Positions 1 through 64,000 of a DNA stretch of 64,000 bases are shown piece after piece. The DNA comes from Geothrix sp. 21YS21S-2 (lineage in GTDB: Bacteria; Acidobacteriota; Holophagae; Holophagales; Holophagaceae), in NCBI RefSeq assembly GCF_030846775.1, contig NZ_CP132910.1:1894001-1958000 (forward strand), written 5' to 3'. Under the pieces are notes generated by a model. That model did no database searches. It was not told the origin of the DNA and saw only the letters and a program-made list of their open reading frames with translations. Position 1 is the first letter of the stretch, and each line of letters opens with the position of its first letter. A program made the translations under genes and the position numbers.

Positions 1-1
1 C

Positions 2-268
2 ACCCTGGTGCTGCTGGGGGAGGGCTGCGGGGTGGCACTGGCGGGGTGCCTGGGCGGCCTGGGCCTGGGGCTCCTCCTGTCCCGGATCCTGGTGCAGGTG
101 CTCAACCCCCAGGCCTTCGGCTGGACCCTGGCGTACCACCTGCCCTGGGGCTTCCTGGGCGGGCTCTCGGGCCTCTGCCTCCTCTTCGCGGGCGCCCTGC
201 TGATGCCGGTGGCGCGCTGGGCCGCGAGGCTTCCCGCCGACCGCCAGGCCGAGGAGGGCGCCTCGTGA
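2..268 (+). CDS. FtsX-family ABC transporter permease, C-terminal end (truncated by window edge)
   Basis: Only the last 89 codons lie in the window. The reading frame is open to the left edge. The translated part shows a typical FtsX-family tail: a hydrophobic helix with a Gly-rich face, then an 'NPQAFGW' motif, a second long hydrophobic helix, and a short basic/acidic end containing PVARWAARLP. This is the last part of an inner-membrane permease of the MacB/LolCE/YbbP superfamily. The stop overlaps the GTG start of the AttH-like gene (GTGA), so the two are translationally coupled. A permease next to an AttH-like lipocalin-fold protein is a recurrent arrangement for exporters of unknown lipidic or hydrophobic substrates. 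The substrate cannot be read from this fragment. Confidence 0.8.
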   Translation, partial: TLVLLGEGCGVALAGCLGGLGLGLLLSRILVQVLNPQAFGWTLAYHLPWGFLGGLSGLCLLFAGALLMPVARWAARLPADRQAEEGAS

Positions 269-1317
269 AACTGGCAGCCCTGCTCCTCGCTTCCATTCTC
301 GCCGCCCAGCCCTTCCAGCCGGCCCGCCCCGGCCGCGTCTTCCAGTTCCCCCGGGACCACGGCTCCCACCCGGCCTTCGCCACCGAGTGGTGGTACTTCA
401 CGGGCCACCTTTGGAGCGCCGACGGCGCCAGGCGCTACGGCTACCAGCTCACCTTCTTCCGGGAGGCCCTGCCCGCGGGCTCCTGGCGGGGCAGCGCGGC
501 CTGGCGCACGGACCAGATCCATCTGGCCCACGCCGCGCTCACCGACGTGGGCAGGGGCACCTTCCGCTTCGACGAGCGCCTGAACCGCGAGGGCATCCCC
601 GCCTCCGCGGCCGCGGGCCGCCTGGACCTGCGCAACGCGTCGTGGACGGCGCGCATGGAGGGGACCGCCATCCGCCTCGCCTTCTCCGTGGGGGACGCGG
701 ACCTGGAGCTGGACCTGGAGGCCCCGGAGGCCCCGGTGGTCTTCGGCGAGAACGGCATCGTGCGCAAGGGGGACGATCCCGCGGCGGCCAGCCACTACGT
801 CACCTTCCCGCGCCTGGCGACCCGGGGCAGCCTCAAGGGCCCCGTGGCCGAGACCCTCCACGGGGTCTCCTGGATGGACCACGAGTTCAGCTCCAGCCAG
901 CTCTCCCGCGGCCAGGTGGGCTGGGACTGGGCCGGGATCCAGCTGCGGGACGGCCGCAGCCTCATGATGTACCGCCTGCGCCGCGCCGACGGGTCCCAGG
1001 ATCCCTGGTCCCTGGTGTCGGAAGTGGACGCCGCGGGCCGGATCAGGCGCGCCACCCGGAGCTTCCGCCTCCAGGGCGGCGCCTGGAGGAGCCCCGGATC
1101 CGGCGCGGAGTATCCGCTCCCCCTGCGCCTGGAGGCCTTCGGCGAGACCTGGACCCTGGCGCCCCTGGTGCCCGCCCAGGAGCTCCGCACGCGCCAGGGC
1201 CCGCGGATCACCTACTGGGAAGGGGCCTGCCGGGTGCTGGACGCCCAGGGCCGGGAGGCCGGCGACGCCTACGTGGAACTTACCGGATACGCCCATTCCA
1301 TGGCGGGCCGATTCTAG
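265..1317 (+). CDS. AttH-like lipocalin-fold exported protein (carotenoid 1,2-hydratase / COG5621 family)
   Basis: 350-aa protein starting at the GTG that overlaps the preceding stop; upstream in-frame starts would run deep into the permease gene. Residues 1-14 are a signal peptide (KLAALLLASILAAQ). The mature part begins with the family signature 'FQFPRDHGSHPAFATEWWY.TGHL', continues through 'YGYQLTFFR', 'WMDHEFSSSQL' and 'GWDWAGIQL', and ends with 'GYVELTGYA'-like strands. These blocks are characteristic of AttH and carotenoid 1,2-hydratase-like proteins, which have two lipocalin-like beta domains. Members are usually encoded beside an FtsX-type ABC exporter, as here, and are thought to bind or carry a hydrophobic ligand outside the inner membrane. 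No catalytic activity can be assigned. Confidence 0.85.
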   Translation: MKLAALLLASILAAQPFQPARPGRVFQFPRDHGSHPAFATEWWYFTGHLWSADGARRYGYQLTFFREALPAGSWRGSAAWRTDQIHLAHAALTDVGRGTFRFDERLNREGIPASAAAGRLDLRNASWTARMEGTAIRLAFSVGDADLELDLEAPEAPVVFGENGIVRKGDDPAAASHYVTFPRLATRGSLKGPVAETLHGVSWMDHEFSSSQLSRGQVGWDWAGIQLRDGRSLMMYRLRRADGSQDPWSLVSEVDAAGRIRRATRSFRLQGGAWRSPGSGAEYPLPLRLEAFGETWTLAPLVPAQELRTRQGPRITYWEGACRVLDAQGREAGDAYVELTGYAHSMAGRF

Positions 1318-1348
1318 TCACAATCTCGGGTGTCCCCGGGAGGTTGCC

Positions 1349-1897
1349 GTGAAGATCGCGATCATGGGCGGAAGTCTCCGGAAGGGATCCCTCAACCTCA
1401 GGCTCCTGGGCCACATCGCCCGCAGCATCATGGCCCTGGGGCCCAAGGTGCGCATCGCCTCCGGCCACGAATTGCGCATCCCCCTCTATGACGCCGACGC
1501 CCCTCCCCCTCACGAGGCCGTGGCCCTGCACAACCTGCTGACGGATTCCCAGGCCCTGGTCATCGTCTCGCCCGAATACAACGCGGGCATCCCGGCCCAT
1601 CTCAAGAACGCCGTGGACTGGGTCTCCACCATGACCCCCACCCCGTTCCGCGGCCTTCCGGTGCTCCTGGCGTCGGCCTCCCCCGGCGCCTTCGGCGGAG
1701 CCCGGGCGCAGATGCAGTGGCGCGCCACCCTGGCCAACCTGGGCGCCATCGCCCTGCCGGGGGGGATCACGGTGCCGCTGGCCGACCGGAACCTGGACGC
1801 GGACGGCGTGCCGCTGGATCCCAGGACGGCGGCCGAGGTCCAGAAGGCCCTGGCGGCGTTCCTGGATCTTACCGGGAAGCTTGCTGCGAGGCCCTGA
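1349..1897 (+). CDS. NAD(P)H-dependent FMN reductase
   Basis: 182-aa flavodoxin-fold protein. The GTG start has a good ribosome-binding site (GGGAGG, 1338-1343). Near the N-terminus 'GGSLRKGSLNLRLL' forms the phosphate-binding loop for FMN; around residues 72-90 'SPEYNAGIPAHLKNAVDW' is the hallmark of the NADPH-dependent FMN reductase/ArsH/azoreductase family. 'ASASPGAFGGARAQ' further on completes the flavin site. The length matches the family (170-190 aa). It probably reduces FMN, quinones or azo/nitro compounds in the cytosol. It follows the AttH-like gene by 31 bp and may share its transcript. Its 3' end overlaps the convergent tesA gene by 29 bp. Confidence 0.88.
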   Translation: MKIAIMGGSLRKGSLNLRLLGHIARSIMALGPKVRIASGHELRIPLYDADAPPPHEAVALHNLLTDSQALVIVSPEYNAGIPAHLKNAVDWVSTMTPTPFRGLPVLLASASPGAFGGARAQMQWRATLANLGAIALPGGITVPLADRNLDADGVPLDPRTAAEVQKALAAFLDLTGKLAARP

Positions 1898-2498
1898 GCA
1901 GCGGTTCGAGCACCTTCCACACGCTGTCGGCCACCTTCCGGGTCCCGGCTGGGTTGGGGTGGATGCCGTCCTCCTGGTTGAGCTCGGGACGCAGGGCCAC
2001 CCCTTCGAGCAGGAAGGGGAGGAAGGGGAGGCGGTAGTCCTTGGCGAGGCGGGGGAAGATGCGGCCGAAGGCCTGCTGGTAGGCGCGGCCGTAGTTGTCC
2101 GGCACCATGGCTCCGGCCAGCACCACCTGGGTGCCTGAACTGCGGGCCCGGTCCAGGATGGCCCGGAGGTTGCGCTCCACCTCCGCGGGAGGCAGGCCCC
2201 GGAGGCCGTCATTGGAGCCGATGCACACGAACATGAGGTCCACCTTGTTCCGGTAGATCCAGTCCAGGCGGGCCCTGGCCCCTGCGGTCGTGTCCCCGCT
2301 CACCCCGGCGTTCACCACCTTCCAGTCCAGGCCGGCCTTGCGAAGCCGGGCCTCGATCAGGCTCGGGAAGGCCTGGGAGCGGTCCAGGCCCAGGCCCGCG
2401 GTGAGGCTGTCCCCGAGGAAGACCAGGGTCCGCTGGGCATGGACCGGATGGGGGAGGATCAGGGAGGCGAGGACGGCCAGATGGGGCAGGAAGCGCAT
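1869..2498 (-). CDS. tesA: SGNH/GDSL arylesterase (TesA-type, periplasmic)
   Basis: 209-aa protein with a signal peptide (MRFLPHLAVLASLILPHPVHA) and all SGNH blocks: block I 'FLGDSLTAG' with the nucleophilic Ser, block III 'GSNDG' with the oxyanion-hole Asn, and block V 'DGIHPN' with the catalytic Asp and His. This matches thioesterase I/protease I/lysophospholipase L1 (TesA), a periplasmic esterase acting on acyl esters and thioesters. The start was chosen at the Met beginning the signal peptide; the open frame runs further upstream only because of high GC. It lies back to back with an ABC ATPase and an 846-aa permease, the same tesA/ybbA/ybbP arrangement as in Escherichia coli, which supports the identification. 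Confidence 0.9.
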   Translation of the reverse strand: MRFLPHLAVLASLILPHPVHAQRTLVFLGDSLTAGLGLDRSQAFPSLIEARLRKAGLDWKVVNAGVSGDTTAGARARLDWIYRNKVDLMFVCIGSNDGLRGLPPAEVERNLRAILDRARSSGTQVVLAGAMVPDNYGRAYQQAFGRIFPRLAKDYRLPFLPFLLEGVALRPELNQEDGIHPNPAGTRKVADSVWKVLEPLLRASQQASR

Positions 2499-2528
2499 GA
2501 AGGGGATTGTACCGGTTAATCTTGATCG

Positions 2529-3206
2529 ATGATCGAGCTCTCCGGCCTCACCAAGACCTTCACGGCCCCGGGCGGGGAACGGCTCACCGTCCTGGAGGAC
2601 CTCCACTTCCGGCTTCCCGAAGGCGGCTCCCTCGCGGTGCAGGGCCCCAGCGGCAGCGGGAAGAGCACCCTTCTTGCCATCCTGGCCGGGCTGGAGCGGC
2701 CCACCTCGGGGCAGGTGCGGGTGGCGGGCAAGCGAATTGACGACCTGGGGGAGCGGGAGCTGTCCGCCTTCCGGGCCCGGAACCTGGGTTTCGTGTTCCA
2801 GGCCTTCCACCTCCTGCCCCACTTCTCCGCCCTGCAGAACGTCTGCATCGGCGCTGAGATCGCGGGCCTGCCCTCCCCGCTGGCCCGTGCCCGGGAGGCC
2901 CTGGACCGGGTGGGCCTCGCGGAGCGGATGGGCCATCTGCCCGGCCAGCTCAGCGGCGGCGAGTGCCAGCGGGTGGCCATCGCCCGGGCCATGGTCGCCC
3001 GGCCCCCCATCCTCCTCTGCGACGAGCCCACGGGCTCCCTGGACCCCCGCAACGCCGACCACGTGTTCGAGCTGATCATGGAACTCCACCGTGACCTGGG
3101 CACCACCCTGGTGATGGTGACCCACGACCCGAGGCTCGCGGAGCGGCTGGGAACGCGCATGATCCTGGAGCGGGGGCGCATGGTCGGCCCGGCGGTGGAG
3201 CCTTGA
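2529..3206 (+). CDS. ybbA: ABC transporter ATP-binding protein, LolD/YbbA type
   Basis: 225-aa ATPase of the MacB/LolD/FtsE group. Walker A is 'GPSGSGKSTLL', the signature is 'LSGGECQRVAIARA' and Walker B is 'ILLCDEPTGSLD', followed by 'VTHD'. The length is typical for a stand-alone exporter ATPase. The gene begins 30 bp from the divergent tesA start and overlaps the next gene by 4 bp (its TGA lies in the TTGA of the permease start), so ATPase and permease are coupled. By analogy with YbbAP it should power extraction or export of a lipidic or amphipathic substrate, in partnership with the periplasmic esterase TesA. The substrate is not known from sequence. Confidence 0.9.
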   Translation: MIELSGLTKTFTAPGGERLTVLEDLHFRLPEGGSLAVQGPSGSGKSTLLAILAGLERPTSGQVRVAGKRIDDLGERELSAFRARNLGFVFQAFHLLPHFSALQNVCIGAEIAGLPSPLARAREALDRVGLAERMGHLPGQLSGGECQRVAIARAMVARPPILLCDEPTGSLDPRNADHVFELIMELHRDLGTTLVMVTHDPRLAERLGTRMILERGRMVGPAVEP

Positions 3207-5743
3207 CCGGCTTCGTGCTCCGCAGCGCCCTGCGGGAGCTCCGCAACCAGGCGGGACGGCTCCTGCTCATCGCCCTGTGCATCGCCACGGGTTTCGCCGC
3301 CTTCTTCGCCACGTACGGGTTCTCGGGGCGGGTGCTGGAGGGCATCGCCTCGGAATCCCGGGCGATGCTGGGCGCCGATCTGGTGGTCACCGCCCGGGGC
3401 GCGATGCCCGAAGCGGCCCTGGAGCAGGCCAGGGCCGTCAAGGGGGCCCGGTGCCTGGTGAGCGACTTCCCGACCATGACCTCCACGGGCCCGGCGGCGG
3501 ACACGGTCTCGCGGCTGGTGGAAGTCCGGAGCATCGAGGCCGGCTATCCGCTGGCCGGGCGCCTGCAGGTGGAGCCGGCCCGGGACGGTGGTGAACCCTG
3601 GGGCGCCCTGGTGGACCCGGGCCTCGCCCAGGCCTGGGGCCTGCGCGTTGCCGAGCCCGGGATGCCGGCGGAACAGCTCCTGGAGCAGCGCCGCGGCCTG
3701 CGCCTGGGCGACGGCGTGGTGCCGGTCCAGGGCATCGTGGGCCAGGACGACACGCGCCAGGCCACCGCCTTCGCCCTGGGGCCGAGGCTCTACCTGGGGG
3801 CCGCCACGGCCAGGCGGGTGGGCCTGCTTTCGCCCCGGGCGCGCTTTTCCACGCGCCTGCTCCTGAACCTCGAACCCGGGGCCTCCCCTGCCCGGGCCGC
3901 GGAGCGGTTGCGCACCGCCCTGCCCCGGGGCCTGCGGATCCAGACCCACGAGGAGGCGGCCACCGCCCTGGCCCAGCCCATCCGCAACACCAACCTCTTC
4001 ATCCGGCAGCTGGGGCTCTTCACCCTGCTCCTGTCCTGCCTGGGCGCCTGGGCCATCCTCGCCGCCTACCTCAAGGGGCGCGAGAAGGACGCCGCCATCC
4101 TGAGGTGCCTGGGGGCCCCGCCCGGGGCGCCCGCGGCCATCTTCGCGCTCATCGCCGCGGTCCTGGTGGCCCTGGCCCTGGTGCTGGGCCTGGGGGCCGG
4201 GTCCGCCGCGGCGCGGGTGCTGCCGGGGCTCCTGGGCGACCTGATCCCCCAGGCCATCCGCCAGGGCAAGGCGCCCGCCCTGCCCGTGGCCGAGACGGCG
4301 GCGGCGGTCCTCATGCTGGTCCTCGTGACGGTCCCCACTCTCGCCCGGCTGAGAAACGTGAGCCCCCTGCTCCTCCTGCGCGATGGGCCCGAGGTCAAGG
4401 GCCGCCAGGTCCTGGCCCGGGTCTGCGGCGCGGGGGCCGGGATCCTGGCCTGCGGGCTGGTCGTGCTGAACGCCCCTGCGCCGAGGGTCGGCTTCGCCAC
4501 CGCGGCGGGGATGGCCGCCCTCTTCGGGGTCCTTCTGGCCGCCTTCCGCCTTCTCCTGTTCCTCTACCGGCGGGGCGCCGCCACCCTCCCGCTGCCCCTG
4601 AAGCTGGCCCTGGGCCAGATGGGGGCCCGGCCCGCCCTGGGTTCGCTGCTCATGTCCGTCATCGGCCTGTCGGTCTTCCTCGTCCTCGCCACGCAGTTCG
4701 TGAAGGACGACCTGGTGCGGCCCCTGGCCAGCCGGAAGGGGGACGGCAAGCGGGCCAACCTCTTCTTCGTGGACGTACAGCGGGACCAGGTGGAGGCCAT
4801 GCGCGCCCTGGCCCGCTCCGCCAGCGGCTTCGAGCCCATGGACGCGCCCATGGTGCGAGCCCGCCTGACCGCCATCGCCGGCCACCCGGTGGAGGACGGC
4901 GGCGGCGAGGCCCGCTCCATGCAGCGCCGGGAGCAGAACCTCACCTGGCGCTCCCGCCTGCGGGAATCCGAGACCGTCACGAAGGGCGCCTTCTGGCCGG
5001 ACGACACCCTCCCCGGGGCCGCCCCGCGGGATGAGCTGAGCCTGGAGGAGGGCTTCGCCAGGCAGATCGGCGCGAAGCTGGGGGACGAACTGGCCTTCGA
5101 CGTGGCCGGCACCGAGGTGCGCGGCCGCGTGACCAGCCTGCGGCACGTGGTGTGGCAGAGCTTTCAGATCAATTTCTTCATCGTGGTCCACCCCTCCCTC
5201 CTGCGGGGCGCCCCCGCCGTGTGGATCATGGCCGCCGAGGTGGACGGCGCCCCCGCCCGCGCCGCGCTCCAGAACGAGGCGGCCCGGCGCTTTCCCAACA
5301 TCAGCACCATCGATGTGGGCGAGATCGTCGAGCGGGTGGGCAAGGTCCTGGACCTGGTGGGTCTGGTGACCCGCGCCTTGTCGGGTCTCATGCTCGCCTC
5401 CGCGCTGCTGGTGCTGGCCGCGAGCCTCCTGGCCGGCCGCTTGGGCCGCCAGCGGGACCTCGCCCTGCTGCGCACCCTGGGGGCAAGCCACGGCACCCTG
5501 CTGGCGAGCCTGGCGTGGGAGTTCCTGATCCTGGGCGGCAGCGCGGCCGTGAGCGCCGGACTCCTGGCCTGGTGGCTGGCACGGGCCTACAGCTCCCGGG
5601 TGCTTCAACTGGACGTGGCCCCGGACCCCTGGACCGCCATGCCGCTCGTGCTGCTGGCCGCAGCGCTCACCGCGGCGGTGGGCCTTGCCGGGAGCTACCG
5701 GGCCCTGCAGGCCAAGCCCATGGACGTGCTGCGGGGGGACTGA
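3203..5743 (+). CDS. ybbP: FtsX-like ABC transporter permease, YbbP type
   Basis: 846-aa inner-membrane permease translated from a TTG that overlaps the stop of the ATPase gene. An N-terminal helix (residues about 12-32) is followed by a large periplasmic domain. A central block of helices starts near residue 265 and includes a second FtsX core, then comes another periplasmic domain ('VTSLRHVVWQSFQINFFIVV' region), and the last three helices end in 'YRALQAKPMDVLRGD'. The duplicated FtsX architecture and length (about 800-850 aa) match YbbP rather than the 400-aa LolC/E or MacB. Together with the preceding ATPase it forms a full exporter. The short TTG overlap suggests tightly fixed stoichiometry. 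Confidence 0.88.
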   Translation: MTGFVLRSALRELRNQAGRLLLIALCIATGFAAFFATYGFSGRVLEGIASESRAMLGADLVVTARGAMPEAALEQARAVKGARCLVSDFPTMTSTGPAADTVSRLVEVRSIEAGYPLAGRLQVEPARDGGEPWGALVDPGLAQAWGLRVAEPGMPAEQLLEQRRGLRLGDGVVPVQGIVGQDDTRQATAFALGPRLYLGAATARRVGLLSPRARFSTRLLLNLEPGASPARAAERLRTALPRGLRIQTHEEAATALAQPIRNTNLFIRQLGLFTLLLSCLGAWAILAAYLKGREKDAAILRCLGAPPGAPAAIFALIAAVLVALALVLGLGAGSAAARVLPGLLGDLIPQAIRQGKAPALPVAETAAAVLMLVLVTVPTLARLRNVSPLLLLRDGPEVKGRQVLARVCGAGAGILACGLVVLNAPAPRVGFATAAGMAALFGVLLAAFRLLLFLYRRGAATLPLPLKLALGQMGARPALGSLLMSVIGLSVFLVLATQFVKDDLVRPLASRKGDGKRANLFFVDVQRDQVEAMRALARSASGFEPMDAPMVRARLTAIAGHPVEDGGGEARSMQRREQNLTWRSRLRESETVTKGAFWPDDTLPGAAPRDELSLEEGFARQIGAKLGDELAFDVAGTEVRGRVTSLRHVVWQSFQINFFIVVHPSLLRGAPAVWIMAAEVDGAPARAALQNEAARRFPNISTIDVGEIVERVGKVLDLVGLVTRALSGLMLASALLVLAASLLAGRLGRQRDLALLRTLGASHGTLLASLAWEFLILGGSAAVSAGLLAWWLARAYSSRVLQLDVAPDPWTAMPLVLLAAALTAAVGLAGSYRALQAKPMDVLRGD

Positions 5744-5771
5744 TCGTGAATTCAGGTGGAGGAAGGCGTCC

Positions 5772-6605
5772 ATGGAATCCGTGACCCTGCCGGATGGCGA
5801 GAAGGTCCCCGCGCTGGGGATGGGAACCTGGGGGATGGGGGAGGACCCCGCCCGCCGCCCCACGGAGATTGCAGCCGTGAGGCTGGGCGTCGAGCTGGGC
5901 CTGACGCTCGTCGACACCGCGGAAATGTATGGGGAAGGACGGACGGAGCAGTTCCTGGGCGAGGCGCTTGCCGGAATGCGGGATCGGGTGTTCCTGGTCA
6001 GCAAGGTCTACCCCCACAACGCCAGCCGCACGGGCGTGGTGCGCGCCTGCGAGGCGAGCCTGCGCCGGCTCCGCACGGACCGGCTCGACCTCTACCTGCT
6101 GCATTGGCCCGGGAACGAGCCGCTGGCGGAAACCGTCGCCGGGTTCGAAACCCTGAAGGCGGCTGGAAAGATCCGCCATTGGGGCGTCAGCAACTTCGAT
6201 ACGGGCGACATGGAGGACCTGTTCTCCGTGGCCGGCGGGGATGCCTGCGCGGTCAACCAGGTCCTGTACAACCTGACACGGCGGGGACCGGAATTCGATC
6301 TGCTCCCATGGATGGAAGCCCATGGGGTTCCGTTGATGGCCTACAGCCCCCTCGAACAGGGGGGGATCGCCAGGGACGGTGCGGTGGCCGAAATCGCCGC
6401 GCACCATGGCCTGACCCCCTGGCAGGTGGCGCTGGCCTGGGTGCTGCGCCGCCCTGGCACCCTTGCGATCCCGAAGGCTTCGCTGGAAGCGCACATGCGC
6501 GAAAACAAGGCGGCGCAAGCCCTTCGGCTGACGGAAGCCGAACGGGCGCTGCTGGACGCCCAGTTTGCCGCCCCCCGGCGAAAGCGGGCCCTGGAGATGC
6601 TCTGA
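5772..6605 (+). CDS. Aldo/keto reductase
   Basis: 277-aa (alpha/beta)8 NADPH-dependent oxidoreductase. The start is the ATG at 5772, giving the usual N-terminus 'VTLPDGEKVPALGMGTWGMG'. Catalytic tetrad members are visible: Asp and Tyr in 'LVDTAEMYGEG', Lys in 'VFLVSKVYP' and His in 'YLLHWPG'. 'HWGVSNFD' and the C-terminal 'AIPKAS' NADPH-binding segment are present. The protein is close to the YeaE/MdlA-like aldo/keto reductase branch. Substrate is unknown; members reduce aldehydes such as methylglyoxal. It follows the YbbP gene by 28 bp and could be cotranscribed, although a functional link is not obvious. Confidence 0.9.
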   Translation: MESVTLPDGEKVPALGMGTWGMGEDPARRPTEIAAVRLGVELGLTLVDTAEMYGEGRTEQFLGEALAGMRDRVFLVSKVYPHNASRTGVVRACEASLRRLRTDRLDLYLLHWPGNEPLAETVAGFETLKAAGKIRHWGVSNFDTGDMEDLFSVAGGDACAVNQVLYNLTRRGPEFDLLPWMEAHGVPLMAYSPLEQGGIARDGAVAEIAAHHGLTPWQVALAWVLRRPGTLAIPKASLEAHMRENKAAQALRLTEAERALLDAQFAAPRRKRALEML

Positions 6606-6627
6606 GCCCGCCTGCCCGGGTTCGGGA

Positions 6628-7131
6628 TCAGGCCTCGTCGGCCGTGGGGCCGTAGAGGGACGGCACCGGCACGTCCAGCATCCGCAGGTAGACCGTGGCC
6701 TGGGCCCGGTGATGGATGGCGTGGTTCAGCACGAACCCTCGGACCACCGCGATGCGCGGCATGGAAAAGAGCACCTTGCCGTCGGCCTTCCCGCTCCAGA
6801 TCACCTGGAAATCGGCATCGCTGGCCTTGGCCAGGGCCTTGGAGGCCTCCTCCCTGCCGGCATCGAGGGTGCTGAGCAGCCCCTCGATGGTGGTGCTCGG
6901 CTTGGGCATGAGCGCCCGGGTTTCCGGCAACGCGAAATCCAACTCCGTCCGGGAGAGGGTGCTGACGATCCAGCCGGGCATGGTCGCCAGGTGGTTGGCC
7001 AGCTGGCCGAGGGTCATGGACTTCGGGTGGGGACGGTACTCCAGGTGCTCCACGGGAATACGCTCGAGCACGCGGCGCACCCCGGCGATCTCGTGTTCGA
7101 ACTCAGGCAGAAGGGCTTGGGCGATGGACAT
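6628..7131 (-). CDS. DinB-family putative metal-dependent hydrolase
   Basis: 167-aa four-helix-bundle protein. 'LGQLANHLATMPGW' early and 'NHAIHHRAQATVYLRML' late supply the three His ligands of the DinB/YfiT superfamily metal site. The ATG is preceded by AAGGAGCAACG, a strong ribosome-binding site. Members act as thiol-S-transferases or are of unknown function. It stands alone, convergent to the aldo/keto reductase gene (22 bp apart). No substrate can be inferred. Confidence 0.88.
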   Translation of the reverse strand: MSIAQALLPEFEHEIAGVRRVLERIPVEHLEYRPHPKSMTLGQLANHLATMPGWIVSTLSRTELDFALPETRALMPKPSTTIEGLLSTLDAGREEASKALAKASDADFQVIWSGKADGKVLFSMPRIAVVRGFVLNHAIHHRAQATVYLRMLDVPVPSLYGPTADEA

Positions 7132-7199
7132 CGTTGCTCCTTGTGAGGACCTCAATGTAGCGCAAAAAAAGCGAAAAGCAACACCCCGGGGCGGGAAAA

Positions 7200-8645
7200 T
7201 CAATACTGCCCGTACCTCCCCCGCACCGACTCGAACAGCTTGGCCGAGTCGTAGCCGGTCCCGGCCTTGAACACCGTCTCCACCTTCTCGAGATCCTCGA
7301 TGCGGACGGCGGGGTTGCCCCGAACCACGATCAGGTCCGCGTCCATGCCGGGCGCCACGGAGCCGATGCGGTCCTGCCGGCCCAGGAAGACGGCGCCGTT
7401 GCGGGTGGCGACCTGGATGGCCTCCACGGGGGTGAAGCCGGCCTCGACCAGGAGCTCCACCTCGCGCCAGTCGCTGATGCCGGGGATGGTGCCGCCGTTG
7501 CCGGTGGGGTCGCAGCCGGCGATGAGCAGGCCTCCCGCCGCGGCGAAGGCGCGCTCCAGGGCCATGCCGCGCTTGAAGACGGCCAGGGGCGCCTCCGGGG
7601 CGCGGGCGGCGGTGCGGTTCCGGGCCAGGAGCCAGGCTTCGCGGGCCTGCGGGCTCAGGACCTCGAGGGCCAGGGGGCGCAGGGGGGGCCGGTTGGGGAT
7701 GCTGTGCTCGAAGACCGGGAGGGTGGAGGTGACCGCCACGTGGCCGGCCACCAGGGTCGCGATGAGGCGCCTGGCCTCGTCCCCGGAGGGGTCCATGGCC
7801 ATGAGGGTCGGGGTGCCGTTGGCGGGGGAGGCCTGGTCGGGGGTCTTCCCCGGGTCCAGCTGGGTGTTGACGAAGAAGCCGTGCTCCAGGTCGTCGATGT
7901 GCAGGGCTGCGGCCTCGGGGTAGGTCACGGAGTTGAGGTGGCCGGTGACCTTGAGGCCGCGCCTGTGGGCGGCCTCGATGGCCGCGCCCAGCTCCGCGCG
8001 GGTGATGTACATGTAGGCCTTGAAGGAGGTGGCGCCCTGGTCCGCCCAGTAGTCCACCATGCGCCGGGCCTCCTCGGGCCCCGAAAGCTGGTGCATCTGC
8101 ATGAAGGGGCTCCCGGCGCCCTCCAGGTACGGGGCCGTGACGGCGATGTGGGGGCCGGCCAGCCTGCCCTCGTCGATGAGGCGCTTGAGGTTCAGGTCGG
8201 CGTAGGGCTCGACGCTGCCTGCGGTGCGGATGGTGGTGACCCCCGCGGCCAGGTACAGGCGCGGAGAGGAGAACGTCATCTGCGGCACCAGGAGGGGCGA
8301 GTCGGCGGTGCCGTCGGGGCGCAGGTTGGGGCGGGCGATGTGGAACAGGTGGTCGTGCATGCCCACCAGCCCCGGCAGGACGGTGGCTCCGCGCAGGTCC
8401 ACCACCACCCGGCCGGGGGCGGGCTGGACGTCGGCCCCGGGCGTGATGCGGGCGATGCGGCCCCCTTCGATGACCAGGTTCCGGTCCTCCACGGCGGGGC
8501 CGCCCAGGCCGTCCACGATGCGCGCATGCGCGAGGACGATGCTGGGCGCGTCGTACTTCACGAAGGGCCGGACCTCGGGCCCCAGGGGGGCCGCGGCCCG
8601 GAGGGGGCAGAGGGCCAGCATCAGGATCAGCCGTGGGAGGATCAT
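7200..8645 (-). CDS. Exported amidohydrolase (imidazolonepropionase/prolidase-like)
   Basis: 481-aa amidohydrolase-superfamily enzyme with a signal peptide (MILPRLILMLALCPLRAAA). The beta1 motif is 'GMHDHLFH' (HxH). Later come 'SFKAYMYI' with a candidate carboxylated Lys, 'VTGHLNS' and 'LEHGFF' with metal His residues, and 'IAGCDPTG' with the catalytic Asp. The C-terminal 'GSVAPGMDADLIVVRGNPA' is the usual beta-sandwich closure. This matches the secreted amidohydrolases often annotated as imidazolonepropionase-like or Xaa-Pro dipeptidase-like enzymes. It should act in the periplasm or outside the cell on a cyclic amide or dipeptide. The gene is 32 bp downstream of the sigma-54 response regulator, so it may be the last gene of that unit. 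Confidence 0.85.
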   Translation of the reverse strand: MILPRLILMLALCPLRAAAPLGPEVRPFVKYDAPSIVLAHARIVDGLGGPAVEDRNLVIEGGRIARITPGADVQPAPGRVVVDLRGATVLPGLVGMHDHLFHIARPNLRPDGTADSPLLVPQMTFSSPRLYLAAGVTTIRTAGSVEPYADLNLKRLIDEGRLAGPHIAVTAPYLEGAGSPFMQMHQLSGPEEARRMVDYWADQGATSFKAYMYITRAELGAAIEAAHRRGLKVTGHLNSVTYPEAAALHIDDLEHGFFVNTQLDPGKTPDQASPANGTPTLMAMDPSGDEARRLIATLVAGHVAVTSTLPVFEHSIPNRPPLRPLALEVLSPQAREAWLLARNRTAARAPEAPLAVFKRGMALERAFAAAGGLLIAGCDPTGNGGTIPGISDWREVELLVEAGFTPVEAIQVATRNGAVFLGRQDRIGSVAPGMDADLIVVRGNPAVRIEDLEKVETVFKAGTGYDSAKLFESVRGRYGQY

Positions 8646-8677
8646 CGCCGGGCTCCTCGAAAGGGCCCATTGTAGCG

Positions 8678-10018
<1,341 letters not shown>

Positions 10019-10024
10019 GGGGCC

Positions 10025-11020
10025 TCAGAGGTTGGGGAGGGTGAAGGCGATGCGAAGCGCGCCGCCGGGACCGGGAGCGGCGGAGAGGGTGCCCCCGTGG
10101 GCCTCCAGGATCCGCCGGGCAACGGGGAGGGCCAGGCGCCCCATGCCGGAGGCCCGGAAATGGAAGGGCTCGAAGATCCGCCCGGGGTCCAGGTTCCCGG
10201 GCTGGAGGCCGTCCACGTGGCCAGCCGCCGAGGGCCCCGCCTCCAGGACCACCGGCAGGGCCGGGCCCCCGCCCTGCCCCAGGGCCCAGCGCAAAAGGCA
10301 CACGAAGGCCTCCCGCAGGCGGGCTCCGTCGGCCAGGACCCGCACCGGCGGCCCCGCCCATTCCAGCCGGAGCTCCCTGGAGAGGTCCCGGGCATGGGGC
10401 TCGCAAGTGGCCACCGCCTCGCCCAGCACCTGCGGCAGGGAAAGGGGGACCGGTGCCTCCAGGCGGACCTCGCCGTAGGCGTTCAGCTCCTCGATGAACC
10501 CCGTGAGCTGCTCGAGGTTCCTGCGCAGGGCCCCGCCGTAGCGCCGGGCCTCCTCCCGGTCCGCGTAGCGCGCCTCGAAGGCGTCCAGGACGGCCGAGAA
10601 CCCGAAGGCCGCGTTGCGAAGCTCGTGGACCAGGCCGGGCACGAAGGAGGCTCCCGCGGGGCCACGGCCGCGGTCCCGCCGTTCCGTCCGCGCCCGGGCC
10701 CGGGCCGCCATTCCCTCCAGGAGCCGCGCGGCCTGCTCCACCCCTTCGCGGAGGCGGGGCCCCAGCGGCCCGTCCACCGAGAGCACGCCCCATGCCATGC
10801 GCCCGGGGCCCAGGAGCCGGCGGCCCTGGAGGCCCGGTCCGGGCTCCTCCCACGGATCCCCGGGGGCCGGCGCCGGCATCGCCTCCAACTCCAGGCGCAC
10901 CGGGGCCCCGCAGAAGGCCTCCACGGCCTCCAGCACCTGGTCCACCTCGACGGGATCGCAGAACCCCATCCTTCGGAGACGGTCCGCACGGACGGCAGGG
11001 GTGGCGGAGTTCGGGTCCAA
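10025..11020 (-). CDS. Soluble histidine kinase-like protein with degenerate ATP-binding boxes
   Basis: 331-aa protein without membrane segments; the TTG start is preceded by CGAGGTGTCCC. An N-terminal GAF-like region (about 1-110) precedes a DHp helix with the H box 'LVHELRN' (H132). The C-terminal half resembles a HATPase domain, ending in 'RILEAHGGTLSAAPGPGGALRIAFTLP'. The N box that normally reads NLLxNA is 'CLLRWAL' (C241, W245), so both conserved Asn are missing. The G1 region 'QPGNLDPGRIFEPF' keeps the F-box end but lacks the DxGxG core. It probably binds ATP poorly or not at all. It is next to an intact sigma-54 response regulator, so it may act as a phosphatase, scaffold or acceptor rather than a normal kinase. 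Confidence 0.8.
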   Translation of the reverse strand: MDPNSATPAVRADRLRRMGFCDPVEVDQVLEAVEAFCGAPVRLELEAMPAPAPGDPWEEPGPGLQGRRLLGPGRMAWGVLSVDGPLGPRLREGVEQAARLLEGMAARARARTERRDRGRGPAGASFVPGLVHELRNAAFGFSAVLDAFEARYADREEARRYGGALRRNLEQLTGFIEELNAYGEVRLEAPVPLSLPQVLGEAVATCEPHARDLSRELRLEWAGPPVRVLADGARLREAFVCLLRWALGQGGGPALPVVLEAGPSAAGHVDGLQPGNLDPGRIFEPFHFRASGMGRLALPVARRILEAHGGTLSAAPGPGGALRIAFTLPNL

Positions 11021-11090
11021 GGGACACCTCGGAAGGGCCCATGGTAACCGCCAGGGTCACCCTAACTGAAGAAATGACTTATATTAATCG

Positions 11091-11789
11091 CTATTTCAGC
11101 TTTTCCAGCACGGAGTCGCTGCGGTGGGAGACGGACGTGAGGTTCTGGTTCACGTGGTTGATCTCCTGGGTGAGATTGCGCACCGCCTCCACCGACTTGC
11201 CCAGATGGTCGGCCACCACCGTGAACCCCCGGCCGTGGACCCCGGCCTTGGAGGCCTCGATGCTCGCGTTCAGGGCCAGCATCTGCATGTTGGACATGAT
11301 GGAGTTGATGCGGCTCACGATGCTGTTGCTGGCGTCCAGGCTGGAGGCGATGTCGTCCTTGATGGTGGAGACCACCTGGGAGATGTCCTCGCGGGTCTGG
11401 GCGGCGTTCTCGGCCAGGACTTCCACCATCATCCGGCTGGTGAGGGAGGTGAGGAACATGGTGGCCGTGCCGCGCAGCCGCGCGCGGATCCGGGCCTCCA
11501 GTTCGGCGTCCCCGCTGGAGTCGAAGAGGAAGTCGGGCAGGTCCCCGCGGGTTGCCTCCTCGTCGTCGTGGAAGACGCGGATGCCCCTCTGCCGGGCCTC
11601 GAGGATGGCCGGAGCGGAGGTGTTCGGGTCCACCACGAAGACCACCTTCCCCACCGAGCTGTTGCCGAAGAACTTCAGGAGGCCCAGGCCGCCCCGCCCG
11701 CCGCCGATGATCCCGATGGTGAAGACCTGCTTGCCGAACCATTCGCTCACGATGCGCACCTGTCTGATGGATATCCCCCATGGTCCCAC
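11091..11789 (-). CDS. Soluble mini-chemoreceptor with N-terminal Rossmann (NAD-binding-like) domain
   Basis: About 232 aa with no transmembrane helix. Residues 22-100 look like a dinucleotide-binding Rossmann unit: 'FTIGIIGGGRGGLGLLKFF' (glycine-rich loop after beta1) and 'KVVFVVDPN' (acidic residue at the end of beta2). From residue 108 a helical hairpin carries a recognisable methyl-accepting chemotaxis tip: 'QMLALNASIEASKAGVHGRGF' followed by 'VVADHLGKSVEAVRNL'. No HAMP domain or obvious long adaptation region is present, so only the tip of the signalling domain remains. It probably senses a nucleotide or redox cofactor in the cytosol and signals to CheA/CheW. The GTG at 11789 is not certain; a GTG a few codons downstream (before SEWFGK) has an AGGTG in front of it and is a good alternative. 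Confidence 0.75.
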   Translation of the reverse strand: MGPWGISIRQVRIVSEWFGKQVFTIGIIGGGRGGLGLLKFFGNSSVGKVVFVVDPNTSAPAILEARQRGIRVFHDDEEATRGDLPDFLFDSSGDAELEARIRARLRGTATMFLTSLTSRMMVEVLAENAAQTREDISQVVSTIKDDIASSLDASNSIVSRINSIMSNMQMLALNASIEASKAGVHGRGFTVVADHLGKSVEAVRNLTQEINHVNQNLTSVSHRSDSVLEKLK

Positions 11790-11865
11790 ACTTCGCCGCC
11801 CGTGTCGGCCCCGGAACTTGACGGGAGGCGCTTCCCGCTAGGACCATGGACCCCTGGAGGAACCC

Positions 11866-12228
11866 ATGGAGCCGGTCACGCTCACCGCTTCCCGGGGCCG
11901 GGTGGCCCTGAGGATGACCTGCGTGGCCATGGGCCGCGACTTGGCCGTGAGTCTTGCCGGCGGCGACCGGGAGCACATCGGCGCGGTGGCCCTGGGCCTG
12001 CCCAGGCCCAAGGGGGACGGGGCGACCACCTCGGTGCTGGCGGTGCTGGGGCACCGGGAGGACGACCTGGCACGGAGCCTCGCCACCCGCCTGGCGTCCC
12101 GCCTCGGCGTGACGGTGTGCGTGGCCTGCGGCATCCACGTGGACGGCATCAGCCGGGAGGAGCTGGCGGCCGTCCTGGAGCTGTCGGCGGAACTGGCCGA
12201 CCGCCTGGTCTCCCAGGTGGAAGGGTAG
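11866..12228 (+). CDS. LpdD-like prenylated-flavin chaperone domain protein
   Basis: 120-aa protein preceded by GGAGGA six bases before the ATG. Its pattern fits the small LpdD-like family associated with UbiD-type decarboxylases: 'RDLAVSLAGGDREHIGAVALG' in the first half, 'SVLAVLGHREDDLARSLA' in the middle and 'VCVACGIHVDGISREEL' near the end. Known members are subunit D of gallate-type decarboxylases, proposed to handle prenylated FMN. I see no ubiD or ubiX homologue in this window, so the partner enzyme must be elsewhere, or the protein has another role. The assignment rests on motif recall and is good but not certain. Confidence 0.65.
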   Translation: MEPVTLTASRGRVALRMTCVAMGRDLAVSLAGGDREHIGAVALGLPRPKGDGATTSVLAVLGHREDDLARSLATRLASRLGVTVCVACGIHVDGISREELAAVLELSAELADRLVSQVEG

Positions 12229-12291
12229 ACAACCGCCCCCATTGCCGGGAGGATGGACCCAACCGAAGTACCAGGCAAAGGGGAGCCTTCC

Positions 12292-12702
12292 ATGCGCATC
12301 CAGTGGGGCGAGCAGTTCGCCACCGGGCACACCCTGGTGGACCACCAGCATGTGGCCCTGTTCGACGCCATCAACGCGTTCGACCAGGCCCTGGAGGAGG
12401 GCCTGGCTCCCCAGCGGATGGACGAGATGCTGGCCTTCCTGGAGCGCTACGCCCGGGAGCACTTCGTCACCGAGGAGTTCCTGATGGTGCGCTCGGAGTT
12501 CCCCGACCGGCCCCTGCACCGGACCGAGCACGAGCGGCTCCTCCTGCGGGTCAAGTTCATCCGGGAACTGCGCGACCAGGATCCCTCCCTGGTGCCCCCG
12601 GAAGGGCTGGGCAAGTTCCTGGGGGACTGGCTCACGAACCACATCCTCACCTGGGACCTGGCGCTGTTCCGGTACCTGAAGGAACACCCGGTGGACGCCT
12701 AG
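12292..12702 (+). CDS. Bacteriohemerythrin
   Basis: 136-aa four-helix bundle with a di-iron oxygen-binding site. The ATG at 12292 was chosen because AAAGGGGAG lies just upstream and 'IQWGEQFATGH' is the usual N-terminus; an upstream in-frame ATG at 12253 would add 13 residues. Iron ligands are visible in order: His in 'VDHQHVALF', His and Glu in 'EHFVTEEFL', His in 'PLHRTEHERLL', and His/Asp in 'NHILTWDLALF'. It binds oxygen reversibly, for storage, delivery or sensing, in the cytosol. The gene follows the LpdD-like gene by 63 bp and overlaps the convergent HEAT-repeat gene by 4 bp. Confidence 0.9.
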   Translation: MRIQWGEQFATGHTLVDHQHVALFDAINAFDQALEEGLAPQRMDEMLAFLERYAREHFVTEEFLMVRSEFPDRPLHRTEHERLLLRVKFIRELRDQDPSLVPPEGLGKFLGDWLTNHILTWDLALFRYLKEHPVDA

Positions 12703-13214
12703 TAGGCGCTCGACGCGAGGCCCTTGCGGATGAGCTCCCGGGCCGCTTCGCGCACCGCGGGGTCCGGTTCCCTGGCTTCGCTGGTGGCGTCGAGGACGCC
12801 GGCTGCGGCATCCGCGCACTGGAACGCCGCGAGGCTGCGCAGCGCGGCGATGCGGACCCTGGGGTCGGGTTCCTGGGTGGCGTCGGCAATCCGGCGGAGC
12901 CTGAGCGCGAAAGCCCGGTTGCGCATGTCGCACACGTTCCTCACGGCCAGGGCGGCGGCTTCGCGCACCTCGGGGGACTCCTCAAGCCGGAAGCTGGCGC
13001 GGTCGAAGATCAGTCCCGACGCCAGGCCGCTGATGGTGCCCATCCCCGCGATCTCCTCGATGGCCCGGATCCGTACCTGGTGGCTGGAGGTGGACTCGGA
13101 CCCCAGGATGGCGGAGAGCTCCACCAGGCGCTCGTTCACGGTGCGCGCCTGGGCCGCCCCGGCAAGTGCCGCCGCGCAACCCAGGAGGCACCCGATCAAC
13201 CCTCTCACCGACAT
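12699..13214 (-). CDS. Exported HEAT-repeat protein
   Basis: 171 aa starting at the Met of a signal peptide (MSVRGLIGCLLGCAAALAGAAQA). The mature part consists of helical HEAT-like repeats: 'SHQVRIRAIEEIAGMG', 'SPEVREAAALAVRNV', 'DPRVRIAALRSLAAF' and 'DPAVREAARELIRKG'. Each has the Pro/Val-Arg-hydrophobic pattern. The protein probably acts as a periplasmic protein-protein interaction scaffold; no enzymatic motif is seen. It overlaps the bacteriohemerythrin gene by 4 bp, tail to tail, and is divergent from trmO. Confidence 0.8.
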   Translation of the reverse strand: MSVRGLIGCLLGCAAALAGAAQARTVNERLVELSAILGSESTSSHQVRIRAIEEIAGMGTISGLASGLIFDRASFRLEESPEVREAAALAVRNVCDMRNRAFALRLRRIADATQEPDPRVRIAALRSLAAFQCADAAAGVLDATSEAREPDPAVREAARELIRKGLASSAY

Positions 13215-13269
13215 CCGGCCCCCGTTCGAGGCCTGACTATAGCACTTCCCGCCTGCTAGGCTTGGCTGG

Positions 13270-13776
13270 ATGACCCAGACCGCCTTCACGTTCCACCCCA
13301 TCGGCACCGTTCGCTCGCCCTATCGGCAGCGAATCGATGCCCCCCATCAGGCCACGGTCGACGCCCGGGGGCCCGGCGGAGCCACCCTGGAGCTGGACCC
13401 GGGCCTGCCGGAGGAGACCCTCCGCGACCTGGAGGGGTTCGCCTACATCTGGGTGGTCTTCGCCCTGCACAAGAGCGAGGGCTGGGCCCCCACCGTGCGG
13501 CCCCCCAGAGGCCCCCGGGTGAAGCGCGGCGTCTTCGCCACGCGCTCCCCCCACCGCCCCAACGCCATCGGCCTCTCCGCCGTGGAACTGCTCGGCATCG
13601 AGGGCCGCACGCTCCTCCTGGGGGACGTGGACCTCCTGGACGGCACGCCGGTGCTGGACATCAAGCCCTACGTCCCCTACGCCGACGCCTTCCCGGAGGC
13701 CCGGGCCGGCTGGATCGACGCGGTGGACGAGGCCACCGGCCTGCGGTCAGTTCCCGGCCTCAGGCGTCCCCGGTAG
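13270..13776 (+). CDS. trmO: tRNA (N6-threonylcarbamoyladenosine(37)-N6)-methyltransferase TrmO
   Basis: 168-aa TsaA-like beta-barrel protein. 'FHPIGTVRSPYRQRIDAPHQ' at the N-terminus and 'RGVFATRSPHRPNAIGLSAVELL' in the middle are the diagnostic blocks of TrmO (formerly TsaA/YaeB), and 'DGTPVLDIKPYVPYAD' completes the SAM pocket. The enzyme methylates t6A37 of some threonine tRNAs to m6t6A. The C-terminal domain of the E. coli protein is absent; this short form is common in bacteria. The 3' end overlaps the acyl-CoA ligase gene by 30 bp, tail to tail. Confidence 0.92.
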   Translation: MTQTAFTFHPIGTVRSPYRQRIDAPHQATVDARGPGGATLELDPGLPEETLRDLEGFAYIWVVFALHKSEGWAPTVRPPRGPRVKRGVFATRSPHRPNAIGLSAVELLGIEGRTLLLGDVDLLDGTPVLDIKPYVPYADAFPEARAGWIDAVDEATGLRSVPGLRRPR

Positions 13777-15624
13777 GCCCGGGAGGGCCGAGTACATCGC
13801 CTCGATCTCCGCCCGGAAGGCCTTCTCGATGAACTTGCGCCGGAGCTTCAGGGTGGGGGTGAGCTCCCCCAGGTCCATGGAGAACGGCCGCGAGAGGAGC
13901 GTGAACTTCTTCACCTGCTCGTACTTGGCCAGGCCCTTCTGCAGCTCCAGGATGCGGCTCTCGAAGAACGCCATCACCTTGCTGTCGCGCAGCAGGTCCG
14001 AGGGGCTCCGGTAGGCCACCCCGGCGGACCGGGCGTACTCCTCCAGGCGGTCGAAGTACGGCACGATGAGCGCCGAGACGAAGTTCCGGGAATCGGCGAT
14101 GATGGCCACCTGCTCGATGAAGGCGTCCTTGGCCAGGGTGCCCTCCACGCGCTGGGGCGCGATGTACTGGCCGTTGGAGGTCTTCATCAGCTCCTTGATG
14201 CGCTCGGTGAAGATCAGGTTGCCGCCGGAATCGATGCCGCCGGCGTCGCCGGTGCGCAGGAAGCCGTCGGCGGTCATCACCCGGGCGGTCTCCTCGGGGC
14301 GCCTGTAGTAGCCGCGCATCACCGTGGGCCCCTTCACCTGCAGCTCGTTCTCCTCGCCCAGGCGCACCTCCAGCCCCTCCATGGGCCTGCCGATGGTGCC
14401 GATGGGCATGGAGCCGTCCTCCCAGCAGGAGACCGTGGCGCAGGTCTCCGAGAGGCCGTAGCCGTACTTGAGGTTGAGCCCGACGGCCTGGAAGAAGAGG
14501 TTCACGTCGTCCGCGAGGCTGGCACCGGCCACCGGCAGGAACCGGCAGCGGCCCCCGAACAGGTTGCGGATCTTGCGGAGCACGAGGGCATCGGCCACCT
14601 TGTGGCGGAGCCCCAGCCAGGGCCCGGGCCCCTTCCCTTCGATGCGCAGCCGCACCACTTGAAGGCCGATGCCCAGGGCCCAGCCGAAGAGCGCGGCCAT
14701 GGGCCACCCGGCCTTGGCCATGCGGGCCTGGATGCCGGCGTAGGCCTTCTCGTAGACCCGGGGCACCGAGCACATCAGGGTCGGGCGCACGACGCCGATG
14801 GCCGCCACCACGGTCTGGGGATCCCGCAGGTACACCACCTCGGCGCCCCGGTACAGCAGGTACGCGGTCCAGGCCCTCTCGAAGATGTGGCACAGGGGCA
14901 GCATGCAGAGGGAGACGTCCTCCGGGCCCACCTTGAGCCGCAGGTCGTGGAGGTGCATGGCCGCGGCGATGTTGGCCTGGTCGAGCATCACGCCCTTGGG
15001 TTCCCCGGTGGTGCCCGAGGTGTACACCAGGGTGTAGAGGTCGTCCAGGCGGTAGCCGGCGGCGCGCGCCTCCAGTTCCGCGGCCGTGGCCGGATCCCCG
15101 CCCAGGTCCATGAGCGCCTGGAGGGTCAGCGCCTGGGGGCAGCCCCGCAGGTCGACGGAGGCATCCAGGGCCACCAGATGCGCGATCTCGCCCTGGGCCA
15201 GGAGCTCGATCCCCAGGTCCACCTGGGGCTGTTCGCCCGCGAAGAGGATCCGGATGCCCGCGTCCCGGATGATGAAGACCGCCTGCTCGAGGTTGCTGGT
15301 GGGATAGAGCGGAACCGGGACACCCCTCGCAGCGAGGATGCCCAGGTCCGACATCGTCCATTCCGGCATGTTCCGGCCGCACAGCCCCACCATCCCGCAG
15401 GGTTCGTGGCCGAGCCGGAGCAGGCCCCGGGCGATCCGGTCCATGCGCTCGCCCAGTTCCGCCCAGGTGACCGTGGCGCCTTCGCCGTGGGATCTGAGGG
15501 CCACCTTGGCCCCACGGACCGGAGCCTGTTCCCTCAGGAATCGAACCAGATGGAAATCCTGCCGCAATGAAGACTCCAATGAAATGCCCCGGAGACGGTG
15601 GGTGCTCCAGGGCAGAAGGGTCAT
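13747..15624 (-). CDS. Long-chain fatty acid-CoA ligase (AMP-forming)
   Basis: About 625-aa acyl-adenylate-forming enzyme. The P-loop motif is 'YTSGTTGEPKGVM', followed by 'PLCHIFERAWTAYLL', 'GYGLSET' (A5), 'LRTGDAGGID' and 'FTERIKELMKTSNGQYIAPQRVE' (A8), with the long insert typical of long-chain acyl-CoA synthetases (FadD15-like). It activates fatty acids with ATP and CoA at the membrane. The Met opening 'MTLLPWSTHRL' was chosen, but no clear ribosome-binding site precedes it and an upstream TTG at 15675 is possible. The gene follows the pullulanase-like gene by 58 bp in the same direction; it may be read through from the glucan operon, but a metabolic link is not obvious. Confidence 0.9.
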   Translation of the reverse strand: MTLLPWSTHRLRGISLESSLRQDFHLVRFLREQAPVRGAKVALRSHGEGATVTWAELGERMDRIARGLLRLGHEPCGMVGLCGRNMPEWTMSDLGILAARGVPVPLYPTSNLEQAVFIIRDAGIRILFAGEQPQVDLGIELLAQGEIAHLVALDASVDLRGCPQALTLQALMDLGGDPATAAELEARAAGYRLDDLYTLVYTSGTTGEPKGVMLDQANIAAAMHLHDLRLKVGPEDVSLCMLPLCHIFERAWTAYLLYRGAEVVYLRDPQTVVAAIGVVRPTLMCSVPRVYEKAYAGIQARMAKAGWPMAALFGWALGIGLQVVRLRIEGKGPGPWLGLRHKVADALVLRKIRNLFGGRCRFLPVAGASLADDVNLFFQAVGLNLKYGYGLSETCATVSCWEDGSMPIGTIGRPMEGLEVRLGEENELQVKGPTVMRGYYRRPEETARVMTADGFLRTGDAGGIDSGGNLIFTERIKELMKTSNGQYIAPQRVEGTLAKDAFIEQVAIIADSRNFVSALIVPYFDRLEEYARSAGVAYRSPSDLLRDSKVMAFFESRILELQKGLAKYEQVKKFTLLSRPFSMDLGELTPTLKLRRKFIEKAFRAEIEAMYSALPGLPGTPEAGN

Positions 15625-15682
15625 TATATCGGAAAGCGCGCCCTTGATAGCGGAATTGGTGGGCTTGCAGGGCAAATAATGC

Positions 15683-17941
15683 CTAGAACCTGAATACCGC
15701 CGAGGACAGGGGCGCCAACGTCACGCTCGCGCCGCTGACGGTCACGGTGGTCGACGATGCGATGGCCGTGACTCCCGCCGAGTTCCCGTCCACGATCAGC
15801 GTCGCGCCCGCGAGGCTCACGTCTGCGGTGAAGGTCTGGGGCGAGGTGTCGGCGTTGTGGAAGACGTAGTAGGTGCCGGTGAGGTCGGTGGATACGGCCT
15901 TGTACCCGAAGGCCAGGACCGTGGAGCCGGCCCCGGCGGGGGCGATGGAGGCGAGGTTGGCCGCCAGGTAGGCGTCGGGGAGGCGGAAGGCGTTGGTGGC
16001 CTTGCGCAGGGCGATGAGGCCCTGGGTGTAGGCGTAGAGCTTGTAGCCGTCCTGGGCGGTGGCGTAGTTGGCGAAGGCTCCGGTGATGGGGTCGCCCGCG
16101 TAGACGTTGGACCAGGCCACCATGTTGACGGCGTCGGAGGCGTTGTAGGAGTTGTCCACGAAGGTCCGGATGGTGCTGGACTTGGTGTTCTGGGCGCCCT
16201 TGCCGGCCGTGGTCTCCTTGGTGCGGAACATCTCGTCCCCGGCATGGAGGAAGGCGATGCCCTGGGAGGTGAGCAGGGTCGCGTAGCCCACCTTGGCCCG
16301 CTGCAGGATGGTGGCGTCCTGGCTCCTGGCCGCGTTGGTGGCGCAGGCCAGCACGTCGTAGTAGCAGAGGTTGTCGTGGCAGGTGAGGTAGTTCACCACG
16401 TTGTTGGTGGAAGGAGCGACAAAAGTGAAACCATTGCTCATTTTGCTGGGCTTGCCTGATGCATTGGAATATAGATCGGCGATGGCCTGGCCCGCGCCCG
16501 TGAGGAAGGCGGTGGCGCCGTCGTTGGGGTAGCCGTTCTTGAAGATCTGGCGGTAGCTGTCGGAGAACATGCCGATGTTCATTCCCGCGAAGGCCGAGGC
16601 GTTGCCCTGGTCCGCCCCGGCGATGGCGTCGCCGTTGTAGTCGGCGGCGGCCCCGGTGTAGAAGCCGGTCCAGCCCTCGCCCACGAAGAGGGTCTTCGGG
16701 TTGGCGGCGGCCGCCTCGGCGTAGGCGGCCTTGATGGTCCCGGTGTCCATCACCCCCATGAGGTCGAACCGGAAGCCGTCCACATGGTAGGTGTTCACCC
16801 AGTGCTTCACGGAATCCACGATGAGCTTGCGCACCATCTTGTGCTCGGACATGACGTCCTGGCTGCCCGCGCCGTTCCTGCTGGTGGTGCGGTAGTAGTA
16901 GTTGGTGCCCGAGAGGTCGCCCAGGACGGAGGTGTTGGCGGTGTGGTTGTAGACCACGTCCAGGATCACGCCCATGCCCGCCTTGTGGATCTCGTTGACC
17001 AGGGTCTTGAGCTCGCTGATGCGGGCCGCGGGCGTGGAGGGGCTGGCGGAGTACATGCCAGAGGGCGTGAAGTAGTTCTGGGGGTCGTAGCCCCAGTTGT
17101 AGTTGGCGCCGCTGGTCACGGACGGGTCGAGCTCCCGGGTGCCGACGGCGGTCTGGTCGTAGTTGTAGTTCTGGAGGGGGCAGAGCAGCTGCACGTGGGT
17201 GACGCCCAGCTTCTGGATGTGGGGGAGCATGTCCACCAGGCCCTTGAAGGTGCCCCAGGCGTGGCCCGATGCGAACCTGGTGACCGCGGGGTCCACGGTG
17301 AGGTCCCGCACTCCGGCCTCGTAGATGATGGCGTCCCGGGCGGAGGCGTAGCCGTACGGGGCCGTGGAGCCGTTCGGGGCCTTCATGGCGGAGCCGTCGA
17401 AATAGCTGGAGGTGCCGGCATAGGGCACCCAACCGCCGTCGGGGAGGGGCCCGGCCGGGTCGAGGATCGCGCCCTTGCCCTTGGTGTCGCCGGGAATGGA
17501 GGCCTTGCCCGTGTGCACCCACTGGGCCATGGACTTGGCGTAGGCGTCCAGGACGTAGGTGCCGCCGACGTTGTAGACGTAGTATTTCTGTGCCGGGATG
17601 GGAATGGAGCCGCTGGTCCAGATCGCGTTGGCGCCCTTGGACAGGCTCACCGTGGCCGCCGGGGAGCCCAGGCTGTCGTTCCAGTTGGCGTAGAGGTTCA
17701 CGGCCACCGTCGAGGCCGTGGGGTTCCAGTAGTTGAACGTGACGTTGGCGCCGCTGACCACCGCGCCCAGGTCGTTGCTGGGGATCTTGTGGTAGGCGGC
17801 GTCCGGGGCCGGGGACTGGGCCAGGTCGGCGTCGATGGAGGTGGTGGGCGTCGTCAGGGACGTGCCGCCCCCGCCCCCGCCGCAGCCGGTCCATAAAAGG
17901 GCCGAGGCGGCCGCCAAAACGAAGAACGGGTTCCTGGCCAC
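15683..17941 (-). CDS. Pullulanase-like GH13 lipoprotein
   Basis: 752-aa exported glucan-debranching enzyme. The signal peptide ends in the lipobox 'LLWTGC' followed by a run of Gly, so it is predicted to be lipid-anchored. An N-terminal beta-sandwich resembles CBM48/pullulanase N2 ('FNYWNPTASTVAVNLYANW'). The GH13 catalytic motifs follow in order: 'DVVYNHT', 'GFRFDLMG' (nucleophile Asp), 'LFVGEGW' (acid/base Glu) and 'YLTCHDN'. The sequence 'VTHVQLLCPLQNYN' and an insert before the first motif are typical of type I pullulanases. It hydrolyses alpha-1,6 branches in pullulan or limit dextrins at the cell surface or in the periplasm, feeding the maltoporin and MalEFGK. It is 17 bp downstream of the phosphorylase gene. 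Confidence 0.88.
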   Translation of the reverse strand: MARNPFFVLAAASALLWTGCGGGGGGTSLTTPTTSIDADLAQSPAPDAAYHKIPSNDLGAVVSGANVTFNYWNPTASTVAVNLYANWNDSLGSPAATVSLSKGANAIWTSGSIPIPAQKYYVYNVGGTYVLDAYAKSMAQWVHTGKASIPGDTKGKGAILDPAGPLPDGGWVPYAGTSSYFDGSAMKAPNGSTAPYGYASARDAIIYEAGVRDLTVDPAVTRFASGHAWGTFKGLVDMLPHIQKLGVTHVQLLCPLQNYNYDQTAVGTRELDPSVTSGANYNWGYDPQNYFTPSGMYSASPSTPAARISELKTLVNEIHKAGMGVILDVVYNHTANTSVLGDLSGTNYYYRTTSRNGAGSQDVMSEHKMVRKLIVDSVKHWVNTYHVDGFRFDLMGVMDTGTIKAAYAEAAAANPKTLFVGEGWTGFYTGAAADYNGDAIAGADQGNASAFAGMNIGMFSDSYRQIFKNGYPNDGATAFLTGAGQAIADLYSNASGKPSKMSNGFTFVAPSTNNVVNYLTCHDNLCYYDVLACATNAARSQDATILQRAKVGYATLLTSQGIAFLHAGDEMFRTKETTAGKGAQNTKSSTIRTFVDNSYNASDAVNMVAWSNVYAGDPITGAFANYATAQDGYKLYAYTQGLIALRKATNAFRLPDAYLAANLASIAPAGAGSTVLAFGYKAVSTDLTGTYYVFHNADTSPQTFTADVSLAGATLIVDGNSAGVTAIASSTTVTVSGASVTLAPLSSAVFRF

Positions 17942-17958
17942 GGCGGCCTCCTATGCGA

Positions 17959-19587
17959 TCACAAGCGCTTGTACATCCGGGCGTAGTACTCGTCCAGCAT
18001 CCGCTTGACCCCGAAGGTCTCCCGGGTGTCCTGGATGGAACGGACCATCATGTCCACCCACTGGTCCCGGTGGTCGTAGTACGTGGGCAGGACCTCTTCG
18101 GCCAGGACCTTGCGGAAGGCCTTGAAGTCGTGCCTGTCCAGCACCGCGTCCCTGGCGCTCTCGAAGCCGTCGCCGAACTGCCATCCGTTCTTCCCGTGGT
18201 CGCAGGCCTCGGGCCACCAGCCGTCGAGGATGGAGAGGTTGAGCACGCCGTTCTGGGCGGCCTTCATGCCCGAGGTGCCCGAGGCCTCCTTGGGCCGGCG
18301 CGGGTTGTTGAGCCACACGTCCGAGCCGCGGGTGAGCAGGGCGCCGATCTCCATGTCGTAGTTCTCCAGGAAGACCACGCGGCCGGGATACAGCCGGGTC
18401 ATCTCCAGGATGTCCTCCACGATGACCTTCCCGTTGTCGTCCAGCGGATGGGCCTTGCCCGAGAAGACGATCTGAACCTTGCCGCTCCTGAGCAGGGGCT
18501 CGATGAAGCTGCGGTCCGTGAAGATGAAGTTGGAGCGCTTGTAGGGCGCGGCGCGCCGGGAAAAGCCGATGAGGAGGGCCTCGGGATCCAGCTTCACGCC
18601 GTTGCGGGCCTCCACGAAGGCGATGAGCTTATGCTTGTTCTCCATGTGGCGGTTCCAGAGGGCGTCCTTCCTCCCCTTGGCGGCCAGCTCCAGCATCTTC
18701 GGATCCACCCAGGTGCCCTGGTGGATGGCGTTGGTGATGCCGATGATCTCGCAGCGGCCCTTGATGCCCTTCCACATGTCGTTGGCGGTGACCCGGTGCA
18801 GCTCGGCCACGGCGTTGGCGATGCGGCTCATGCGCAGGGCCCCCACGGTCATGTTGAAGGGCGAGCCCCCCAGCTGCTTGAGCTGGGCCCGGGTCAGGCC
18901 CAGGTTGGCGCCCAGGTACATGAACCGGTCGATGGGGTGGGACTCGTTGCCCTGCACGATGGGGGTGTGGGTGGTGAAGACCACCTCCTCCCGGGTGCGG
19001 GCCAGGGCGTCCTGGAAGGTGGCGCCCCGAGCCATGCGCCGCCGGATGAGCTCGAACCCGCCGAAGAGCGCGTGGCCCTCGTTGAAGTGGTAGACGTCGG
19101 GCTTGATCTTCAGGGCCTGCAGGGCCCGCACGCCGCCGATGCCCAGCACCATCTCCTGGGCCACCCGCTCCTCGCCGAACCAGCCGTAGAGCTGGCCCGT
19201 GATCCAGCGGGCCTCGCCGTCGTTGGCCTCCAGGTCGGTGTCCAGCAGGTAGAGGGTGTCCACGCCGTAGGACGTGACCTTCCAGACCTTGATGTGCACG
19301 GGGCGGCCCTTGATGTCGACCTTGACCGTGACCTTGGTGTCCTCCAGGAAGCCGTGGTCCCCGGTGCGGAAGGCGTCGAAGACCTTGCCGGTGACCGGGT
19401 CCACGTGCTGTTCGCCGTAGCCCTGCTTCCAGCGGATGCCGATGCCCACCATGGGGAAGCCGTGGTCCTTGACGCCCTTGAAGTAGTCGCCGGCGAGGAT
19501 GCCCAGGCCTCCGGAATAGATCTTGAAGGTGCTCTCCAGGGCGTATTCCATGCAGAAATAGGCGACCTGAGGTAGTTTCGAAGCCAT
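17959..19587 (-). CDS. glgP: Alpha-glucan (maltodextrin/glycogen) phosphorylase, short form
   Basis: 542-aa PLP-dependent phosphorylase. The cofactor lysine is K442 in 'EASGTSGMKAAQNG', preceded by 'NPRRPKEA' and followed by 'LSILDGWWPEA'; 'GFSRRAAPYKRSNFIF' contacts phosphate and PLP. The N-terminal 'VAYFCMEYALESTFKIYSGGLGILAGD' is the hallmark of alpha-glucan phosphorylases. It is clearly shorter than the classical enzymes of about 800 aa, belonging to the compact bacterial/archaeal group. In the cytosol it converts imported maltodextrins plus phosphate to glucose-1-phosphate. It sits 16 bp downstream of an amylase gene in the maltodextrin operon. Confidence 0.92.
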   Translation of the reverse strand: MASKLPQVAYFCMEYALESTFKIYSGGLGILAGDYFKGVKDHGFPMVGIGIRWKQGYGEQHVDPVTGKVFDAFRTGDHGFLEDTKVTVKVDIKGRPVHIKVWKVTSYGVDTLYLLDTDLEANDGEARWITGQLYGWFGEERVAQEMVLGIGGVRALQALKIKPDVYHFNEGHALFGGFELIRRRMARGATFQDALARTREEVVFTTHTPIVQGNESHPIDRFMYLGANLGLTRAQLKQLGGSPFNMTVGALRMSRIANAVAELHRVTANDMWKGIKGRCEIIGITNAIHQGTWVDPKMLELAAKGRKDALWNRHMENKHKLIAFVEARNGVKLDPEALLIGFSRRAAPYKRSNFIFTDRSFIEPLLRSGKVQIVFSGKAHPLDDNGKVIVEDILEMTRLYPGRVVFLENYDMEIGALLTRGSDVWLNNPRRPKEASGTSGMKAAQNGVLNLSILDGWWPEACDHGKNGWQFGDGFESARDAVLDRHDFKAFRKVLAEEVLPTYYDHRDQWVDMMVRSIQDTRETFGVKRMLDEYYARMYKRL

Positions 19588-19602
19588 CGTGGAGTTCCTT
19601 GA

Positions 19603-21267
19603 CTAGTTGGCCCGCTCGAGCAGGACATAGGTTTCGGCCTGGACCTTCACGGCCCCTCCCGCCACCGTGGCGGTGCGGCCCGTGTAGGCGTCCCGGAGGC
19701 TCTCGCCGTCCTTGAAGGCGCCGGCCACGGGGATGGTCGCCTCGCCCTTGGCGCCCATGGCCACCACCACGCAGTCCCCGGAGGGCGCGTCGATGCGGCT
19801 GAAGACGTAGGGGGAGGAACCGAGCTGCTTGTGGACGCCCTTGGCCAGGGCCAGGTGGCGGCTGCGGAACGTGCCGAGCTTGCGCCAGTGGGCCAGCACC
19901 TTCGCGTCCGGGGCCGTCCAGTTCATGTCGGACCGCGTCCCCTGCTGGAAGTCGGTGCGGGGTTCGTACCCGGCGGGCCGCGCGGTCTCGTCGCCGTAGA
20001 AGATCTGCACCCCGCCGGGGGCCAGCATCAGGGCGGCGCCGCCGACCACGAGCTTCTCCCGGTCGAACAGCTTCGTGTCGTGGGACGAAAGGTAGTTCAG
20101 CATGTGGACGGGCATGCCGGCCTGGAGCTTCGCGTATCCGGCGAAGAGCTTCTCGGGCTTGGCGAACTCCCCTTCGTCGTTCTGGAAGTCGAAGTTGAGC
20201 ATCGCGTCGAAGCCGAAGGAATGCATCTTGTGCCTGGCGGGCCCGACGCCCCAGAACTCGCCCACCATCCAGAAAGGGGCGTCGTCGATCTTGTTGGCGG
20301 GATGCGCGGCCTTCCACTCCGCCAGGGCCTTGACCCCCTCGGCCTTGAGCTGCGCCCAGGCCTCGGGCTCCACGTGCTTGACGGTGTCGCAGCGGAAGCC
20401 GTCCACGCCGTAGGTGCGCACCCAGTCGGTGAGCCAGTTGATCAGGTAGCCCCGCACGGTCGTGTTGGGCAGGTCCACGGCCCGGGTGTCGGGCTTGTTC
20501 TTGAGGAACTTCGGAAGCTTCACGAAGTCCTTGCTCTCGGTGCGGAAGTCGGGGAGGAAGGCCAGCTGCATGGTGAGGTCGTCGCGCCCTCCGTCGAGGT
20601 ACCCGGGAAGGCCCGCCCGCACCCAGTCCCTGCCCCACCAGTCCAGGAACTTGAAGCTGTTGTAGTCGATGTAGTTGTGGTAGTTCTTCAGCGTGGCCTT
20701 CTCCGAGCCCTCGAAGAGCACGTCCACCTTCAGTTCCCGGGCGGTCTGCAGGTCCAGGTAGCCGGGGTGGTTCATGACGATGTCGAACAGGACGCGGATG
20801 CCCTGGGCGTGGGCCGTGTCGATCAGCTCCTTCAGATCCGCGGGGGTGCCCAGGTTCCTGTCCACCACCGTGTAGTCAAGGGCGTAGTAGCCGTGGTAGG
20901 CGTAGTGCTTGAACTCGGCCTTGCCCCCCTGCACCCAGCCGTGGATCTGCTCGTAGGGCGCCGTTATCCAGATGGCGTTCACGCCCAGCTGCTTGAACCA
21001 GCCTTCCTTGAGCTTCTGGGTGACGCCCTTGAGGTCGCCCCCGTGGAAGGTGGCCACGTCGTCCTTGGGCAGGGCCTCCCGCCTGCGTCCGTAGCTGCCG
21101 TCGTTGGAGGGATCGGCGTTGACGAACCGGTCGGTCATGAGGAAGTACACGATCGGATTGTCCGCGAAGGACCCGGGCACGGAGGCCGGGGCCCCCTGGG
21201 CCAGGAGCGCGGCGCCGGAGAGCGCCAGGGAAAGCCGGAACGCGTGGGAGAGGGTTCGCAGGGTCAT
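19603..21267 (-). CDS. Exported alpha-amylase/cyclomaltodextrinase-like GH13 enzyme
   Basis: 554 aa beginning at the Met of a signal peptide ('MTLRTLSHAFRLSLALSGAALLAQG'). The mature protein starts 'NPIVYFLMTDRFVNADPSNDGSYGRR', typical of secreted bacterial alpha-amylases. The GH13 motifs are 'FDIVMNHPG', 'GFRCDTVKH' (nucleophile), 'WMVGEFWG' (acid/base) and 'LSSHDT'. A C-terminal beta-domain of about 85 aa completes the enzyme. There is no lipobox, so it is probably soluble in the periplasm or secreted. It should cleave alpha-1,4 linkages in maltodextrins. It lies between the PUD/CBM41-like gene and the phosphorylase gene, all minus strand with short gaps. Confidence 0.88.
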   Translation of the reverse strand: MTLRTLSHAFRLSLALSGAALLAQGAPASVPGSFADNPIVYFLMTDRFVNADPSNDGSYGRRREALPKDDVATFHGGDLKGVTQKLKEGWFKQLGVNAIWITAPYEQIHGWVQGGKAEFKHYAYHGYYALDYTVVDRNLGTPADLKELIDTAHAQGIRVLFDIVMNHPGYLDLQTARELKVDVLFEGSEKATLKNYHNYIDYNSFKFLDWWGRDWVRAGLPGYLDGGRDDLTMQLAFLPDFRTESKDFVKLPKFLKNKPDTRAVDLPNTTVRGYLINWLTDWVRTYGVDGFRCDTVKHVEPEAWAQLKAEGVKALAEWKAAHPANKIDDAPFWMVGEFWGVGPARHKMHSFGFDAMLNFDFQNDEGEFAKPEKLFAGYAKLQAGMPVHMLNYLSSHDTKLFDREKLVVGGAALMLAPGGVQIFYGDETARPAGYEPRTDFQQGTRSDMNWTAPDAKVLAHWRKLGTFRSRHLALAKGVHKQLGSSPYVFSRIDAPSGDCVVVAMGAKGEATIPVAGAFKDGESLRDAYTGRTATVAGGAVKVQAETYVLLERAN

Positions 21268-21349
21268 GGGAGGCTCGCTGGTCGTGAAAAGGGGCCGGGC
21301 CGGTGATGGCCTTCCGGTCACCACCGGCCCCAGTTGCTTGGAATTCCGG

Positions 21350-21796
21350 CTACTTGTACTCGGGGTGGCCGGCCTTGACCTCGTCCAGGGAGAAGTAGGT
21401 CTTGCTGTCCCCTTCCCAGACCCAGGCTTCCTTGTTGGTCATGCCGTCGAAGCTCATGTCCTTGCCGCCCTGCTCCTTGATGTCGCCCTTGTGGATGATG
21501 TAGTTGACGACCATCTTGGTGCGGGTCTTGAACTCGGCGGCTTCCCGGGTCCAGTAGACGCCGAAGGCGTCCTTGCCGGTGGGGGGCATGGGGGTGGGCC
21601 ACTCCACGCCTTCCAGGGGCATGTTGGGGCTCTTCCAGAGGTGGATGCCCCACTTCTCGTAGTTGCCGTCCACGCGGTGGTAGTGGATGGTGATGTTGGG
21701 GCCGGCGGCGGGAGCCTGGGCCTGGGCGGGGGAGAGGGTGGCGAAGGCCAGCGCGACGGCGGCGAACACCTTGACGAGGGTGGAACGGAGGCTCAT
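21350..21796 (-). CDS. Stand-alone exported pullulanase-associated domain (PUD/CBM41-like) protein
   Basis: 148-aa protein with a signal peptide (MSLRSTLVKVFAAVALAFATLSPAQAQ). The whole mature protein matches a single carbohydrate-binding module of the bacterial pullulanase-associated family: 'NITIHYHRVDGNYEKWGIHLW' near the start, 'FGVYWTREA', 'NYIIHKGDIKEQGGKDMSF' in the middle and 'EAWVWEGDSKTYF' near the end. Such modules are normally fused to pullulanases and bind alpha-glucans. Here the module is a separate secreted protein between malG and an amylase gene. It may hold glucan near the surface enzymes or act as an auxiliary binding protein. Confidence 0.82.
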   Translation of the reverse strand: MSLRSTLVKVFAAVALAFATLSPAQAQAPAAGPNITIHYHRVDGNYEKWGIHLWKSPNMPLEGVEWPTPMPPTGKDAFGVYWTREAAEFKTRTKMVVNYIIHKGDIKEQGGKDMSFDGMTNKEAWVWEGDSKTYFSLDEVKAGHPEYK

Positions 21797-21859
21797 GTCG
21801 GGCTCCTGGGTTGAGGTTCGAGGGCACGGCCCTCGGAAGGGGTGAAGGGGAGGGCCGGC

Positions 21860-22750
21860 TCAGCCCTTGGTGCCGCCGGAGGTGAGCCCGGCGATCAGGC
21901 CTTTCTGGGCCAGCATGAAGACGACGGTGATGGGCAGGCCGGAGAGGATGGCCGCCGCTGCGAAATCCCCCCACATGTACTTCTGGGGGTAGAGGAAGGA
22001 GTTGGCGCCCACGGCCAGGGTGAGGTTCTTCTGGGAGTGGAGCAGGATGGAGGCCACCGGGTACTCGATGATCGCCCCGATGAAGGCCAGCAGGAACACC
22101 ACCATGAGGATGGGCAGGGCCATGGGCAGCAGCACGCGCCAGAAGGCCTGCCAGGGCGTGGCTCCGTCCACGGTGGCGGCCTCCTCGATCTCGGCGGGGA
22201 TGGTCTCGTAGAACCCCTTGATGGTCCAGACGTGCAGGGCGATGCCGCCGGAGTAGGCCAGCACCAGGGACCAGAGGCTGTCCATGCCGAACAGCGGGAA
22301 GGCGTTGCCGATGCGGGTGAAGATGGAGTGGATGGCCACCAGGGCCAGGACCGAGGGGAACATCTGCATGAGCATGAGGCCCGTCAGCGCGGCCTTCTTC
22401 CCGGCGAACCGCATGCGGGCGAAGGCGTAGGCCGCGGTGGTGCTCAGCAGGAGCCCGATGCAGGCCGAGACCAGGGCCACCCGGATGGAGTTCCAGAGCC
22501 AGCGCAGCACGGGCAGGTCGGGAGAGACGAGGGCGCCGTCAGGGCCCACCGAGGGCAGGCCCAGAGCGAAGCGCCAGTGCTCGAAGCTGATCTCCCTGGG
22601 AATGAGCCGGCCGGTGGCGAAATTGCCGGGCCGAAGCGAGATGGAGATGGTCAGCAGGAACGGGAAGATGACGAGGGCGCAGAGGCACACGAGGAACAGG
22701 TGGGCCGCGTAGACCCTCCAGCGCTGCGACTTGTTGGTTACGATGGCCAT
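21860..22750 (-). CDS. malG: Maltose/maltodextrin ABC transporter permease MalG
   Basis: 296-aa inner-membrane permease with six predicted helices. The EAA loop that docks with MalK reads 'EIEEAATVDGATPWQAFWRVLLPMALP'. The N-terminal region 'FPFLLTISISLRPGNFATGRLIP' and the C-terminal 'GLIAGLTSGGTKG' are close to the MalG consensus, including the tail that enters the MalK dimer. It imports maltodextrins with MalF. The start is 10 bp from the malF stop. Confidence 0.93.
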   Translation of the reverse strand: MAIVTNKSQRWRVYAAHLFLVCLCALVIFPFLLTISISLRPGNFATGRLIPREISFEHWRFALGLPSVGPDGALVSPDLPVLRWLWNSIRVALVSACIGLLLSTTAAYAFARMRFAGKKAALTGLMLMQMFPSVLALVAIHSIFTRIGNAFPLFGMDSLWSLVLAYSGGIALHVWTIKGFYETIPAEIEEAATVDGATPWQAFWRVLLPMALPILMVVFLLAFIGAIIEYPVASILLHSQKNLTLAVGANSFLYPQKYMWGDFAAAAILSGLPITVVFMLAQKGLIAGLTSGGTKG

Positions 22751-22759
22751 GGTTCCCCC

Positions 22760-24295
22760 TCAGCGCTTCTCGTCGTCGGCGATCCTGGTGTAGCGGATCT
22801 GGACGAGGGTGATGGCGGCGACCAGCAGGAAGATCACCGTGGAGATGGCGGCCCCGAGGCCGAACTGCTGCCCGGAGTCCACGAAGGCGTTCCGGTACAC
22901 GTACGAGATGAGGATGTCGGTGGTGCCCGCCTGGATCGTGGTGTCCAGGAAGTCCGGCCGGCCTCCGGTCAACAGCGAGATGAGCACGAAGTTGTTGAAA
23001 TTGAAGGCGAACGACGAGATCAGCAGGGGCAGCATGGGCCGCTTGATGAGCGGCAGGGTGATCTTGAAGAAGTTGGTGAGGGGCCCGGCCCCCGCCACCG
23101 CCGAGGCCTCGTAGAGGTCCATGGGGATGGCCTTGATGAGGCCCATGCAGACCACCATCATGTATGGGAAGCCCAGCCAGGTGTTGACGATGAGCAGCAT
23201 CACCTTCGCCAGGAAGGGATCCGAGAACCAGCCCGGACGGATGCCGAACATGGCGTCGAGTATCAGGTTGATCTCGCCCATGTTGTTGTTGAACAGGCCC
23301 TTGAACACCAGGATGGAGATGAACCCGGGCACGGCGTAGGGCAGGAAGAGCAGCAGCCGGTAGACGCTGCGGAAGCGCAGGGCCTCCCAGTTCAGGATCA
23401 CCGCGAGCACCATGCCCAGGGAGAAGGAGAAGAGCACCGAGAGCCCGGCGAAGATCACGGTCCAGATGAAGATCCGGATGAAGGGCTCGCGGTACTTGGG
23501 CTCCAGGAAGATGCGCTTGTAGTTGTCCCAGCCGATCTTCACCTGGAACCCGGGGAGCACCTGCTCCCCGGCCGGCGTCTCGTAGAAGCCGGTGCGGACG
23601 TTGGGCCTGATGACGGTGCCGTCCTGGTTGTTCAGGAGGCTGCCGTCCCCCTTGGGCGTGTAGAGGCGCTTCATCGCCGCGAATTCGCTGAGCCCGGTCA
23701 TGCCGAGCCTGGCGCCGTTGGGCATCGTCACGGTGAGCTTCTTGAGGTTGTCCTCGTTGGCGATGATGTCGCCCAGCTCCACCGGGTCGCCCGGGGTGAA
23801 GCCGGCCTCCGCCTCGGGTCCGGCCTTGACTTCCACCGGCGCGTCGCCGGGCATGGCGAAGGCGGGCGTGAAGTAGACGGCCCCGCCCTCGGAGTCCTCG
23901 AGGCGGGCGCGGAACTTCGCGCCGTCGGGAAACAGGGAGAAGCCGAAGGTGTTGCTCTCGCCCGCGTAGGTCTGGTCCAGCAGGTACTGGGTGGCCCGGG
24001 GGAACTCGAGGAGGTTCTTGGAGCTGTAGTTGGAGAAGCCGATGAAGATGGTGTAGATGACCGGGAAGACCACGAAGATGATGGCCGCCGCGATGCCGGG
24101 GAACAGGTACCGGTATGCATAGGTCTTCTTCGAGAGGTAGATCCAGGCGGCGAGGGCGATGATGACCAGGAAGGTGCCGGCCAGGAGCGCCTCGCCCGTC
24201 GCGTAGATGACGGTGACGAGGAACAGCGCGGCGACGACAAGCAGGGCCAGGAAGGCTCGGCCCAGGTTGCGTCGGATGGCGGGTGGGAGGGTCAT
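22760..24295 (-). CDS. malF: Maltose/maltodextrin ABC transporter permease MalF
   Basis: 511-aa permease with three N-terminal helices, a long periplasmic loop (about residues 95-260, the MalF P2 loop) and a C-terminal five-helix core with the EAA motif 'EASAVAGAGPLTNFFKITLPL'. The length and the large P2 loop match E. coli MalF, in which P2 contacts MalE. 'LFLPYAVPGFISILVFKGLFN' and 'NTWLGFPYMM' line the substrate path. The gene is 58 bp downstream of malE and 10 bp upstream of malG. Confidence 0.93.
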   Translation of the reverse strand: MTLPPAIRRNLGRAFLALLVVAALFLVTVIYATGEALLAGTFLVIIALAAWIYLSKKTYAYRYLFPGIAAAIIFVVFPVIYTIFIGFSNYSSKNLLEFPRATQYLLDQTYAGESNTFGFSLFPDGAKFRARLEDSEGGAVYFTPAFAMPGDAPVEVKAGPEAEAGFTPGDPVELGDIIANEDNLKKLTVTMPNGARLGMTGLSEFAAMKRLYTPKGDGSLLNNQDGTVIRPNVRTGFYETPAGEQVLPGFQVKIGWDNYKRIFLEPKYREPFIRIFIWTVIFAGLSVLFSFSLGMVLAVILNWEALRFRSVYRLLLFLPYAVPGFISILVFKGLFNNNMGEINLILDAMFGIRPGWFSDPFLAKVMLLIVNTWLGFPYMMVVCMGLIKAIPMDLYEASAVAGAGPLTNFFKITLPLIKRPMLPLLISSFAFNFNNFVLISLLTGGRPDFLDTTIQAGTTDILISYVYRNAFVDSGQQFGLGAAISTVIFLLVAAITLVQIRYTRIADDEKR

Positions 24296-24353
24296 TTCGT
24301 CGTGTCCGCGGAAACGGGCGGGAGGCCTTGCGGCCCCCCGCCCTGGGATGAGC

Positions 24354-25553
<1,200 letters not shown>

Positions 25554-25591
25554 GGGATTCTCCTTGGTGATGGGATGTGGATGGAGGGGGC

Positions 25592-26686
25592 TCAGTCCTT
25601 CGGAAGGACCTTGCCGGATGCGTCGAACAGGTAGCAGTGCTCCGCGGGGAACGTCAGGAACGCGCTGTCGCCCGTGGTGAGGGGATTGTCGGGATCGGAC
25701 TTCACGGTGAGGGTCTCGGGGCAGCTCGGGGCGACCACGTAGAGGTAGGTGATGTCCCCCAGGTGTTCGGCCAGCTGGATGTGGGCCGGCGCGGCGCCCT
25801 CCACGCCCTGCTTGGAGGCCAGGAGGTGCTCCGGGCGGATCCCCAGGGTCAGCGGCGAGCCCGGCGCCAGGCCATGGGACTTCGCCTGCACGCGGATGGA
25901 GGTGCCGTCCGTGAGGCTCACCAGGGTGGAGCCCTCCTGGGCCGACACCAGGGTGCAGGGGAGGAAGTTCATCTTGGGCGAGCCGATGAAACCGGCCACG
26001 AAGAGGTTGGCGGGCTTGTGGTAGAGCTCCAGGGGCGTGCCCACCTGCTCGATGAGGCCCTTGTTCATCACCACGATGCGGTTGGCCAGCGTCATGGCCT
26101 CCACCTGGTCGTGGGTGACGTAGACCATGGTGGTCTTCAGCTCGTGGTGGAGCCTGCTGAGCTCCACCCGCATCTGCACCCGCAGCGCGGCGTCCAGGTT
26201 GGAAAGCGGCTCGTCGAAGAGGAAGACGTCCGGCTTGCGGACGATGGCCCTGCCGATGGCCACGCGCTGGCGCTGGCCGCCGGAGAGGGCCTTGGGCTTG
26301 CGGTCCAGGAGGGGCTCGATCTGGAGGATGGCCGCGGCCCGGGCCACGGCCGCCGAGATCTCCTGCTTGGACGCCCCGGCCAGCTTGAGGCCGAAGGCCA
26401 TGTTCTCGGCCACGGTCATGTGGGGGTAGAGGGCGTAGCTCTGGAAGACCATGGCGATGCCGCGCTTGGAGGGCGGCACGTCGTTGACCAGCTTGCCCCC
26501 GATGTGAAGCTCCCCGGACGTGATCTCCTCGAGGCCCGCGATGCAGCGCAGGAGGGTGGACTTGCCGCAGCCCGAGGGGCCGACGAAGACGATGAACTCC
26601 CCGTCGTGGATGTCCAGGTCCAGGCCTTGGAGGATCATCACGTCGCCATAGGCCTTTTTCAGTGCTTTGATTTGGAGATCGCCCAT
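25592..26686 (-). CDS. malK: Maltodextrin ABC transporter ATPase MalK
   Basis: 364-aa ATPase: Walker A '[11 protein letters not shown]', Q-loop '[14 protein letters not shown]', signature '[14 protein letters not shown]', Walker B '[12 protein letters not shown]' and '[12 protein letters not shown]' with the switch His. A C-terminal OB-fold regulatory domain (about residues 240-364, 'GIRPEHL') is present, as in MalK/UgpC/MsmX. The position directly before malE-malF-malG makes MalK the best call. An exact AACCGGTT operator lies about 50 bp upstream of its ATG, so malKEFG probably has its own regulated promoter besides readthrough from the upstream genes. Confidence 0.93.
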
Positions 26687-26736
26687 GAGGTTGCTTCCAG
26701 GTGAGTGGAGAGGTGGGAATGCGGTAAAGAGTCTAG

Positions 26737-26744
26737 AACCGGTT
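26737..26744. promoter_or_regulatory. LacI-type operator (AACCGGTT) upstream of malK
   Basis: The exact palindrome AACCGGTT overlaps the stop codon of the lipoprotein amylase gene and lies about 50 bp upstream of the malK start. The same octamer occurs twice in the aglA/glk divergent interval, and the LacI-family gene follows glk. Centre CG with flanking A/T is typical of LacI/GalR operators. The target assignment is inference. Confidence 0.6.
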
Positions 26745-28416
26745 ACTGGATATCGCCATGAAGGTTGCCCTTGAAGGTGTCCCCGCCCATGTGGAGGACG
26801 CGCACCCCGTAGGGCGGCAGCGCGCTCACGGTGTACTGGGTGCCAGTCAATGAATTATTAGACTTCGTATCGCCCAGGATGGCCGCCACCGTCGCGCCCG
26901 CGGCCACGCCGCTGGTCGTGAGGTTCGTGAGCACCGCCGTCTGGACCGTGGGCGTGAGGTTGGCCACCACCACCACTCGCTCGGCGCCGGCGGACCGGAT
27001 GTAGGCGAGGACCTTCGAGGGGCCCAGGTCGGTGGCGAGGGTCGCGTAGCTGCCCCGCAGGGCGGGATAGGCGGCGCGGGCCTTGTTCAGGTATTTGACC
27101 CAGCTCAGGATGGAATCCGGCTGTGCGGTCTGGGCGGTCACCGCCGCCCAGTCCATGGCCCCGCGCAGGTTCAGGTCCGTGCCCGACGCGCCCGTCATGC
27201 CCACCTCGTTGCCGTAGTAGATGATGGGGGTGCCGGGGGAGAGGAGGTTCAGCGCCTCGGCCAGGACGATCCTGGGGCGGCTGGCGGCGTACTGGGTGCC
27301 GGGCCGGGAGATCACGTTGTCGTGGTTCGAATCGAAGGTGGCGGAACGGAAGCCCGCGGGGTAGGTGTCCCGCTCGTACTCCCAAAGGGAGGTCAGCCTC
27401 GTGGCGTCCGGGCCGTTGATGGCGTTGAAGACCGCCCAGGGCGCGCTGAAGTCCAGGCACAGGTGGAACTCGTTCGCCCCGTTGCCGTAGTAGGGCGCGA
27501 CGCCCGCCGCGTCGTTGGTCCAGGCCTCGGCGATCATCATCTTGCCGCTGTACCTGGCGGCGTCCCCGCCGGGACGGGGATGGGCGTTGCCGGGCGCCAG
27601 GTAGCCGTCGATCACCGACCGGAACTCCTGGAGCCGAGCGTGGGTGTCGGGCGTGTCGGCGGCCCTGCCGGGCCCCGACTCGCAGAGGTAGCGCACGGCA
27701 TCCACCCGCATGCCGTCGAACCCGCGGTCCAGCCAGTAGCTCTCCACGGCCTGCATGGTGGAGCGCACCTCGGGATTGTAGTAGTTCAGGTCCGCGTCGC
27801 CGGAGAAGGCGCTGTAGTAGAAGGCGCCCTCGTATTCCTTCCAGACGTCCGAGGACGTGCCCCCGCCCCAGGGGAAGCCCCAGCCCGAAGGCAGGGTGGA
27901 CTGCCAGACGTAGTAGTTCCGTTTGAGCGGGTCGTCCATCCAGGGATGCGACGCCGAGGTGTGGTTCGGGACGAAGTCGAAGATGATGCGCATGCCGCGG
28001 GCGTGCGTGGCGTCGATGAGGTTCTTCAGGTCGGACTTCAGGCCGAACCGGTTGTTGACGGCGTAGTAGTCGGTGGTGTCGTACCCATGCATGTTCGCGC
28101 CCTTGTAGGCGCACTCGAAGATGGGGGACAGCCAGATGGTGTTGACGCCAAGGGACTGGAGGTAGTCCAGCTTGCCCTGGAGGCCGGGCAGGTCGCCGAT
28201 GCCGTCGTTGTAGATGCCGTCGGCGAAACTCTTGACCCAGACCTGGTAGATGATCGCGTCGTCGTACCAGCGCGGGGCGTTCTCCAGCTGCTGGCCGGGG
28301 GCGATGGTCGAGGTGTCCGCCGGGTACGCGGGGGCCGAGGTTCCCCCCCCACCCCCCGCGCATCCCAGCGGGCCCACGAGACCGAGTGTCGTTGCGAGGA
28401 GCCAGGTCAGGCGCAT
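26743..28416 (-). CDS. Alpha-amylase family lipoprotein (GH13)
   Basis: 557-aa enzyme; the start is the ATG after GGGAGGCTCC. The signal peptide ends in the lipobox 'VGPLGC' followed by AGGGGG. The catalytic domain starts 'RWYDDAIIYQVWVKSFADGIYNDGIGDLPGL' and carries the motifs 'DFVPNHT', 'GMRVDAVRY' (nucleophile), 'MIAEAWT' (acid/base) and 'DSNHDN'. The pattern 'DLPGLQGKLDYLQSLGVNTIWLSPIF' is shared with exported alpha-amylases and alpha-glucosidases. It is probably anchored to a membrane and shortens maltodextrins before or after maltoporin uptake. It lies between lamB and malK in the operon. Confidence 0.88.
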   Translation of the reverse strand: MRLTWLLATTLGLVGPLGCAGGGGGTSAPAYPADTSTIAPGQQLENAPRWYDDAIIYQVWVKSFADGIYNDGIGDLPGLQGKLDYLQSLGVNTIWLSPIFECAYKGANMHGYDTTDYYAVNNRFGLKSDLKNLIDATHARGMRIIFDFVPNHTSASHPWMDDPLKRNYYVWQSTLPSGWGFPWGGGTSSDVWKEYEGAFYYSAFSGDADLNYYNPEVRSTMQAVESYWLDRGFDGMRVDAVRYLCESGPGRAADTPDTHARLQEFRSVIDGYLAPGNAHPRPGGDAARYSGKMMIAEAWTNDAAGVAPYYGNGANEFHLCLDFSAPWAVFNAINGPDATRLTSLWEYERDTYPAGFRSATFDSNHDNVISRPGTQYAASRPRIVLAEALNLLSPGTPIIYYGNEVGMTGASGTDLNLRGAMDWAAVTAQTAQPDSILSWVKYLNKARAAYPALRGSYATLATDLGPSKVLAYIRSAGAERVVVVANLTPTVQTAVLTNLTTSGVAAGATVAAILGDTKSNNSLTGTQYTVSALPPYGVRVLHMGGDTFKGNLHGDIQ

Positions 28417-28508
28417 GGAGCCTCCCTTCGGCCCCCGGCGCGGATTCCCGCGCCGGGGACGGCTTGCGAAGATGCCGAAGGGGAGGCGTTCCATCCGTCA
28501 GTCCCCTT

Positions 28509-29864
28509 TTACCACCAGGCTTCGATCTGGGCGCCGAAGGTCACGCCCTGGGTGTCGGCGCCGAAGTGGCCTTCACCGACCTTGTTCCAGCTGTTCGCGT
28601 TCTGGTTCCACTGGCCGCGGGTCACGAAGATGCGGATGGAGGGACGGCTCCAGAAGGAGGCCTGGGGGCTCCACTGCAGGGCGAGGGTCTCCTTGAAGAG
28701 GTGCCGGTCCTCCTTCTCGTTGTCGAACTTCAGCTTGTCGTAGCCCAGTTCGGCGGCGATGGAGAAGTGCTTGGTGAAGAAGTACATCGGGCGCACGCCC
28801 ACGGACTGCCACGTGTTGGTGTTGCCGGCCATGGAGTTCTTGCCGTTCTGCTTGCGGTAGATCGCGGTGGCGGCCACTTCGACGTTCTGCACGGGCTTGA
28901 AGTAGAGGGCGTCCATCACCATCCACCAGGTGTTCTCCGTCTTCACCTCGGGGTTGTACCAGTTCCAGAAGGTGTTGCCGTTGCCGTAGGTGGCGTAGAC
29001 GCGGTTGTCGCCGCCGAGGACGTTGGACTGGTTGTAGATCAGGCTGTACTGGGTGCCCTTGTTGTTCATGCCGGCGGCGTCGGCCTTGGCGTCGCCGTGG
29101 GCGTCGTTGTACTGGTAGCCCAGGGTCAGGCTGCCTCCCTGCCAGAGCTTGATGTCGCTCATGCGCAGGTCGTGGGAGCCGATCACGAAGTGGCCGCTGC
29201 CGCCGACCCACTGGCTGTAGGGGGCGAGCTGGCCGCGGATGGCGCCGTTGTTCCAGTCGCTGGTGATGTTGCCGGAATCATGCTGGATGAAGGCGTAGTG
29301 GAACTTGGCGAAGCCCAGGTTCATGCCTTCCATGCCGACGCCGTCGCCGCTGTCGTTCCAGTACCACTGGTCGCGGAGGTGGAGATCCTGCCGCATGTAG
29401 AAGCGGCGGCCGGCCCACAGGGTGGCGTCCTTGAAGAACTGGCTCTTGCCGAAGATGCCGGAGGCCTCGCCCCAGGCCTCACGGACCCAAACCTGCTGGG
29501 TCTGGTTGCCGGCCTTGCTGTTGTCCACATCGCCGCCGGCGTCGGCCGAGGCGTCGCGCACCTGGTAGTAGCCGCGGAAGGAGGGGCGGAAGTGCAGCTT
29601 GAAGGATTCCTCGCCCTTGTCGTAGGCGCGCACGTCGAAGGCCAGCTCGAGGTAGTTGTCGGTCTCGTTGCCGAGCCGGTAGCCGGGGCCGCCGGTGGGG
29701 GAGCCCCCGGTGTTGGCGAGGAAGAAGGAGACCTGCTCACCGCCGTTGGAGGAACGGCCGACGCCGGAGCGCATGTAGCCGTGAAGGTCGAAGGTGTCCT
29801 GGGCGGCCAGGGTCCCGCAGGCGAGAGCCAGCGGCAGCGCAGCCAGGTAGAGTTTGTTCTTCAT
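28509..29864 (-). CDS. lamB: Maltoporin (LamB family)
   Basis: 451-aa outer-membrane beta-barrel. The ATG is preceded by AAGGAGCCAATCCC, a strong ribosome-binding site, and opens a signal peptide (MKNKLYLAALPLALACGTLAAQ). The mature start 'DTFDLHGYMRSGVGRSSNGGEQVSFF' and 'YRLGNETDNYLELAFD' are LamB signatures, and the protein ends with an aromatic residue (QIEAWW), as required for barrel assembly. Repeated Trp/Tyr-rich strands ('WAGRRFYMRQDLHLRDQWYWNDSG') form the greasy slide. It lets maltodextrins cross the outer membrane, which proves a diderm cell envelope. Confidence 0.93.
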   Translation of the reverse strand: MKNKLYLAALPLALACGTLAAQDTFDLHGYMRSGVGRSSNGGEQVSFFLANTGGSPTGGPGYRLGNETDNYLELAFDVRAYDKGEESFKLHFRPSFRGYYQVRDASADAGGDVDNSKAGNQTQQVWVREAWGEASGIFGKSQFFKDATLWAGRRFYMRQDLHLRDQWYWNDSGDGVGMEGMNLGFAKFHYAFIQHDSGNITSDWNNGAIRGQLAPYSQWVGGSGHFVIGSHDLRMSDIKLWQGGSLTLGYQYNDAHGDAKADAAGMNNKGTQYSLIYNQSNVLGGDNRVYATYGNGNTFWNWYNPEVKTENTWWMVMDALYFKPVQNVEVAATAIYRKQNGKNSMAGNTNTWQSVGVRPMYFFTKHFSIAAELGYDKLKFDNEKEDRHLFKETLALQWSPQASFWSRPSIRIFVTRGQWNQNANSWNKVGEGHFGADTQGVTFGAQIEAWW

Positions 29865-29883
29865 GGGATTGGCTCCTTGAAGA

Positions 29884-29899
29884 TGCCGCATATGCGGCA
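29884..29899. promoter_or_regulatory. Perfect 16-bp palindrome upstream of lamB
   Basis: TGCCGCATATGCGGCA is a perfect inverted repeat lying 20 bp before the lamB ATG, in the 45-bp gap after the alpha-glucosidase gene. It does not match the AACCGGTT operators. It could be a protein-binding site or an mRNA hairpin that adjusts lamB translation or protects the transcript; no T-run follows, so a terminator is unlikely. Confidence 0.45.
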
Positions 29900-29909
29900 G
29901 TGGTTGGGG

Positions 29910-31574
29910 TTACTGCTGGGTTGCGGGGCGTGATTGCCCGAAGAATCCGCCCCAGGGAGGCAGGCCCAGTCGCCGCCCGTGGAGCTGGGCGGGTTCCAGG
30001 CCATGGCCGTGGAGGGGATCGATGTGCGGAGGAAGGGTGAACTCGGCCGGGACGGGCCCGAGGTTGAAGACGGCGAGGATCGACTGCCCCGGGCTCTCCC
30101 GCCGCAGGACCAGAAGGGGTTCGGGGGCCCGGGGAAAGGTGATGGAGCCTTCGCGCAGGGCGGGCTGGCGGCGGCGCCAGGCCAGGAACGTGCGGTAGAA
30201 GTCGAGCACGGAGCCCGGTGCCTCGGCCTGCAGGGACACGGCCCTGGCCAGGTGCTCGGCGGGCATGGGCAGCCACGAGTCCACGCCGGAGAAGCCCCCG
30301 AAGGGCGCCTCGGGCGTCCAGGGGATGGGGGTGCGGCAGCCGTCGCGGCCCTTGAAGTCTGGCCAGAAGGCGATGCCATAGGGGTCGGTGAGGCGGTTCT
30401 TGGGCACCACGGCCTCGGTGAGGCCCAGTTCCTCGCCCTGGTAGACGCAGAAGGTGCCGCGCAGGGAGCCCAGCATGGCCAGGAGCACCTTGGGGAAGGC
30501 CGGATCCTGGGTGCCGTTGCCCCACCGGGTCACAACCCGCACGCAGTCGTGGTTGGAGAGGGACCAGCAGGCCCAGCCTCCGCCCTGCTTCACCCGCTTC
30601 TCGAAGGCTTCGACGGCCCCGCGGATGCGCGCCACGCTGAACTCGTCGGTGAGCAGGTGCATGCCGTAGGCCATGTGGAGCTTGTCGCCCCCACCGGTGT
30701 ACTCGGCCATGGTCACCAGGGAGTCCTCGTCGCCCACCTCGCCCACGCTCACGGCGCCGTACGCGTCCAGCAGCTCCCGGAGGCGGCGCAGGAAGGGCAG
30801 GTTCTCGGGCCGGGTCTTGTCGTAGCGGTGCACCTGCATGCCGTAGGGGTTCCCGGGGCGCACGGAGGAGACCTCCAGGGCCTTGCCGCGGGCCGGCGGA
30901 TTGTTGCGGAGCTGCGGATCGTGGAAGTGGAAGTTGCAGGCGTCGAAGCGGAACCCGTCGACCCCGCGCTCCAGCCAGAACCGGCATTCCTCCAGCATCT
31001 GGTCCTGCACGGCCTGGCAGTGGAAGTTGAGGTCCGGCTGGGACTCCAGGAAGTTGTGGAGGAAGTACTGGCGCCGGCGCGGCTCCCAGCCCCAGGCGGC
31101 CCCGCCGAAGACGGACTGCCAGTTGGAGGGCGGGGACCCGTCCGGCCTGGGGTCCGCCCACACGTACCAGTCGCTGCGGGCGTTGGTGCGGTTGGAGCGG
31201 CTCTCCTTGAACCAGGGGTGCTGGTCGGAGGAATGGGAGAGCACCTGGTCGATGAGCACCTTCAGGCCCAGGGCGTGGGCCTTGGCCACCAGTTCGTCGA
31301 AGTCTGCCAGATTCCCGAAGATGGGGTCGACGTTGCGGTAGTCGGACACGTCGTAGCCGAAGTCCCGCATGGGCGACGTGAAGAAGGGGGAGATCCAGAT
31401 GGCCTCGATGCCCAGGTCGGCGATGTAGGGCAGGTGCGCGGTGATTCCCGGCAGGTCCCCGACGCCGTCGCCGTTGGTGTCCTGGAAGCTCCGGGGGTAG
31501 ATCTGGTAGATCGAGGCTCCCCGCCACCATTCGGCCCGGCGGTTGCCCTGGTCTTCCGTGAACTGCGAGGTCAT
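29910..31574 (-). CDS. Cytoplasmic alpha-glucosidase (GH13, oligo-1,6-glucosidase type)
   Basis: 554-aa enzyme without a signal peptide. The start is the ATG preceded by AAAAGGACACGAATC. N-terminal 'EWWRGASIYQIYPRSFQDTNGDGVGDLPGI' is typical of cytoplasmic alpha-glucosidases. The motifs are 'DQVLSHSSDQHPWF', 'GFRFDACNFHFHD' (nucleophile), 'SVGEVGDED' (acid/base Glu) and 'LSNHD'. It cleaves glucose from maltose and maltodextrins or from isomalto-oligosaccharides; the residue after 'LSHSS' and an alpha-1,4 preference cannot be resolved by eye. It is the first gene of the long minus-strand operon, opposite glk, so its product releases glucose for the divergently encoded glucokinase. Confidence 0.9.
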   Translation of the reverse strand: MTSQFTEDQGNRRAEWWRGASIYQIYPRSFQDTNGDGVGDLPGITAHLPYIADLGIEAIWISPFFTSPMRDFGYDVSDYRNVDPIFGNLADFDELVAKAHALGLKVLIDQVLSHSSDQHPWFKESRSNRTNARSDWYVWADPRPDGSPPSNWQSVFGGAAWGWEPRRRQYFLHNFLESQPDLNFHCQAVQDQMLEECRFWLERGVDGFRFDACNFHFHDPQLRNNPPARGKALEVSSVRPGNPYGMQVHRYDKTRPENLPFLRRLRELLDAYGAVSVGEVGDEDSLVTMAEYTGGGDKLHMAYGMHLLTDEFSVARIRGAVEAFEKRVKQGGGWACWSLSNHDCVRVVTRWGNGTQDPAFPKVLLAMLGSLRGTFCVYQGEELGLTEAVVPKNRLTDPYGIAFWPDFKGRDGCRTPIPWTPEAPFGGFSGVDSWLPMPAEHLARAVSLQAEAPGSVLDFYRTFLAWRRRQPALREGSITFPRAPEPLLVLRRESPGQSILAVFNLGPVPAEFTLPPHIDPLHGHGLEPAQLHGRRLGLPPWGGFFGQSRPATQQ

Positions 31575-31650
31575 GATTCGTGTCCTTTTGGGCGCGCCCG
31601 GGTGTGCTTGACTGATTTGCTCAGCTACTCTAGTCGGAAGGAATGGCTGC

Positions 31651-31658
31651 AACCGGTT
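31651..31658. promoter_or_regulatory. LacI-type operator, copy nearer the alpha-glucosidase gene
   Basis: AACCGGTT followed by ACAAAG, 77 bp upstream of the alpha-glucosidase start. It shares the octamer and the ACAAA flank with the copy at 31738. Confidence 0.65.
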
Positions 31659-31737
31659 ACAAAGTTCGGACGAAAAAGAAGGCCCGTTGGCCGTCTGCTT
31701 ATGCGGGTGAGAATTCACCCTAGCGCTCAGGGGATGA

Positions 31738-31745
31738 AACCGGTT
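31738..31745. promoter_or_regulatory. LacI-type operator, copy nearer glucokinase
   Basis: AACCGGTT in the context GAAACCGGTTACAAAG, 85 bp upstream of the glk start. The flanks (A before, ACAAAG after) match the other copy in this interval. Confidence 0.65.
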
Positions 31746-31829
31746 ACAAAGAAGTCACGCAATGTTTGGCCAATCAAGGTAGGGTTGTCAACAAGAAATA
31801 TTTAGTGCCTTGTTTTTCAGGAGGCTGCA

Positions 31830-32873
31830 ATGCCCACCGCAAGCCCGGAACGGATCGTCCTCGCCGCGGACGTGGGGGGAACCAACCTGACCCTGGCCCT
31901 CCTGGCCGGGAGCCCGGGCCGGGTCCGGATGCTGCGCAAGGCGGCCTTCAGCACCGCCGCCGCGACCTCCCTGCTGGGGCCGCTCCGGAGCTTCCTGGAC
32001 GGCTGCGCCGGGCTGGGGCCGCCGGTGGCCTTCTGCGTCTCCGCCGCCGGCCAGGTGCAGGACGGCAGGATCCAGCTCACCAACGCCGCCTGGGATATCG
32101 ATGGCCCCGCCCTGGAAGCAGAGCTTGGCATCCCGGTGATGCTCGTGAACGACTTCACGGCCGTGGCCCAGGGCGTCCTGCTCCTGGACCCCGCGGACCG
32201 GGAGCAGCTGCTCCCCCTGCCCCACGGGAGCTCTCCCGAACCGGCTCCCGACCCCCAGGGCACCGTCCTGGTGGTCGGCGCGGGCACGGGCCTGGGCGTG
32301 GGTTTCATCACCCGAGGCACGGACGGGCCCCGTGTCCACCCCAGCGAAGGCGGCCACATCGGCCTGCCGATGACCGGCCCGGAGACGCTGGAGCTCTGGG
32401 AGCACCTCAGCCGGAAGTACCCGGGACCCCCGGGCGCCGAGACGGCCGTGTCGGGCCCCGGCATCGCGGCCCTCCACCGGTTCCTGGCCGAATCGGGGCG
32501 CTTTCCCGCGACCCCGGCCTCCGCGGCCATCCTCGCCCTGCCCGAGGCCCTGCGCCCCGGGGCCATCGCGGCGGAGCCGGGGGACCCGGCCTGCCGCAGG
32601 GCCATGGAGCTCTTCGTGGAGCTCTACGCCCGGGTCTGCGCCGAGCTCTGCGTGGCCTTCCTCCCCACGGGCGGGATCTTCCTGGCCGGGGGCATCGCCT
32701 CCAAGAACGCCGGGCTCCTCCTGGACGGCCGGCGTTTCATGTCGGCGTTCGACCGCAACTACCGGGAGCACCTCGACGGGATCACCCGGGCCACGCCCGT
32801 CCACATCGTCCGGGATTACGACGTGAGCCTCTATGGTGCCGCGGACACCGCCCTCCGCATGGGAAGACCATGA
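31830..32873 (+). CDS. glk: Glucokinase (Glk family)
   Basis: 347-aa sugar kinase with AGGAGG five bases before the ATG. The phosphate-binding loop is 'LAADVGGTNLTLALL'; 'LVNDFTAVAQG' supplies the catalytic Asp; 'VVGAGTGLGVG' and 'HPSEGGHIGLP' bind ATP and glucose. The lack of the ROK zinc motif (CxCGxxGC) and the overall pattern place it in the Glk group. It phosphorylates glucose released by the alpha-glucosidase, while the phosphorylase supplies glucose-1-phosphate. Its stop overlaps the ATG of the LacI-family regulator (ATGA). Confidence 0.92.
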   Translation: MPTASPERIVLAADVGGTNLTLALLAGSPGRVRMLRKAAFSTAAATSLLGPLRSFLDGCAGLGPPVAFCVSAAGQVQDGRIQLTNAAWDIDGPALEAELGIPVMLVNDFTAVAQGVLLLDPADREQLLPLPHGSSPEPAPDPQGTVLVVGAGTGLGVGFITRGTDGPRVHPSEGGHIGLPMTGPETLELWEHLSRKYPGPPGAETAVSGPGIAALHRFLAESGRFPATPASAAILALPEALRPGAIAAEPGDPACRRAMELFVELYARVCAELCVAFLPTGGIFLAGGIASKNAGLLLDGRRFMSAFDRNYREHLDGITRATPVHIVRDYDVSLYGAADTALRMGRP

Positions 32874-33838
32874 AGATCACCATCGGTGAAATCGCGCGCC
32901 AGGCCGCCGTATCCAAGGGCACCGTGAGCCGGGTCATCAACGGCAAGTCCACCGTGGCCGAGACCACCCGCAAGAACGTCCTGGCGGTGATGAAGCGCCT
33001 GGGCTACGAGCCCGACCCCATCGCCCGCGAACTCTCCATGCGCACCAAGCACACCCTGGGCATCTGGGTGGGGGCGGGCGAGAACCGGCTCTCCCCCTAC
33101 TTCAACCTCATCTGGCGGGCGCTTCTGCGGGAGATGCAGGTGCGGGCCACCCAGGTGGTGGAGCTGCCCGAGGACATCAGCGGCGTGCGCACCCGCTTCG
33201 ACGTGGTGCTGGTCTTCAACAGCGACGGGGTCGACGGGCGCCTGGAGCAGCTCCGGGAGCGGGGCGTGCCGGCGGTGCTCATCGGGCACCATCCCGGCAT
33301 CTCCTGCGTGGCCCCCGACGACATGGGCGGCGGCCGCCTTGCGGCCCACAGCCTGCTTTCCCTGGGCCACCGGAACCTGCTCCACCTGACCGTCGAGTGC
33401 GAAGTCCAGTGGGCCCAGGACCGCGCCAACGGGTTCACGTCCGTGCTGGCCGGGTCCAGCCTCCCGGGAATCCGGGCGGCGACGGTGAAGGGCGAGGCCT
33501 CGGTCCTGGGCGGCTACCGCCTCATGCGGGACGCCTGGCGCCAGGGGCACCGCCCGACCGGGGTGTTCTGCGCCACGGACGAGATCGCCGTGGGAGCCCT
33601 GGGGGCCCTGGCGGACCTGGGGGTCCAGGTGCCCGGCCAGGTGTCGGTGCTGGGCTTCGACGGGCTCGTGGAGCTGCACCCCGGCCTGGCTTCCGTGGCC
33701 CAGGACATCCCGGCCATCGCCCACCAGGCGGTGTCCCTGGCCCTGGCCGCCATTGGCAAGGATACGGTCCACCAAACGATCGTTCCGGTGGCCCTCATCG
33801 AAGGTTCCACCCTGGGGCCCGCTCCGAAGGTATCCTAG
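32870..33838 (+). CDS. LacI/GalR-family transcriptional regulator of the maltodextrin locus
   Basis: 322-aa regulator. The N-terminal helix-turn-helix and hinge are 'IGEIARQAAVSKGTVSRVINGKS' and 'RKNVLAVMKRLGYEPDPIARELS'. The C-terminal periplasmic-binding-protein-like domain includes 'GVFCATDEIAVGALGALADLGVQVPGQVSVLGFDG', typical of sugar-responsive members. The gene is translationally coupled to glk. Three AACCGGTT palindromes in the locus are its likely binding sites, with a maltodextrin or glucose derivative as inducer by analogy with MalR-type LacI proteins. The effector is inferred, not shown. Confidence 0.92.
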   Translation: MKITIGEIARQAAVSKGTVSRVINGKSTVAETTRKNVLAVMKRLGYEPDPIARELSMRTKHTLGIWVGAGENRLSPYFNLIWRALLREMQVRATQVVELPEDISGVRTRFDVVLVFNSDGVDGRLEQLRERGVPAVLIGHHPGISCVAPDDMGGGRLAAHSLLSLGHRNLLHLTVECEVQWAQDRANGFTSVLAGSSLPGIRAATVKGEASVLGGYRLMRDAWRQGHRPTGVFCATDEIAVGALGALADLGVQVPGQVSVLGFDGLVELHPGLASVAQDIPAIAHQAVSLALAAIGKDTVHQTIVPVALIEGSTLGPAPKVS

Positions 33839-33857
33839 AGCCTGCGAGGACGCCGCC

Positions 33858-34238
33858 ATGACTCCCGACTCCGAGAAGCGAGAATTCACCAGGGTGCCCA
33901 TCACCTTCGAGGTGCGCATCGCCGTCGAGGGGAGGCCCGTCGAAGGGGCCCGCGTCAAGGACCTCAGCATGAAGGGCATGCTCGTGCTCACCGCGGAGCG
34001 CCACCCCGTGGGCACGCCCTGCGAGGCGGTGATCTCGCTGGTCGAGGGCGAAGTGGAGATCCGCACCTCCGGCGTCGTCGCCGCGGAGAACCCGCTGGGC
34101 TTCGGCATGGAGTTCTCCACCATCGACGGATTGGAGAGCTACATCCACCTGAGGAACCTCGTCCTCTTCAACTCCCCGGACGTGGAGAAGGTCGAGGAGG
34201 AGTTCCAGGCCCACGCCGGGATCCGCCGGAAGGAATAG
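33858..34238 (+). CDS. PilZ-domain protein (c-di-GMP binding)
   Basis: 126-aa single-domain protein. The N-terminal RxxxR motif is in 'KREFTRVPI' and the second motif D-x-S-x-x-G is 'DLSMKGM', both needed for c-di-GMP binding; 'GFGMEFSTI' is the usual third block. Start ATG at 33858. It should act as a c-di-GMP-responsive effector for motility, adhesion or secretion. It follows the LacI gene by 19 bp but a functional link is not apparent. Confidence 0.88.
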   Translation: MTPDSEKREFTRVPITFEVRIAVEGRPVEGARVKDLSMKGMLVLTAERHPVGTPCEAVISLVEGEVEIRTSGVVAAENPLGFGMEFSTIDGLESYIHLRNLVLFNSPDVEKVEEEFQAHAGIRRKE

Positions 34239-34303
34239 GGCCCCTTGTGGAGGGGGCGGGGCGGCCGCATAATGGCACGCCTCTCCCCACCTCAGGAATC
34301 CCC

Positions 34304-35110
34304 ATGCGCGACCCCATCGGCCACGCGAAGTCAGCCCCTTCGCGCAACGTCTTCGAGACCCTCCTCCGCCGCTATGCCCGAACCAGCTACGCCGTGGTGG
34401 TGCTCCTGCTCTACCTCCTCGCGGCCACGGCCCTGGGCGCCGCCCTGGCCCCGGCCCTGGCCCTGACCCACCTCCTGTTCGGGTGGGCGTCCCGCCTGCC
34501 CTCCATCCCCGCCTGGCTCCTGCGGGGCTTCGCCGTGGCCCTGGCCTGGTTCGTCTTCGGCATGGCCCTCCTGGTGGTGGTGGCGGCCTACAACAAGGTC
34601 CTGCCCACCCGGGTGAAGCCCTACAAGGGCGGCTACTACACCCTGGACGCCGTACCCTGGTTCCTGCACAACGGCCTCTTCTACCTGGTGCGCTTCACCT
34701 TCATGCCCTTCGTGACCCTCACCCCCTACGGCGTCTGGTTCCTGAAGGCCATGGGCATGACAATCGGCCGCCACGCCTTCATCAATACCGAGTACATCAG
34801 CGACCCCTCCCTCATCACCGTGGGCGACGACGCCGTGATCGGAGGCAGCGTGCGGATCTTCGCCCACTACGGCGGGGGCGGCAACCTGGTGGTGGCCCCG
34901 GTCGTCGTGGGCCACCGCGCCACCCTGGGACTGGCCTGCTGCGTCATGGGGGACGTGATCATCGGCGACGACGCCGTCATCCTCCCCGAGAGCGTGGTCC
35001 TGCCCGGAAGCCGGGTCGGGGCGGGCGAGACCTGGGGCGGCGTGCCGGCGCGGCCCATCGCCAAGGGCGAGATGGACGCCTTCAAGAAGGTGATCCGGGG
35101 CGAAATCTAG
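34304..35110 (+). CDS. Membrane-associated hexapeptide-repeat acyltransferase
   Basis: 268 aa. Two long hydrophobic segments near residues 26-50 and 66-92 anchor the protein, followed by 'RVKPYKGGYYTLDAVPWFLHNGLFYLVRFTFMPFVTLTPYG'. From about residue 150 a left-handed beta-helix with hexapeptide repeats runs to the end ('VGDDAVIGGSVRIF', 'VVAPVVVGHRATLGLACCVMGDVIIGDDAVILPESVVLPGSRVGAGETWGGVPARPI'). The layout resembles the transferase-like C-terminal part of poly-lysine synthetase-type and related proteins, and cell-surface acyltransferases. Acceptor and donor are unknown. Convergent with the chemoreceptor gene (7 bp apart). Confidence 0.78.
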   Translation: MRDPIGHAKSAPSRNVFETLLRRYARTSYAVVVLLLYLLAATALGAALAPALALTHLLFGWASRLPSIPAWLLRGFAVALAWFVFGMALLVVVAAYNKVLPTRVKPYKGGYYTLDAVPWFLHNGLFYLVRFTFMPFVTLTPYGVWFLKAMGMTIGRHAFINTEYISDPSLITVGDDAVIGGSVRIFAHYGGGGNLVVAPVVVGHRATLGLACCVMGDVIIGDDAVILPESVVLPGSRVGAGETWGGVPARPIAKGEMDAFKKVIRGEI

Positions 35111-35117
35111 GCTGCCC

Positions 35118-36707
35118 CTATACCTTGAACCCGTCCACCACGTGGCGGAGCCCCTCGGCCACGCCGGCGAGGTCGTCGGAGGTCTTGGTGATCTCCGAAA
35201 CCGTCGCGGACAGCTCCTGGGTGGCCGACGCGTTCTGGGCGAGGCCCTGGGCGGTGTGGGCCATGCGCTGGGCGACGTCGCGGCTGGTCTCCTCCTGGGC
35301 CCGGCTGAGGCTGCCGATCTCCTGGATGCTGGCGGCGATGCCGGTGATGCGCTCGCCGATGGCCCGCAGGTTGTCCACGCTGACCTTGACGCCCTCCACC
35401 CCGCCTGCCACGGCGTCCTGGGTGCGCTGGTTGAGCTCGGCGATCTCCAGCGCCGCGGAGCGGGACCGCTCGGCGAGCTTGCGCACCTCCTCGGCCACCA
35501 CGGCGAAGCCCTTGCCCGCGCTGCCGGCCTTGGCCGCCTCGATGGCGGCGTTCAGGGACAGCAGGTTGGTCTGGCGCGCGATGTCCTGGATCACCTGAAC
35601 GGCCTTGACGACCTGGCTCGTGGCCTCCCGGATCTCCTCCATGCCGTGGGCGGCGCCCTGCCCCGCCTCGGCGCCCCGGGCGGTGTCCTCCACGGCCCTG
35701 TCGGACTGGGCCGAGGTCTGGCCCGTGCGCTCCCGCATGGTCTCGACGTTGGCGCTCAGGCTCTTCATGGCCTGGGAGACCTGGTCCCCGGCGCCCTTGA
35801 GCTCCTCGCTGACCCGGGCGATGTCATGGACCGCCCGGGCCATTTCCTGGGAGGTGGCGGCCAGCTCCGCGCTGCCCGAGGCCACGCGCTCGGCGTAGCT
35901 GGCGATGTCCCGCACCGTCGTGCGCATCTTTCCGTTGTAGCCGTTGAAGGCGTCCGCGGCCTCGCCGATCTCGTCCTTGGTGGCCACGTCGATGCGCTTG
36001 GAGAGGTCGCTGTCGCGCAGGCCCTGGACCAGCTGGAGGAGGGGCCTGACCATGGCCCGGGAGCGGTTGCGGGAGATGTAGGCCGCCAGTGCGGCCACCA
36101 CCAGGGCGCCGCCCAGGAGCGCGAAGGAGATGCGCCACATCTCGGCGTTGACGTCGTCCACGTAGATCCCGGCGCCCACCACCCAGTCCCAGTCCGGCAC
36201 GCGCTTGGCGAAGGCCGATTTCGGGAAGAGGCCCTCCTTGCCGGGCTTGCCGTAGGGGTAGTCGTAGAAGCCCCCTTCGGGCACGCTGGAGGCCTCCCGC
36301 AGGGCCTTGACGATCCCCAGGGTGGCCGCGGGAAGCTCGTTCGAGGGCTTGTTCTCAAGCTGCTTGGCCAGGGGCAGGACCAGGATCGTGTGGTTGGGCC
36401 CATGAATGAATACGTAATTCTTGTCGGCGAACCGGATGGCGTTCACCAGTTCCTTGGCCCGCTTCTGGGCCTCCTCCTGGCTCATTCGCCCGGCCTTTGC
36501 CTCGGCCGCCAGGCCCGCCACCTGGGCCTGGGCGCTTTCGACCACGTTCCGGAGCCCCTCCTTCTTGGCGCCCAGCAGGAGGGAGTGGACCGTCGGCAGC
36601 ATGTAGGCCGCGATGAGGACGAGGAAGCCGGCCACGGGGATCATGGCGGTGCCGAACACCTTGCCCGCCAAGGACTGGAAATAGGACCGCATCGACGTGC
36701 CTGCCAT
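35118..36707 (-). CDS. Methyl-accepting chemotaxis protein with periplasmic Cache domain
   Basis: 529-aa chemoreceptor. TM1 lies around residues 17-36, then a single Cache domain of the sCache_2 type (about 40-190, with 'FADKNYVFIHGPNHTILVLPL' and 'DWDWVVGAGIYVDDV'), TM2 around 193-212, HAMP, and a cytoplasmic signalling hairpin whose tip is 'QTNLLSLNAAIEAAKAGSAGKGFAVVAEEVRKLAE'. The ATG follows GGGAGGTCCC. sCache_2 receptors commonly bind small carboxylates. No che genes are in the window. Confidence 0.93.
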   Translation of the reverse strand: MAGTSMRSYFQSLAGKVFGTAMIPVAGFLVLIAAYMLPTVHSLLLGAKKEGLRNVVESAQAQVAGLAAEAKAGRMSQEEAQKRAKELVNAIRFADKNYVFIHGPNHTILVLPLAKQLENKPSNELPAATLGIVKALREASSVPEGGFYDYPYGKPGKEGLFPKSAFAKRVPDWDWVVGAGIYVDDVNAEMWRISFALLGGALVVAALAAYISRNRSRAMVRPLLQLVQGLRDSDLSKRIDVATKDEIGEAADAFNGYNGKMRTTVRDIASYAERVASGSAELAATSQEMARAVHDIARVSEELKGAGDQVSQAMKSLSANVETMRERTGQTSAQSDRAVEDTARGAEAGQGAAHGMEEIREATSQVVKAVQVIQDIARQTNLLSLNAAIEAAKAGSAGKGFAVVAEEVRKLAERSRSAALEIAELNQRTQDAVAGGVEGVKVSVDNLRAIGERITGIAASIQEIGSLSRAQEETSRDVAQRMAHTAQGLAQNASATQELSATVSEITKTSDDLAGVAEGLRHVVDGFKV

Positions 36708-36855
36708 TGGGACCTCCCAGGTATGGACAATTTGAATGGCACAAAGCTAACACTCTTTTCCGGAGATGCCAGGGAAGGGATCGGCACCCCGCAAGAATCG
36801 GGTCGCCCTCCGGGCCCCCCCTGCCCCATGCTTGCCCTTCCCCCGGAGGTGCACC

Positions 36856-38274
36856 ATGGAGAGCGCGAATCCCGACCAGCCCGCCCTGGAGGCCGCCCTG
36901 CGGCATTCGGTGGCCTACCTCCGGTCCCTGGCGACGGCCCCCGTGGGCGCAACCCGGACCCTCGAGGAACTGCGGGACCGCCTGGCGGGTCCCCTGCCTC
37001 CGTGCGCCACCGATCCCGAGCAGGTGATCGACGAGCTGGCGGCGGGCGTGGAGGGCGGCCTCCTGGGCAGCGCCGGCGGACGGTTCTTCGCCTGGGTCAT
37101 CGGGGGCTCCGTGCCCTCGGCCCTGGCCGCGGACTGGCTCACGTCCGCCTGGGACCAGAACGCGGCCCTCTACGCCTGCTCCCCGGCGGAGGCGGTCATC
37201 GAGGAGGTGTGCGGCGCCTGGCTCAAGGAGCTCCTGGGGCTGCCTCCGGACGCCAGTTTCGCCCTGACCACCGGCTGCCAGATGGCGCATTTCACGTGCC
37301 TCGCCGCCGCCCGGAACGCGGTGCTTTCGGCCCGGGGCTGGGACGTCGAGCGGATGGGGCTCGCGGGCGCGCCCCCCATCCGCGTGCTCTGCAACAGCCA
37401 CGCCCACGGCTCCGCCTTGCGCGTTCTCCGGTTCCTGGGCCTGGGCACCGACTGCGCCCGGAACCTGGAGGTGAACGACCGGGGCCAGGTCGAGCCCGCC
37501 GCCCTGGAGCGGGCCCTGGCGTCCTGCCCGGACCCGGCCATCGTCCTGCTCTGCGCGGGCGACATCAACATGGGCGCCTTCGACCGCTTCCGGGAGCTCA
37601 TCGCCATCGCCCGCGCCTTTGGAGCCTGGGTCCACGTCGATGGCGCCTTCGGATTGTGGGCCAACGCCAGCCCGACCCACCGCCATCTCCTGGAGGGCGT
37701 GGAGGGCGCCGATTCCTGGGCCACCGACGGCCACAAGTGGCTGAACGTACCCTACGACTCGGGCTACGCCTTCGTGGCGGCCGGATCCGCCCACCGGGCT
37801 TCCATGTCCATGCGCGCAAGCTATCTCACCCATGCCGAAGAGGCCCGCGACCCCTTCGACTGGAACCCGGAATGGTCCCGGCGCGGACGGGGCGTGGCCA
37901 CCTACGCGGCCATCCGCGAACTGGGGCGGCGCGGCGTGGCGGCCCTGGTGGACCGGTGCTGCCTCCACGCCCGGGCCCTGGTGGCCGGAATGGGGGCCCT
38001 CGAGGGGGCCGAGGTCATGTGGGAACCCGTGATCAACCAGGGACTCCTGCGCTTCCCGGATCCCCGTCCCGGCGCCAGCCAGGAGGACCACGACGCCCAC
38101 ACCGACCGGATCATCGCGGAGATCGTGGGCACCGGCAGGGTCTTTGTGGGCGGCACCACCTGGCGCGGCCGGCGGTGCATGCGCATCTCCGTTTGCAACT
38201 GGCGCACCACGGAGGCCGACGTTGCCGTGGCCGTGGCGGCCGTCAGGGACGTCCTTGCCGCGGAGAGAGGTTGA
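36856..38274 (+). CDS. PLP-dependent group II amino-acid decarboxylase family protein
   Basis: 472-aa fold-type I PLP enzyme; the start at 36856 follows GGAGGTGCACC. The PLP lysine is K294 in 'DSWATDGHKWLNVPYDSG'. Other blocks are 'GCQMAHFTCLAAARN' (PLP phosphate and ring contacts), 'VHVDGAFGLWA' (Asp to the pyridine N) and the C-terminal 'MRISVCNWRTTEADV'. This is the pattern of aromatic-L-amino-acid/tyrosine/glutamate decarboxylase homologues, although members from non-model bacteria are often annotated as aspartate aminotransferase family. Substrate is unknown. The gene is divergent from the chemoreceptor gene, so the two could be coregulated. Confidence 0.87.
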   Translation: MESANPDQPALEAALRHSVAYLRSLATAPVGATRTLEELRDRLAGPLPPCATDPEQVIDELAAGVEGGLLGSAGGRFFAWVIGGSVPSALAADWLTSAWDQNAALYACSPAEAVIEEVCGAWLKELLGLPPDASFALTTGCQMAHFTCLAAARNAVLSARGWDVERMGLAGAPPIRVLCNSHAHGSALRVLRFLGLGTDCARNLEVNDRGQVEPAALERALASCPDPAIVLLCAGDINMGAFDRFRELIAIARAFGAWVHVDGAFGLWANASPTHRHLLEGVEGADSWATDGHKWLNVPYDSGYAFVAAGSAHRASMSMRASYLTHAEEARDPFDWNPEWSRRGRGVATYAAIRELGRRGVAALVDRCCLHARALVAGMGALEGAEVMWEPVINQGLLRFPDPRPGASQEDHDAHTDRIIAEIVGTGRVFVGGTTWRGRRCMRISVCNWRTTEADVAVAVAAVRDVLAAERG

Positions 38275-38800
38275 CCCTCGAGCCGGAGACGCCCCGGAGC
38301 GCAGCCCGTGCCGAGGGACACCACGATGGCCGTGCGCGCCGCGACGAGGGCGGCGAGGGCCGGAGGAAGCACCTTGAGGCCGGAGCGGTGCGCCCCTTAC
38401 GCCCAGAAGCCGGCGTAGCCGAGCCCTTCGGCGATCCCCGCCGGCGCTGCGAGGATCCCGGAATCCGTGAGCGGCCGAAGGAGGAAGCCCCCCGCCGAGG
38501 ATGAGGCAGGCCCGCCCGGATTCCAGGGCCGCGACCCGCGCCTCCAGGGAGGCCAGCCGGGCAAGGAGTTCGCTGGAGGTGTCGATGGAACCGCCGACCA
38601 GGGTGGCCACCCCGGGGAACGATTGTTTATTTGAGATTGGAAACGCCTTTATTTCTGATCCCCCGGTTCCCTGCGTCAAGGGCCCATGTCGGGAAGGGTG
38701 CTTGGGCTCGGATCCGGGCCTTTCCCCATGAATCGGGGTCCCCGTCATCGGAACCTGCCCCGGGGTAATACAGCTCCTTGTGATGCACGGCACATATGAA

Positions 38801-38810
38801 TGTTCAAACA
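38801..38810. promoter_or_regulatory. Dyad TGTT-CA-AACA upstream of cytochrome promoter
   Basis: TGTTCAAACA, extended by A and T to ATGTTCAAACAT (38800-38811), is an inverted repeat centred about 40 bp upstream of the candidate -35 box. The same TGTT-N2-AACA core occurs twice between the marR and yceI genes at the other end of the window. Confidence 0.45.
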
Positions 38811-38844
38811 TCATCCTGGTCAAAAAAGATCCGATACTCCGCAA

Positions 38845-38872
38845 TTGACAACCCCGGGACACATGGGATAGT
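38845..38872 (+). promoter_or_regulatory. Candidate sigma-70-type promoter of the tetraheme cytochrome/Fe-S/NrfD operon
   Basis: A perfect -35 hexamer TTGACA (38845-38850) is followed after 16 bp by GATAGT (38867-38872; four of six matches to TATAAT). Transcription would begin near 38880 and leave a leader of about 115 nt before the ATG at 38996. Confidence 0.5.
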
Positions 38873-38995
38873 TCACGCACTCATTCTCAATCCAGGCTTC
38901 CATCCAGGGGCCCCCGTTCCCGGAAACGTCCTTCTTCGCGGGCCCCCCACCGGGTCCGGCCCTGGCACGACATGGCCCCTGTCCGAGGAGACGAA

Positions 38996-39535
38996 ATGCC
39001 CTCATCCGCCCCGCGCGCCCTGCGGCCGATCCTGTCCGGACTGCTGGCCATGGGCACCCTGCTCCGGGCCACGCCGCCGGCTTCGCCGGTGGTGGACCAC
39101 CGTGACTTCCAGGCGCCGCCCCCGCCCTTCTCGGACGGCATCTTCCCCTGCTCCTCCTGCCACGATCCCAAGGCCATGGCGCCCAATCCCAAGCGCCGGC
39201 CCCTGGAGGGCATGCATGCCGACATCGAGCTCCGGCACGGGCCCGAAAGCCGCTGGTGCCTGGACTGCCACGACCTCAAGGACCGCGACCGGCTCCACCT
39301 GGTGAACGGCGAGAAGCTCGACTTCACGGCCTCCTACCTGCTCTGCGGCCAGTGCCACGGCGACAAGCTCCGGGACTGGCGCGTGGGCGTCCACGGCAAG
39401 CGCACCGGGAGCTGGAACGGCGCCAAGCAGTACCTCCTCTGCGTCCACTGCCACAACCCCCACTCGCCTCGCTTCAAGGCCCTCAGGCCCCTGCCGCCGC
39501 CGGTGCCGCCTGACCAGATCAGGGCCCGAAGATGA
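38996..39535 (+). CDS. Exported tetraheme c-type cytochrome
   Basis: 179 aa. An N-terminal hydrophobic segment ('LRPILSGLLAMGTLLRA') acts as signal peptide or anchor. Four CxxCH haem-binding motifs follow: CSSCH, CLDCH, CGQCH and CVHCH, with additional His residues ('GMHADIELRHGP', 'GVHGKRTG') as possible distal ligands. The ATG follows GAGGAGACGAA. It should carry electrons in the periplasm. The next two genes encode a Tat-type 4x[4Fe-4S] protein and an NrfD-type quinone-site protein, so the three likely form a membrane complex exchanging electrons between the menaquinone pool and periplasmic partners. Confidence 0.9.
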   Translation: MPSSAPRALRPILSGLLAMGTLLRATPPASPVVDHRDFQAPPPPFSDGIFPCSSCHDPKAMAPNPKRRPLEGMHADIELRHGPESRWCLDCHDLKDRDRLHLVNGEKLDFTASYLLCGQCHGDKLRDWRVGVHGKRTGSWNGAKQYLLCVHCHNPHSPRFKALRPLPPPVPPDQIRARR

Positions 39536-39558
39536 TCCCCCCCGAACCGGAGAAGACG

Positions 39559-40491
39559 ATGAGCGACGCTACCAGCCGGTCCCTGCGCATGACGAGACGC
39601 GGCCTCCGGCCCGCCGGTTCCCGGCGCGCCTTCCTTGGCGGCGCCCTGGCCGCGGTGGCGGGAGCCCTGGCCACGGGCTGCGGCAGGGAGGGCATGGAGG
39701 CCTTCCTCCAGCACAATTTCCGCGAGCTCTCCAGGGACGAGCTGGACAGGATCATCAAGCGCCTGGAAGGCGAGGCCAAGCGCAGGTACGGGAAGAAGAT
39801 CCGCATCGGCAAGGAGCCCGCGATGCAGGGCGTGGTCTTCGGCTACGCCCTGGACCTCTCCCGGTGCATCGGCTGCCGCCGCTGCGTCCATGCCTGCGTC
39901 CAGGAGAACAACCCGTCCCGGAGCCCTGAGATCCAGTGGATCCGGGTCCTGCAGATGGAGAAGGAGAAGGGCGTCGACCTGGAGGCGGCGGACGCCTACT
40001 ACAACCCGGAGGAGGTGCCCCAGGAAGGCCACTTCTACATGCCCGTCCAGTGCCAGCAGTGCAAGAACCCGCCCTGCGTGAAGGTCTGCCCCGTGGGCGC
40101 CACCTGGAAGGACCCGGACGGCATCGTCGTCATCGACTACAACTGGTGCATCGGGTGCCGCTACTGCATGGCGGCCTGCCCCTACGGAGCCCGCCACTTC
40201 AACTGGGGCGAGCCCACGGTGCAGCCGGCCGACCTCAACCCCGAGACGCACTACCTGGGCAACCGCCCGCGCCCCAAGGGCGTGGTGGAGAAGTGCACCT
40301 TCTGCATCCAGCGCACCCGCAAGGGCCTCTACCCGGCCTGCGTGGAGGTGTGCCCCACAGGCTCCCGGAAGTTCGGCAACCTGGCCGACCCGAAGAGCGA
40401 GATCCGCTACATCCTCGAGAACAAGCGGGTCTTCGTCTTCAAGGGGGAACTCAATACCCAACCGAAATTCTTCTACTTCTACGGGGTGTGA
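39559..40491 (+). CDS. Tat-exported ferredoxin-like subunit with four [4Fe-4S] clusters (NrfC/DsrO/HmeA type)
   Basis: 310 aa. The N-terminus has a twin-arginine motif 'SRRAFLGG', a hydrophobic stretch and 'LATGC', which may be a lipobox. Four cysteine groups follow: 'CIGCRRCVHAC', 'CQQCKNPPCVKVC', 'CIGCRYCMAAC' and 'CTFCIQRTRKGLYPACVEVC', sixteen Cys for four clusters, as in NrfC, PsrB, DsrO and ActB2-type subunits. The ATG at 39559 was preferred because CCGGAGAAGACG precedes it; an in-frame ATG at 39532 overlaps the upstream stop. It links the tetraheme cytochrome to the NrfD subunit, whose gene starts 5 bp downstream. Confidence 0.92.
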   Translation: MSDATSRSLRMTRRGLRPAGSRRAFLGGALAAVAGALATGCGREGMEAFLQHNFRELSRDELDRIIKRLEGEAKRRYGKKIRIGKEPAMQGVVFGYALDLSRCIGCRRCVHACVQENNPSRSPEIQWIRVLQMEKEKGVDLEAADAYYNPEEVPQEGHFYMPVQCQQCKNPPCVKVCPVGATWKDPDGIVVIDYNWCIGCRYCMAACPYGARHFNWGEPTVQPADLNPETHYLGNRPRPKGVVEKCTFCIQRTRKGLYPACVEVCPTGSRKFGNLADPKSEIRYILENKRVFVFKGELNTQPKFFYFYGV

Positions 40492-40495
40492 GGCC

Positions 40496-41719
40496 ATGGA
40501 GACGCTGCGGACGTTCGGCCATTTCACCATCGACAGCCTCCCGCTCGTCCTCAAGGGGGACCGCTACTACTACGCCTGGGTCGCCTTCCTCCTGCTTCTC
40601 ATGGCGCTGGGCGGCTTCGCCTACGCGGGCCAGGTGCGCGAGGGCCTCATCGTCACCAACATGCGCGACCAGGTGTCCTGGGGCTTCTACATCGGCAACT
40701 TCACCTTCCTGGTGGGCGTGGCCGCGGCGGCCATCATGCTGGTCATCCCCGCCTACGTCTACCACTGGGGCCCCATCAAGGAGATCACGCTCCTGGGCGA
40801 GCTCCTGGCCGTGAGCGCCCTGGTCATGTGCCTGGGCTTCGTCCTGGTGGACATCGGCAGGGTGGACCGGTTCTGGCACATCATCCCCTTCGTGGGCCGC
40901 CTCAACCTGCCCAGCTCCCTCCTGGCCTGGGACGTGCTCGCCCTCAACGGCTACCTCCTCCTCAACTGGACGGTGGTGACCTACCTCCTCTACTGCAGCT
41001 ACACGGGCAAGGAATACAACAAGTCCGTCGTCATCCCCCTGGTCCTGAGCTCCATCCCCATGGCCGTGAGCATCCACACGGTCACCGCATTCCTCTACAA
41101 CGGACTGGCGGCACGCCCTTTCTGGAACTCCGCCATCCTCGCGCCGCGCTTCCTGGCTTCGGCCTTCTGTTCGGGCCCCGCGATCCTGCTCATCCTCCTG
41201 CAGATCCTGCGAAGGACCACCCGGCTCAAGGTGCAGGACGAGGCCATCTTCAAGGTGGCCGAGCTCATGGCCTACACCATGGGTTTCAACCTCCTGCTCA
41301 CCGTCGCGGAGGTCTTCAAGGAGTTCTACTCCAACACCGAGCACCTGGTGTTCATCAGGTACCTCTTCTTCGGCCTCAAGGGCCACAACGGCCTGGTGCC
41401 CTTCGCCTGGGCCTCCATCCTCACGGGCGTCGTCGCCTTCCTCCTCTTCCTCATACCGAAGACACGCACCAACTGGGTGACCCTCAACATCGGCTGCGTG
41501 CTGATCTACGCGTCGGTCTACATCGAGAAGGGCATGGCGCTGATCATCCCGGGCCTCACCCCCGACGTGCTGGGCGACATCTACGTCTACCGGCCCTCCC
41601 TCACGGAGCTCCTCGTGGCCGCGGGGATCTTCGCGATGGGGTTCCTGGTGTTCACGCTCATGCTCAAGATCGCGGTGCCCATCATGCTGGGGGAGTTCAC
41701 CGGCCGGAAAGCGGAATAG
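40496..41719 (+). CDS. NrfD/PsrC-family membrane subunit (quinone-interacting)
   Basis: 407 aa with about nine to ten predicted transmembrane helices, beginning 'TIDSLPLVLKGDRYYYAWVAFLLLLMALGGFAYAGQVREGL'. 'MRDQVSWGFYIGNFTFLVGVAAAAI' is the family signature of the longer NrfD/HybB-like proteins seen in DsrP, HmeB and Act complexes. It should bind menaquinone and pass electrons to or from the Fe-S subunit. The operon of three genes has no molybdopterin oxidoreductase partner in the window, so the complex may be a pure quinone:cytochrome oxidoreductase. Confidence 0.9.
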   Translation: METLRTFGHFTIDSLPLVLKGDRYYYAWVAFLLLLMALGGFAYAGQVREGLIVTNMRDQVSWGFYIGNFTFLVGVAAAAIMLVIPAYVYHWGPIKEITLLGELLAVSALVMCLGFVLVDIGRVDRFWHIIPFVGRLNLPSSLLAWDVLALNGYLLLNWTVVTYLLYCSYTGKEYNKSVVIPLVLSSIPMAVSIHTVTAFLYNGLAARPFWNSAILAPRFLASAFCSGPAILLILLQILRRTTRLKVQDEAIFKVAELMAYTMGFNLLLTVAEVFKEFYSNTEHLVFIRYLFFGLKGHNGLVPFAWASILTGVVAFLLFLIPKTRTNWVTLNIGCVLIYASVYIEKGMALIIPGLTPDVLGDIYVYRPSLTELLVAAGIFAMGFLVFTLMLKIAVPIMLGEFTGRKAE

Positions 41720-41747
41720 GTGTCAAACCGTCCAATCTTCAACCACT

Positions 41748-41765
41748 TATAATTCATAGTTGACA
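41748..41765 (+). promoter_or_regulatory. Candidate promoter elements upstream of the FHA-PP2C gene
   Basis: The 89-bp gap contains a perfect TATAAT (41748-41753) and, slightly downstream, a perfect TTGACA (41760-41765). The two overlap in position and cannot serve the same promoter; either could be used. For TTGACA the best -10 at 16-17 bp is weak (GAAGAT); for TATAAT no good -35 is visible. Confidence 0.35.
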
Positions 41766-41808
41766 AGTCAAGAAATCCCATGAAGATTGCCACACCAAAG
41801 GCAATCCC

Positions 41809-43431
41809 ATGGCCGAACTCTGGATCCGCCTACCCGACCGGGCCCCCGTCAAACTCGGGCGCGAGCACGCGGCCCTCACCATCGGCCGGGACCCCGCCAA
41901 CGACGTGGTGCTCGAGGACTCCAGCCTCTCCCGCAACCATGCCCGGCTGACGTGGCGGGACGGCATGGCGATGCTGGAGGACCTGGGTTCCCGCAACGGC
42001 ACCCTGGTCAACGGCGACCGGATCCTGGAGCCCCGCCAGGTCAGGGGGGGCGACGAGATCATCTTCGGGCGGCTCTCCATCCGCCTCGAGGAGGGCCCGG
42101 ACATCCCCGCGGGCCTGGACTCCAGCGTCTCCTTCCTCATGGACGTGGACCGGCTGAGGTCCTCGTCCCCGGGCACGCTCGACACCGGCACCGCCAGGCG
42201 TTGGAAGGAGGCCCTGGACATCGTCCACGCCCTCAGCCTGGACATGCTGGGCGACGTCTCCACCGAGATGATGCTTTGGGACCTGCTGGAGCGGCTCTAC
42301 GCCTACCTGAAGCCGGGCCGGGGCGCGGTGCTCCTGCGCAACGGGAAGGGGCCCATGACCCAGGTGGCCGCGCGGTCCCGCTCGCGGGGCCACGACTTCC
42401 AGGTCGAGCTGTCGAAGACGATGCTCGAGGCAGCCGTGGAGCGCAGGGAGGCCCTCCTCATCAACAATCCCATGCTGGACTCCAAGCTGGCGCAGGCCCA
42501 GTCGATCATGTCCAGCGGCGTGACCTCCATCATGACCGTGCCCCTGGAGCACGGCGGCGAGGTGGTGGGCATCATCTACATGGACGCCGGGCCCATGCGC
42601 GGCGCGTTCACCGAGGAGGACCTCCGCCTGGTGGCGGTGGTCAGCCACATGGCCGCCGCCAAGATCCGCACCACCCGGCTCCTGGAGGAGCTGGTCGTCA
42701 AGCAGGCCATGCAGAAGGAGATGGAGGTGGCCCGCAGGATCCAGGAGCGGCTGCTCCCGGACCGCTGCCCCGAGCTGGAAGGCTTCGAGCTCTTCGGGAT
42801 CAACGTGGCGTGCTGGAACGTCTCGGGCGACCTCTACGGGTTCTGGCCCGGCCCCGACGGGAAGACCTGGATGGCCATCGCCGACGTCTCCGGCAAGGGC
42901 ATCGGCCCAGGGCTCCTCATGGCCACCTTCCAGGCCCTCATGCAGGCCTGGACCGAGGGCGCCGAGGATCCCGCCGTCCTCGCCAAGAAGATCAGCCTGG
43001 CCCTCAGCAAGCGCACCACGGCCAACCGCTTCATCACGGCCTTCCTGGGCCTGCTCGACCCGGTGGCCAGGACCATAGCCTACGTCAATGCCGGGCACAA
43101 CCCCATCCCCGTGCTGCGCGCGGATGGCACGATCGAGGAGCTCGCCTCCCAGGGCTTCCCGCTGGCCATGTTCCCCGGCACCGAGTACGGCCAGGGCGTC
43201 GTCCGCCTGGAGGCCGGGGACCTGCTTTTCCTGTACACGGACGGCATCACCGAGGCCGCAGACCCGCAGGGGGTCGAATTCGATCTCGGGATGGTCTGCC
43301 GGACCCTCAGGACCCTGGGCGCGCTGCCTCTTCCCGACCTGAACCAGGGCCTGGCCTCCGCCCTCCAGGAGCACACCCGGGGCGCGGCCGCGACCGATGA
43401 CCGGACCATCGTGATGGTAAGACGCTCCTAG
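41809..43431 (+). CDS. FHA-GAF-SpoIIE (PP2C-type) phosphatase
   Basis: 540-aa signalling protein. FHA domain at about residues 15-95 with the phosphothreonine-binding signature 'IGRDPANDVVLEDSSLSRNHARL' and 'LGSRNGTLVNG'. GAF domain at about 130-290. RsbU/SpoIIE-type PP2C phosphatase at about 325-538, with 'AIADVSGKGIGPGLLMAT' and 'GDLLFLYTDGITEA' carrying the metal Asp residues. The FHA domain should bind a phosphorylated protein, most simply the Ser/Thr kinase encoded 10 bp downstream. Such phosphatases usually act on anti-anti-sigma factors or on phosphorylated kinases. Confidence 0.92.
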   Translation: MAELWIRLPDRAPVKLGREHAALTIGRDPANDVVLEDSSLSRNHARLTWRDGMAMLEDLGSRNGTLVNGDRILEPRQVRGGDEIIFGRLSIRLEEGPDIPAGLDSSVSFLMDVDRLRSSSPGTLDTGTARRWKEALDIVHALSLDMLGDVSTEMMLWDLLERLYAYLKPGRGAVLLRNGKGPMTQVAARSRSRGHDFQVELSKTMLEAAVERREALLINNPMLDSKLAQAQSIMSSGVTSIMTVPLEHGGEVVGIIYMDAGPMRGAFTEEDLRLVAVVSHMAAAKIRTTRLLEELVVKQAMQKEMEVARRIQERLLPDRCPELEGFELFGINVACWNVSGDLYGFWPGPDGKTWMAIADVSGKGIGPGLLMATFQALMQAWTEGAEDPAVLAKKISLALSKRTTANRFITAFLGLLDPVARTIAYVNAGHNPIPVLRADGTIEELASQGFPLAMFPGTEYGQGVVRLEAGDLLFLYTDGITEAADPQGVEFDLGMVCRTLRTLGALPLPDLNQGLASALQEHTRGAAATDDRTIVMVRRS

Positions 43432-43441
43432 GAGGGGACCC

Positions 43442-45085
43442 ATGGACTTCGTAGACCCCGCGGCCATCGGGCGGTACACGGTCCTGGAGCGGCTGGGTGC
43501 CGGGGCCATGGGCGTGGTCTACCTGGCCCAGGACCCGCTCCTGAAGCGCCGCGTCGCCGTGAAGATCGTCCAGAAGACCCGCTCGGATTCGGAGACCATG
43601 ATCGCGCGGTTCCAGCGGGAGTCCGAGATCAGCGCCCAGCTCAACCAGGCCAACATCATCACGGTCTTTGACGTGGGCGAGGATCCCGAGGTCGGCCCCT
43701 TCCTGACCATGGAGTTCGTGGACGGAAGTTCGCTCTCCAAGATCCTCTCGGAGCGGACCCTGGACCCCGCGACCGCCCTGGACTGGCTCACACAGCTCGG
43801 CCAGGCCCTGGTGGCCGCGGAACGCGCCGGGGTGGTCCACCGGGACATCAAGCCCGAGAACATCCTGGTGAGCAGGGACTCCCAGCTCAAGCTCACCGAC
43901 TTCGGCCTCGCCCGGGACGACGACAGCAGCCTCACCCACACCGGCACCATGATGGGCACGCCCACCCACACCGCGCCCGAGCTCCTCGGGGGCGACCGCG
44001 CGACGCCCGCCACGGACCGCTGGGCCTTCTCGGTGATGGCGTTCCAGATGGTGCTGGGCACCCTCCCCCACCCGGGGGAGACCCTTTCGTCCGTGCTGAG
44101 CTCCATCGCCCACGATCCGCCCGCCATCCCCCCCGGCACCCCCGCCCCCCTCGCCCGGGTCTTCTTCAAGGCGCTCCACAAGGACCCCACCCGCCGCTAC
44201 GAGTCCGTCCTGGCCTTCCTCACCGCCCTCGCCGAGGCCATGGGCCTCAAGGACAAGCTGGTCACCCGGGGCCTTGCCCCCGAAGGCGGCGCGGGGTCCT
44301 CCCATCCGTCCTCCCCCAAGCTGCAGCGGCCCGACGAGACGGAGGCCTTCGCCCTGCCCGCCCCTGCCGCGACCGGCGGCCACGCAGCGACGGCCGCCCC
44401 CAGGGCCCGCGCTGCGGCGTCCCCCGCAAAGCCTGTGGCCCCCCTCACCGGCCCTCCCCCGGGCCTCTTCAAGGGCGACGCCGCCTCCCCCAACGAAAGC
44501 GCCCCCCCGCGGAACTCCACCCCCCAGGGCATCACGCTGGCCGGGTACACCTCCAAGTCCCACCCCAAGGGCTGGACCCCCATCCTCACCCCGGCCCGCT
44601 CCGGCCGCAGCGGCCAGGCGGTCTGGGTCGTGGGCGCCATGGCCGCCGCGGCCCTCTCCTTCTTCTTCTTCTTCCCGCGGTCCATCAGCATCCAGACCAC
44701 CCCCCCCAGGGCCCAGGTCCTGCTGGACGGCAAGCCCGTGGGCGAGACGCCCTACAACGGCTCCGTCTCGTTCGGCACGCACCTCCTGGAAGTGCGGCTG
44801 AACGGCTACGACACCCTCGTCCAGGAGGTCCGCGCCGGCCAGCCCCCGCTGGATCTGGCCCTCCAGCCCGCCACGTCCTGGGCCGACATCCGCAGCACGC
44901 CCCCCGGGGCCACCGTGACCCTGGACGGACGCAGCCTGGGAACGACGCCCTGCGACGGCGTCCGCGTGCCGGACAACCCCGCTGTGCTGGTGGTGTCCCT
45001 GCGCGGGTTCAAGCGCTGGGAAGGGAAGCTTGGGCCCGGACGGAAACCGCCGGTGCCGATCGTGCTGAGGAAGGAAGGGAAATAG
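43442..45085 (+). CDS. Ser/Thr protein kinase with two PEGA domains
   Basis: 547-aa Hanks-type kinase. Glycine loop 'LGAGAMGVVYLA', ATP lysine K41 ('VAVKIV'), catalytic 'VVHRDIKPEN' (D135), DFG at 153-155 and 'GTPTHTAPE' as activation segment end. The kinase domain ends near 268. A Pro/Ala-rich linker (about 275-390) leads to one TM helix (about 393-411) and two PEGA repeats outside the membrane ('TTPPRAQVLLDGKPVGETPYNG', 'STPPGATVTLDGRSLGTTPCDG'). It is probably a sensor kinase with an extracytoplasmic PEGA part. Directly after the FHA-PP2C gene, it likely forms a reversible kinase/phosphatase pair. Confidence 0.94.
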   Translation: MDFVDPAAIGRYTVLERLGAGAMGVVYLAQDPLLKRRVAVKIVQKTRSDSETMIARFQRESEISAQLNQANIITVFDVGEDPEVGPFLTMEFVDGSSLSKILSERTLDPATALDWLTQLGQALVAAERAGVVHRDIKPENILVSRDSQLKLTDFGLARDDDSSLTHTGTMMGTPTHTAPELLGGDRATPATDRWAFSVMAFQMVLGTLPHPGETLSSVLSSIAHDPPAIPPGTPAPLARVFFKALHKDPTRRYESVLAFLTALAEAMGLKDKLVTRGLAPEGGAGSSHPSSPKLQRPDETEAFALPAPAATGGHAATAAPRARAAASPAKPVAPLTGPPPGLFKGDAASPNESAPPRNSTPQGITLAGYTSKSHPKGWTPILTPARSGRSGQAVWVVGAMAAAALSFFFFFPRSISIQTTPPRAQVLLDGKPVGETPYNGSVSFGTHLLEVRLNGYDTLVQEVRAGQPPLDLALQPATSWADIRSTPPGATVTLDGRSLGTTPCDGVRVPDNPAVLVVSLRGFKRWEGKLGPGRKPPVPIVLRKEGK

Positions 45086-45292
45086 GGCCTTGGCCGAGGG
45101 ATTGAAATAAATTAAATCGCCATTTAGTTGAATTATTTTATCAGTCGATCACGATGAATGGGTTCCCCATCCGGAACGCCTGCTTGCGAGGCCTTTCCCC
45201 GCTGCATACACATATCCACCTGAGAAGCGTTCCCGCAATTGCGGGAATGCCAATGCCTGATTGCCCAGCCGGCGTCGGGCCAGGGGGATTCC
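45086..45292. other. AT-rich leader of the accessory island
   Basis: 207 bp between the kinase gene and the Rhs/SpvB-like gene. The first 80 bp are strikingly AT-rich for this genome (A/T runs at 45105-45140) and probably hold the promoter, but I could not define a pair of hexamers. The end contains the palindrome at 45230-45247. Confidence 0.5.
45230..45247. repeat. Perfect 18-bp palindrome in front of the effector-like gene
   Basis: TTCCCGCAATTGCGGGAA is a perfect inverted repeat 46 bp upstream of the ATG at 45293. It may be an operator or part of an RNA hairpin close to the ribosome-binding site (CAGGGGGATTCC). It does not resemble the other palindromes in the window. Confidence 0.55.
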
Positions 45293-47779
45293 ATGCAAAG
45301 GCAACGCCACATAGGCTCTTCCGCTTCTCCGGGATGGCCGGTCGGTGCATTCAAGCTAATTGCCATTCTAGCGTTCCAAATGGCGTTCTTACCAGCTGGA
45401 GAACGGAGTATTTCAGCATCCGCCTTGGAGGTCGATCCCGGCACGGGGTGCGTCACGCTGCGAATCCCCCTGGGTCCCGGAGTGGGCGGTCCCGGCTTCA
45501 CGTACGTCCCCTCCCTGATCGGACGCTTCGCCCCGCATGCGGTACGCGGTGGATCCCCGGGGGCCCAGGTCCTCCTGGCGCCAACGGGCTTCGAATTGTC
45601 CCCGGGGCACCTCGATTGGCGGACCGGTCCCGGCGAATCCGGCGCGGATTCCCTGATGGCGCGATGGGTGTTTCCCGACGGATCGGGGGGAAGCACCGGA
45701 GGCCGGCGCGCGTCGGCGGATCCCCGGGAGATCCTCACGATCTTCGGATACGGCCCGGAGGTCTCCGCCTGCCAGATGGTGGCCGGCGTGGCGGGGGACC
45801 TTCTCCTTGCCCTGCCCGGTAGTTCCGGGCCGCGGACCGCTCCCTCCGCATTCCTGGTGATCCGGGGAGGACGGGCCTTCGAATACCGTCCCGGCCCATC
45901 CGGGACGGCCCGCTTCCGCCTCGCGGAGGTGCGCGACCCCTCCGGCGGCAGCCTGACCTTCACTTACGGTCCCAACCAGGTGGATTTCCTGGCGGCCGGG
46001 GACGGCACCCGGGTCCGCGTGGCGCTGGCGGGACGGAACCCCACCGCCCCGGTCCCCGCTCTCGCCAGTTCGGTCACGGACCCGCAGGCGCCCTCCCAGG
46101 CGTTTCTCGATACGGAAGCGCGCCTCCACATCACCTATGAAGGGGCGGGGTCCCTGGCCAGCTACACGGTCCTGGCCATGACACACCCGGACGAGGAGTC
46201 AGGCAAGGCCCTGGATGCCTTCCGCGATGGCCTTCAGGTCACCCACGTGCAGGATGAGGCCACCGGCGAATCCATCCGCATCGGTTACGGCAAGGGTCCG
46301 ACCGTCGAACACCCGGGTCCCCTCGGGACGCTTTCCTTCGCCCCCACGGTCCTGACGGACATCACTTCCGACCATTGCGCGCTTTCCATTGATTGGGAAG
46401 CCGCCCCGTGGCAGCGTCCGGAGCCCGGCGAGGGCCCGGCTTGGCGATTCTGCGCCACGGCGGTCCGGAAGCGGGAGGGTGCTGCCGCCGAGGAACCCAG
46501 CCGCCATTTCCGGCATTTCGCGCTCGGTCCCGGCGCCCCCTGCCAGACCCATGTCAGGAACCGCTGGAACCTTGGGGACCTGGCCGGCGACGGCGATGGA
46601 CCCATCCCCACCTTCGAACTGGACAGCCAGACGCTTTCCCTCGTACCCGTTCCTGGCCAACTGACGCGGTGGGTCCGCATGCAACCGGGCGACCCCGGAG
46701 ATCCCCCTGATCTCCACACCCTCGGCCGCCCCGGGCTCCGGGGAGGCGCGTTCCGCCAGCCTCTTCCCAAGTGGCCCGGAGGCATCTCCTATGACCCGGC
46801 CAAGGGAGAAGCGACCATGGAGGCCTTCTCTGGACGCACGCCGCCCCTGGGCGCCTCCGGCCGCGTGATGCAGCCCGGCGAAGCCCTGTTCCACGGCCCC
46901 GGCCTCCTGGCCCAGGAAATCGCGAAGAACCAGCAGGCCATCCAGGAAACCAGCCAACGAACCGCAGCCTTGATGGGGGCGGCCGTCCCTCAAGCGCTCT
47001 CAAGCGCCATGATGGCGCAGGCCCAATGGGACCTTCGGAAGGCAAACCTGGATGAGATGTTCCGAAACCAGCAACGGGCCCAACAGGCGGCGATTGAAAG
47101 GGCGAAGGAGGCGCATGCGAGGCAGGTCCAGGAGGCCATCGCGGCACCGACAGTCCCCACCCACCCATCGAATCTCGAAACGATCGAATACCTTCGCCCA
47201 CTCGCGACCTCGACGGGAGGCAAGGAGGGTTCGGCCCTGGTCCTGATCTGGGACTGGGTGGGACTGGGAGTGGTTGGGCCGTCTCATTCCGTGGGTCATG
47301 CTGCTTTGGCAATAAAGGGTTCCAGCAACGAATGGAAAATAATTCAAAGCCAATTCCCCCATGAACCTGGCGGCGTCCCCAAGCCTCTTGGCCCGAATGT
47401 ACTGATTTCACGTCCGAGTGACCTTATTCGAGAGGAGGGCGGCCGAAAGCCGGAAAGCGCTTTCCTGGTGTCAGTTCCTAACCTTGGGGGTCTGATAGGG
47501 GGGGCGATGGCCGATCTGGGAAAGGGTCAGTGGTTCATGAACCCGCCTTTCATGGGAAATTCGACCAACTGCGCCCATGGCATCATCCTGAGCCTACGCG
47601 ATGGAGGGGTGTCCCTGGGCGGCATGTGGGCGAACCAGACCCTTATCATCCCGGGAACACCTTACACGCCGCGTGACCTCCGAACAGCCCTGGCGAGGGA
47701 GGCCGAATTCAATGTGATCCACCCGTACAAAATTCATCACAAAAACGAGTTGGTTGATGAAATCGACTGGGGAAGGTAG
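45293..47779 (+). CDS. Exported Rhs/SpvB-like protein with C-terminal permuted NlpC/P60 (papain-fold) domain; candidate toxin
   Basis: 828 aa starting at the ATG after CAGGGGGATT. Residues 17-36 are a hydrophobic export signal. About 45-560 has the style of Rhs/SpvB N-terminal beta-sheet proteins: 'EVDPGTGCVTLRIPLGPGVGGPGFTYVPSLIG' and 'EVRDPSGGSLTFTYGPNQVDFLAAGDG', without clear YD repeats. A Gln/Ala-rich helical linker (about 560-640) leads to a terminal domain with 'SVGHAALAIKG' (H669) and 'NSTNCAHGI' (C760, H762). His before Cys is the order in circularly permuted NlpC/P60-like peptidases and acyltransferases. GC drops from about 73% near the start to about 52% at 47281-47400, as expected for a swapped toxin tip. 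Function as an effector is inference. Confidence 0.65.
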   Translation: MQRQRHIGSSASPGWPVGAFKLIAILAFQMAFLPAGERSISASALEVDPGTGCVTLRIPLGPGVGGPGFTYVPSLIGRFAPHAVRGGSPGAQVLLAPTGFELSPGHLDWRTGPGESGADSLMARWVFPDGSGGSTGGRRASADPREILTIFGYGPEVSACQMVAGVAGDLLLALPGSSGPRTAPSAFLVIRGGRAFEYRPGPSGTARFRLAEVRDPSGGSLTFTYGPNQVDFLAAGDGTRVRVALAGRNPTAPVPALASSVTDPQAPSQAFLDTEARLHITYEGAGSLASYTVLAMTHPDEESGKALDAFRDGLQVTHVQDEATGESIRIGYGKGPTVEHPGPLGTLSFAPTVLTDITSDHCALSIDWEAAPWQRPEPGEGPAWRFCATAVRKREGAAAEEPSRHFRHFALGPGAPCQTHVRNRWNLGDLAGDGDGPIPTFELDSQTLSLVPVPGQLTRWVRMQPGDPGDPPDLHTLGRPGLRGGAFRQPLPKWPGGISYDPAKGEATMEAFSGRTPPLGASGRVMQPGEALFHGPGLLAQEIAKNQQAIQETSQRTAALMGAAVPQALSSAMMAQAQWDLRKANLDEMFRNQQRAQQAAIERAKEAHARQVQEAIAAPTVPTHPSNLETIEYLRPLATSTGGKEGSALVLIWDWVGLGVVGPSHSVGHAALAIKGSSNEWKIIQSQFPHEPGGVPKPLGPNVLISRPSDLIREEGGRKPESAFLVSVPNLGGLIGGAMADLGKGQWFMNPPFMGNSTNCAHGIILSLRDGGVSLGGMWANQTLIIPGTPYTPRDLRTALAREAEFNVIHPYKIHHKNELVDEIDWGR

Positions 47780-47781
47780 GT

Positions 47782-48468
47782 ATGCAAATCCCATACGTTC
47801 TGCTCCTCGGCAGTTCCCTTGCATTGGCTGGCGCCGTCCCCTCAGAACCCATGGGGTTGGGATCTGGCCAGCGCGGTCTGATCTTCACAAGGCTCAACGC
47901 TCTGGATCCACAGGACAAGACGTGCACCATCGTCATCGCCTACAACAGGAACCCTGGCTTTCCAGTGGTTTCAGGGTATTTGCAGAATGATCCCCTGACC
48001 GTAACCCTCCATCGGGAGACGCTCACCCCTGAATTTGAAAAGACGCTTCCACCCAAGTTCTGGTCAGGATGGTTGTCACTCGGCCTCTTCTCCTTCGACA
48101 CCGACGCCGCCTTCGACGGCCGGGATCTCTACCGCATCGAGAAGGGCCACATCCGCATCTACCCGTACATCGCCCAGCAGGAGGCGAGGAAGCAGTACGG
48201 GCTCAGGGAGAACGAGATCTTCCTCGGTGCCTTCGACGGCAAGGTGTTCTACTGGGTCAAAGGGCAGCCCAGGGCGGTGTACTTCCGGGCGGGAAACCAA
48301 ATCCGCCGGTTCCAGCTCGGCAAGCGGGTCACGGAGCCTTTGGGGATGGCCAGGGGGGATCCGAAGGGGGACCTGGCCCTCTATACCGTGATGCTGCCTT
48401 CGGGCTGGTTCTCCACGACCCCGAGGACCCTGGGGTGGTTGGTTTTGGACCTGAAGGACGCCCAATAA
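47782..48468 (+). CDS. Small exported protein directly downstream of the effector-like gene; candidate immunity protein
   Basis: 228 aa with a signal peptide (MQIPYVLLLGSSLALAGAVPS). I do not recognise a family. The mature protein is rich in aromatic and charged residues, with beta-type segments ('TCTIVIAYNRNPGFPVVSGYL', 'LYRIEKGHIRIYPYI', 'FYWVKGQPRAVYFRAGNQIRRF'). The ATG lies 2 bp after the previous stop, so it is cotranscribed and coupled. Small exported companion genes in this position are usually immunity proteins when the toxin acts in the periplasm. GC is lower at its 5' end and returns to genome level at the 3' end. Confidence 0.6.
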   Translation: MQIPYVLLLGSSLALAGAVPSEPMGLGSGQRGLIFTRLNALDPQDKTCTIVIAYNRNPGFPVVSGYLQNDPLTVTLHRETLTPEFEKTLPPKFWSGWLSLGLFSFDTDAAFDGRDLYRIEKGHIRIYPYIAQQEARKQYGLRENEIFLGAFDGKVFYWVKGQPRAVYFRAGNQIRRFQLGKRVTEPLGMARGDPKGDLALYTVMLPSGWFSTTPRTLGWLVLDLKDAQ

Positions 48469-48494
48469 AGGGCTAAATATGCCAAGAAAGCCCT
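48469..48494 (+). terminator. Weak hairpin after the candidate immunity gene
   Basis: AGGGCT (48469-48474) pairs with AGCCCT (48489-48494) across a 14-nt loop just after the stop codon. The following bases are only mildly T-rich (TTTGAATGTCCTTTTCG about 15 nt later), so terminator strength is doubtful. Confidence 0.3.
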
Positions 48495-48638
48495 ATCTCT
48501 GAGCCCCTTTGAATGTCCTTTTCGCATCTTCGTTCAAGTTCTCTCCTCTTCCATCGGCGCCATCAGTTAGGCTGACGGCATGCGTCTGGAAAATCGCTTG
48601 GCGCATGGGTACAGAAGGCTCGCAGAGGAACGTGAAGA

Positions 48639-49154
48639 ATGCGGAAAGAATCGACCCCAATCCCTTCAGGGGACACCCGTGACCCCTTCCATCTCCACCC
48701 GGTCTGGGACCGCCGGATCCTCCCTTTCGCCTGCGGTTGTGGCATGGCGGCATCGCTGTTCTGGTCCGCCTACCTGCGGCGGGGCCAGGGTTTCTGGCTC
48801 CCTGCGGGGGTGTCGGTGGCGGGCCTGCTGGTCCTGGGCCACTACTTCCTGATCAGCCGGTTCTTCTCCTGGCGTGAAATGATCCGGGAGGACGACAAGG
48901 TGGTCCTGATGGCGGGCCGGCTTCCCTTTGGCCTGGCAACGCGGTTCTTCATTAAGGCTTTTCCCCCCATCCGGGATGGCAGCCTGAAAATCCCCTTGGG
49001 GTTCATTCGCTTGGAATGGCTTGGCAACCAATTGCTCCTGCACGGCCATCCCCGGGGCGACGTCTGTCTGGCCCGTGGCCGGAATGCCCGGCTGGCCGCG
49101 GAATGGCTCCGGGCGCAGGGGGTGCCGGAGCCGACGGGCCCGCCCCCGCCGTGA
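48639..49154 (+). CDS. Small membrane protein of unknown function
   Basis: 171 aa with GAGGAACGTGAAGA upstream of the ATG. Two hydrophobic helices lie around residues 28-46 and 54-72 ('FACGCGMAASLFWSAYL', 'GVSVAGLLVLGHYFLI'), followed by a soluble C-terminal part of about 100 aa ('KVVLMAGRLPFGLATRFFIKAFPPIRDGSLKIPLGFIRLEW') that resembles a PH-like or bPH beta domain in general character. I do not recognise a family. It is followed 55 bp later by the DUF3667-like gene in the same direction. Confidence 0.6.
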   Translation: MRKESTPIPSGDTRDPFHLHPVWDRRILPFACGCGMAASLFWSAYLRRGQGFWLPAGVSVAGLLVLGHYFLISRFFSWREMIREDDKVVLMAGRLPFGLATRFFIKAFPPIRDGSLKIPLGFIRLEWLGNQLLLHGHPRGDVCLARGRNARLAAEWLRAQGVPEPTGPPPP

Positions 49155-49209
49155 TCCGGCCATGGGACCGAACGATCCGGCCCGATGCTATGGTTGGGTA
49201 TCCACTTCC

Positions 49210-50064
49210 ATGGCGAGTCCCATGCAACCTCTTCCCGCGCTGGAACCCTGTCTCGATTGCGGCACGCCGCTCCACGGCCGCTTCTGCTCCCGGTGCGGGC
49301 AGCCCCGGCAGGACCGGGACCTGCGGCTGAGGCACGTGGTGGGCGAGGTGGTCGCGGAGGTCTTCAGCCTGGACAACCGCATCCTGACCTCCCTGAGGCT
49401 GCTCTTCCTGCGGCCGGGCCAGCTCACGCTGGAATACTTCGCGGGGCGCAGGGCGCGGTTCCTGCCTCCCTTCCGGCTCTACGTCTTCGTCAGCTTCCTG
49501 CTGTTCCTGCTCCTGGGCTCCGGTCCCTCCTCGGTCGCCACCCAGGGAAAGGCCGAGACCAACATCGTGATCAACCTCGGTGATGACGCCGGGAAGCAGA
49601 ACCCGGCCATGCAGGAGAAGGCGGGGCGCCTCAAGCGGGGCATCGAGAAGGCCGTGGAGAACCCGCGGGCGTTCAAGGCCGCCCTCCTGGTTTGGCTCTC
49701 GCGGGTGATGTTCCTGCTGCTCCCGGCCTTCGCGGGGCTCCTCTTCCTGTTCCACCCGCGAAGCGGCACCTACTATGTGGAGCACGTGATCTTCTCGCTG
49801 CACTTCCACACGTTCGCCTTCAGCGTGTTCCTGGCACAGGGGCTCCTGGGCCTGGTTCCCCTGGGCTGGGTGCGCCTTGCGGGGGGGCTGCTGACCCTGG
49901 CCCTGCCGGTCCACCTGTGCCTCGCCCTGAAGCGGGTCCACGGGGGCCCCGGCTGGAAGCGGCACCTCAAGGGCATCGCCCTGACGGCGATCTACGTCGT
50001 CGTCGTGGGCGCGGCGCTTCTGGGCGTCGTGCTCTGGGTGATCACAAGGAGCCTGTCCACGTAA
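49210..50064 (+). CDS. DUF3667-like membrane protein with N-terminal zinc ribbon
   Basis: 284 aa. The start is the ATG at 49210, just before the zinc-ribbon motif 'CLDCGTPLHGRFCSRCGQ'. This is followed by 'VFSLDNRILTSLRLLFLRPGQLTLEYFAGRRARFLPPFRLYVFVSFLLFLLL', a block typical of the DUF3667 family, then a charged loop and three more hydrophobic helices. The function of this family is unknown; the ribbon is cytoplasmic. It may be cotranscribed with the small membrane protein upstream. Confidence 0.82.
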   Translation: MASPMQPLPALEPCLDCGTPLHGRFCSRCGQPRQDRDLRLRHVVGEVVAEVFSLDNRILTSLRLLFLRPGQLTLEYFAGRRARFLPPFRLYVFVSFLLFLLLGSGPSSVATQGKAETNIVINLGDDAGKQNPAMQEKAGRLKRGIEKAVENPRAFKAALLVWLSRVMFLLLPAFAGLLFLFHPRSGTYYVEHVIFSLHFHTFAFSVFLAQGLLGLVPLGWVRLAGGLLTLALPVHLCLALKRVHGGPGWKRHLKGIALTAIYVVVVGAALLGVVLWVITRSLST

Positions 50065-50074
50065 CAGGGGGCCC

Positions 50075-51247
50075 CTACGTATCCCTGAGGCGCTCGTCCG
50101 AAGCCCCCACCACCGTGGCGCTGTTCACCAGGAGCATGGGGAAGTGGCTCTCCTCCTCCACGGGGGCGTCGTGGGCGCCGAACCTGCAGTTGCGCAGCAC
50201 CAGGAAGCCGTCGTGGTTGGCCAGGTAGTCCGAGACCCGGATGTCCTCCTCGATGGCGAGGCTGCCGGTGACGGTGCCGCCTTCCAGGAGGAACGAGACG
50301 CGATGCACATGATACTGGGCGGTGGGCTCGGGCAGCTGGAGGAGGGCCAGGTCGCAGTCGGGCATCACCAGGAGGGCCTTCCCCCGGCGCAGCGCGAAGA
50401 ACCGCAGCTCCATCTCGAGGTAGGGCAGGATGACGCCGGTGAGCTTGAGCATGTCGCCGGAGAGGTTCAGGTACTCCAAGAACCCGTGCATGGTGGGCAC
50501 GTGGAAGGTTCCCCTGATCCAGCCGCCGGTGGTGTAGATGACGGAGGGGATGCCCCGCAGCGGGGGATGGTACTTGGTCTTGCGCGCGGGGGCGCCCTTG
50601 CCGGATTCCCCGATGGGGCGGGGCGCGTTGTAGTCCACCGTGGTGGTGACCTTGAGCATGCCCAGGAGGGTGGAGCCGGTACCGGGCTCGTCCAGCTCGA
50701 TGCCGCCGCCGATGTCGCCCTTGAGCACCGCCGGGTCCATGCCGAGGGCCCCCTCGAAGGTGGCGCCCATGATGTTGGCCCCCCGGAACATGGCTCCCCG
50801 GAGGAAGGCCCGGCCGAAGTTGGCGTCGGCCAGCACGGCGCGGCGGAAATCCGTGCCGCTGCACTTGGCGAAGTGGAGGTCGGCCTTGGCCAGGTCGGAC
50901 TGGGTGAAGTCGGCCTGGGAGAGGTCCGCCTGGCGGAGACTGGCCTGCACCATCTTGGCGTTGGTCATGTTGGCTTCGACCAGGATGGCCTTCTGCAGGT
51001 TGGCGTGGGAAAGGTCGGAGCCCGAGAGGTTCGTGCCCGAGAGGTCCGCCTCGTAGAGGATCGCCCGGGTCAGGTTGGTGTCCAGGAAGTGGGAGCCCTG
51101 GAGGCGGCAGGACGTCATGTCCGCCCCGCTCAGGTTCGTCTTCCTGAAGTCGATCCCCCGCAGGTCCAGACCGGACAGGTTCGCGAACTCCAGAGATACC
51201 TTGTTCTTAACGTGTTCGATGACCTCATCCCGCGTCAGTTCGGCCAT
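50075..51247 (-). CDS. Pentapeptide-repeat protein with a distinct C-terminal domain
   Basis: 390 aa. Residues about 17-175 consist of A(D/N)LxX pentapeptide repeats ('ANLSGLDLRGIDFRKTNLSGADM...'), which fold into a right-handed quadrilateral beta-helix. The remaining 210 aa are different: 'GIPSVIYTTGGWIRGTFHVPTMHGFLEYLNLSGDMLKLTGV', then 'VSFLLEGGTVTGSLAIEEDIRVSDYLANHDGFLVLRNC' and 'MLLVNSATVVGA'. The latter resembles a small beta-rich domain with an 'RxSDyL' motif seen in other proteins of unknown function; I cannot name it with certainty. No signal peptide, so cytoplasmic. It lies downstream of the MetX-like gene (60 bp). Confidence 0.78.
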   Translation of the reverse strand: MAELTRDEVIEHVKNKVSLEFANLSGLDLRGIDFRKTNLSGADMTSCRLQGSHFLDTNLTRAILYEADLSGTNLSGSDLSHANLQKAILVEANMTNAKMVQASLRQADLSQADFTQSDLAKADLHFAKCSGTDFRRAVLADANFGRAFLRGAMFRGANIMGATFEGALGMDPAVLKGDIGGGIELDEPGTGSTLLGMLKVTTTVDYNAPRPIGESGKGAPARKTKYHPPLRGIPSVIYTTGGWIRGTFHVPTMHGFLEYLNLSGDMLKLTGVILPYLEMELRFFALRRGKALLVMPDCDLALLQLPEPTAQYHVHRVSFLLEGGTVTGSLAIEEDIRVSDYLANHDGFLVLRNCRFGAHDAPVEEESHFPMLLVNSATVVGASDERLRDT

Positions 51248-51306
51248 GGCACAACTCTCCCCGGGTTTCGAAGCACACCGCAATATGGGGCGATTGAGTC
51301 TCTCCG

Positions 51307-52326
51307 TCAATGCCCGGACATGAAGGTGCGCACGGCCTGGCCCACGTTCCCGCTCTCGACCCGCAGGCTTCGGTGGCCGAAGCTCCCTTCCAGGGTCAGC
51401 GTCCGGGCCTTCAGGAGCGCCGCGAACGCGAGGGCCGGGCCGGGGGTGACGGTCTGATCGGAAGCGGCCACCACCACCAGGACCTGGGCCTTCACGGCGG
51501 CGGCCGCCTTCTCCATGGAACCGCCGAAGCCCTCGGCGATGTCCAGGCCGATCATGGCCTCGCCCTGGCGGACCTGGTCGCACGCGTCGAAGGCGGGATC
51601 CCGGGCGTACCGCGCCAGGTCCGCGTCCACCTGGGCCCGGGTGCCGCCGGCGTTCACCTGGGCCGGGGTGCCCAGGGTGAGGTTGGACAGGCCCGCGCGC
51701 AGGGCCCGGGCGGGATTCTCCGCATAGTCGCCGCCCTGCCAGCCGGCGTCGCCGGTGATGGCGAGGTTCATGGTGCGCCACAGCAGGACGTCGTAGGGGG
51801 CCAGGCGCGGGGAGCCCAGGATGGGCACGGCCCTGTCCATGAAGTCCGGGTAGGACACCAGCCACTGGAAGGTCTGCATGCCGCCCATGGAGATGCCCAT
51901 GACCGCCCGCAGGTGGCCGATGCCCAGGACCTTGAGCATCCGGCGCTGGCTCTCCACCATGTCCCGCACCGAGATGCGCGGGAACCTCATGCGGGGCTGG
52001 CGGACGCTGTTGGACGGGGAGGTGGAGACCCCGTCGGCCAGTGCGTCCACGAGGATCACGAAGGCGCCGGGACAATCGAAGACGCGCCCCGGACCCACCT
52101 GGCCCAGGAGCTCCCGGGTGGTCCCCCCGTACCAGGAGGGGACGAGGACGGCGTTGGACCCGGCGGCGTCGAGCTCCCCGAAGGTGCGGTAGCCCACGCG
52201 GCAGTCCTGGAGGACTTCGCCGCTCGTCAGCGGCAGGTCGCCGATGGAAACGAACTTCTGCTCCTGGGCCGCGCACCCGAAGGCCAGGACGAGGAACGCC
52301 AGGAAGGTGCGCAGGTGGATGGCCAT
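51307..52326 (-). CDS. Exported alpha/beta hydrolase of the homoserine O-acetyltransferase (MetX)-like family
   Basis: 339 aa beginning at a signal peptide (MAIHLRTFLAFLVLAFGCAAQ). The nucleophile elbow is 'GISMGGMQTFQW', and 'YRTFGELDAAGSNAVLVPSWYGGTT' plus 'SVRDMVESQRRMLKVLGIGHLRAVMG' are MetX-like blocks. A late 'ASDQTVTPGPALAFAALL' carries the catalytic Asp and 'GSFGHRSL' the His. Because it is exported and away from methionine genes, a biosynthetic role is unlikely; it more likely hydrolyses or transfers acyl groups in the periplasm. The gene is 23 bp downstream of the HtrA-type protease gene. Confidence 0.83.
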   Translation of the reverse strand: MAIHLRTFLAFLVLAFGCAAQEQKFVSIGDLPLTSGEVLQDCRVGYRTFGELDAAGSNAVLVPSWYGGTTRELLGQVGPGRVFDCPGAFVILVDALADGVSTSPSNSVRQPRMRFPRISVRDMVESQRRMLKVLGIGHLRAVMGISMGGMQTFQWLVSYPDFMDRAVPILGSPRLAPYDVLLWRTMNLAITGDAGWQGGDYAENPARALRAGLSNLTLGTPAQVNAGGTRAQVDADLARYARDPAFDACDQVRQGEAMIGLDIAEGFGGSMEKAAAAVKAQVLVVVAASDQTVTPGPALAFAALLKARTLTLEGSFGHRSLRVESGNVGQAVRTFMSGH

Positions 52327-52348
52327 GGGGCCATGATCCCACATCCGC

Positions 52349-53443
52349 TCAGATCCTGCCGGGCTCCAGGTCCAGGTTCAGCCTGACGCGCTTGCCGTCG
52401 CGCAGGACCTCCAGCTGGAGACGCCCGCCGGAGGGTTCCGCCTCGGCCAGGTCCAGGAGGCGGTCCATGTCCTTCACAGCCGCCCCGTTGACGCCCACGA
52501 TCACGTCGCCCAGGGCGTAGCCCCGGCCCTGGCGGGTCAGGCCCCGCAGCCCGGCCCGCTCCGCGGAGCCGCCCTGCCGCACCCGGCCCACGATGACCCC
52601 GGGCGGCACGTTGATGGAGGCCGCCCAGCCCTCCGGGAGGGGGTCGAAGCCCAGGTCGACCCGCACGGGCCGGCCCTTCGAGATGAGCTGCGGGACGATG
52701 CGGTTGATGGTGTCCACCGGCACGGCGAAGCCGATGCCCGCGGAGCTGCCCGAGGTGCTCTGGATCGCGGTGTTGATGCCGATGAGCCGGCCCGCGCTGT
52801 CCAGCAGGGGGCCGCCGGAATTGCCGGGGTTGATGGCCGCGTCGGTCTGGATCACGCCGGTGATGCGCCGGCGGGTGGCGCTCTGGATCTCGCGGCCCAG
52901 GGCCGACACCACGCCGGTGGTGAGGGTCTGGTCCAGCCCGAAGGGATTGCCGATGGCCATGACCCCCTGGCCCACCTGCAGGTCGGCGGACGTGCCCAGG
53001 GGCAGGGGCCTCAGCTTGGCCGAGGCGCCGTCCTGGAGCAGGAGCACGGCCAGGTCCTTCTCCGGGGCCACGCCGATGACCCTGGCCTTGTGCCGGCTGC
53101 CGTCGGCCAGGGCCGCCTCGACCTCCTGGGCGTCCTGGATCACGTGGTAGTTGGTGACGATGTGCCCGCCGGAGTCCCAGATGAACCCCGAGCCGGTGCC
53201 GGTGGGCACGGCCTGCACGTCCAGGGAGAAGAGGTCCTGCTGGTAGGCCAGGCTGGTGAGGTAGACCACGGAGGCGCGGGCCTCCCGGAACCGGTCCACG
53301 ACGCTCTGCTCGGCGGCGGGCAGGGCGCCCCGCGGGGTCACCGGGCGCGGCGCGGCGGGGCCCCTCGCAGCCCCCTGGCCGGCGCACCAGCCGATGACGA
53401 GGCCCGAGGCCAGGATGAACAGGATGGCTGCGGCTTTTCGCAT
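52349..53443 (-). CDS. HtrA/DegS-type trypsin-like serine protease with PDZ domain
   Basis: 364 aa with an N-terminal membrane anchor or signal ('KAAAILFILASGLVIGWCAG'). The catalytic triad is visible: His in 'HIVTNYHVIQDA', Asp in 'PEKDLAVLLLQ' and Ser in 'AAINPGNSGGPLLD'. A single C-terminal PDZ domain (about 265-355, 'GRGYALGDVIVGVNGAAVKDMDRLLDL') follows. One PDZ domain and an uncleaved N-terminal helix suit DegS-like periplasmic quality-control proteases. It is probably cotranscribed with the MetX-like and pentapeptide genes downstream. Confidence 0.92.
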   Translation of the reverse strand: MRKAAAILFILASGLVIGWCAGQGAARGPAAPRPVTPRGALPAAEQSVVDRFREARASVVYLTSLAYQQDLFSLDVQAVPTGTGSGFIWDSGGHIVTNYHVIQDAQEVEAALADGSRHKARVIGVAPEKDLAVLLLQDGASAKLRPLPLGTSADLQVGQGVMAIGNPFGLDQTLTTGVVSALGREIQSATRRRITGVIQTDAAINPGNSGGPLLDSAGRLIGINTAIQSTSGSSAGIGFAVPVDTINRIVPQLISKGRPVRVDLGFDPLPEGWAASINVPPGVIVGRVRQGGSAERAGLRGLTRQGRGYALGDVIVGVNGAAVKDMDRLLDLAEAEPSGGRLQLEVLRDGKRVRLNLDLEPGRI

Positions 53444-53468
53444 GGGGTTCCCACCTTGCATGGCCCCA

Positions 53469-56237
53469 TCATACCCTGGGGCGGCGCCCCAGGACGCCTT
53501 CCACGCCCCGGGCCAGCTCCAGGACCGAGGCCGGCTTCTGGATGAAGTGCACGCCCTCCTCCAGTACGCCGTGGGGATCCAGGATGTCGGCCGTGTAGCC
53601 GCTCATGAACAGCACCGGCAGGCCCGGCCTGCGGTTCCGGATCCACTCGGACAGCTCCCTGCCGTTCATCTCCGGCATCACGACGTCCGTCAGCAGGAGG
53701 TCGAGGTTCCCCTGGAAGGCGCCCTCGATCTCCAGCGCCCTGGCGGCGCCCTGGGCGGGGAGCACGACGTACCCCAGCTGCTCCAGGAGCATCCGGGTCG
53801 CCACCAGGACGGTGGCCTCGTCCTCCACCAGGAGGATCGTCTCGCCGTTGCCCGTGGGGATCGCCGGGGCGGAGTCCCCCCCGGCCACGTCCTCCGGGCC
53901 CAGGTGCCGGGGCAGGTAGATCCGGAACCGCGCGCCCTTCCCGGGCTGGCTCTCCACCAGGATGAAGCCGTCGTTCTGCTTGACGATCCCGAAGACGGTG
54001 GCGAGGCCCAGGCCGGTGCCCTTGCCCAGGGGCTTCGTGGTGAAGAAGGGCTCGAAGATGTGCTTGAGGACCTCGGGGTCGATCCCGCAACCCGAGTCGG
54101 CCACGGAGAGCGCCACGAATTCGCCCTCCACCGCCTCCGGGTGCTCCTGCAGGAAGTCCTTCCCGACGCGGACGTTCTCCAGGCCGATGGTGACCCTTCC
54201 CACCCCGAGGATGGCGTCCCGGGCGTTGACGGCCAGGTTGGCGAGGATCTGGTCGATCTGGGAGGGGTCCATGCGGATCGGCCAGAGGCCCTCCTTGCGC
54301 ATCCAGGCCAGGGTGATGTCCTCGCCGATGAGCCGGCCCAGCATCTTGAGCATGCCCTGGATGGTCTCGTTCAGGTCCAGCACCCGGGGCGTGATGACCT
54401 GCTTGCGGGCGAAGGCCAGCAGCTGGCGGGTGAGGTCCCCGCTGCGCCTGGCCGCCTTGATGATCTCCCCGAGGAAGGAGTGGAAGGGCTTGGAGCCGGG
54501 CATCATCATGGCCACTTCCGCCTGCCCGAGGATCACCCCCAGCATGTTGTTGAAGTCGTGCGCGACCCCGCCGGCGAGCCTGCCGATGGACTCCAGCTTC
54601 TGCGCCTGGGTCAGCTCGCCCTCCAGCCGCCGGTGCTGCTCCTCCGCGGCCCTCACGTCCGTCACGTCCCGGTCCAGGCCCCGGAAGCCCTTCGAGGTCC
54701 CGGCGTCGTCCAGGAGGGGGGTTCCGGACGTGAGCACGTGGCAGAGCGTCCCGTCCTTGCGCACCTGGGTCGCGGGCAGGTTCCGGTAGCCCCTGGCCTC
54801 GGAAAAGAGCCGGAGATACCGGGCCTCCATCCCTTGGCGCTCCCCGGCCGGGAAACCGTCCAGCACGGACCGTCCGGCCATCTCGGCCGGGCTCCAGCCC
54901 AGCACCTTGGCCACGCTCTCCGAGGCGTAGGTGTAGCGGCCCTCCCGGTCCATCTCCCAGAACCAGTCCGAGGAGGCGCTGGCGATGTCCTGGAAGCGCT
55001 TCTCGCTCTCCACCAGGGCCATCTCCATTCGCTTGCGCGAGGTGTTGTCCGTGTGCGCGATGACCACCCCGCCCCCCGAGTCGCCCAGCGGCGTGACGTA
55101 CATGGTGAACCAGCGCTTGTCGTCGGGGGTGTCGCAGGGGTATTCAAGGGAGAACCGGGGCAGCCGGCCTTCCAGGACCGCCAGGATGCCGTCGAGGGCC
55201 TCCCGGGCCCCCGGCGCGCCCTCCTGCGCCCCCTTGCGGCACGCGGCCAGGTAGCTGTCCCCCACGTCCCCTCCGGGCCCCGCGCCACCGGCCCTGCCGA
55301 ACGCCCTCCACGGGGCGTTGACCGCGAGGATCGCGCCCCGGGGGTCCAGCACCGCCAGCTGGGCGTTGACGGAATCCAGGATCGCGCGGTTGAAGTGCTC
55401 CATGGACCGGACGGTCTCCAGGGCCTCGACGCGCTCGGTGATGTCCTGGCAGAACACGAAGCAGCGCCCGCCCTCCATGGGCGAGTAGGAGGCGACGACC
55501 TCCACGGGCCAGACTTCGCCGGACCGGGCCCGGTGGCGGGTCTCGAACCGGACCTGCCCCTCGGCCAGGATCCGCCGGTAGGACTCGTCGGCCCCGTCCG
55601 TGGCCAGGTCGGGGACCCGCATGGCGAGGAGTTCCTCCCGGCCGTACCCGGAACGCTGGACGTAGGCCTGGTTCACCAGGATGATCCGCCAGTCCCCGTC
55701 GGTGACGAAGCACCCGGCGGGCGTGGTCTCCATGAGGCCGCGGTAGAGGGCGTCCAGGAGCTGGCGGGAGTTCTCGCTGACCCCCAGGGCGCGGTGGGCG
55801 GCCATGTCCTCCTCCAGGGCGGCCTGGAGCTCGGCGGTGGCGGTGGCCTCCCGGGCCCGGGACCGCAGGAGGGCGCCCGCGAGGACGCTCACCAGGCCCC
55901 CGCTGGCCAGCAGTATGGTGAGCTGGGCCAGGTCGAAGGGGCTGGCGACGGCCAGGGAGTGCGCGGGAGGGAGGAGGAAGTAGAGCAGGAGCAGGCCGGA
56001 GAGCCCCGTGGCCAGGAGACCCGGGCCCATGCCCCCCAGGAAGGCGCTGAAGATGATGGGCAGCATGAACAGGATCATCAGGGGGCGTTCCCCGAAGGCC
56101 TTTTGCAAGGTCAGCCGGAGGCCCAGGGTGGCCGACGTGGCGAGGGCCGCGAAGACGTAGGCCCGCCAGCCGCCCAGGTAGCCGCCGAGGCGGTCCCGGG
56201 GATCCTGCCACGACGCGCTGGGGCCCTGAAGGCTCAT
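53469..56237 (-). CDS. Hybrid sensor histidine kinase with MASE/DUF4118-like membrane domain, three PAS domains and C-terminal receiver
   Basis: 922 aa. The long open frame upstream is a GC artefact; the ATG at 56237 starts at the membrane domain. Four hydrophobic segments (about 24-128) resemble the DUF4118/KdpD-type sensor. PAS domains lie at about 160-275 ('MEGGRCFVFCQDITER'), 282-400 and 410-530. HisKA has the H box 'GGVAHDFNNML' (H560); the N box 'ILANLAVNARDAI', 'DSGCGIDPEV' and 'GTGLGLATVFGIV' are intact. A receiver domain (about 799-915) has D851 ('LLLTDVVMPEMNG'). It is complete and should autophosphorylate. Ligand unknown. Confidence 0.92.
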   Translation of the reverse strand: MSLQGPSASWQDPRDRLGGYLGGWRAYVFAALATSATLGLRLTLQKAFGERPLMILFMLPIIFSAFLGGMGPGLLATGLSGLLLLYFLLPPAHSLAVASPFDLAQLTILLASGGLVSVLAGALLRSRAREATATAELQAALEEDMAAHRALGVSENSRQLLDALYRGLMETTPAGCFVTDGDWRIILVNQAYVQRSGYGREELLAMRVPDLATDGADESYRRILAEGQVRFETRHRARSGEVWPVEVVASYSPMEGGRCFVFCQDITERVEALETVRSMEHFNRAILDSVNAQLAVLDPRGAILAVNAPWRAFGRAGGAGPGGDVGDSYLAACRKGAQEGAPGAREALDGILAVLEGRLPRFSLEYPCDTPDDKRWFTMYVTPLGDSGGGVVIAHTDNTSRKRMEMALVESEKRFQDIASASSDWFWEMDREGRYTYASESVAKVLGWSPAEMAGRSVLDGFPAGERQGMEARYLRLFSEARGYRNLPATQVRKDGTLCHVLTSGTPLLDDAGTSKGFRGLDRDVTDVRAAEEQHRRLEGELTQAQKLESIGRLAGGVAHDFNNMLGVILGQAEVAMMMPGSKPFHSFLGEIIKAARRSGDLTRQLLAFARKQVITPRVLDLNETIQGMLKMLGRLIGEDITLAWMRKEGLWPIRMDPSQIDQILANLAVNARDAILGVGRVTIGLENVRVGKDFLQEHPEAVEGEFVALSVADSGCGIDPEVLKHIFEPFFTTKPLGKGTGLGLATVFGIVKQNDGFILVESQPGKGARFRIYLPRHLGPEDVAGGDSAPAIPTGNGETILLVEDEATVLVATRMLLEQLGYVVLPAQGAARALEIEGAFQGNLDLLLTDVVMPEMNGRELSEWIRNRRPGLPVLFMSGYTADILDPHGVLEEGVHFIQKPASVLELARGVEGVLGRRPRV

Positions 56238-56340
56238 GTACGTTCCGGAAGACGAGAGCTGAACTATAGCATCGTTCCCGGGGGCGGCCCGGAACGACGC
56301 GCTCCCCGGATTTGCGTTAGGCTCGGGAAGGGAGTCAACC

Positions 56341-57945
56341 GTGAAACACCCCGTCCTAGCCTTCCTCCTGGCCGCCGCCGTGCTGCCCGCCGCCACCCCC
56401 CAGCAGGAGCTCCGCGCCGCCCTCGAGGCCCGGTTCCTGGGCGACCGCACCGGGGTCACCGTCGCCGCCGCCCTGGTGGGCGACGCCACGGCCGAGGCCA
56501 TCGTCTCCGCCGACGCCCTGCACCCCGCCAGGCTGGACGCGCACACCGCCTTCGAGATCGGCTCGGTGGCCAAGACCATGGCCTCCGCCCTGGTGGCGGA
56601 CCTCATCCTCAAGGGCGAGGCGTCGCTGGACGACCCCCTGTCCAAGTACCTGCCCAAGGAGGCCAAGGTCCCCGACTTCGAGGGCCGGCCCATCACCCTC
56701 GCCCACGTCCTCACCCACCGCTCCGGCCTGCCCTCCCTTCCGGGGCGCCTCCGGCCCGAGGACGACTCGAACCCCTTCGCCTCCCTCACGCCCGCGCAGC
56801 TCCTGGGTTCGCTCGAGGACGTCAGGCTCGACGCCGCCCCGGGCACCCGCTACCGCTATTCCAATTTCGCCATGATGCTGCTCTCCGGCGGACTGGCCCG
56901 GCGCGCCGGCCTGGACTACGAGGCCCTCCTCGCCAGGGACGTCTTCAAGCCCCTGGGCATGGAGGACGCCCACATCCGCCGCACCGGGCGGAACGAGGCC
57001 CAGGGCCACGCCTCCAACGGGCGCCCCGCGGGGGCCTGGGACTTCCCGGTGGAGATGGCGGGCGTGGGCGGCGTGCGCGCGTCCCTCGCCGACATGGTCC
57101 GCTACGTCGAGGCCGAGCTGGGCAGGCGCGAGTCCCCCATCACCGCGGCCATGAGGAGGACCCAGACGCCCCTCGAGGCCTCCATGCCCCCCGTGGCCAT
57201 GAACTGGATGATCGTGACCGTCGCGGGGCGGAAGATCCTCTACCACGAGGGCGCCACCGGCGGGTTCTCCAGCCTCGTGGCCCTCGATCCCGACCGGCGC
57301 CGGGGCGTGGTGCTCCTGGCGGACACCTCCCTCTCCAACCTCGGGGGCCTGGTGCCCATGGGCCTCTCCCTTCTGGACGGCAGTGTCCCGTCGCCCGGGT
57401 TTCCCCGCCGTCCGGTGCCCCCGGGCAGCGGCCTCCTGGAGGGCATGACCGGCCGGTACACGCTTCCCGGCGGGACGAAGATCGCGCTCTGGACGAAGGA
57501 CGGCGGCCTCGTCGCGCAGATCGAGGGGCAGCCCGCCCTGGACCTGGGCTTCGACAGCGCCGGCGACTTCTACGCCCTGACCCTGGACGCCGTGCTCCAC
57601 CCCGTGCGGGGCACGGGCGGATACAGCTTCTTCCTGCGCCAGGGCGGAGGCCAGGTCAAGGCGGAGCGGGTCCTGGCCGACCCCATGGACGAGGCCGCGC
57701 TCCAGCGCCTGGTCGGGAAGTACCGCGCCTCCGACGACTTCACCGTGAAGGTCACCCGCCGGGGCACCCTCCTCTACGTGCAGGGCACGCATCAGGCCGA
57801 GGTGCTGGTGGAGCCTGTGGACAAGGACATCTTCCAGGCCCCGGGCGCCGGCGCCGAATTCACCTTCACCCGGGACGGCGCGGGCAAGGTCGTGGCCCTC
57901 GTCATCAGGCAGAACGGGCTCACGGTGAAGGCGGAGCGGCGCTGA
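56341..57945 (+). CDS. Exported serine beta-lactamase-like hydrolase (class C/PBP4-like)
   Basis: 534 aa from a GTG with GGGAG in front; a signal peptide is present (KHPVLAFLLAAAVLPAA). Motif 1 is 'GSVAKT' (Ser-x-x-Lys), motif 2 'YSN' in 'GTRYRYSNFAMML' and the third box is 'YHEGATGGFSS', as in family S12/AmpC-like hydrolases and esterases. A C-terminal beta-domain (about 385-534) follows. It may act as a peptidase or esterase in the periplasm; resistance to beta-lactams should not be assumed. The 3' end overlaps the convergent sigma/anti-sigma gene by 26 bp. Confidence 0.9.
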   Translation: MKHPVLAFLLAAAVLPAATPQQELRAALEARFLGDRTGVTVAAALVGDATAEAIVSADALHPARLDAHTAFEIGSVAKTMASALVADLILKGEASLDDPLSKYLPKEAKVPDFEGRPITLAHVLTHRSGLPSLPGRLRPEDDSNPFASLTPAQLLGSLEDVRLDAAPGTRYRYSNFAMMLLSGGLARRAGLDYEALLARDVFKPLGMEDAHIRRTGRNEAQGHASNGRPAGAWDFPVEMAGVGGVRASLADMVRYVEAELGRRESPITAAMRRTQTPLEASMPPVAMNWMIVTVAGRKILYHEGATGGFSSLVALDPDRRRGVVLLADTSLSNLGGLVPMGLSLLDGSVPSPGFPRRPVPPGSGLLEGMTGRYTLPGGTKIALWTKDGGLVAQIEGQPALDLGFDSAGDFYALTLDAVLHPVRGTGGYSFFLRQGGGQVKAERVLADPMDEAALQRLVGKYRASDDFTVKVTRRGTLLYVQGTHQAEVLVEPVDKDIFQAPGAGAEFTFTRDGAGKVVALVIRQNGLTVKAERR

Positions 57946-58921
57946 CCGCCACCGGCCCCGTGGGCACCAGCGGCCTCCCCGCCTCGGCCGTGATGGACAG
58001 CTCGGCGGGCCAGGGCGCGGCCAGCCAGCTCCCTTCGAGGATGGCGATCGCCTTGCCCTCCCGGTCGGGATCCGGCAGCACCACGGGGCGGGGGCCGAAC
58101 CACAGGACATAGTGCTTTCCGGCGGGGGGCGCCGGGAAGCGGGTGAGGGTGAGCACGGCGGTCTCCCGGCCCGGGACGCCGCGGAAGGCCGCGTGCTGTG
58201 CCGTCTCCGGCTGGGAGGCCAGGCCGGGGGGAATCAGCTTGAGGATCCGGAGGTGGCTGTTGGCCAGCACGTCCAGGGCCCGGGCGTCCCGTGCGCGCTG
58301 GCGCTGGCCGACGATGACCGCCGGCACGCCCAGGACCACCAGCAGTGCGGCCACCAGCGCGCCCAGGCGCAGATAGAGGCCCCTCAGCCCGGACCGGATC
58401 CGGGTCTTGGCGGTGCCCAGGGGCACGTGGAGCGCGTCGGCCACCATCCCGTGGGACAGCTCGGAGAAGTAGGCCAGGCGCAGCGCCCGGGCCTGGGCCT
58501 CGGGCAGGGCCGCCAGGGCCTGGGCGATGGCGCGGCGCTGGTAGTCCCGCCACAGGGCCTCGTCGGGAAGGGGATCCTGGGCGGCCAGCTCCAGGTCGTC
58601 CACCGTCCCCTCGGACCCGGGCCGCCTGGACCGCGACCGCAGCTCGTCCAGGATGCGGTTGTGCGCGATGCCCAGCAGCCAGGTGCGCACGGTCCCGCGC
58701 CCGGGATCGTAGCTTGCCCCCCTGCGCCACACCGCCACGAAGACGTCCTGGGTGATCTCCTCGGCGGCGGGGCGGTCCAGGGACTTGCAGGCCAGGTGGA
58801 ACACCAGGGGGGCGTACCTCCGGTGCAGTTCCTGGAGGGCCTCCTCGTCCCCCGCGGCGATTCCCGCGGCCAGGGCGGCTTCCTCCTCCTGGGGCGTCCT
58901 GGGGACGGGCGCGATGGCCAT
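57920..58921 (-). CDS. ECF sigma factor fused to a membrane helix and RskA-like anti-sigma domain
   Basis: 333 aa starting at the ATG before 'AIAPVPRTP'. Residues about 28-98 are sigma region 2 ('LHRRYAPLVFHLACKSLD', 'QDVFVAVWRRGASYDPGRGTVRTWLLGIAHNRILDELR') and 128-182 sigma region 4 ('ALAALPEAQARALRLAYFSELSHGMVADALHVPLGTAKTRI'). A hydrophobic helix (about 183-205) follows directly, and 215-330 match the C-terminal domain of anti-sigma-K factors ('AVLTLTRFPAPPAGKHYVLWFG' and the hallmark 'PTGPVAVSA'). Thus a sigma factor is tethered to the membrane with its sensor domain outside. It is 30 bp downstream of the Rieske gene. Confidence 0.85.
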   Translation of the reverse strand: MAIAPVPRTPQEEEAALAAGIAAGDEEALQELHRRYAPLVFHLACKSLDRPAAEEITQDVFVAVWRRGASYDPGRGTVRTWLLGIAHNRILDELRSRSRRPGSEGTVDDLELAAQDPLPDEALWRDYQRRAIAQALAALPEAQARALRLAYFSELSHGMVADALHVPLGTAKTRIRSGLRGLYLRLGALVAALLVVLGVPAVIVGQRQRARDARALDVLANSHLRILKLIPPGLASQPETAQHAAFRGVPGRETAVLTLTRFPAPPAGKHYVLWFGPRPVVLPDPDREGKAIAILEGSWLAAPWPAELSITAEAGRPLVPTGPVAVSAAPPSP

Positions 58922-58950
58922 GGCGCAGGCTCCGATCCGGAAAGGATAGC

Positions 58951-59364
58951 TCAGATGCGCACGGTTGGATCCACCGAGACGGAGACGTCCACCTCCAGGA
59001 GCCCTCCGGCCTCCCGCACAAGCAGGTGGCGCAGCGGAAGCCGGGCGGGTCCCTCCGTGACCCGGCCCTGCGGGTCGTATTCGCTGTCGTGGCAGGGGCA
59101 GTGGAAGCCCTCGGCGCCCGCGGCGTTCACGTTGCAGCCCCGGTGGGTGCACACCGAGGTGAGGGCGTAGATCCCCGCGGCGTCGGCCACGAGGAAGAAC
59201 CGTCCCAGCTTGCGGTAGTCCCGCACCGATCCGGGCTTCATGCCCGCGCGGGTCTCCTGCGTCCGCTTGAGGGGAGCCTCCCCGTCGGGCGCGGGCTGCG
59301 CCCCCAGGACCGCGCCGCAGGCCAGGAGGCAGCAGCCCGCGCAGAATTCCCGCCGCGTGCTCAC
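58951..59364 (-). CDS. Exported Rieske [2Fe-2S] protein
   Basis: 137 aa from a GTG overlapping the stop of the metallophosphoesterase gene. The N-terminus 'TRREFCAGCCLLACGAVLGA' looks like a Tat signal with a possible lipid-attachment Cys. The cluster ligands are in 'CTHRGC' and 'CPCHDSEYD', the standard CxH-CxxH pair. It carries one electron at fairly high potential. No cytochrome b gene is nearby, so it is not a bc1 subunit by context; pairing with the metallophosphoesterase is unusual. Confidence 0.9.
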   Translation of the reverse strand: MSTRREFCAGCCLLACGAVLGAQPAPDGEAPLKRTQETRAGMKPGSVRDYRKLGRFFLVADAAGIYALTSVCTHRGCNVNAAGAEGFHCPCHDSEYDPQGRVTEGPARLPLRHLLVREAGGLLEVDVSVSVDPTVRI

Positions 59365-60281
59365 GCGGGCACCTTGGCGGCCTGAAGGAATTTCGCCAGC
59401 GCCTGCTCCGAGATCTCCTGGCGCAGGGCCGTGCCCGCCACCACGTCGCGCACCTGGCGGAACCCGAGGCCCTTGTAGGGCTGTGCGGGATCCCAGGGCA
59501 CGGCGGCGCGCTTGGGCTGGGAGCCCGGGGCCGGGAGCGGGAAGATCAGGGAGGTGGCCGCGTGGTGCGCGATCCGCCCCGTGAGGCGGTGGTGCTCCTG
59601 GTGGATGTGGCCGTAGAAGACGGTGACGTTCCGGTGGTCCTTGAGCAGGGCCAGGGCGTCCTCCCCGTCGAGGGTGGCCCAGTCCCAGTCCGGGAAGAGG
59701 TCGAAGAGCGGCCGGTGCGCGAAGATCACCAGGGGCGCGTCCCTGGGGACCTTGGCCACTTCCGAGGCGAGCCATGCGAGCTGCGGCCTGCCCAGGATGG
59801 ACCCCTCCTGGGAGACGTTGTCCAGGGCGATGAAATGGACGCCCTTGTGGCTGAAGGCGTAGTGGGAGGGTCCGAAGGCCTCCCGGTAGGCCTCGCCCCG
59901 GTCCTCGCCGGCGTCATGCTCCCCGGGCAGGTAGAAGATCTTGGGCGCCTTGAGCCGCGCGGCCTGGGCCTTGAATTCCGCCATGCGCTTCCGGCGGGCG
60001 TCGCCGTCGGGCGTGTCGTGGGTGAGGTCGCCCGTGAAGATGATGAAGTCCGGCTGGGGGCTCAGGGAGTTCACCGCCTCGATGGCCTTGGGGAAGGTGC
60101 CCGCGGCGTCCGGGTTGGCCTTCGGTCCCTCGAAGCCCCAGTGGATGTCCGAGAGCTGGACGAAGCAGAAGTCGTCCCCTTTCGCACCTCCGCCGCCGAA
60201 CCCGGGCAGCCCCGTCGCGAACACCAGCCCGCCGACGCCCATCATCTTGAGGAACTGGTTCCTGCTCATGCCGCTGTCCAT
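59361..60281 (-). CDS. Calcineurin-like metallophosphoesterase, Tat-type export
   Basis: 306 aa. N-terminal 'MSRNQFLKMMGVGGLVFATGL' has the shape of a Tat signal (SRNQFLK instead of SRRxFLK, so the second Arg is missing). Metal-binding motifs are 'QLSDIHWG', 'FTGDLTHD', 'LPGEHD' (GNHD with Glu in place of Asn), 'IFAHRPL' and 'FYGHIHQEHH'. It should hydrolyse phosphomono- or diesters in the periplasm. Translationally coupled to the Rieske gene and 46 bp after the MarR-type regulator gene. Confidence 0.88.
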   Translation of the reverse strand: MDSGMSRNQFLKMMGVGGLVFATGLPGFGGGGAKGDDFCFVQLSDIHWGFEGPKANPDAAGTFPKAIEAVNSLSPQPDFIIFTGDLTHDTPDGDARRKRMAEFKAQAARLKAPKIFYLPGEHDAGEDRGEAYREAFGPSHYAFSHKGVHFIALDNVSQEGSILGRPQLAWLASEVAKVPRDAPLVIFAHRPLFDLFPDWDWATLDGEDALALLKDHRNVTVFYGHIHQEHHRLTGRIAHHAATSLIFPLPAPGSQPKRAAVPWDPAQPYKGLGFRQVRDVVAGTALRQEISEQALAKFLQAAKVPA

Positions 60282-60326
60282 GTCCGCCTCCTCACTGATG
60301 AATACGACGGACCGGGGCGAACGGAT

Positions 60327-60809
60327 TCAGGCTTCCCTGAACTTCTTCTGGATCCCCGCCCGGAATTCCTCCAGAAGCCCGGACAGCATGGCGCGGCTCT
60401 CGGCCGGAAGCAGCGCCTCCACCTCCCGGCACAAGGCGTCGTGGACCGGAGCCAGCTGCGCCGCCAACCTGTCCCCCTCGACCGTGAGGCTCACGAGGCA
60501 GCCCCGCCGGTCCGCGGGATCCTCCCGGCGCGTGACCAGGCCGGCCCGGACCATGCGGTCCACGAGCCGCGGCACGTCGGCGCGGCAGGTGAGGATGCGC
60601 CGGCGGATCTCCCGGATCAGGGACCCCTCCGCGGGACCCCCCTTCACGATCCTCAGGACATTGAACTGCTGGTCCGTGATCCCCGCGGGCTTGAAGAGGC
60701 GCTCGTCGGAGAGCCGGGAGACGAATTCCCGGGTGAGGAGGATGGAGAGAAGGAGCTCCTGGCCTGGGTGCATATCTTTTGTAATCAACAATTCGTCTCG
60801 GATCGGCAT
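60327..60809 (-). CDS. MarR-family transcriptional regulator
   Basis: 160-aa winged-helix regulator. The recognition region is 'ILTCRADVPRLVDRMVRAGLVTRREDPADRRGCLVSLT', with the MarR wing signature DxRR. Three Cys (in 'ILTC', 'RRGC' and 'DALC') may allow redox control. The ATG follows AAGGACCCCGCC. Two dyads of the type TGTT-N2-AACA lie between this gene and yceI, so it probably represses both itself and yceI. Downstream on the same strand are the metallophosphoesterase, Rieske and sigma fusion genes. Confidence 0.9.
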   Translation of the reverse strand: MPIRDELLITKDMHPGQELLLSILLTREFVSRLSDERLFKPAGITDQQFNVLRIVKGGPAEGSLIREIRRRILTCRADVPRLVDRMVRAGLVTRREDPADRRGCLVSLTVEGDRLAAQLAPVHDALCREVEALLPAESRAMLSGLLEEFRAGIQKKFREA

Positions 60810-60852
60810 GGCGGCGGGGTCCTTGTGGAGGGTTCGGGATCTTTTTCAAGAA

Positions 60853-60868
60853 AGATGTTGCAACATCT
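60853..60868. promoter_or_regulatory. Perfect 16-bp operator-like palindrome near the marR start
   Basis: AGATGTTGCAACATCT is a perfect inverted repeat 44 bp upstream of the marR ATG, in the marR/yceI divergent interval. It contains TGTT-GC-AACA. Length and position are typical of a MarR-family operator. Confidence 0.65.
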
Positions 60869-60893
60869 AAAAAAGAGCCTACCATGGCTATAT

Positions 60894-60907
60894 GGTGTTT
60901 GAACACC
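60894..60907. promoter_or_regulatory. Second dyad, nearer yceI
   Basis: GGTGTTTGAACACC has six-base arms (GGTGTT/AACACC) around TG and contains TGTT-TG-AACA. It ends 15 bp before the yceI ATG and would block initiation if bound. Confidence 0.6.
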
Positions 60908-60922
60908 TAATCGGAGACCCCC

Positions 60923-61522
60923 ATGCGCAACCCCGCTTCCCGCTTCGTTCTTCCCGCCATCGCCCTGCTGCTCTCCGTCCCCTCGGTTGGCCTGCTGGCC
61001 GCGACCCCTTCCACCCTCGACACCTACAAGATCGACTCCGTCCACTCCAGCGTCGGCTTCCGGGTGCGCCACCTCCTCTCCAAGGTCCAGGGCCGCTTCG
61101 GCAAGGCCGAGGGCACCGTGGTGGTCGACACCAAGGACATCTCGAAGTCCAGCGTGGACGTGACCATCGACGTGGCCAGCGTCTCCACCAACGAGGACAA
61201 GCGCGACGCCCACCTCAAGGGCCCCGACTTCTTCGACGCCGCCAGGTTCCCCACCATCACCTTCAAGAGCACCGCGGTCAAGGAAGTGGCCAAGGGCAAG
61301 CTGGAGGTCACCGGCACCTTCACCATGAAGGGCGTCTCCAAGACCATCGTGCTCCCCATCAACAACCTGGGCACGGCCGTGGATCCCTGGAAGAACGTGG
61401 TCGCCGCCTTCGAGGGCGCGGTCAAGGTCAACCGCATGGACTACGGCGTCTCCTACGGCGCGGGCCTGGTGGGCGACGACGTCGACATCGAGCTGAACAT
61501 CGAAGCCAAGAAGGCGAACTGA
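60923..61522 (+). CDS. yceI: YceI-family periplasmic lipid-binding protein
   Basis: 199 aa with a signal peptide (about residues 1-27, ending 'GLLAA'). The mature part is a YceI lipocalin-like barrel: 'YKIDSVHSSVGFRVRHLLSKVQGRFGKAEGTV' at the start, 'SVDVTIDVASVSTNEDKRDAHLKGPDFFDAARFPTITFKST' in the middle and 'VTGTFTMKGVSKTIVLPI' later. Family members bind isoprenoid quinones or other lipids and are induced by base or oxidative stress. Two operator-like dyads lie immediately upstream, and the MarR-type gene is divergent. Confidence 0.93.
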   Translation: MRNPASRFVLPAIALLLSVPSVGLLAATPSTLDTYKIDSVHSSVGFRVRHLLSKVQGRFGKAEGTVVVDTKDISKSSVDVTIDVASVSTNEDKRDAHLKGPDFFDAARFPTITFKSTAVKEVAKGKLEVTGTFTMKGVSKTIVLPINNLGTAVDPWKNVVAAFEGAVKVNRMDYGVSYGAGLVGDDVDIELNIEAKKAN

Positions 61523-63664
61523 TCACTTCCTCAGCAGCCGGAGCCCGTTGAACACCACCAGAAGGCTGGCGCCCATGTCCGCGAACACCGCCATCCACAT
61601 GGTGCCCCGCCCCGCGATGGCCAGGCCCAGGAACACCGTCTTGATGCCGATGGCGAGGACGATGTTCTGGGCCAGGATCGCGCGGGTGTCCCGGGACAGG
61701 CGGATGAAGCGCGCGATCTTCCCCAGGTCGTCGTCCATGAGGGCCACGTCGGCGGTCTCGATGGCGGTGTCGGAACCCGCGGCGCCCATGGCGAAGCCGA
61801 TGTGGGCCGCCGCCAGGGCCGGTCCGTCGTTGATGCCGTCGCCCACCATGCCCACCTTCCCGGCCTTGGAGCGGATGGCCCGGGCCTTGTCCTCGGGGAG
61901 CTGGTCCCCCAGCGCCTCGTCGATGCCCACCTGGGCGGCGATGGACCTGGCGGTATGGGTGTTGTCCCCCGTGAGCATGAGGGTGCGGAGGCCCAGGGCG
62001 TGCAGCGCGGCCACCGCGTCGCGGCTGCCGGGGCGCACTTCGTCGGCGAGGGCGAACAGCGCCAGGACGGCCTTGCCGTCGGTGAGCAGGAGGGTGGTCT
62101 TGCCCTGCTGCTCCAGGGCCTCGAGGCGCGCCTCCAGTTCCGGCGAGCAGACCCCCAGCTCCTCGATGAGGTGGTGGTTGCCCAGGCTGTAGACGGTGCC
62201 GCCGATGCTCCCCTGCACCCCCTGGCCGGGCAGGGCGCGGAAGGCCTCGACCTCGGCCACGGGGACGCCGGGCCGCACCAGGGCCCGGGACACGGGGTGG
62301 TCCGAACGGGAGGCCAGGCTCGTGGCCAGGCGCCACGCGGCGTCCCCCTCCAGGGCCAGGGGCGCGAAATCCGTGAGCGCCGGTTCGCCCCGGGTGAGGG
62401 TGCCGGTCTTGTCGAAGGCGATCCAGGCGAGGTTCCGGCCCTCCTCCAGCCAGCGCCCGCCCTTGACGAGGATCCCGTGGCGGGTGGCGGCGGCGAGGCC
62501 GCTGACGACGGTCACGGGGGTGGAGATCACCAGGGCGCAGGGGCAGGCGATCACCAGCAGCACCAGGGCCCGGTAGACCCACACGGACCAGGCGCCCCCC
62601 AGGAGGAGCGGCGGCGCCACCGCCACCGCCACGGCCACGATCAGCACCGCGGGGGTGTAGATCTTCGCGAAGCGGTCCACGAACCGGTGGGTGGGTGACC
62701 GGGACTCCTGGGCCTCCTCCACCGCGTGGATGATGCGGGCCAGGGTGGTGGAGCCCTCCTCGGCGGTGACCGTGAATTCGAAGGAGCCGGTGAGGTTGAG
62801 GGTGCCCGCGAAGACCGGATCCCCCTCGCCCTTGTCGACGGGGAGGCTCTCCCCGGTGATTGGGGCCTGGTTCACCGAGGAGCGCCCCGCGGCCACCTTC
62901 CCGTCCAGGGGGATGGCCTCCCCGGGGCCCACCCGCACCCGGTCCCCCACCCGCACCGACCGGGCCTCGGCCTCGGCCCAGCCGCCGGGGCCCAGGACCG
63001 TGGCCGTCGCCGGGGAGAGCCGCAGGAGGCCGTGGATGGCGTTCCGGGCCCGGTCCAGGCTCAGCGTCTCGATGCGCTCGGCCAGGGCGAACAGCACCAT
63101 CACCATGGCCGCCTCCGGCCACTCCCGCAGGGCCATGGCCCCGGTGACGGCGATGCTCATGAGGGCGTTGATGTTCATGTCGCCGTTGCGCAGGCTGATC
63201 CAGCCCTTGCGGTAGGTGCCCAGGCCGCAGGCGGCCACCGCCGCCACGGCCAGGACCGGGGAGGCCCAGGACGGCAGTCCGGCCAGGGCCGCCGCCTCGG
63301 AGGCCAGGGCGGCCAGGGCGCCCAGGGCCAGGGACCAGGGCCACGTCCGCGCCGGGGGCGCCGGGGGGGCGTCCATGGACTCGGGCGTCATGCCCAGCTC
63401 CCGGATGGCGCCTTCGATCTCCGGCAGGAGCCCGGGGGCGTGGACGACCGACAGGACCCGCTCCATCAGGTTGAACTCCAGGCCGTGGAGGCCCTTGCGG
63501 CCCCCCAGCTTCTTCCGGATCAGGGCCTCCTCGGTGGGGCAGTCCATCTGGGCGATGCGCAGCCGGCTGCGCAGGGCGCCTTCCGGAACCTCCCCGGGGG
63601 CGTCCGGGACGGCCGCCTCGCAGTGGCAGTGGGAGCAGGTTGAAGGTTCTCGGTCGAAAGCCAT
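61523..63664 (-). CDS. zntA: Zn/Cd/Pb-exporting P-type ATPase (P1B-2, ZntA/CadA)
   Basis: 713 aa. The ATG at 63664 is preferred over the upstream TTG (63676), which falls in the promoter. The N-terminus has a metal-binding 'CSHCHCE' (10-16) and a heavy-metal-associated-like domain with 'MDCPTEEA'. The membrane metal site 'CPC' is at 374-376, the phosphorylated Asp at D418 ('DKTGTLT'), then 'SDHPVS' and 'GDGINDGPAL'. The last helix reads 'DMGASLLVVFNGLRLL', with the Asp characteristic of Zn/Cd/Pb pumps rather than Cu pumps. It exports divalent soft metals and is divergent from a CadR/PbrR-like regulator gene. Confidence 0.93.
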   Translation of the reverse strand: MAFDREPSTCSHCHCEAAVPDAPGEVPEGALRSRLRIAQMDCPTEEALIRKKLGGRKGLHGLEFNLMERVLSVVHAPGLLPEIEGAIRELGMTPESMDAPPAPPARTWPWSLALGALAALASEAAALAGLPSWASPVLAVAAVAACGLGTYRKGWISLRNGDMNINALMSIAVTGAMALREWPEAAMVMVLFALAERIETLSLDRARNAIHGLLRLSPATATVLGPGGWAEAEARSVRVGDRVRVGPGEAIPLDGKVAAGRSSVNQAPITGESLPVDKGEGDPVFAGTLNLTGSFEFTVTAEEGSTTLARIIHAVEEAQESRSPTHRFVDRFAKIYTPAVLIVAVAVAVAPPLLLGGAWSVWVYRALVLLVIACPCALVISTPVTVVSGLAAATRHGILVKGGRWLEEGRNLAWIAFDKTGTLTRGEPALTDFAPLALEGDAAWRLATSLASRSDHPVSRALVRPGVPVAEVEAFRALPGQGVQGSIGGTVYSLGNHHLIEELGVCSPELEARLEALEQQGKTTLLLTDGKAVLALFALADEVRPGSRDAVAALHALGLRTLMLTGDNTHTARSIAAQVGIDEALGDQLPEDKARAIRSKAGKVGMVGDGINDGPALAAAHIGFAMGAAGSDTAIETADVALMDDDLGKIARFIRLSRDTRAILAQNIVLAIGIKTVFLGLAIAGRGTMWMAVFADMGASLLVVFNGLRLLRK

Positions 63665-63669
63665 GGCCC

Positions 63670-63700
63670 ATTTCAAACCCTGAAGCTACTTTAGGGTCAA
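63670..63700 (-). promoter_or_regulatory. MerR-type promoter/operator of the metal ATPase gene
   Basis: On the minus strand TTGACC (63700-63695) and TGAAAT (63675-63670) are separated by 19 bp, the long spacer that MerR activators twist into shape. A 21-bp dyad ACCCTGAAG-N3-CTTTAGGGT (63677-63697) lies within it, as in ZntR/CadR/PbrR sites. The expected start point is next to the ATG at 63664, so the transcript may be leaderless. Confidence 0.8.
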
Positions 63701-63723
63701 GGGATTTCCGGGGAGGGCCGTCC

Positions 63724-64000
63724 ATGACCATAGGCGAATTGGCACAGGCGGCCCAGTGCACCGTGGAGACCATCCGCTACTACGAGAAGGAGGGCCTCCT
63801 GCCGGCCCCGGGCCGCACCGGCGCCAACTACCGGCGCTATGCCGCCGTGCACCTGGAGCGCCTGCGCTTCGTGCGGCACTGCCGGGCCCTGGACATGGCC
63901 CACGCCGAGATCCGGTCCCTCACCGCCCTGCTGGACCAGCCCCAGCTGGACTGCGGCGCCGTCAACGTCATCCTGGACGAGCACATCGACCACGTGCGGG
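63724..64000 (+). CDS. cadR: MerR-family Zn/Cd/Pb-responsive regulator (CadR/PbrR-like), N-terminal part
   Basis: The first 92 codons are in the window and the frame is open at the edge. The DNA-binding part reads 'MTIGELAQAAQCTVETIRYYEKEGLLPAPGRTGANYRRY', the usual MerR helix-turn-helix and wing. The dimerisation helix then begins with 'QPQLDCGAVNVILDEHIDHV'; the Cys (C77) is in the position of the conserved metal-binding Cys of ZntR/CadR/PbrR. The C-terminal metal loop that would separate Zn from Cd/Pb specificity lies beyond the edge. It should control the divergent P-type ATPase through the operator at 63677-63697. Confidence 0.9.
   Translation, partial: MTIGELAQAAQCTVETIRYYEKEGLLPAPGRTGANYRRYAAVHLERLRFVRHCRALDMAHAEIRSLTALLDQPQLDCGAVNVILDEHIDHVR

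Follow-up and report, generated by a model that had tools for sequence, protein, structure and literature searches.

The window, the whole 64,000-nucleotide stretch of the Geothrix sp. 21YS21S-2 genome analyzed here, carries a gene in which an N-terminal Rossmann domain is fused to a short chemoreceptor-like (MCP-like) helical hairpin. The locus comprises the following features:

8678-10018, minus strand: sigma-54 response regulator, recognized by Pfam and also matched close to the homologue of the fusion gene in L219 and L220
10025-11020, minus strand: soluble histidine-kinase-like gene downstream of the fusion gene, with weak Pfam matches to HATPase_c and HisKA, both below cut-off
11091-11750, minus strand: whole fusion gene, most likely 219 aa from a GTG start, from the ORF reading and the start residue shared by homologues
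11097-11378, minus strand: MCP-like helical hairpin of ~13-14 heptads in total, from Pfam MCPsignal and the model helices (to residue 167, and 173-217)
11223-11297, minus strand: hairpin tip, MSNMQMLALNASIEASKAGVHGRGF, the best-conserved part, delimited by residue comparison
11379-11447, minus strand: helix predicted to run unbroken from the Rossmann domain into the hairpin, as a single continuous helix over model residues 101-167
11448-11723, minus strand: N-terminal NAD-type Rossmann domain of five strands, from AlphaFold models, Foldseek and the profile search
11628-11630, minus strand: Asp ending strand 2 (D40, alignment numbering), invariant in 19/19 sequences and D in at least 90% of alignment A3
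11688-11705, minus strand: glycine-rich loop GGGRGG (GxGxxG), read from the sequence, its three G invariant in alignments A1, A2 and A3
11866-12228, plus strand: divergent gene resembling bacterial proteasome-assembling chaperones (PAC; PF21758, E 4.5e-33)
12253-12702, plus strand: hemerythrin-domain gene beside the PAC-like gene (PF01814, E 8.8e-10)

The mechanically called ORF (11091-11789, minus strand) encodes 232 aa, the size given in an earlier note on this DNA. That figure stands for the ORF; for the protein itself 219 aa is most likely, from the GTG at 11748-11750, since homologues begin at an equivalent GTG or ATG and are ~217-225 aa long. The nearest homologues open with V/M-S-x-W-x-G, and the longer start at 11789 is probably unused. 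The Rossmann glycine motif and the MCP tip named in the earlier note are both present at these coordinates, on the minus strand. A promoter and terminator scan detected none.

The full-length AlphaFold model (mean pLDDT 83) consists of a five-strand Rossmann domain, a helix over residues 101-167, a turn and a second helix over residues 173-217; modelled alone from 39 sequences, the N-terminal domain reached pLDDT 93.6 and pTM 0.86. Foldseek placed the domain among acetylating acetaldehyde dehydrogenases and Gfo/Idh/MocA enzymes, a group that includes several NAD-containing structures, and the TM values to NAD-binding domains among the best matches were mostly 0.62-0.69 (normalized by query). 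A homologue profile likewise matched acetaldehyde dehydrogenase (E 1e-8), Gfo/Idh/MocA (~1e-4) and Rex (0.0025) structures in the PDB. By Pfam, the N-terminal part of the window protein lies below every Rossmann cut-off (GFO_IDH_MocA, E 0.058); several kinase-linked relatives exceed the cut-offs of GFO_IDH_MocA, DapB_N or CoA_binding, and kinase-linked relatives also show weak matches to Rex models (NCBIfam). The module has no dedicated Pfam model, and its members score close to cut-off in several families that bind NAD or CoA.

The domain thus combines the marks of an NAD-type Rossmann fold: a predicted beta-alpha-beta arrangement, GxGxxG and an acidic residue ending strand 2, the position that binds the adenosine ribose in NAD enzymes. 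It begins ~10 residues from the N-terminus. The NAD-binding domains of acetylating acetaldehyde dehydrogenases and Gfo/Idh/MocA enzymes are its closest solved folds and profile matches, but the window protein has no catalytic domain. With Rex, an NADH/NAD+ sensor, it shares a Rossmann domain of the same general type, albeit at a weak profile match; however, Rex carries a DNA-binding winged helix, of which there is none ahead of this Rossmann domain, whereas the window protein carries an MCP hairpin. No PAS, GAF or HAMP domain was matched by Pfam in the window protein, and no membrane helix is apparent. The models, the invariant residues and the Pfam search therefore agree with the earlier description of a soluble protein that has a dinucleotide-type Rossmann fold, GxGxxG and an acidic residue after strand 2, and that lacks a membrane helix, HAMP, PAS or GAF. 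A fold without a dinucleotide pocket had been named there as the contrary outcome; the predicted fold is of dinucleotide-binding type.

In the C-terminal half, residues 126-229 (long-ORF numbering) match Pfam MCPsignal (PF00015) with E 1.2e-15 and a score of 58.3 bits, the cut-off being 34.6. The proposed direct fusion to a minimal MCP tip is confirmed, and the two-domain anatomy is firm. About 47 residues per helix flank the tip on either side, giving 13-14 heptads in all, and exactly 58 residues follow the tip Asn in 19/19 Holophagaceae proteins. The smallest MCP cytoplasmic length class listed is 24H (PMC2577667), and the hairpin is too short for any recognized class (24H or longer). The methylation motif [ASTG]2-x2-[EQ]2-x2-[ASTG]2 was found in 0/19 homologues and in most other tested MCPs of the genome. 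Because methylation sites and length class, two defining features, were both looked for and are both lacking, the protein is MCP-like and is not filed as a true MCP. Like soluble chemoreceptors (PF00015), it has a helical hairpin with an LxLNAxIEAxxAGxxGxGFxVVA tip and no membrane part; it differs in its ~13-14 heptads against a 24H minimum, its missing methylation motif, its divergent tip and its Rossmann input, where soluble chemoreceptors usually carry PAS, GAF, globin or hemerythrin domains.

The tip is the best-conserved region of the protein in an alignment of the window protein with 18 Holophagaceae homologues (n=19), and the core MCP residues L380, N381, E385, F396 and V398 (Tsr numbering) are kept in 19/19. 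Several other tip positions diverge from the genome's other MCPs (20 sequences, Tsr numbering), all 20 of which have Q374, T375, E402, R404 and L406. The Holophagaceae short form has S/N/Q/G374, M/L375, Q376, H/N/Q402, G/T/A/N/S404 and S/V406, and so lacks the QTN triad, E402, R404 and L406 typical of all or nearly all other MCPs of the genome. Across the wider class, residue 375 is M or L in 57/58 short proteins versus T in 31/32 long or own-genome MCPs, residue 406 is S, V or T in most short-class proteins, and residue 385 is Q instead of E in 34/36 of the Pseudomonadota/Bacillota set. These tip changes argue mildly against membership in ordinary arrays and are compatible with CheW binding. 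Three further candidate markers were dropped: K388 and a non-acidic residue 391, each of which occurs in some ordinary MCPs of the genome, and the E402 change as a general marker, which is kept only against own-genome MCPs because the comparison set had been chosen by a pattern spanning position 402.

Within the same taxonomic class, 15/93 genomes carry the gene, in 19 copies, every carrier belonging to Holophagaceae. The Rossmann and MCP halves are both in frame in 18/18 aligned homologues (~217-225 aa), which answers the earlier concern that the N-terminal part might be out of frame in relatives. The dN/dS values against the three nearest homologues are ~0.05, 0.13 and 0.26, each half being constrained in every pair, and indicate that the gene is under purifying selection. 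As 18 homologues keep both halves in frame at dN/dS 0.05-0.26, a chance fusion is excluded. Invariant positions (19/19) include the three G of GxGxxG, D40 and most of the tip.

Beyond this family, at least four bacterial phyla other than Acidobacteriota carry the same design, which is unnamed. A narrow profile returned only single cases outside Holophagaceae: L043 (Chloroflexi MAG), L190 (Desulfobacterota sample) and L242 (another Acidobacteriota family). The statement 'restricted to Holophagaceae' was an artefact of that profile and was withdrawn after searches with the broader profile A3. At an E threshold of 1e-9, the broader profile detected the Rossmann module in 59/200 Bacillota and 81/200 Pseudomonadota sampled genomes, the phylum labels being those of the genomes that served as sample centres. 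At most of the Bacillota loci examined, the product is a Rossmann-MCP protein 280-310 aa long that extends 86-98 residues beyond the tip Asn; in two short forms from Bacillota this distance is 61 and 66 residues. The Pseudomonadota sample yielded 34 short-form proteins in 33 genomes with exactly 58 residues beyond the tip Asn. The fusion itself is therefore not rare, and its novelty, implied by the earlier note, was overstated, since it recurs in Bacillota, Pseudomonadota and elsewhere. In the openly accessible literature, no account of chemoreceptors with a Rossmann input domain was found.

The Bacillota proteins (L282-L285, L288-L293; ~280-310 aa) share the domain order and an intact glycine loop with the window protein, but have a longer hairpin (~24 heptads) and ordinary tip residues at most positions. 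The Pseudomonadota short proteins (L299, L300 and L306-L338 except L309) share its architecture and hairpin length, but their tip is NELEVLAINAGIQASRAGEFGKGF and their glycine loop is often eroded (GADKDG, GGDRSK), with a hairpin nearly unchanged across ~33 genomes (L306-L338). In these loci, constraint appears strong on the output half and looser on the input half. A tblastn search of plasmids with the Pseudomonadota form returned no close homologue, the best named matches resembling ordinary MCPs at ~30% identity. In a tree of the Rossmann domain, most short forms are separated from the long forms, at a modest level of support (86/86); L038/L039 and L242 fall with the long group. L242 (G990) is a short Rossmann-MCP protein with a strongly altered tip, GDAF replacing GRGF, and its Rossmann domain groups with other lineages.

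Related Rossmann domains, whose output partners were identified by eye from sequence motifs, precede histidine kinases in Nitrospirota and Desulfobacterota, GAF histidine kinases (Pseudomonadota sample) and GGDEF domains, and sigma-54 activators in Acidobacteriota and Bacillota. A LuxR-type HTH protein carries a related module as well, and one related domain is nearly stand-alone (152 aa). A module found ahead of so many different outputs most plausibly serves as a general cytosolic input domain, a sensor whose output here would be the MCP hairpin. In L198 the LuxR-type HTH apparently lies N-terminal to the same Rossmann module.

The neighbourhood is shared in part within the genus. The PAC-like gene also lies near the Rossmann-MCP gene in four related loci of the genus, and the hemerythrin gene is matched in three. 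Sequence related to the histidine-kinase-like gene (10025-11020) is present in L220 and L221 and gave no match in L219 (G073), where the sigma-54 regulator directly follows the Rossmann-MCP gene. The kinase-like gene, which adjoins the sigma-54 regulator, has an altered N-box (LLRWAL) and is possibly a degenerate kinase. Neighbours differ in other Holophagaceae genera, five Holophagaceae loci having a divergent gene that, from its N-terminus, resembles tex. Some Pseudomonadota loci have an MsrB gene (L358) or a thioredoxin-like 2Fe-2S ferredoxin gene (L368) close by, a weak hint at a redox context. As to the cheA/cheW set suggested as a check, the genome holds several CheW/CheA loci elsewhere, but none was recognized beside the gene or its homologues in the Holophagaceae, Pseudomonadota and Bacillota loci inspected by gene comparison and from mechanical gene calls, few of them annotated by domain search.

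Together, these results point to a design that probably reports the metabolic state of the cell to a signalling system. The reading we favor, with confidence a little short of even, is a cytosolic MCP-like protein that couples NAD(H)-type sensing through a helix to a minimal hairpin with output to a CheW/CheA-type partner. We infer its ligand, dimer, helix coupling and partner. Like Rex and NAD-dependent oxidoreductases, the N-terminal domain would bind a dinucleotide, most probably NAD(H). Binding would alter the helix following strand 5 at the exit from the Rossmann domain, and this helix may continue unbroken into a dimeric four-helix bundle of minimal MCP hairpins. The tip of this bundle would be the output surface, through which the metabolic or redox state could be reported to the CheW/CheA-type partner. 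As there is no methylation motif, the input from the protein would be tonic and unadapted. An NAD(H)-type ligand is likely and our best guess from motif and fold, given GxGxxG and D40 in 19/19 sequences, the Rossmann model and the profile matches to NAD enzymes and Rex; for Pseudomonadota members with an eroded loop it is doubtful. Output via CheA is possible: the conserved tip with its kept MCP core residues and the several CheW/CheA loci of the genome speak for it, and a tip without the QTN triad, E402, R404 and L406 and the lack of a recognized che gene nearby speak against it.

If NAD(H) is bound, the protein would directly connect, at the molecular level, the redox state of the cytoplasm with an output of chemoreceptor type. 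In several phyla the same module stands ahead of kinases, sigma-54 activators and diguanylate cyclases, so that knowing its ligand would reveal what a large number of orphan sensors respond to. With its constant hairpin length and class-specific tip residues, the class is a natural test of the minimal chemoreceptor able to signal, and with only ~219 residues the protein should be easy to purify, crystallize and compare with known outputs.

A possible but doubtful alternative keeps the same sensor and has the short hairpin signal outside CheA arrays, to a kinase, a transcription regulator or itself, so that it would be MCP-like by descent only. Tip positions constant in CheA-coupled MCPs are altered throughout the short class (375, 406), E385 is replaced as described above, and the methylation motif is absent; in the genus a sigma-54 regulator lies nearby, with the weak kinase-like gene intervening in some species. 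There is also a precedent in the receptor-like protein Tls, which sequesters FlhDC rather than mediating chemotactic signalling (PMC12623472). However, N381, F396 and V398 of the hairpin core and loop are never replaced in either the Holophagaceae or the Pseudomonadota set, tips are ordinary in the sister proteins from Bacillota, and the kinase and regulator neighbourhood is confined to the genus. Along similar lines, we tentatively suggest that short Rossmann-MCP proteins could form a separate cross-phylum class of metabolite sensors, whose tip-only hairpin would have left CheA arrays and would signal through another partner or through a CheW-like adaptor of its own.

It is unlikely, though worth weighing, that the hairpin output is as above but the Rossmann domain responds to another ligand (CoA, acyl-CoA or a different nucleotide). 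CoA comes into question because two relatives (L124 and L195) exceed the Pfam CoA_binding cut-off and the nearest PDB relatives, the acetylating acetaldehyde dehydrogenases, use CoA as well as NAD; acyl-CoA synthetase genes also lie close to the gene in several Holophagaceae loci. Yet the NAD-typical acidic residue ending strand 2 is invariant, and the synthetase neighbour was discarded as a ligand hint, the genes of other genera being ~30-34% identical to that of the window and probably different paralogues. That the protein is a decoy or plug, sensing nothing and competing with real receptors for CheW or CheA, would fit a very short tip-only hairpin without an adaptation region but is highly improbable, given a Rossmann half under purifying selection and nucleotide-binding residues kept in 19/19 Holophagaceae members.

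One homologous locus, L228 (G078), carries a tandem pair of diverged Rossmann-MCP genes on the same strand (7950-8630 and 8704-9363), whose products could form mixed dimers.
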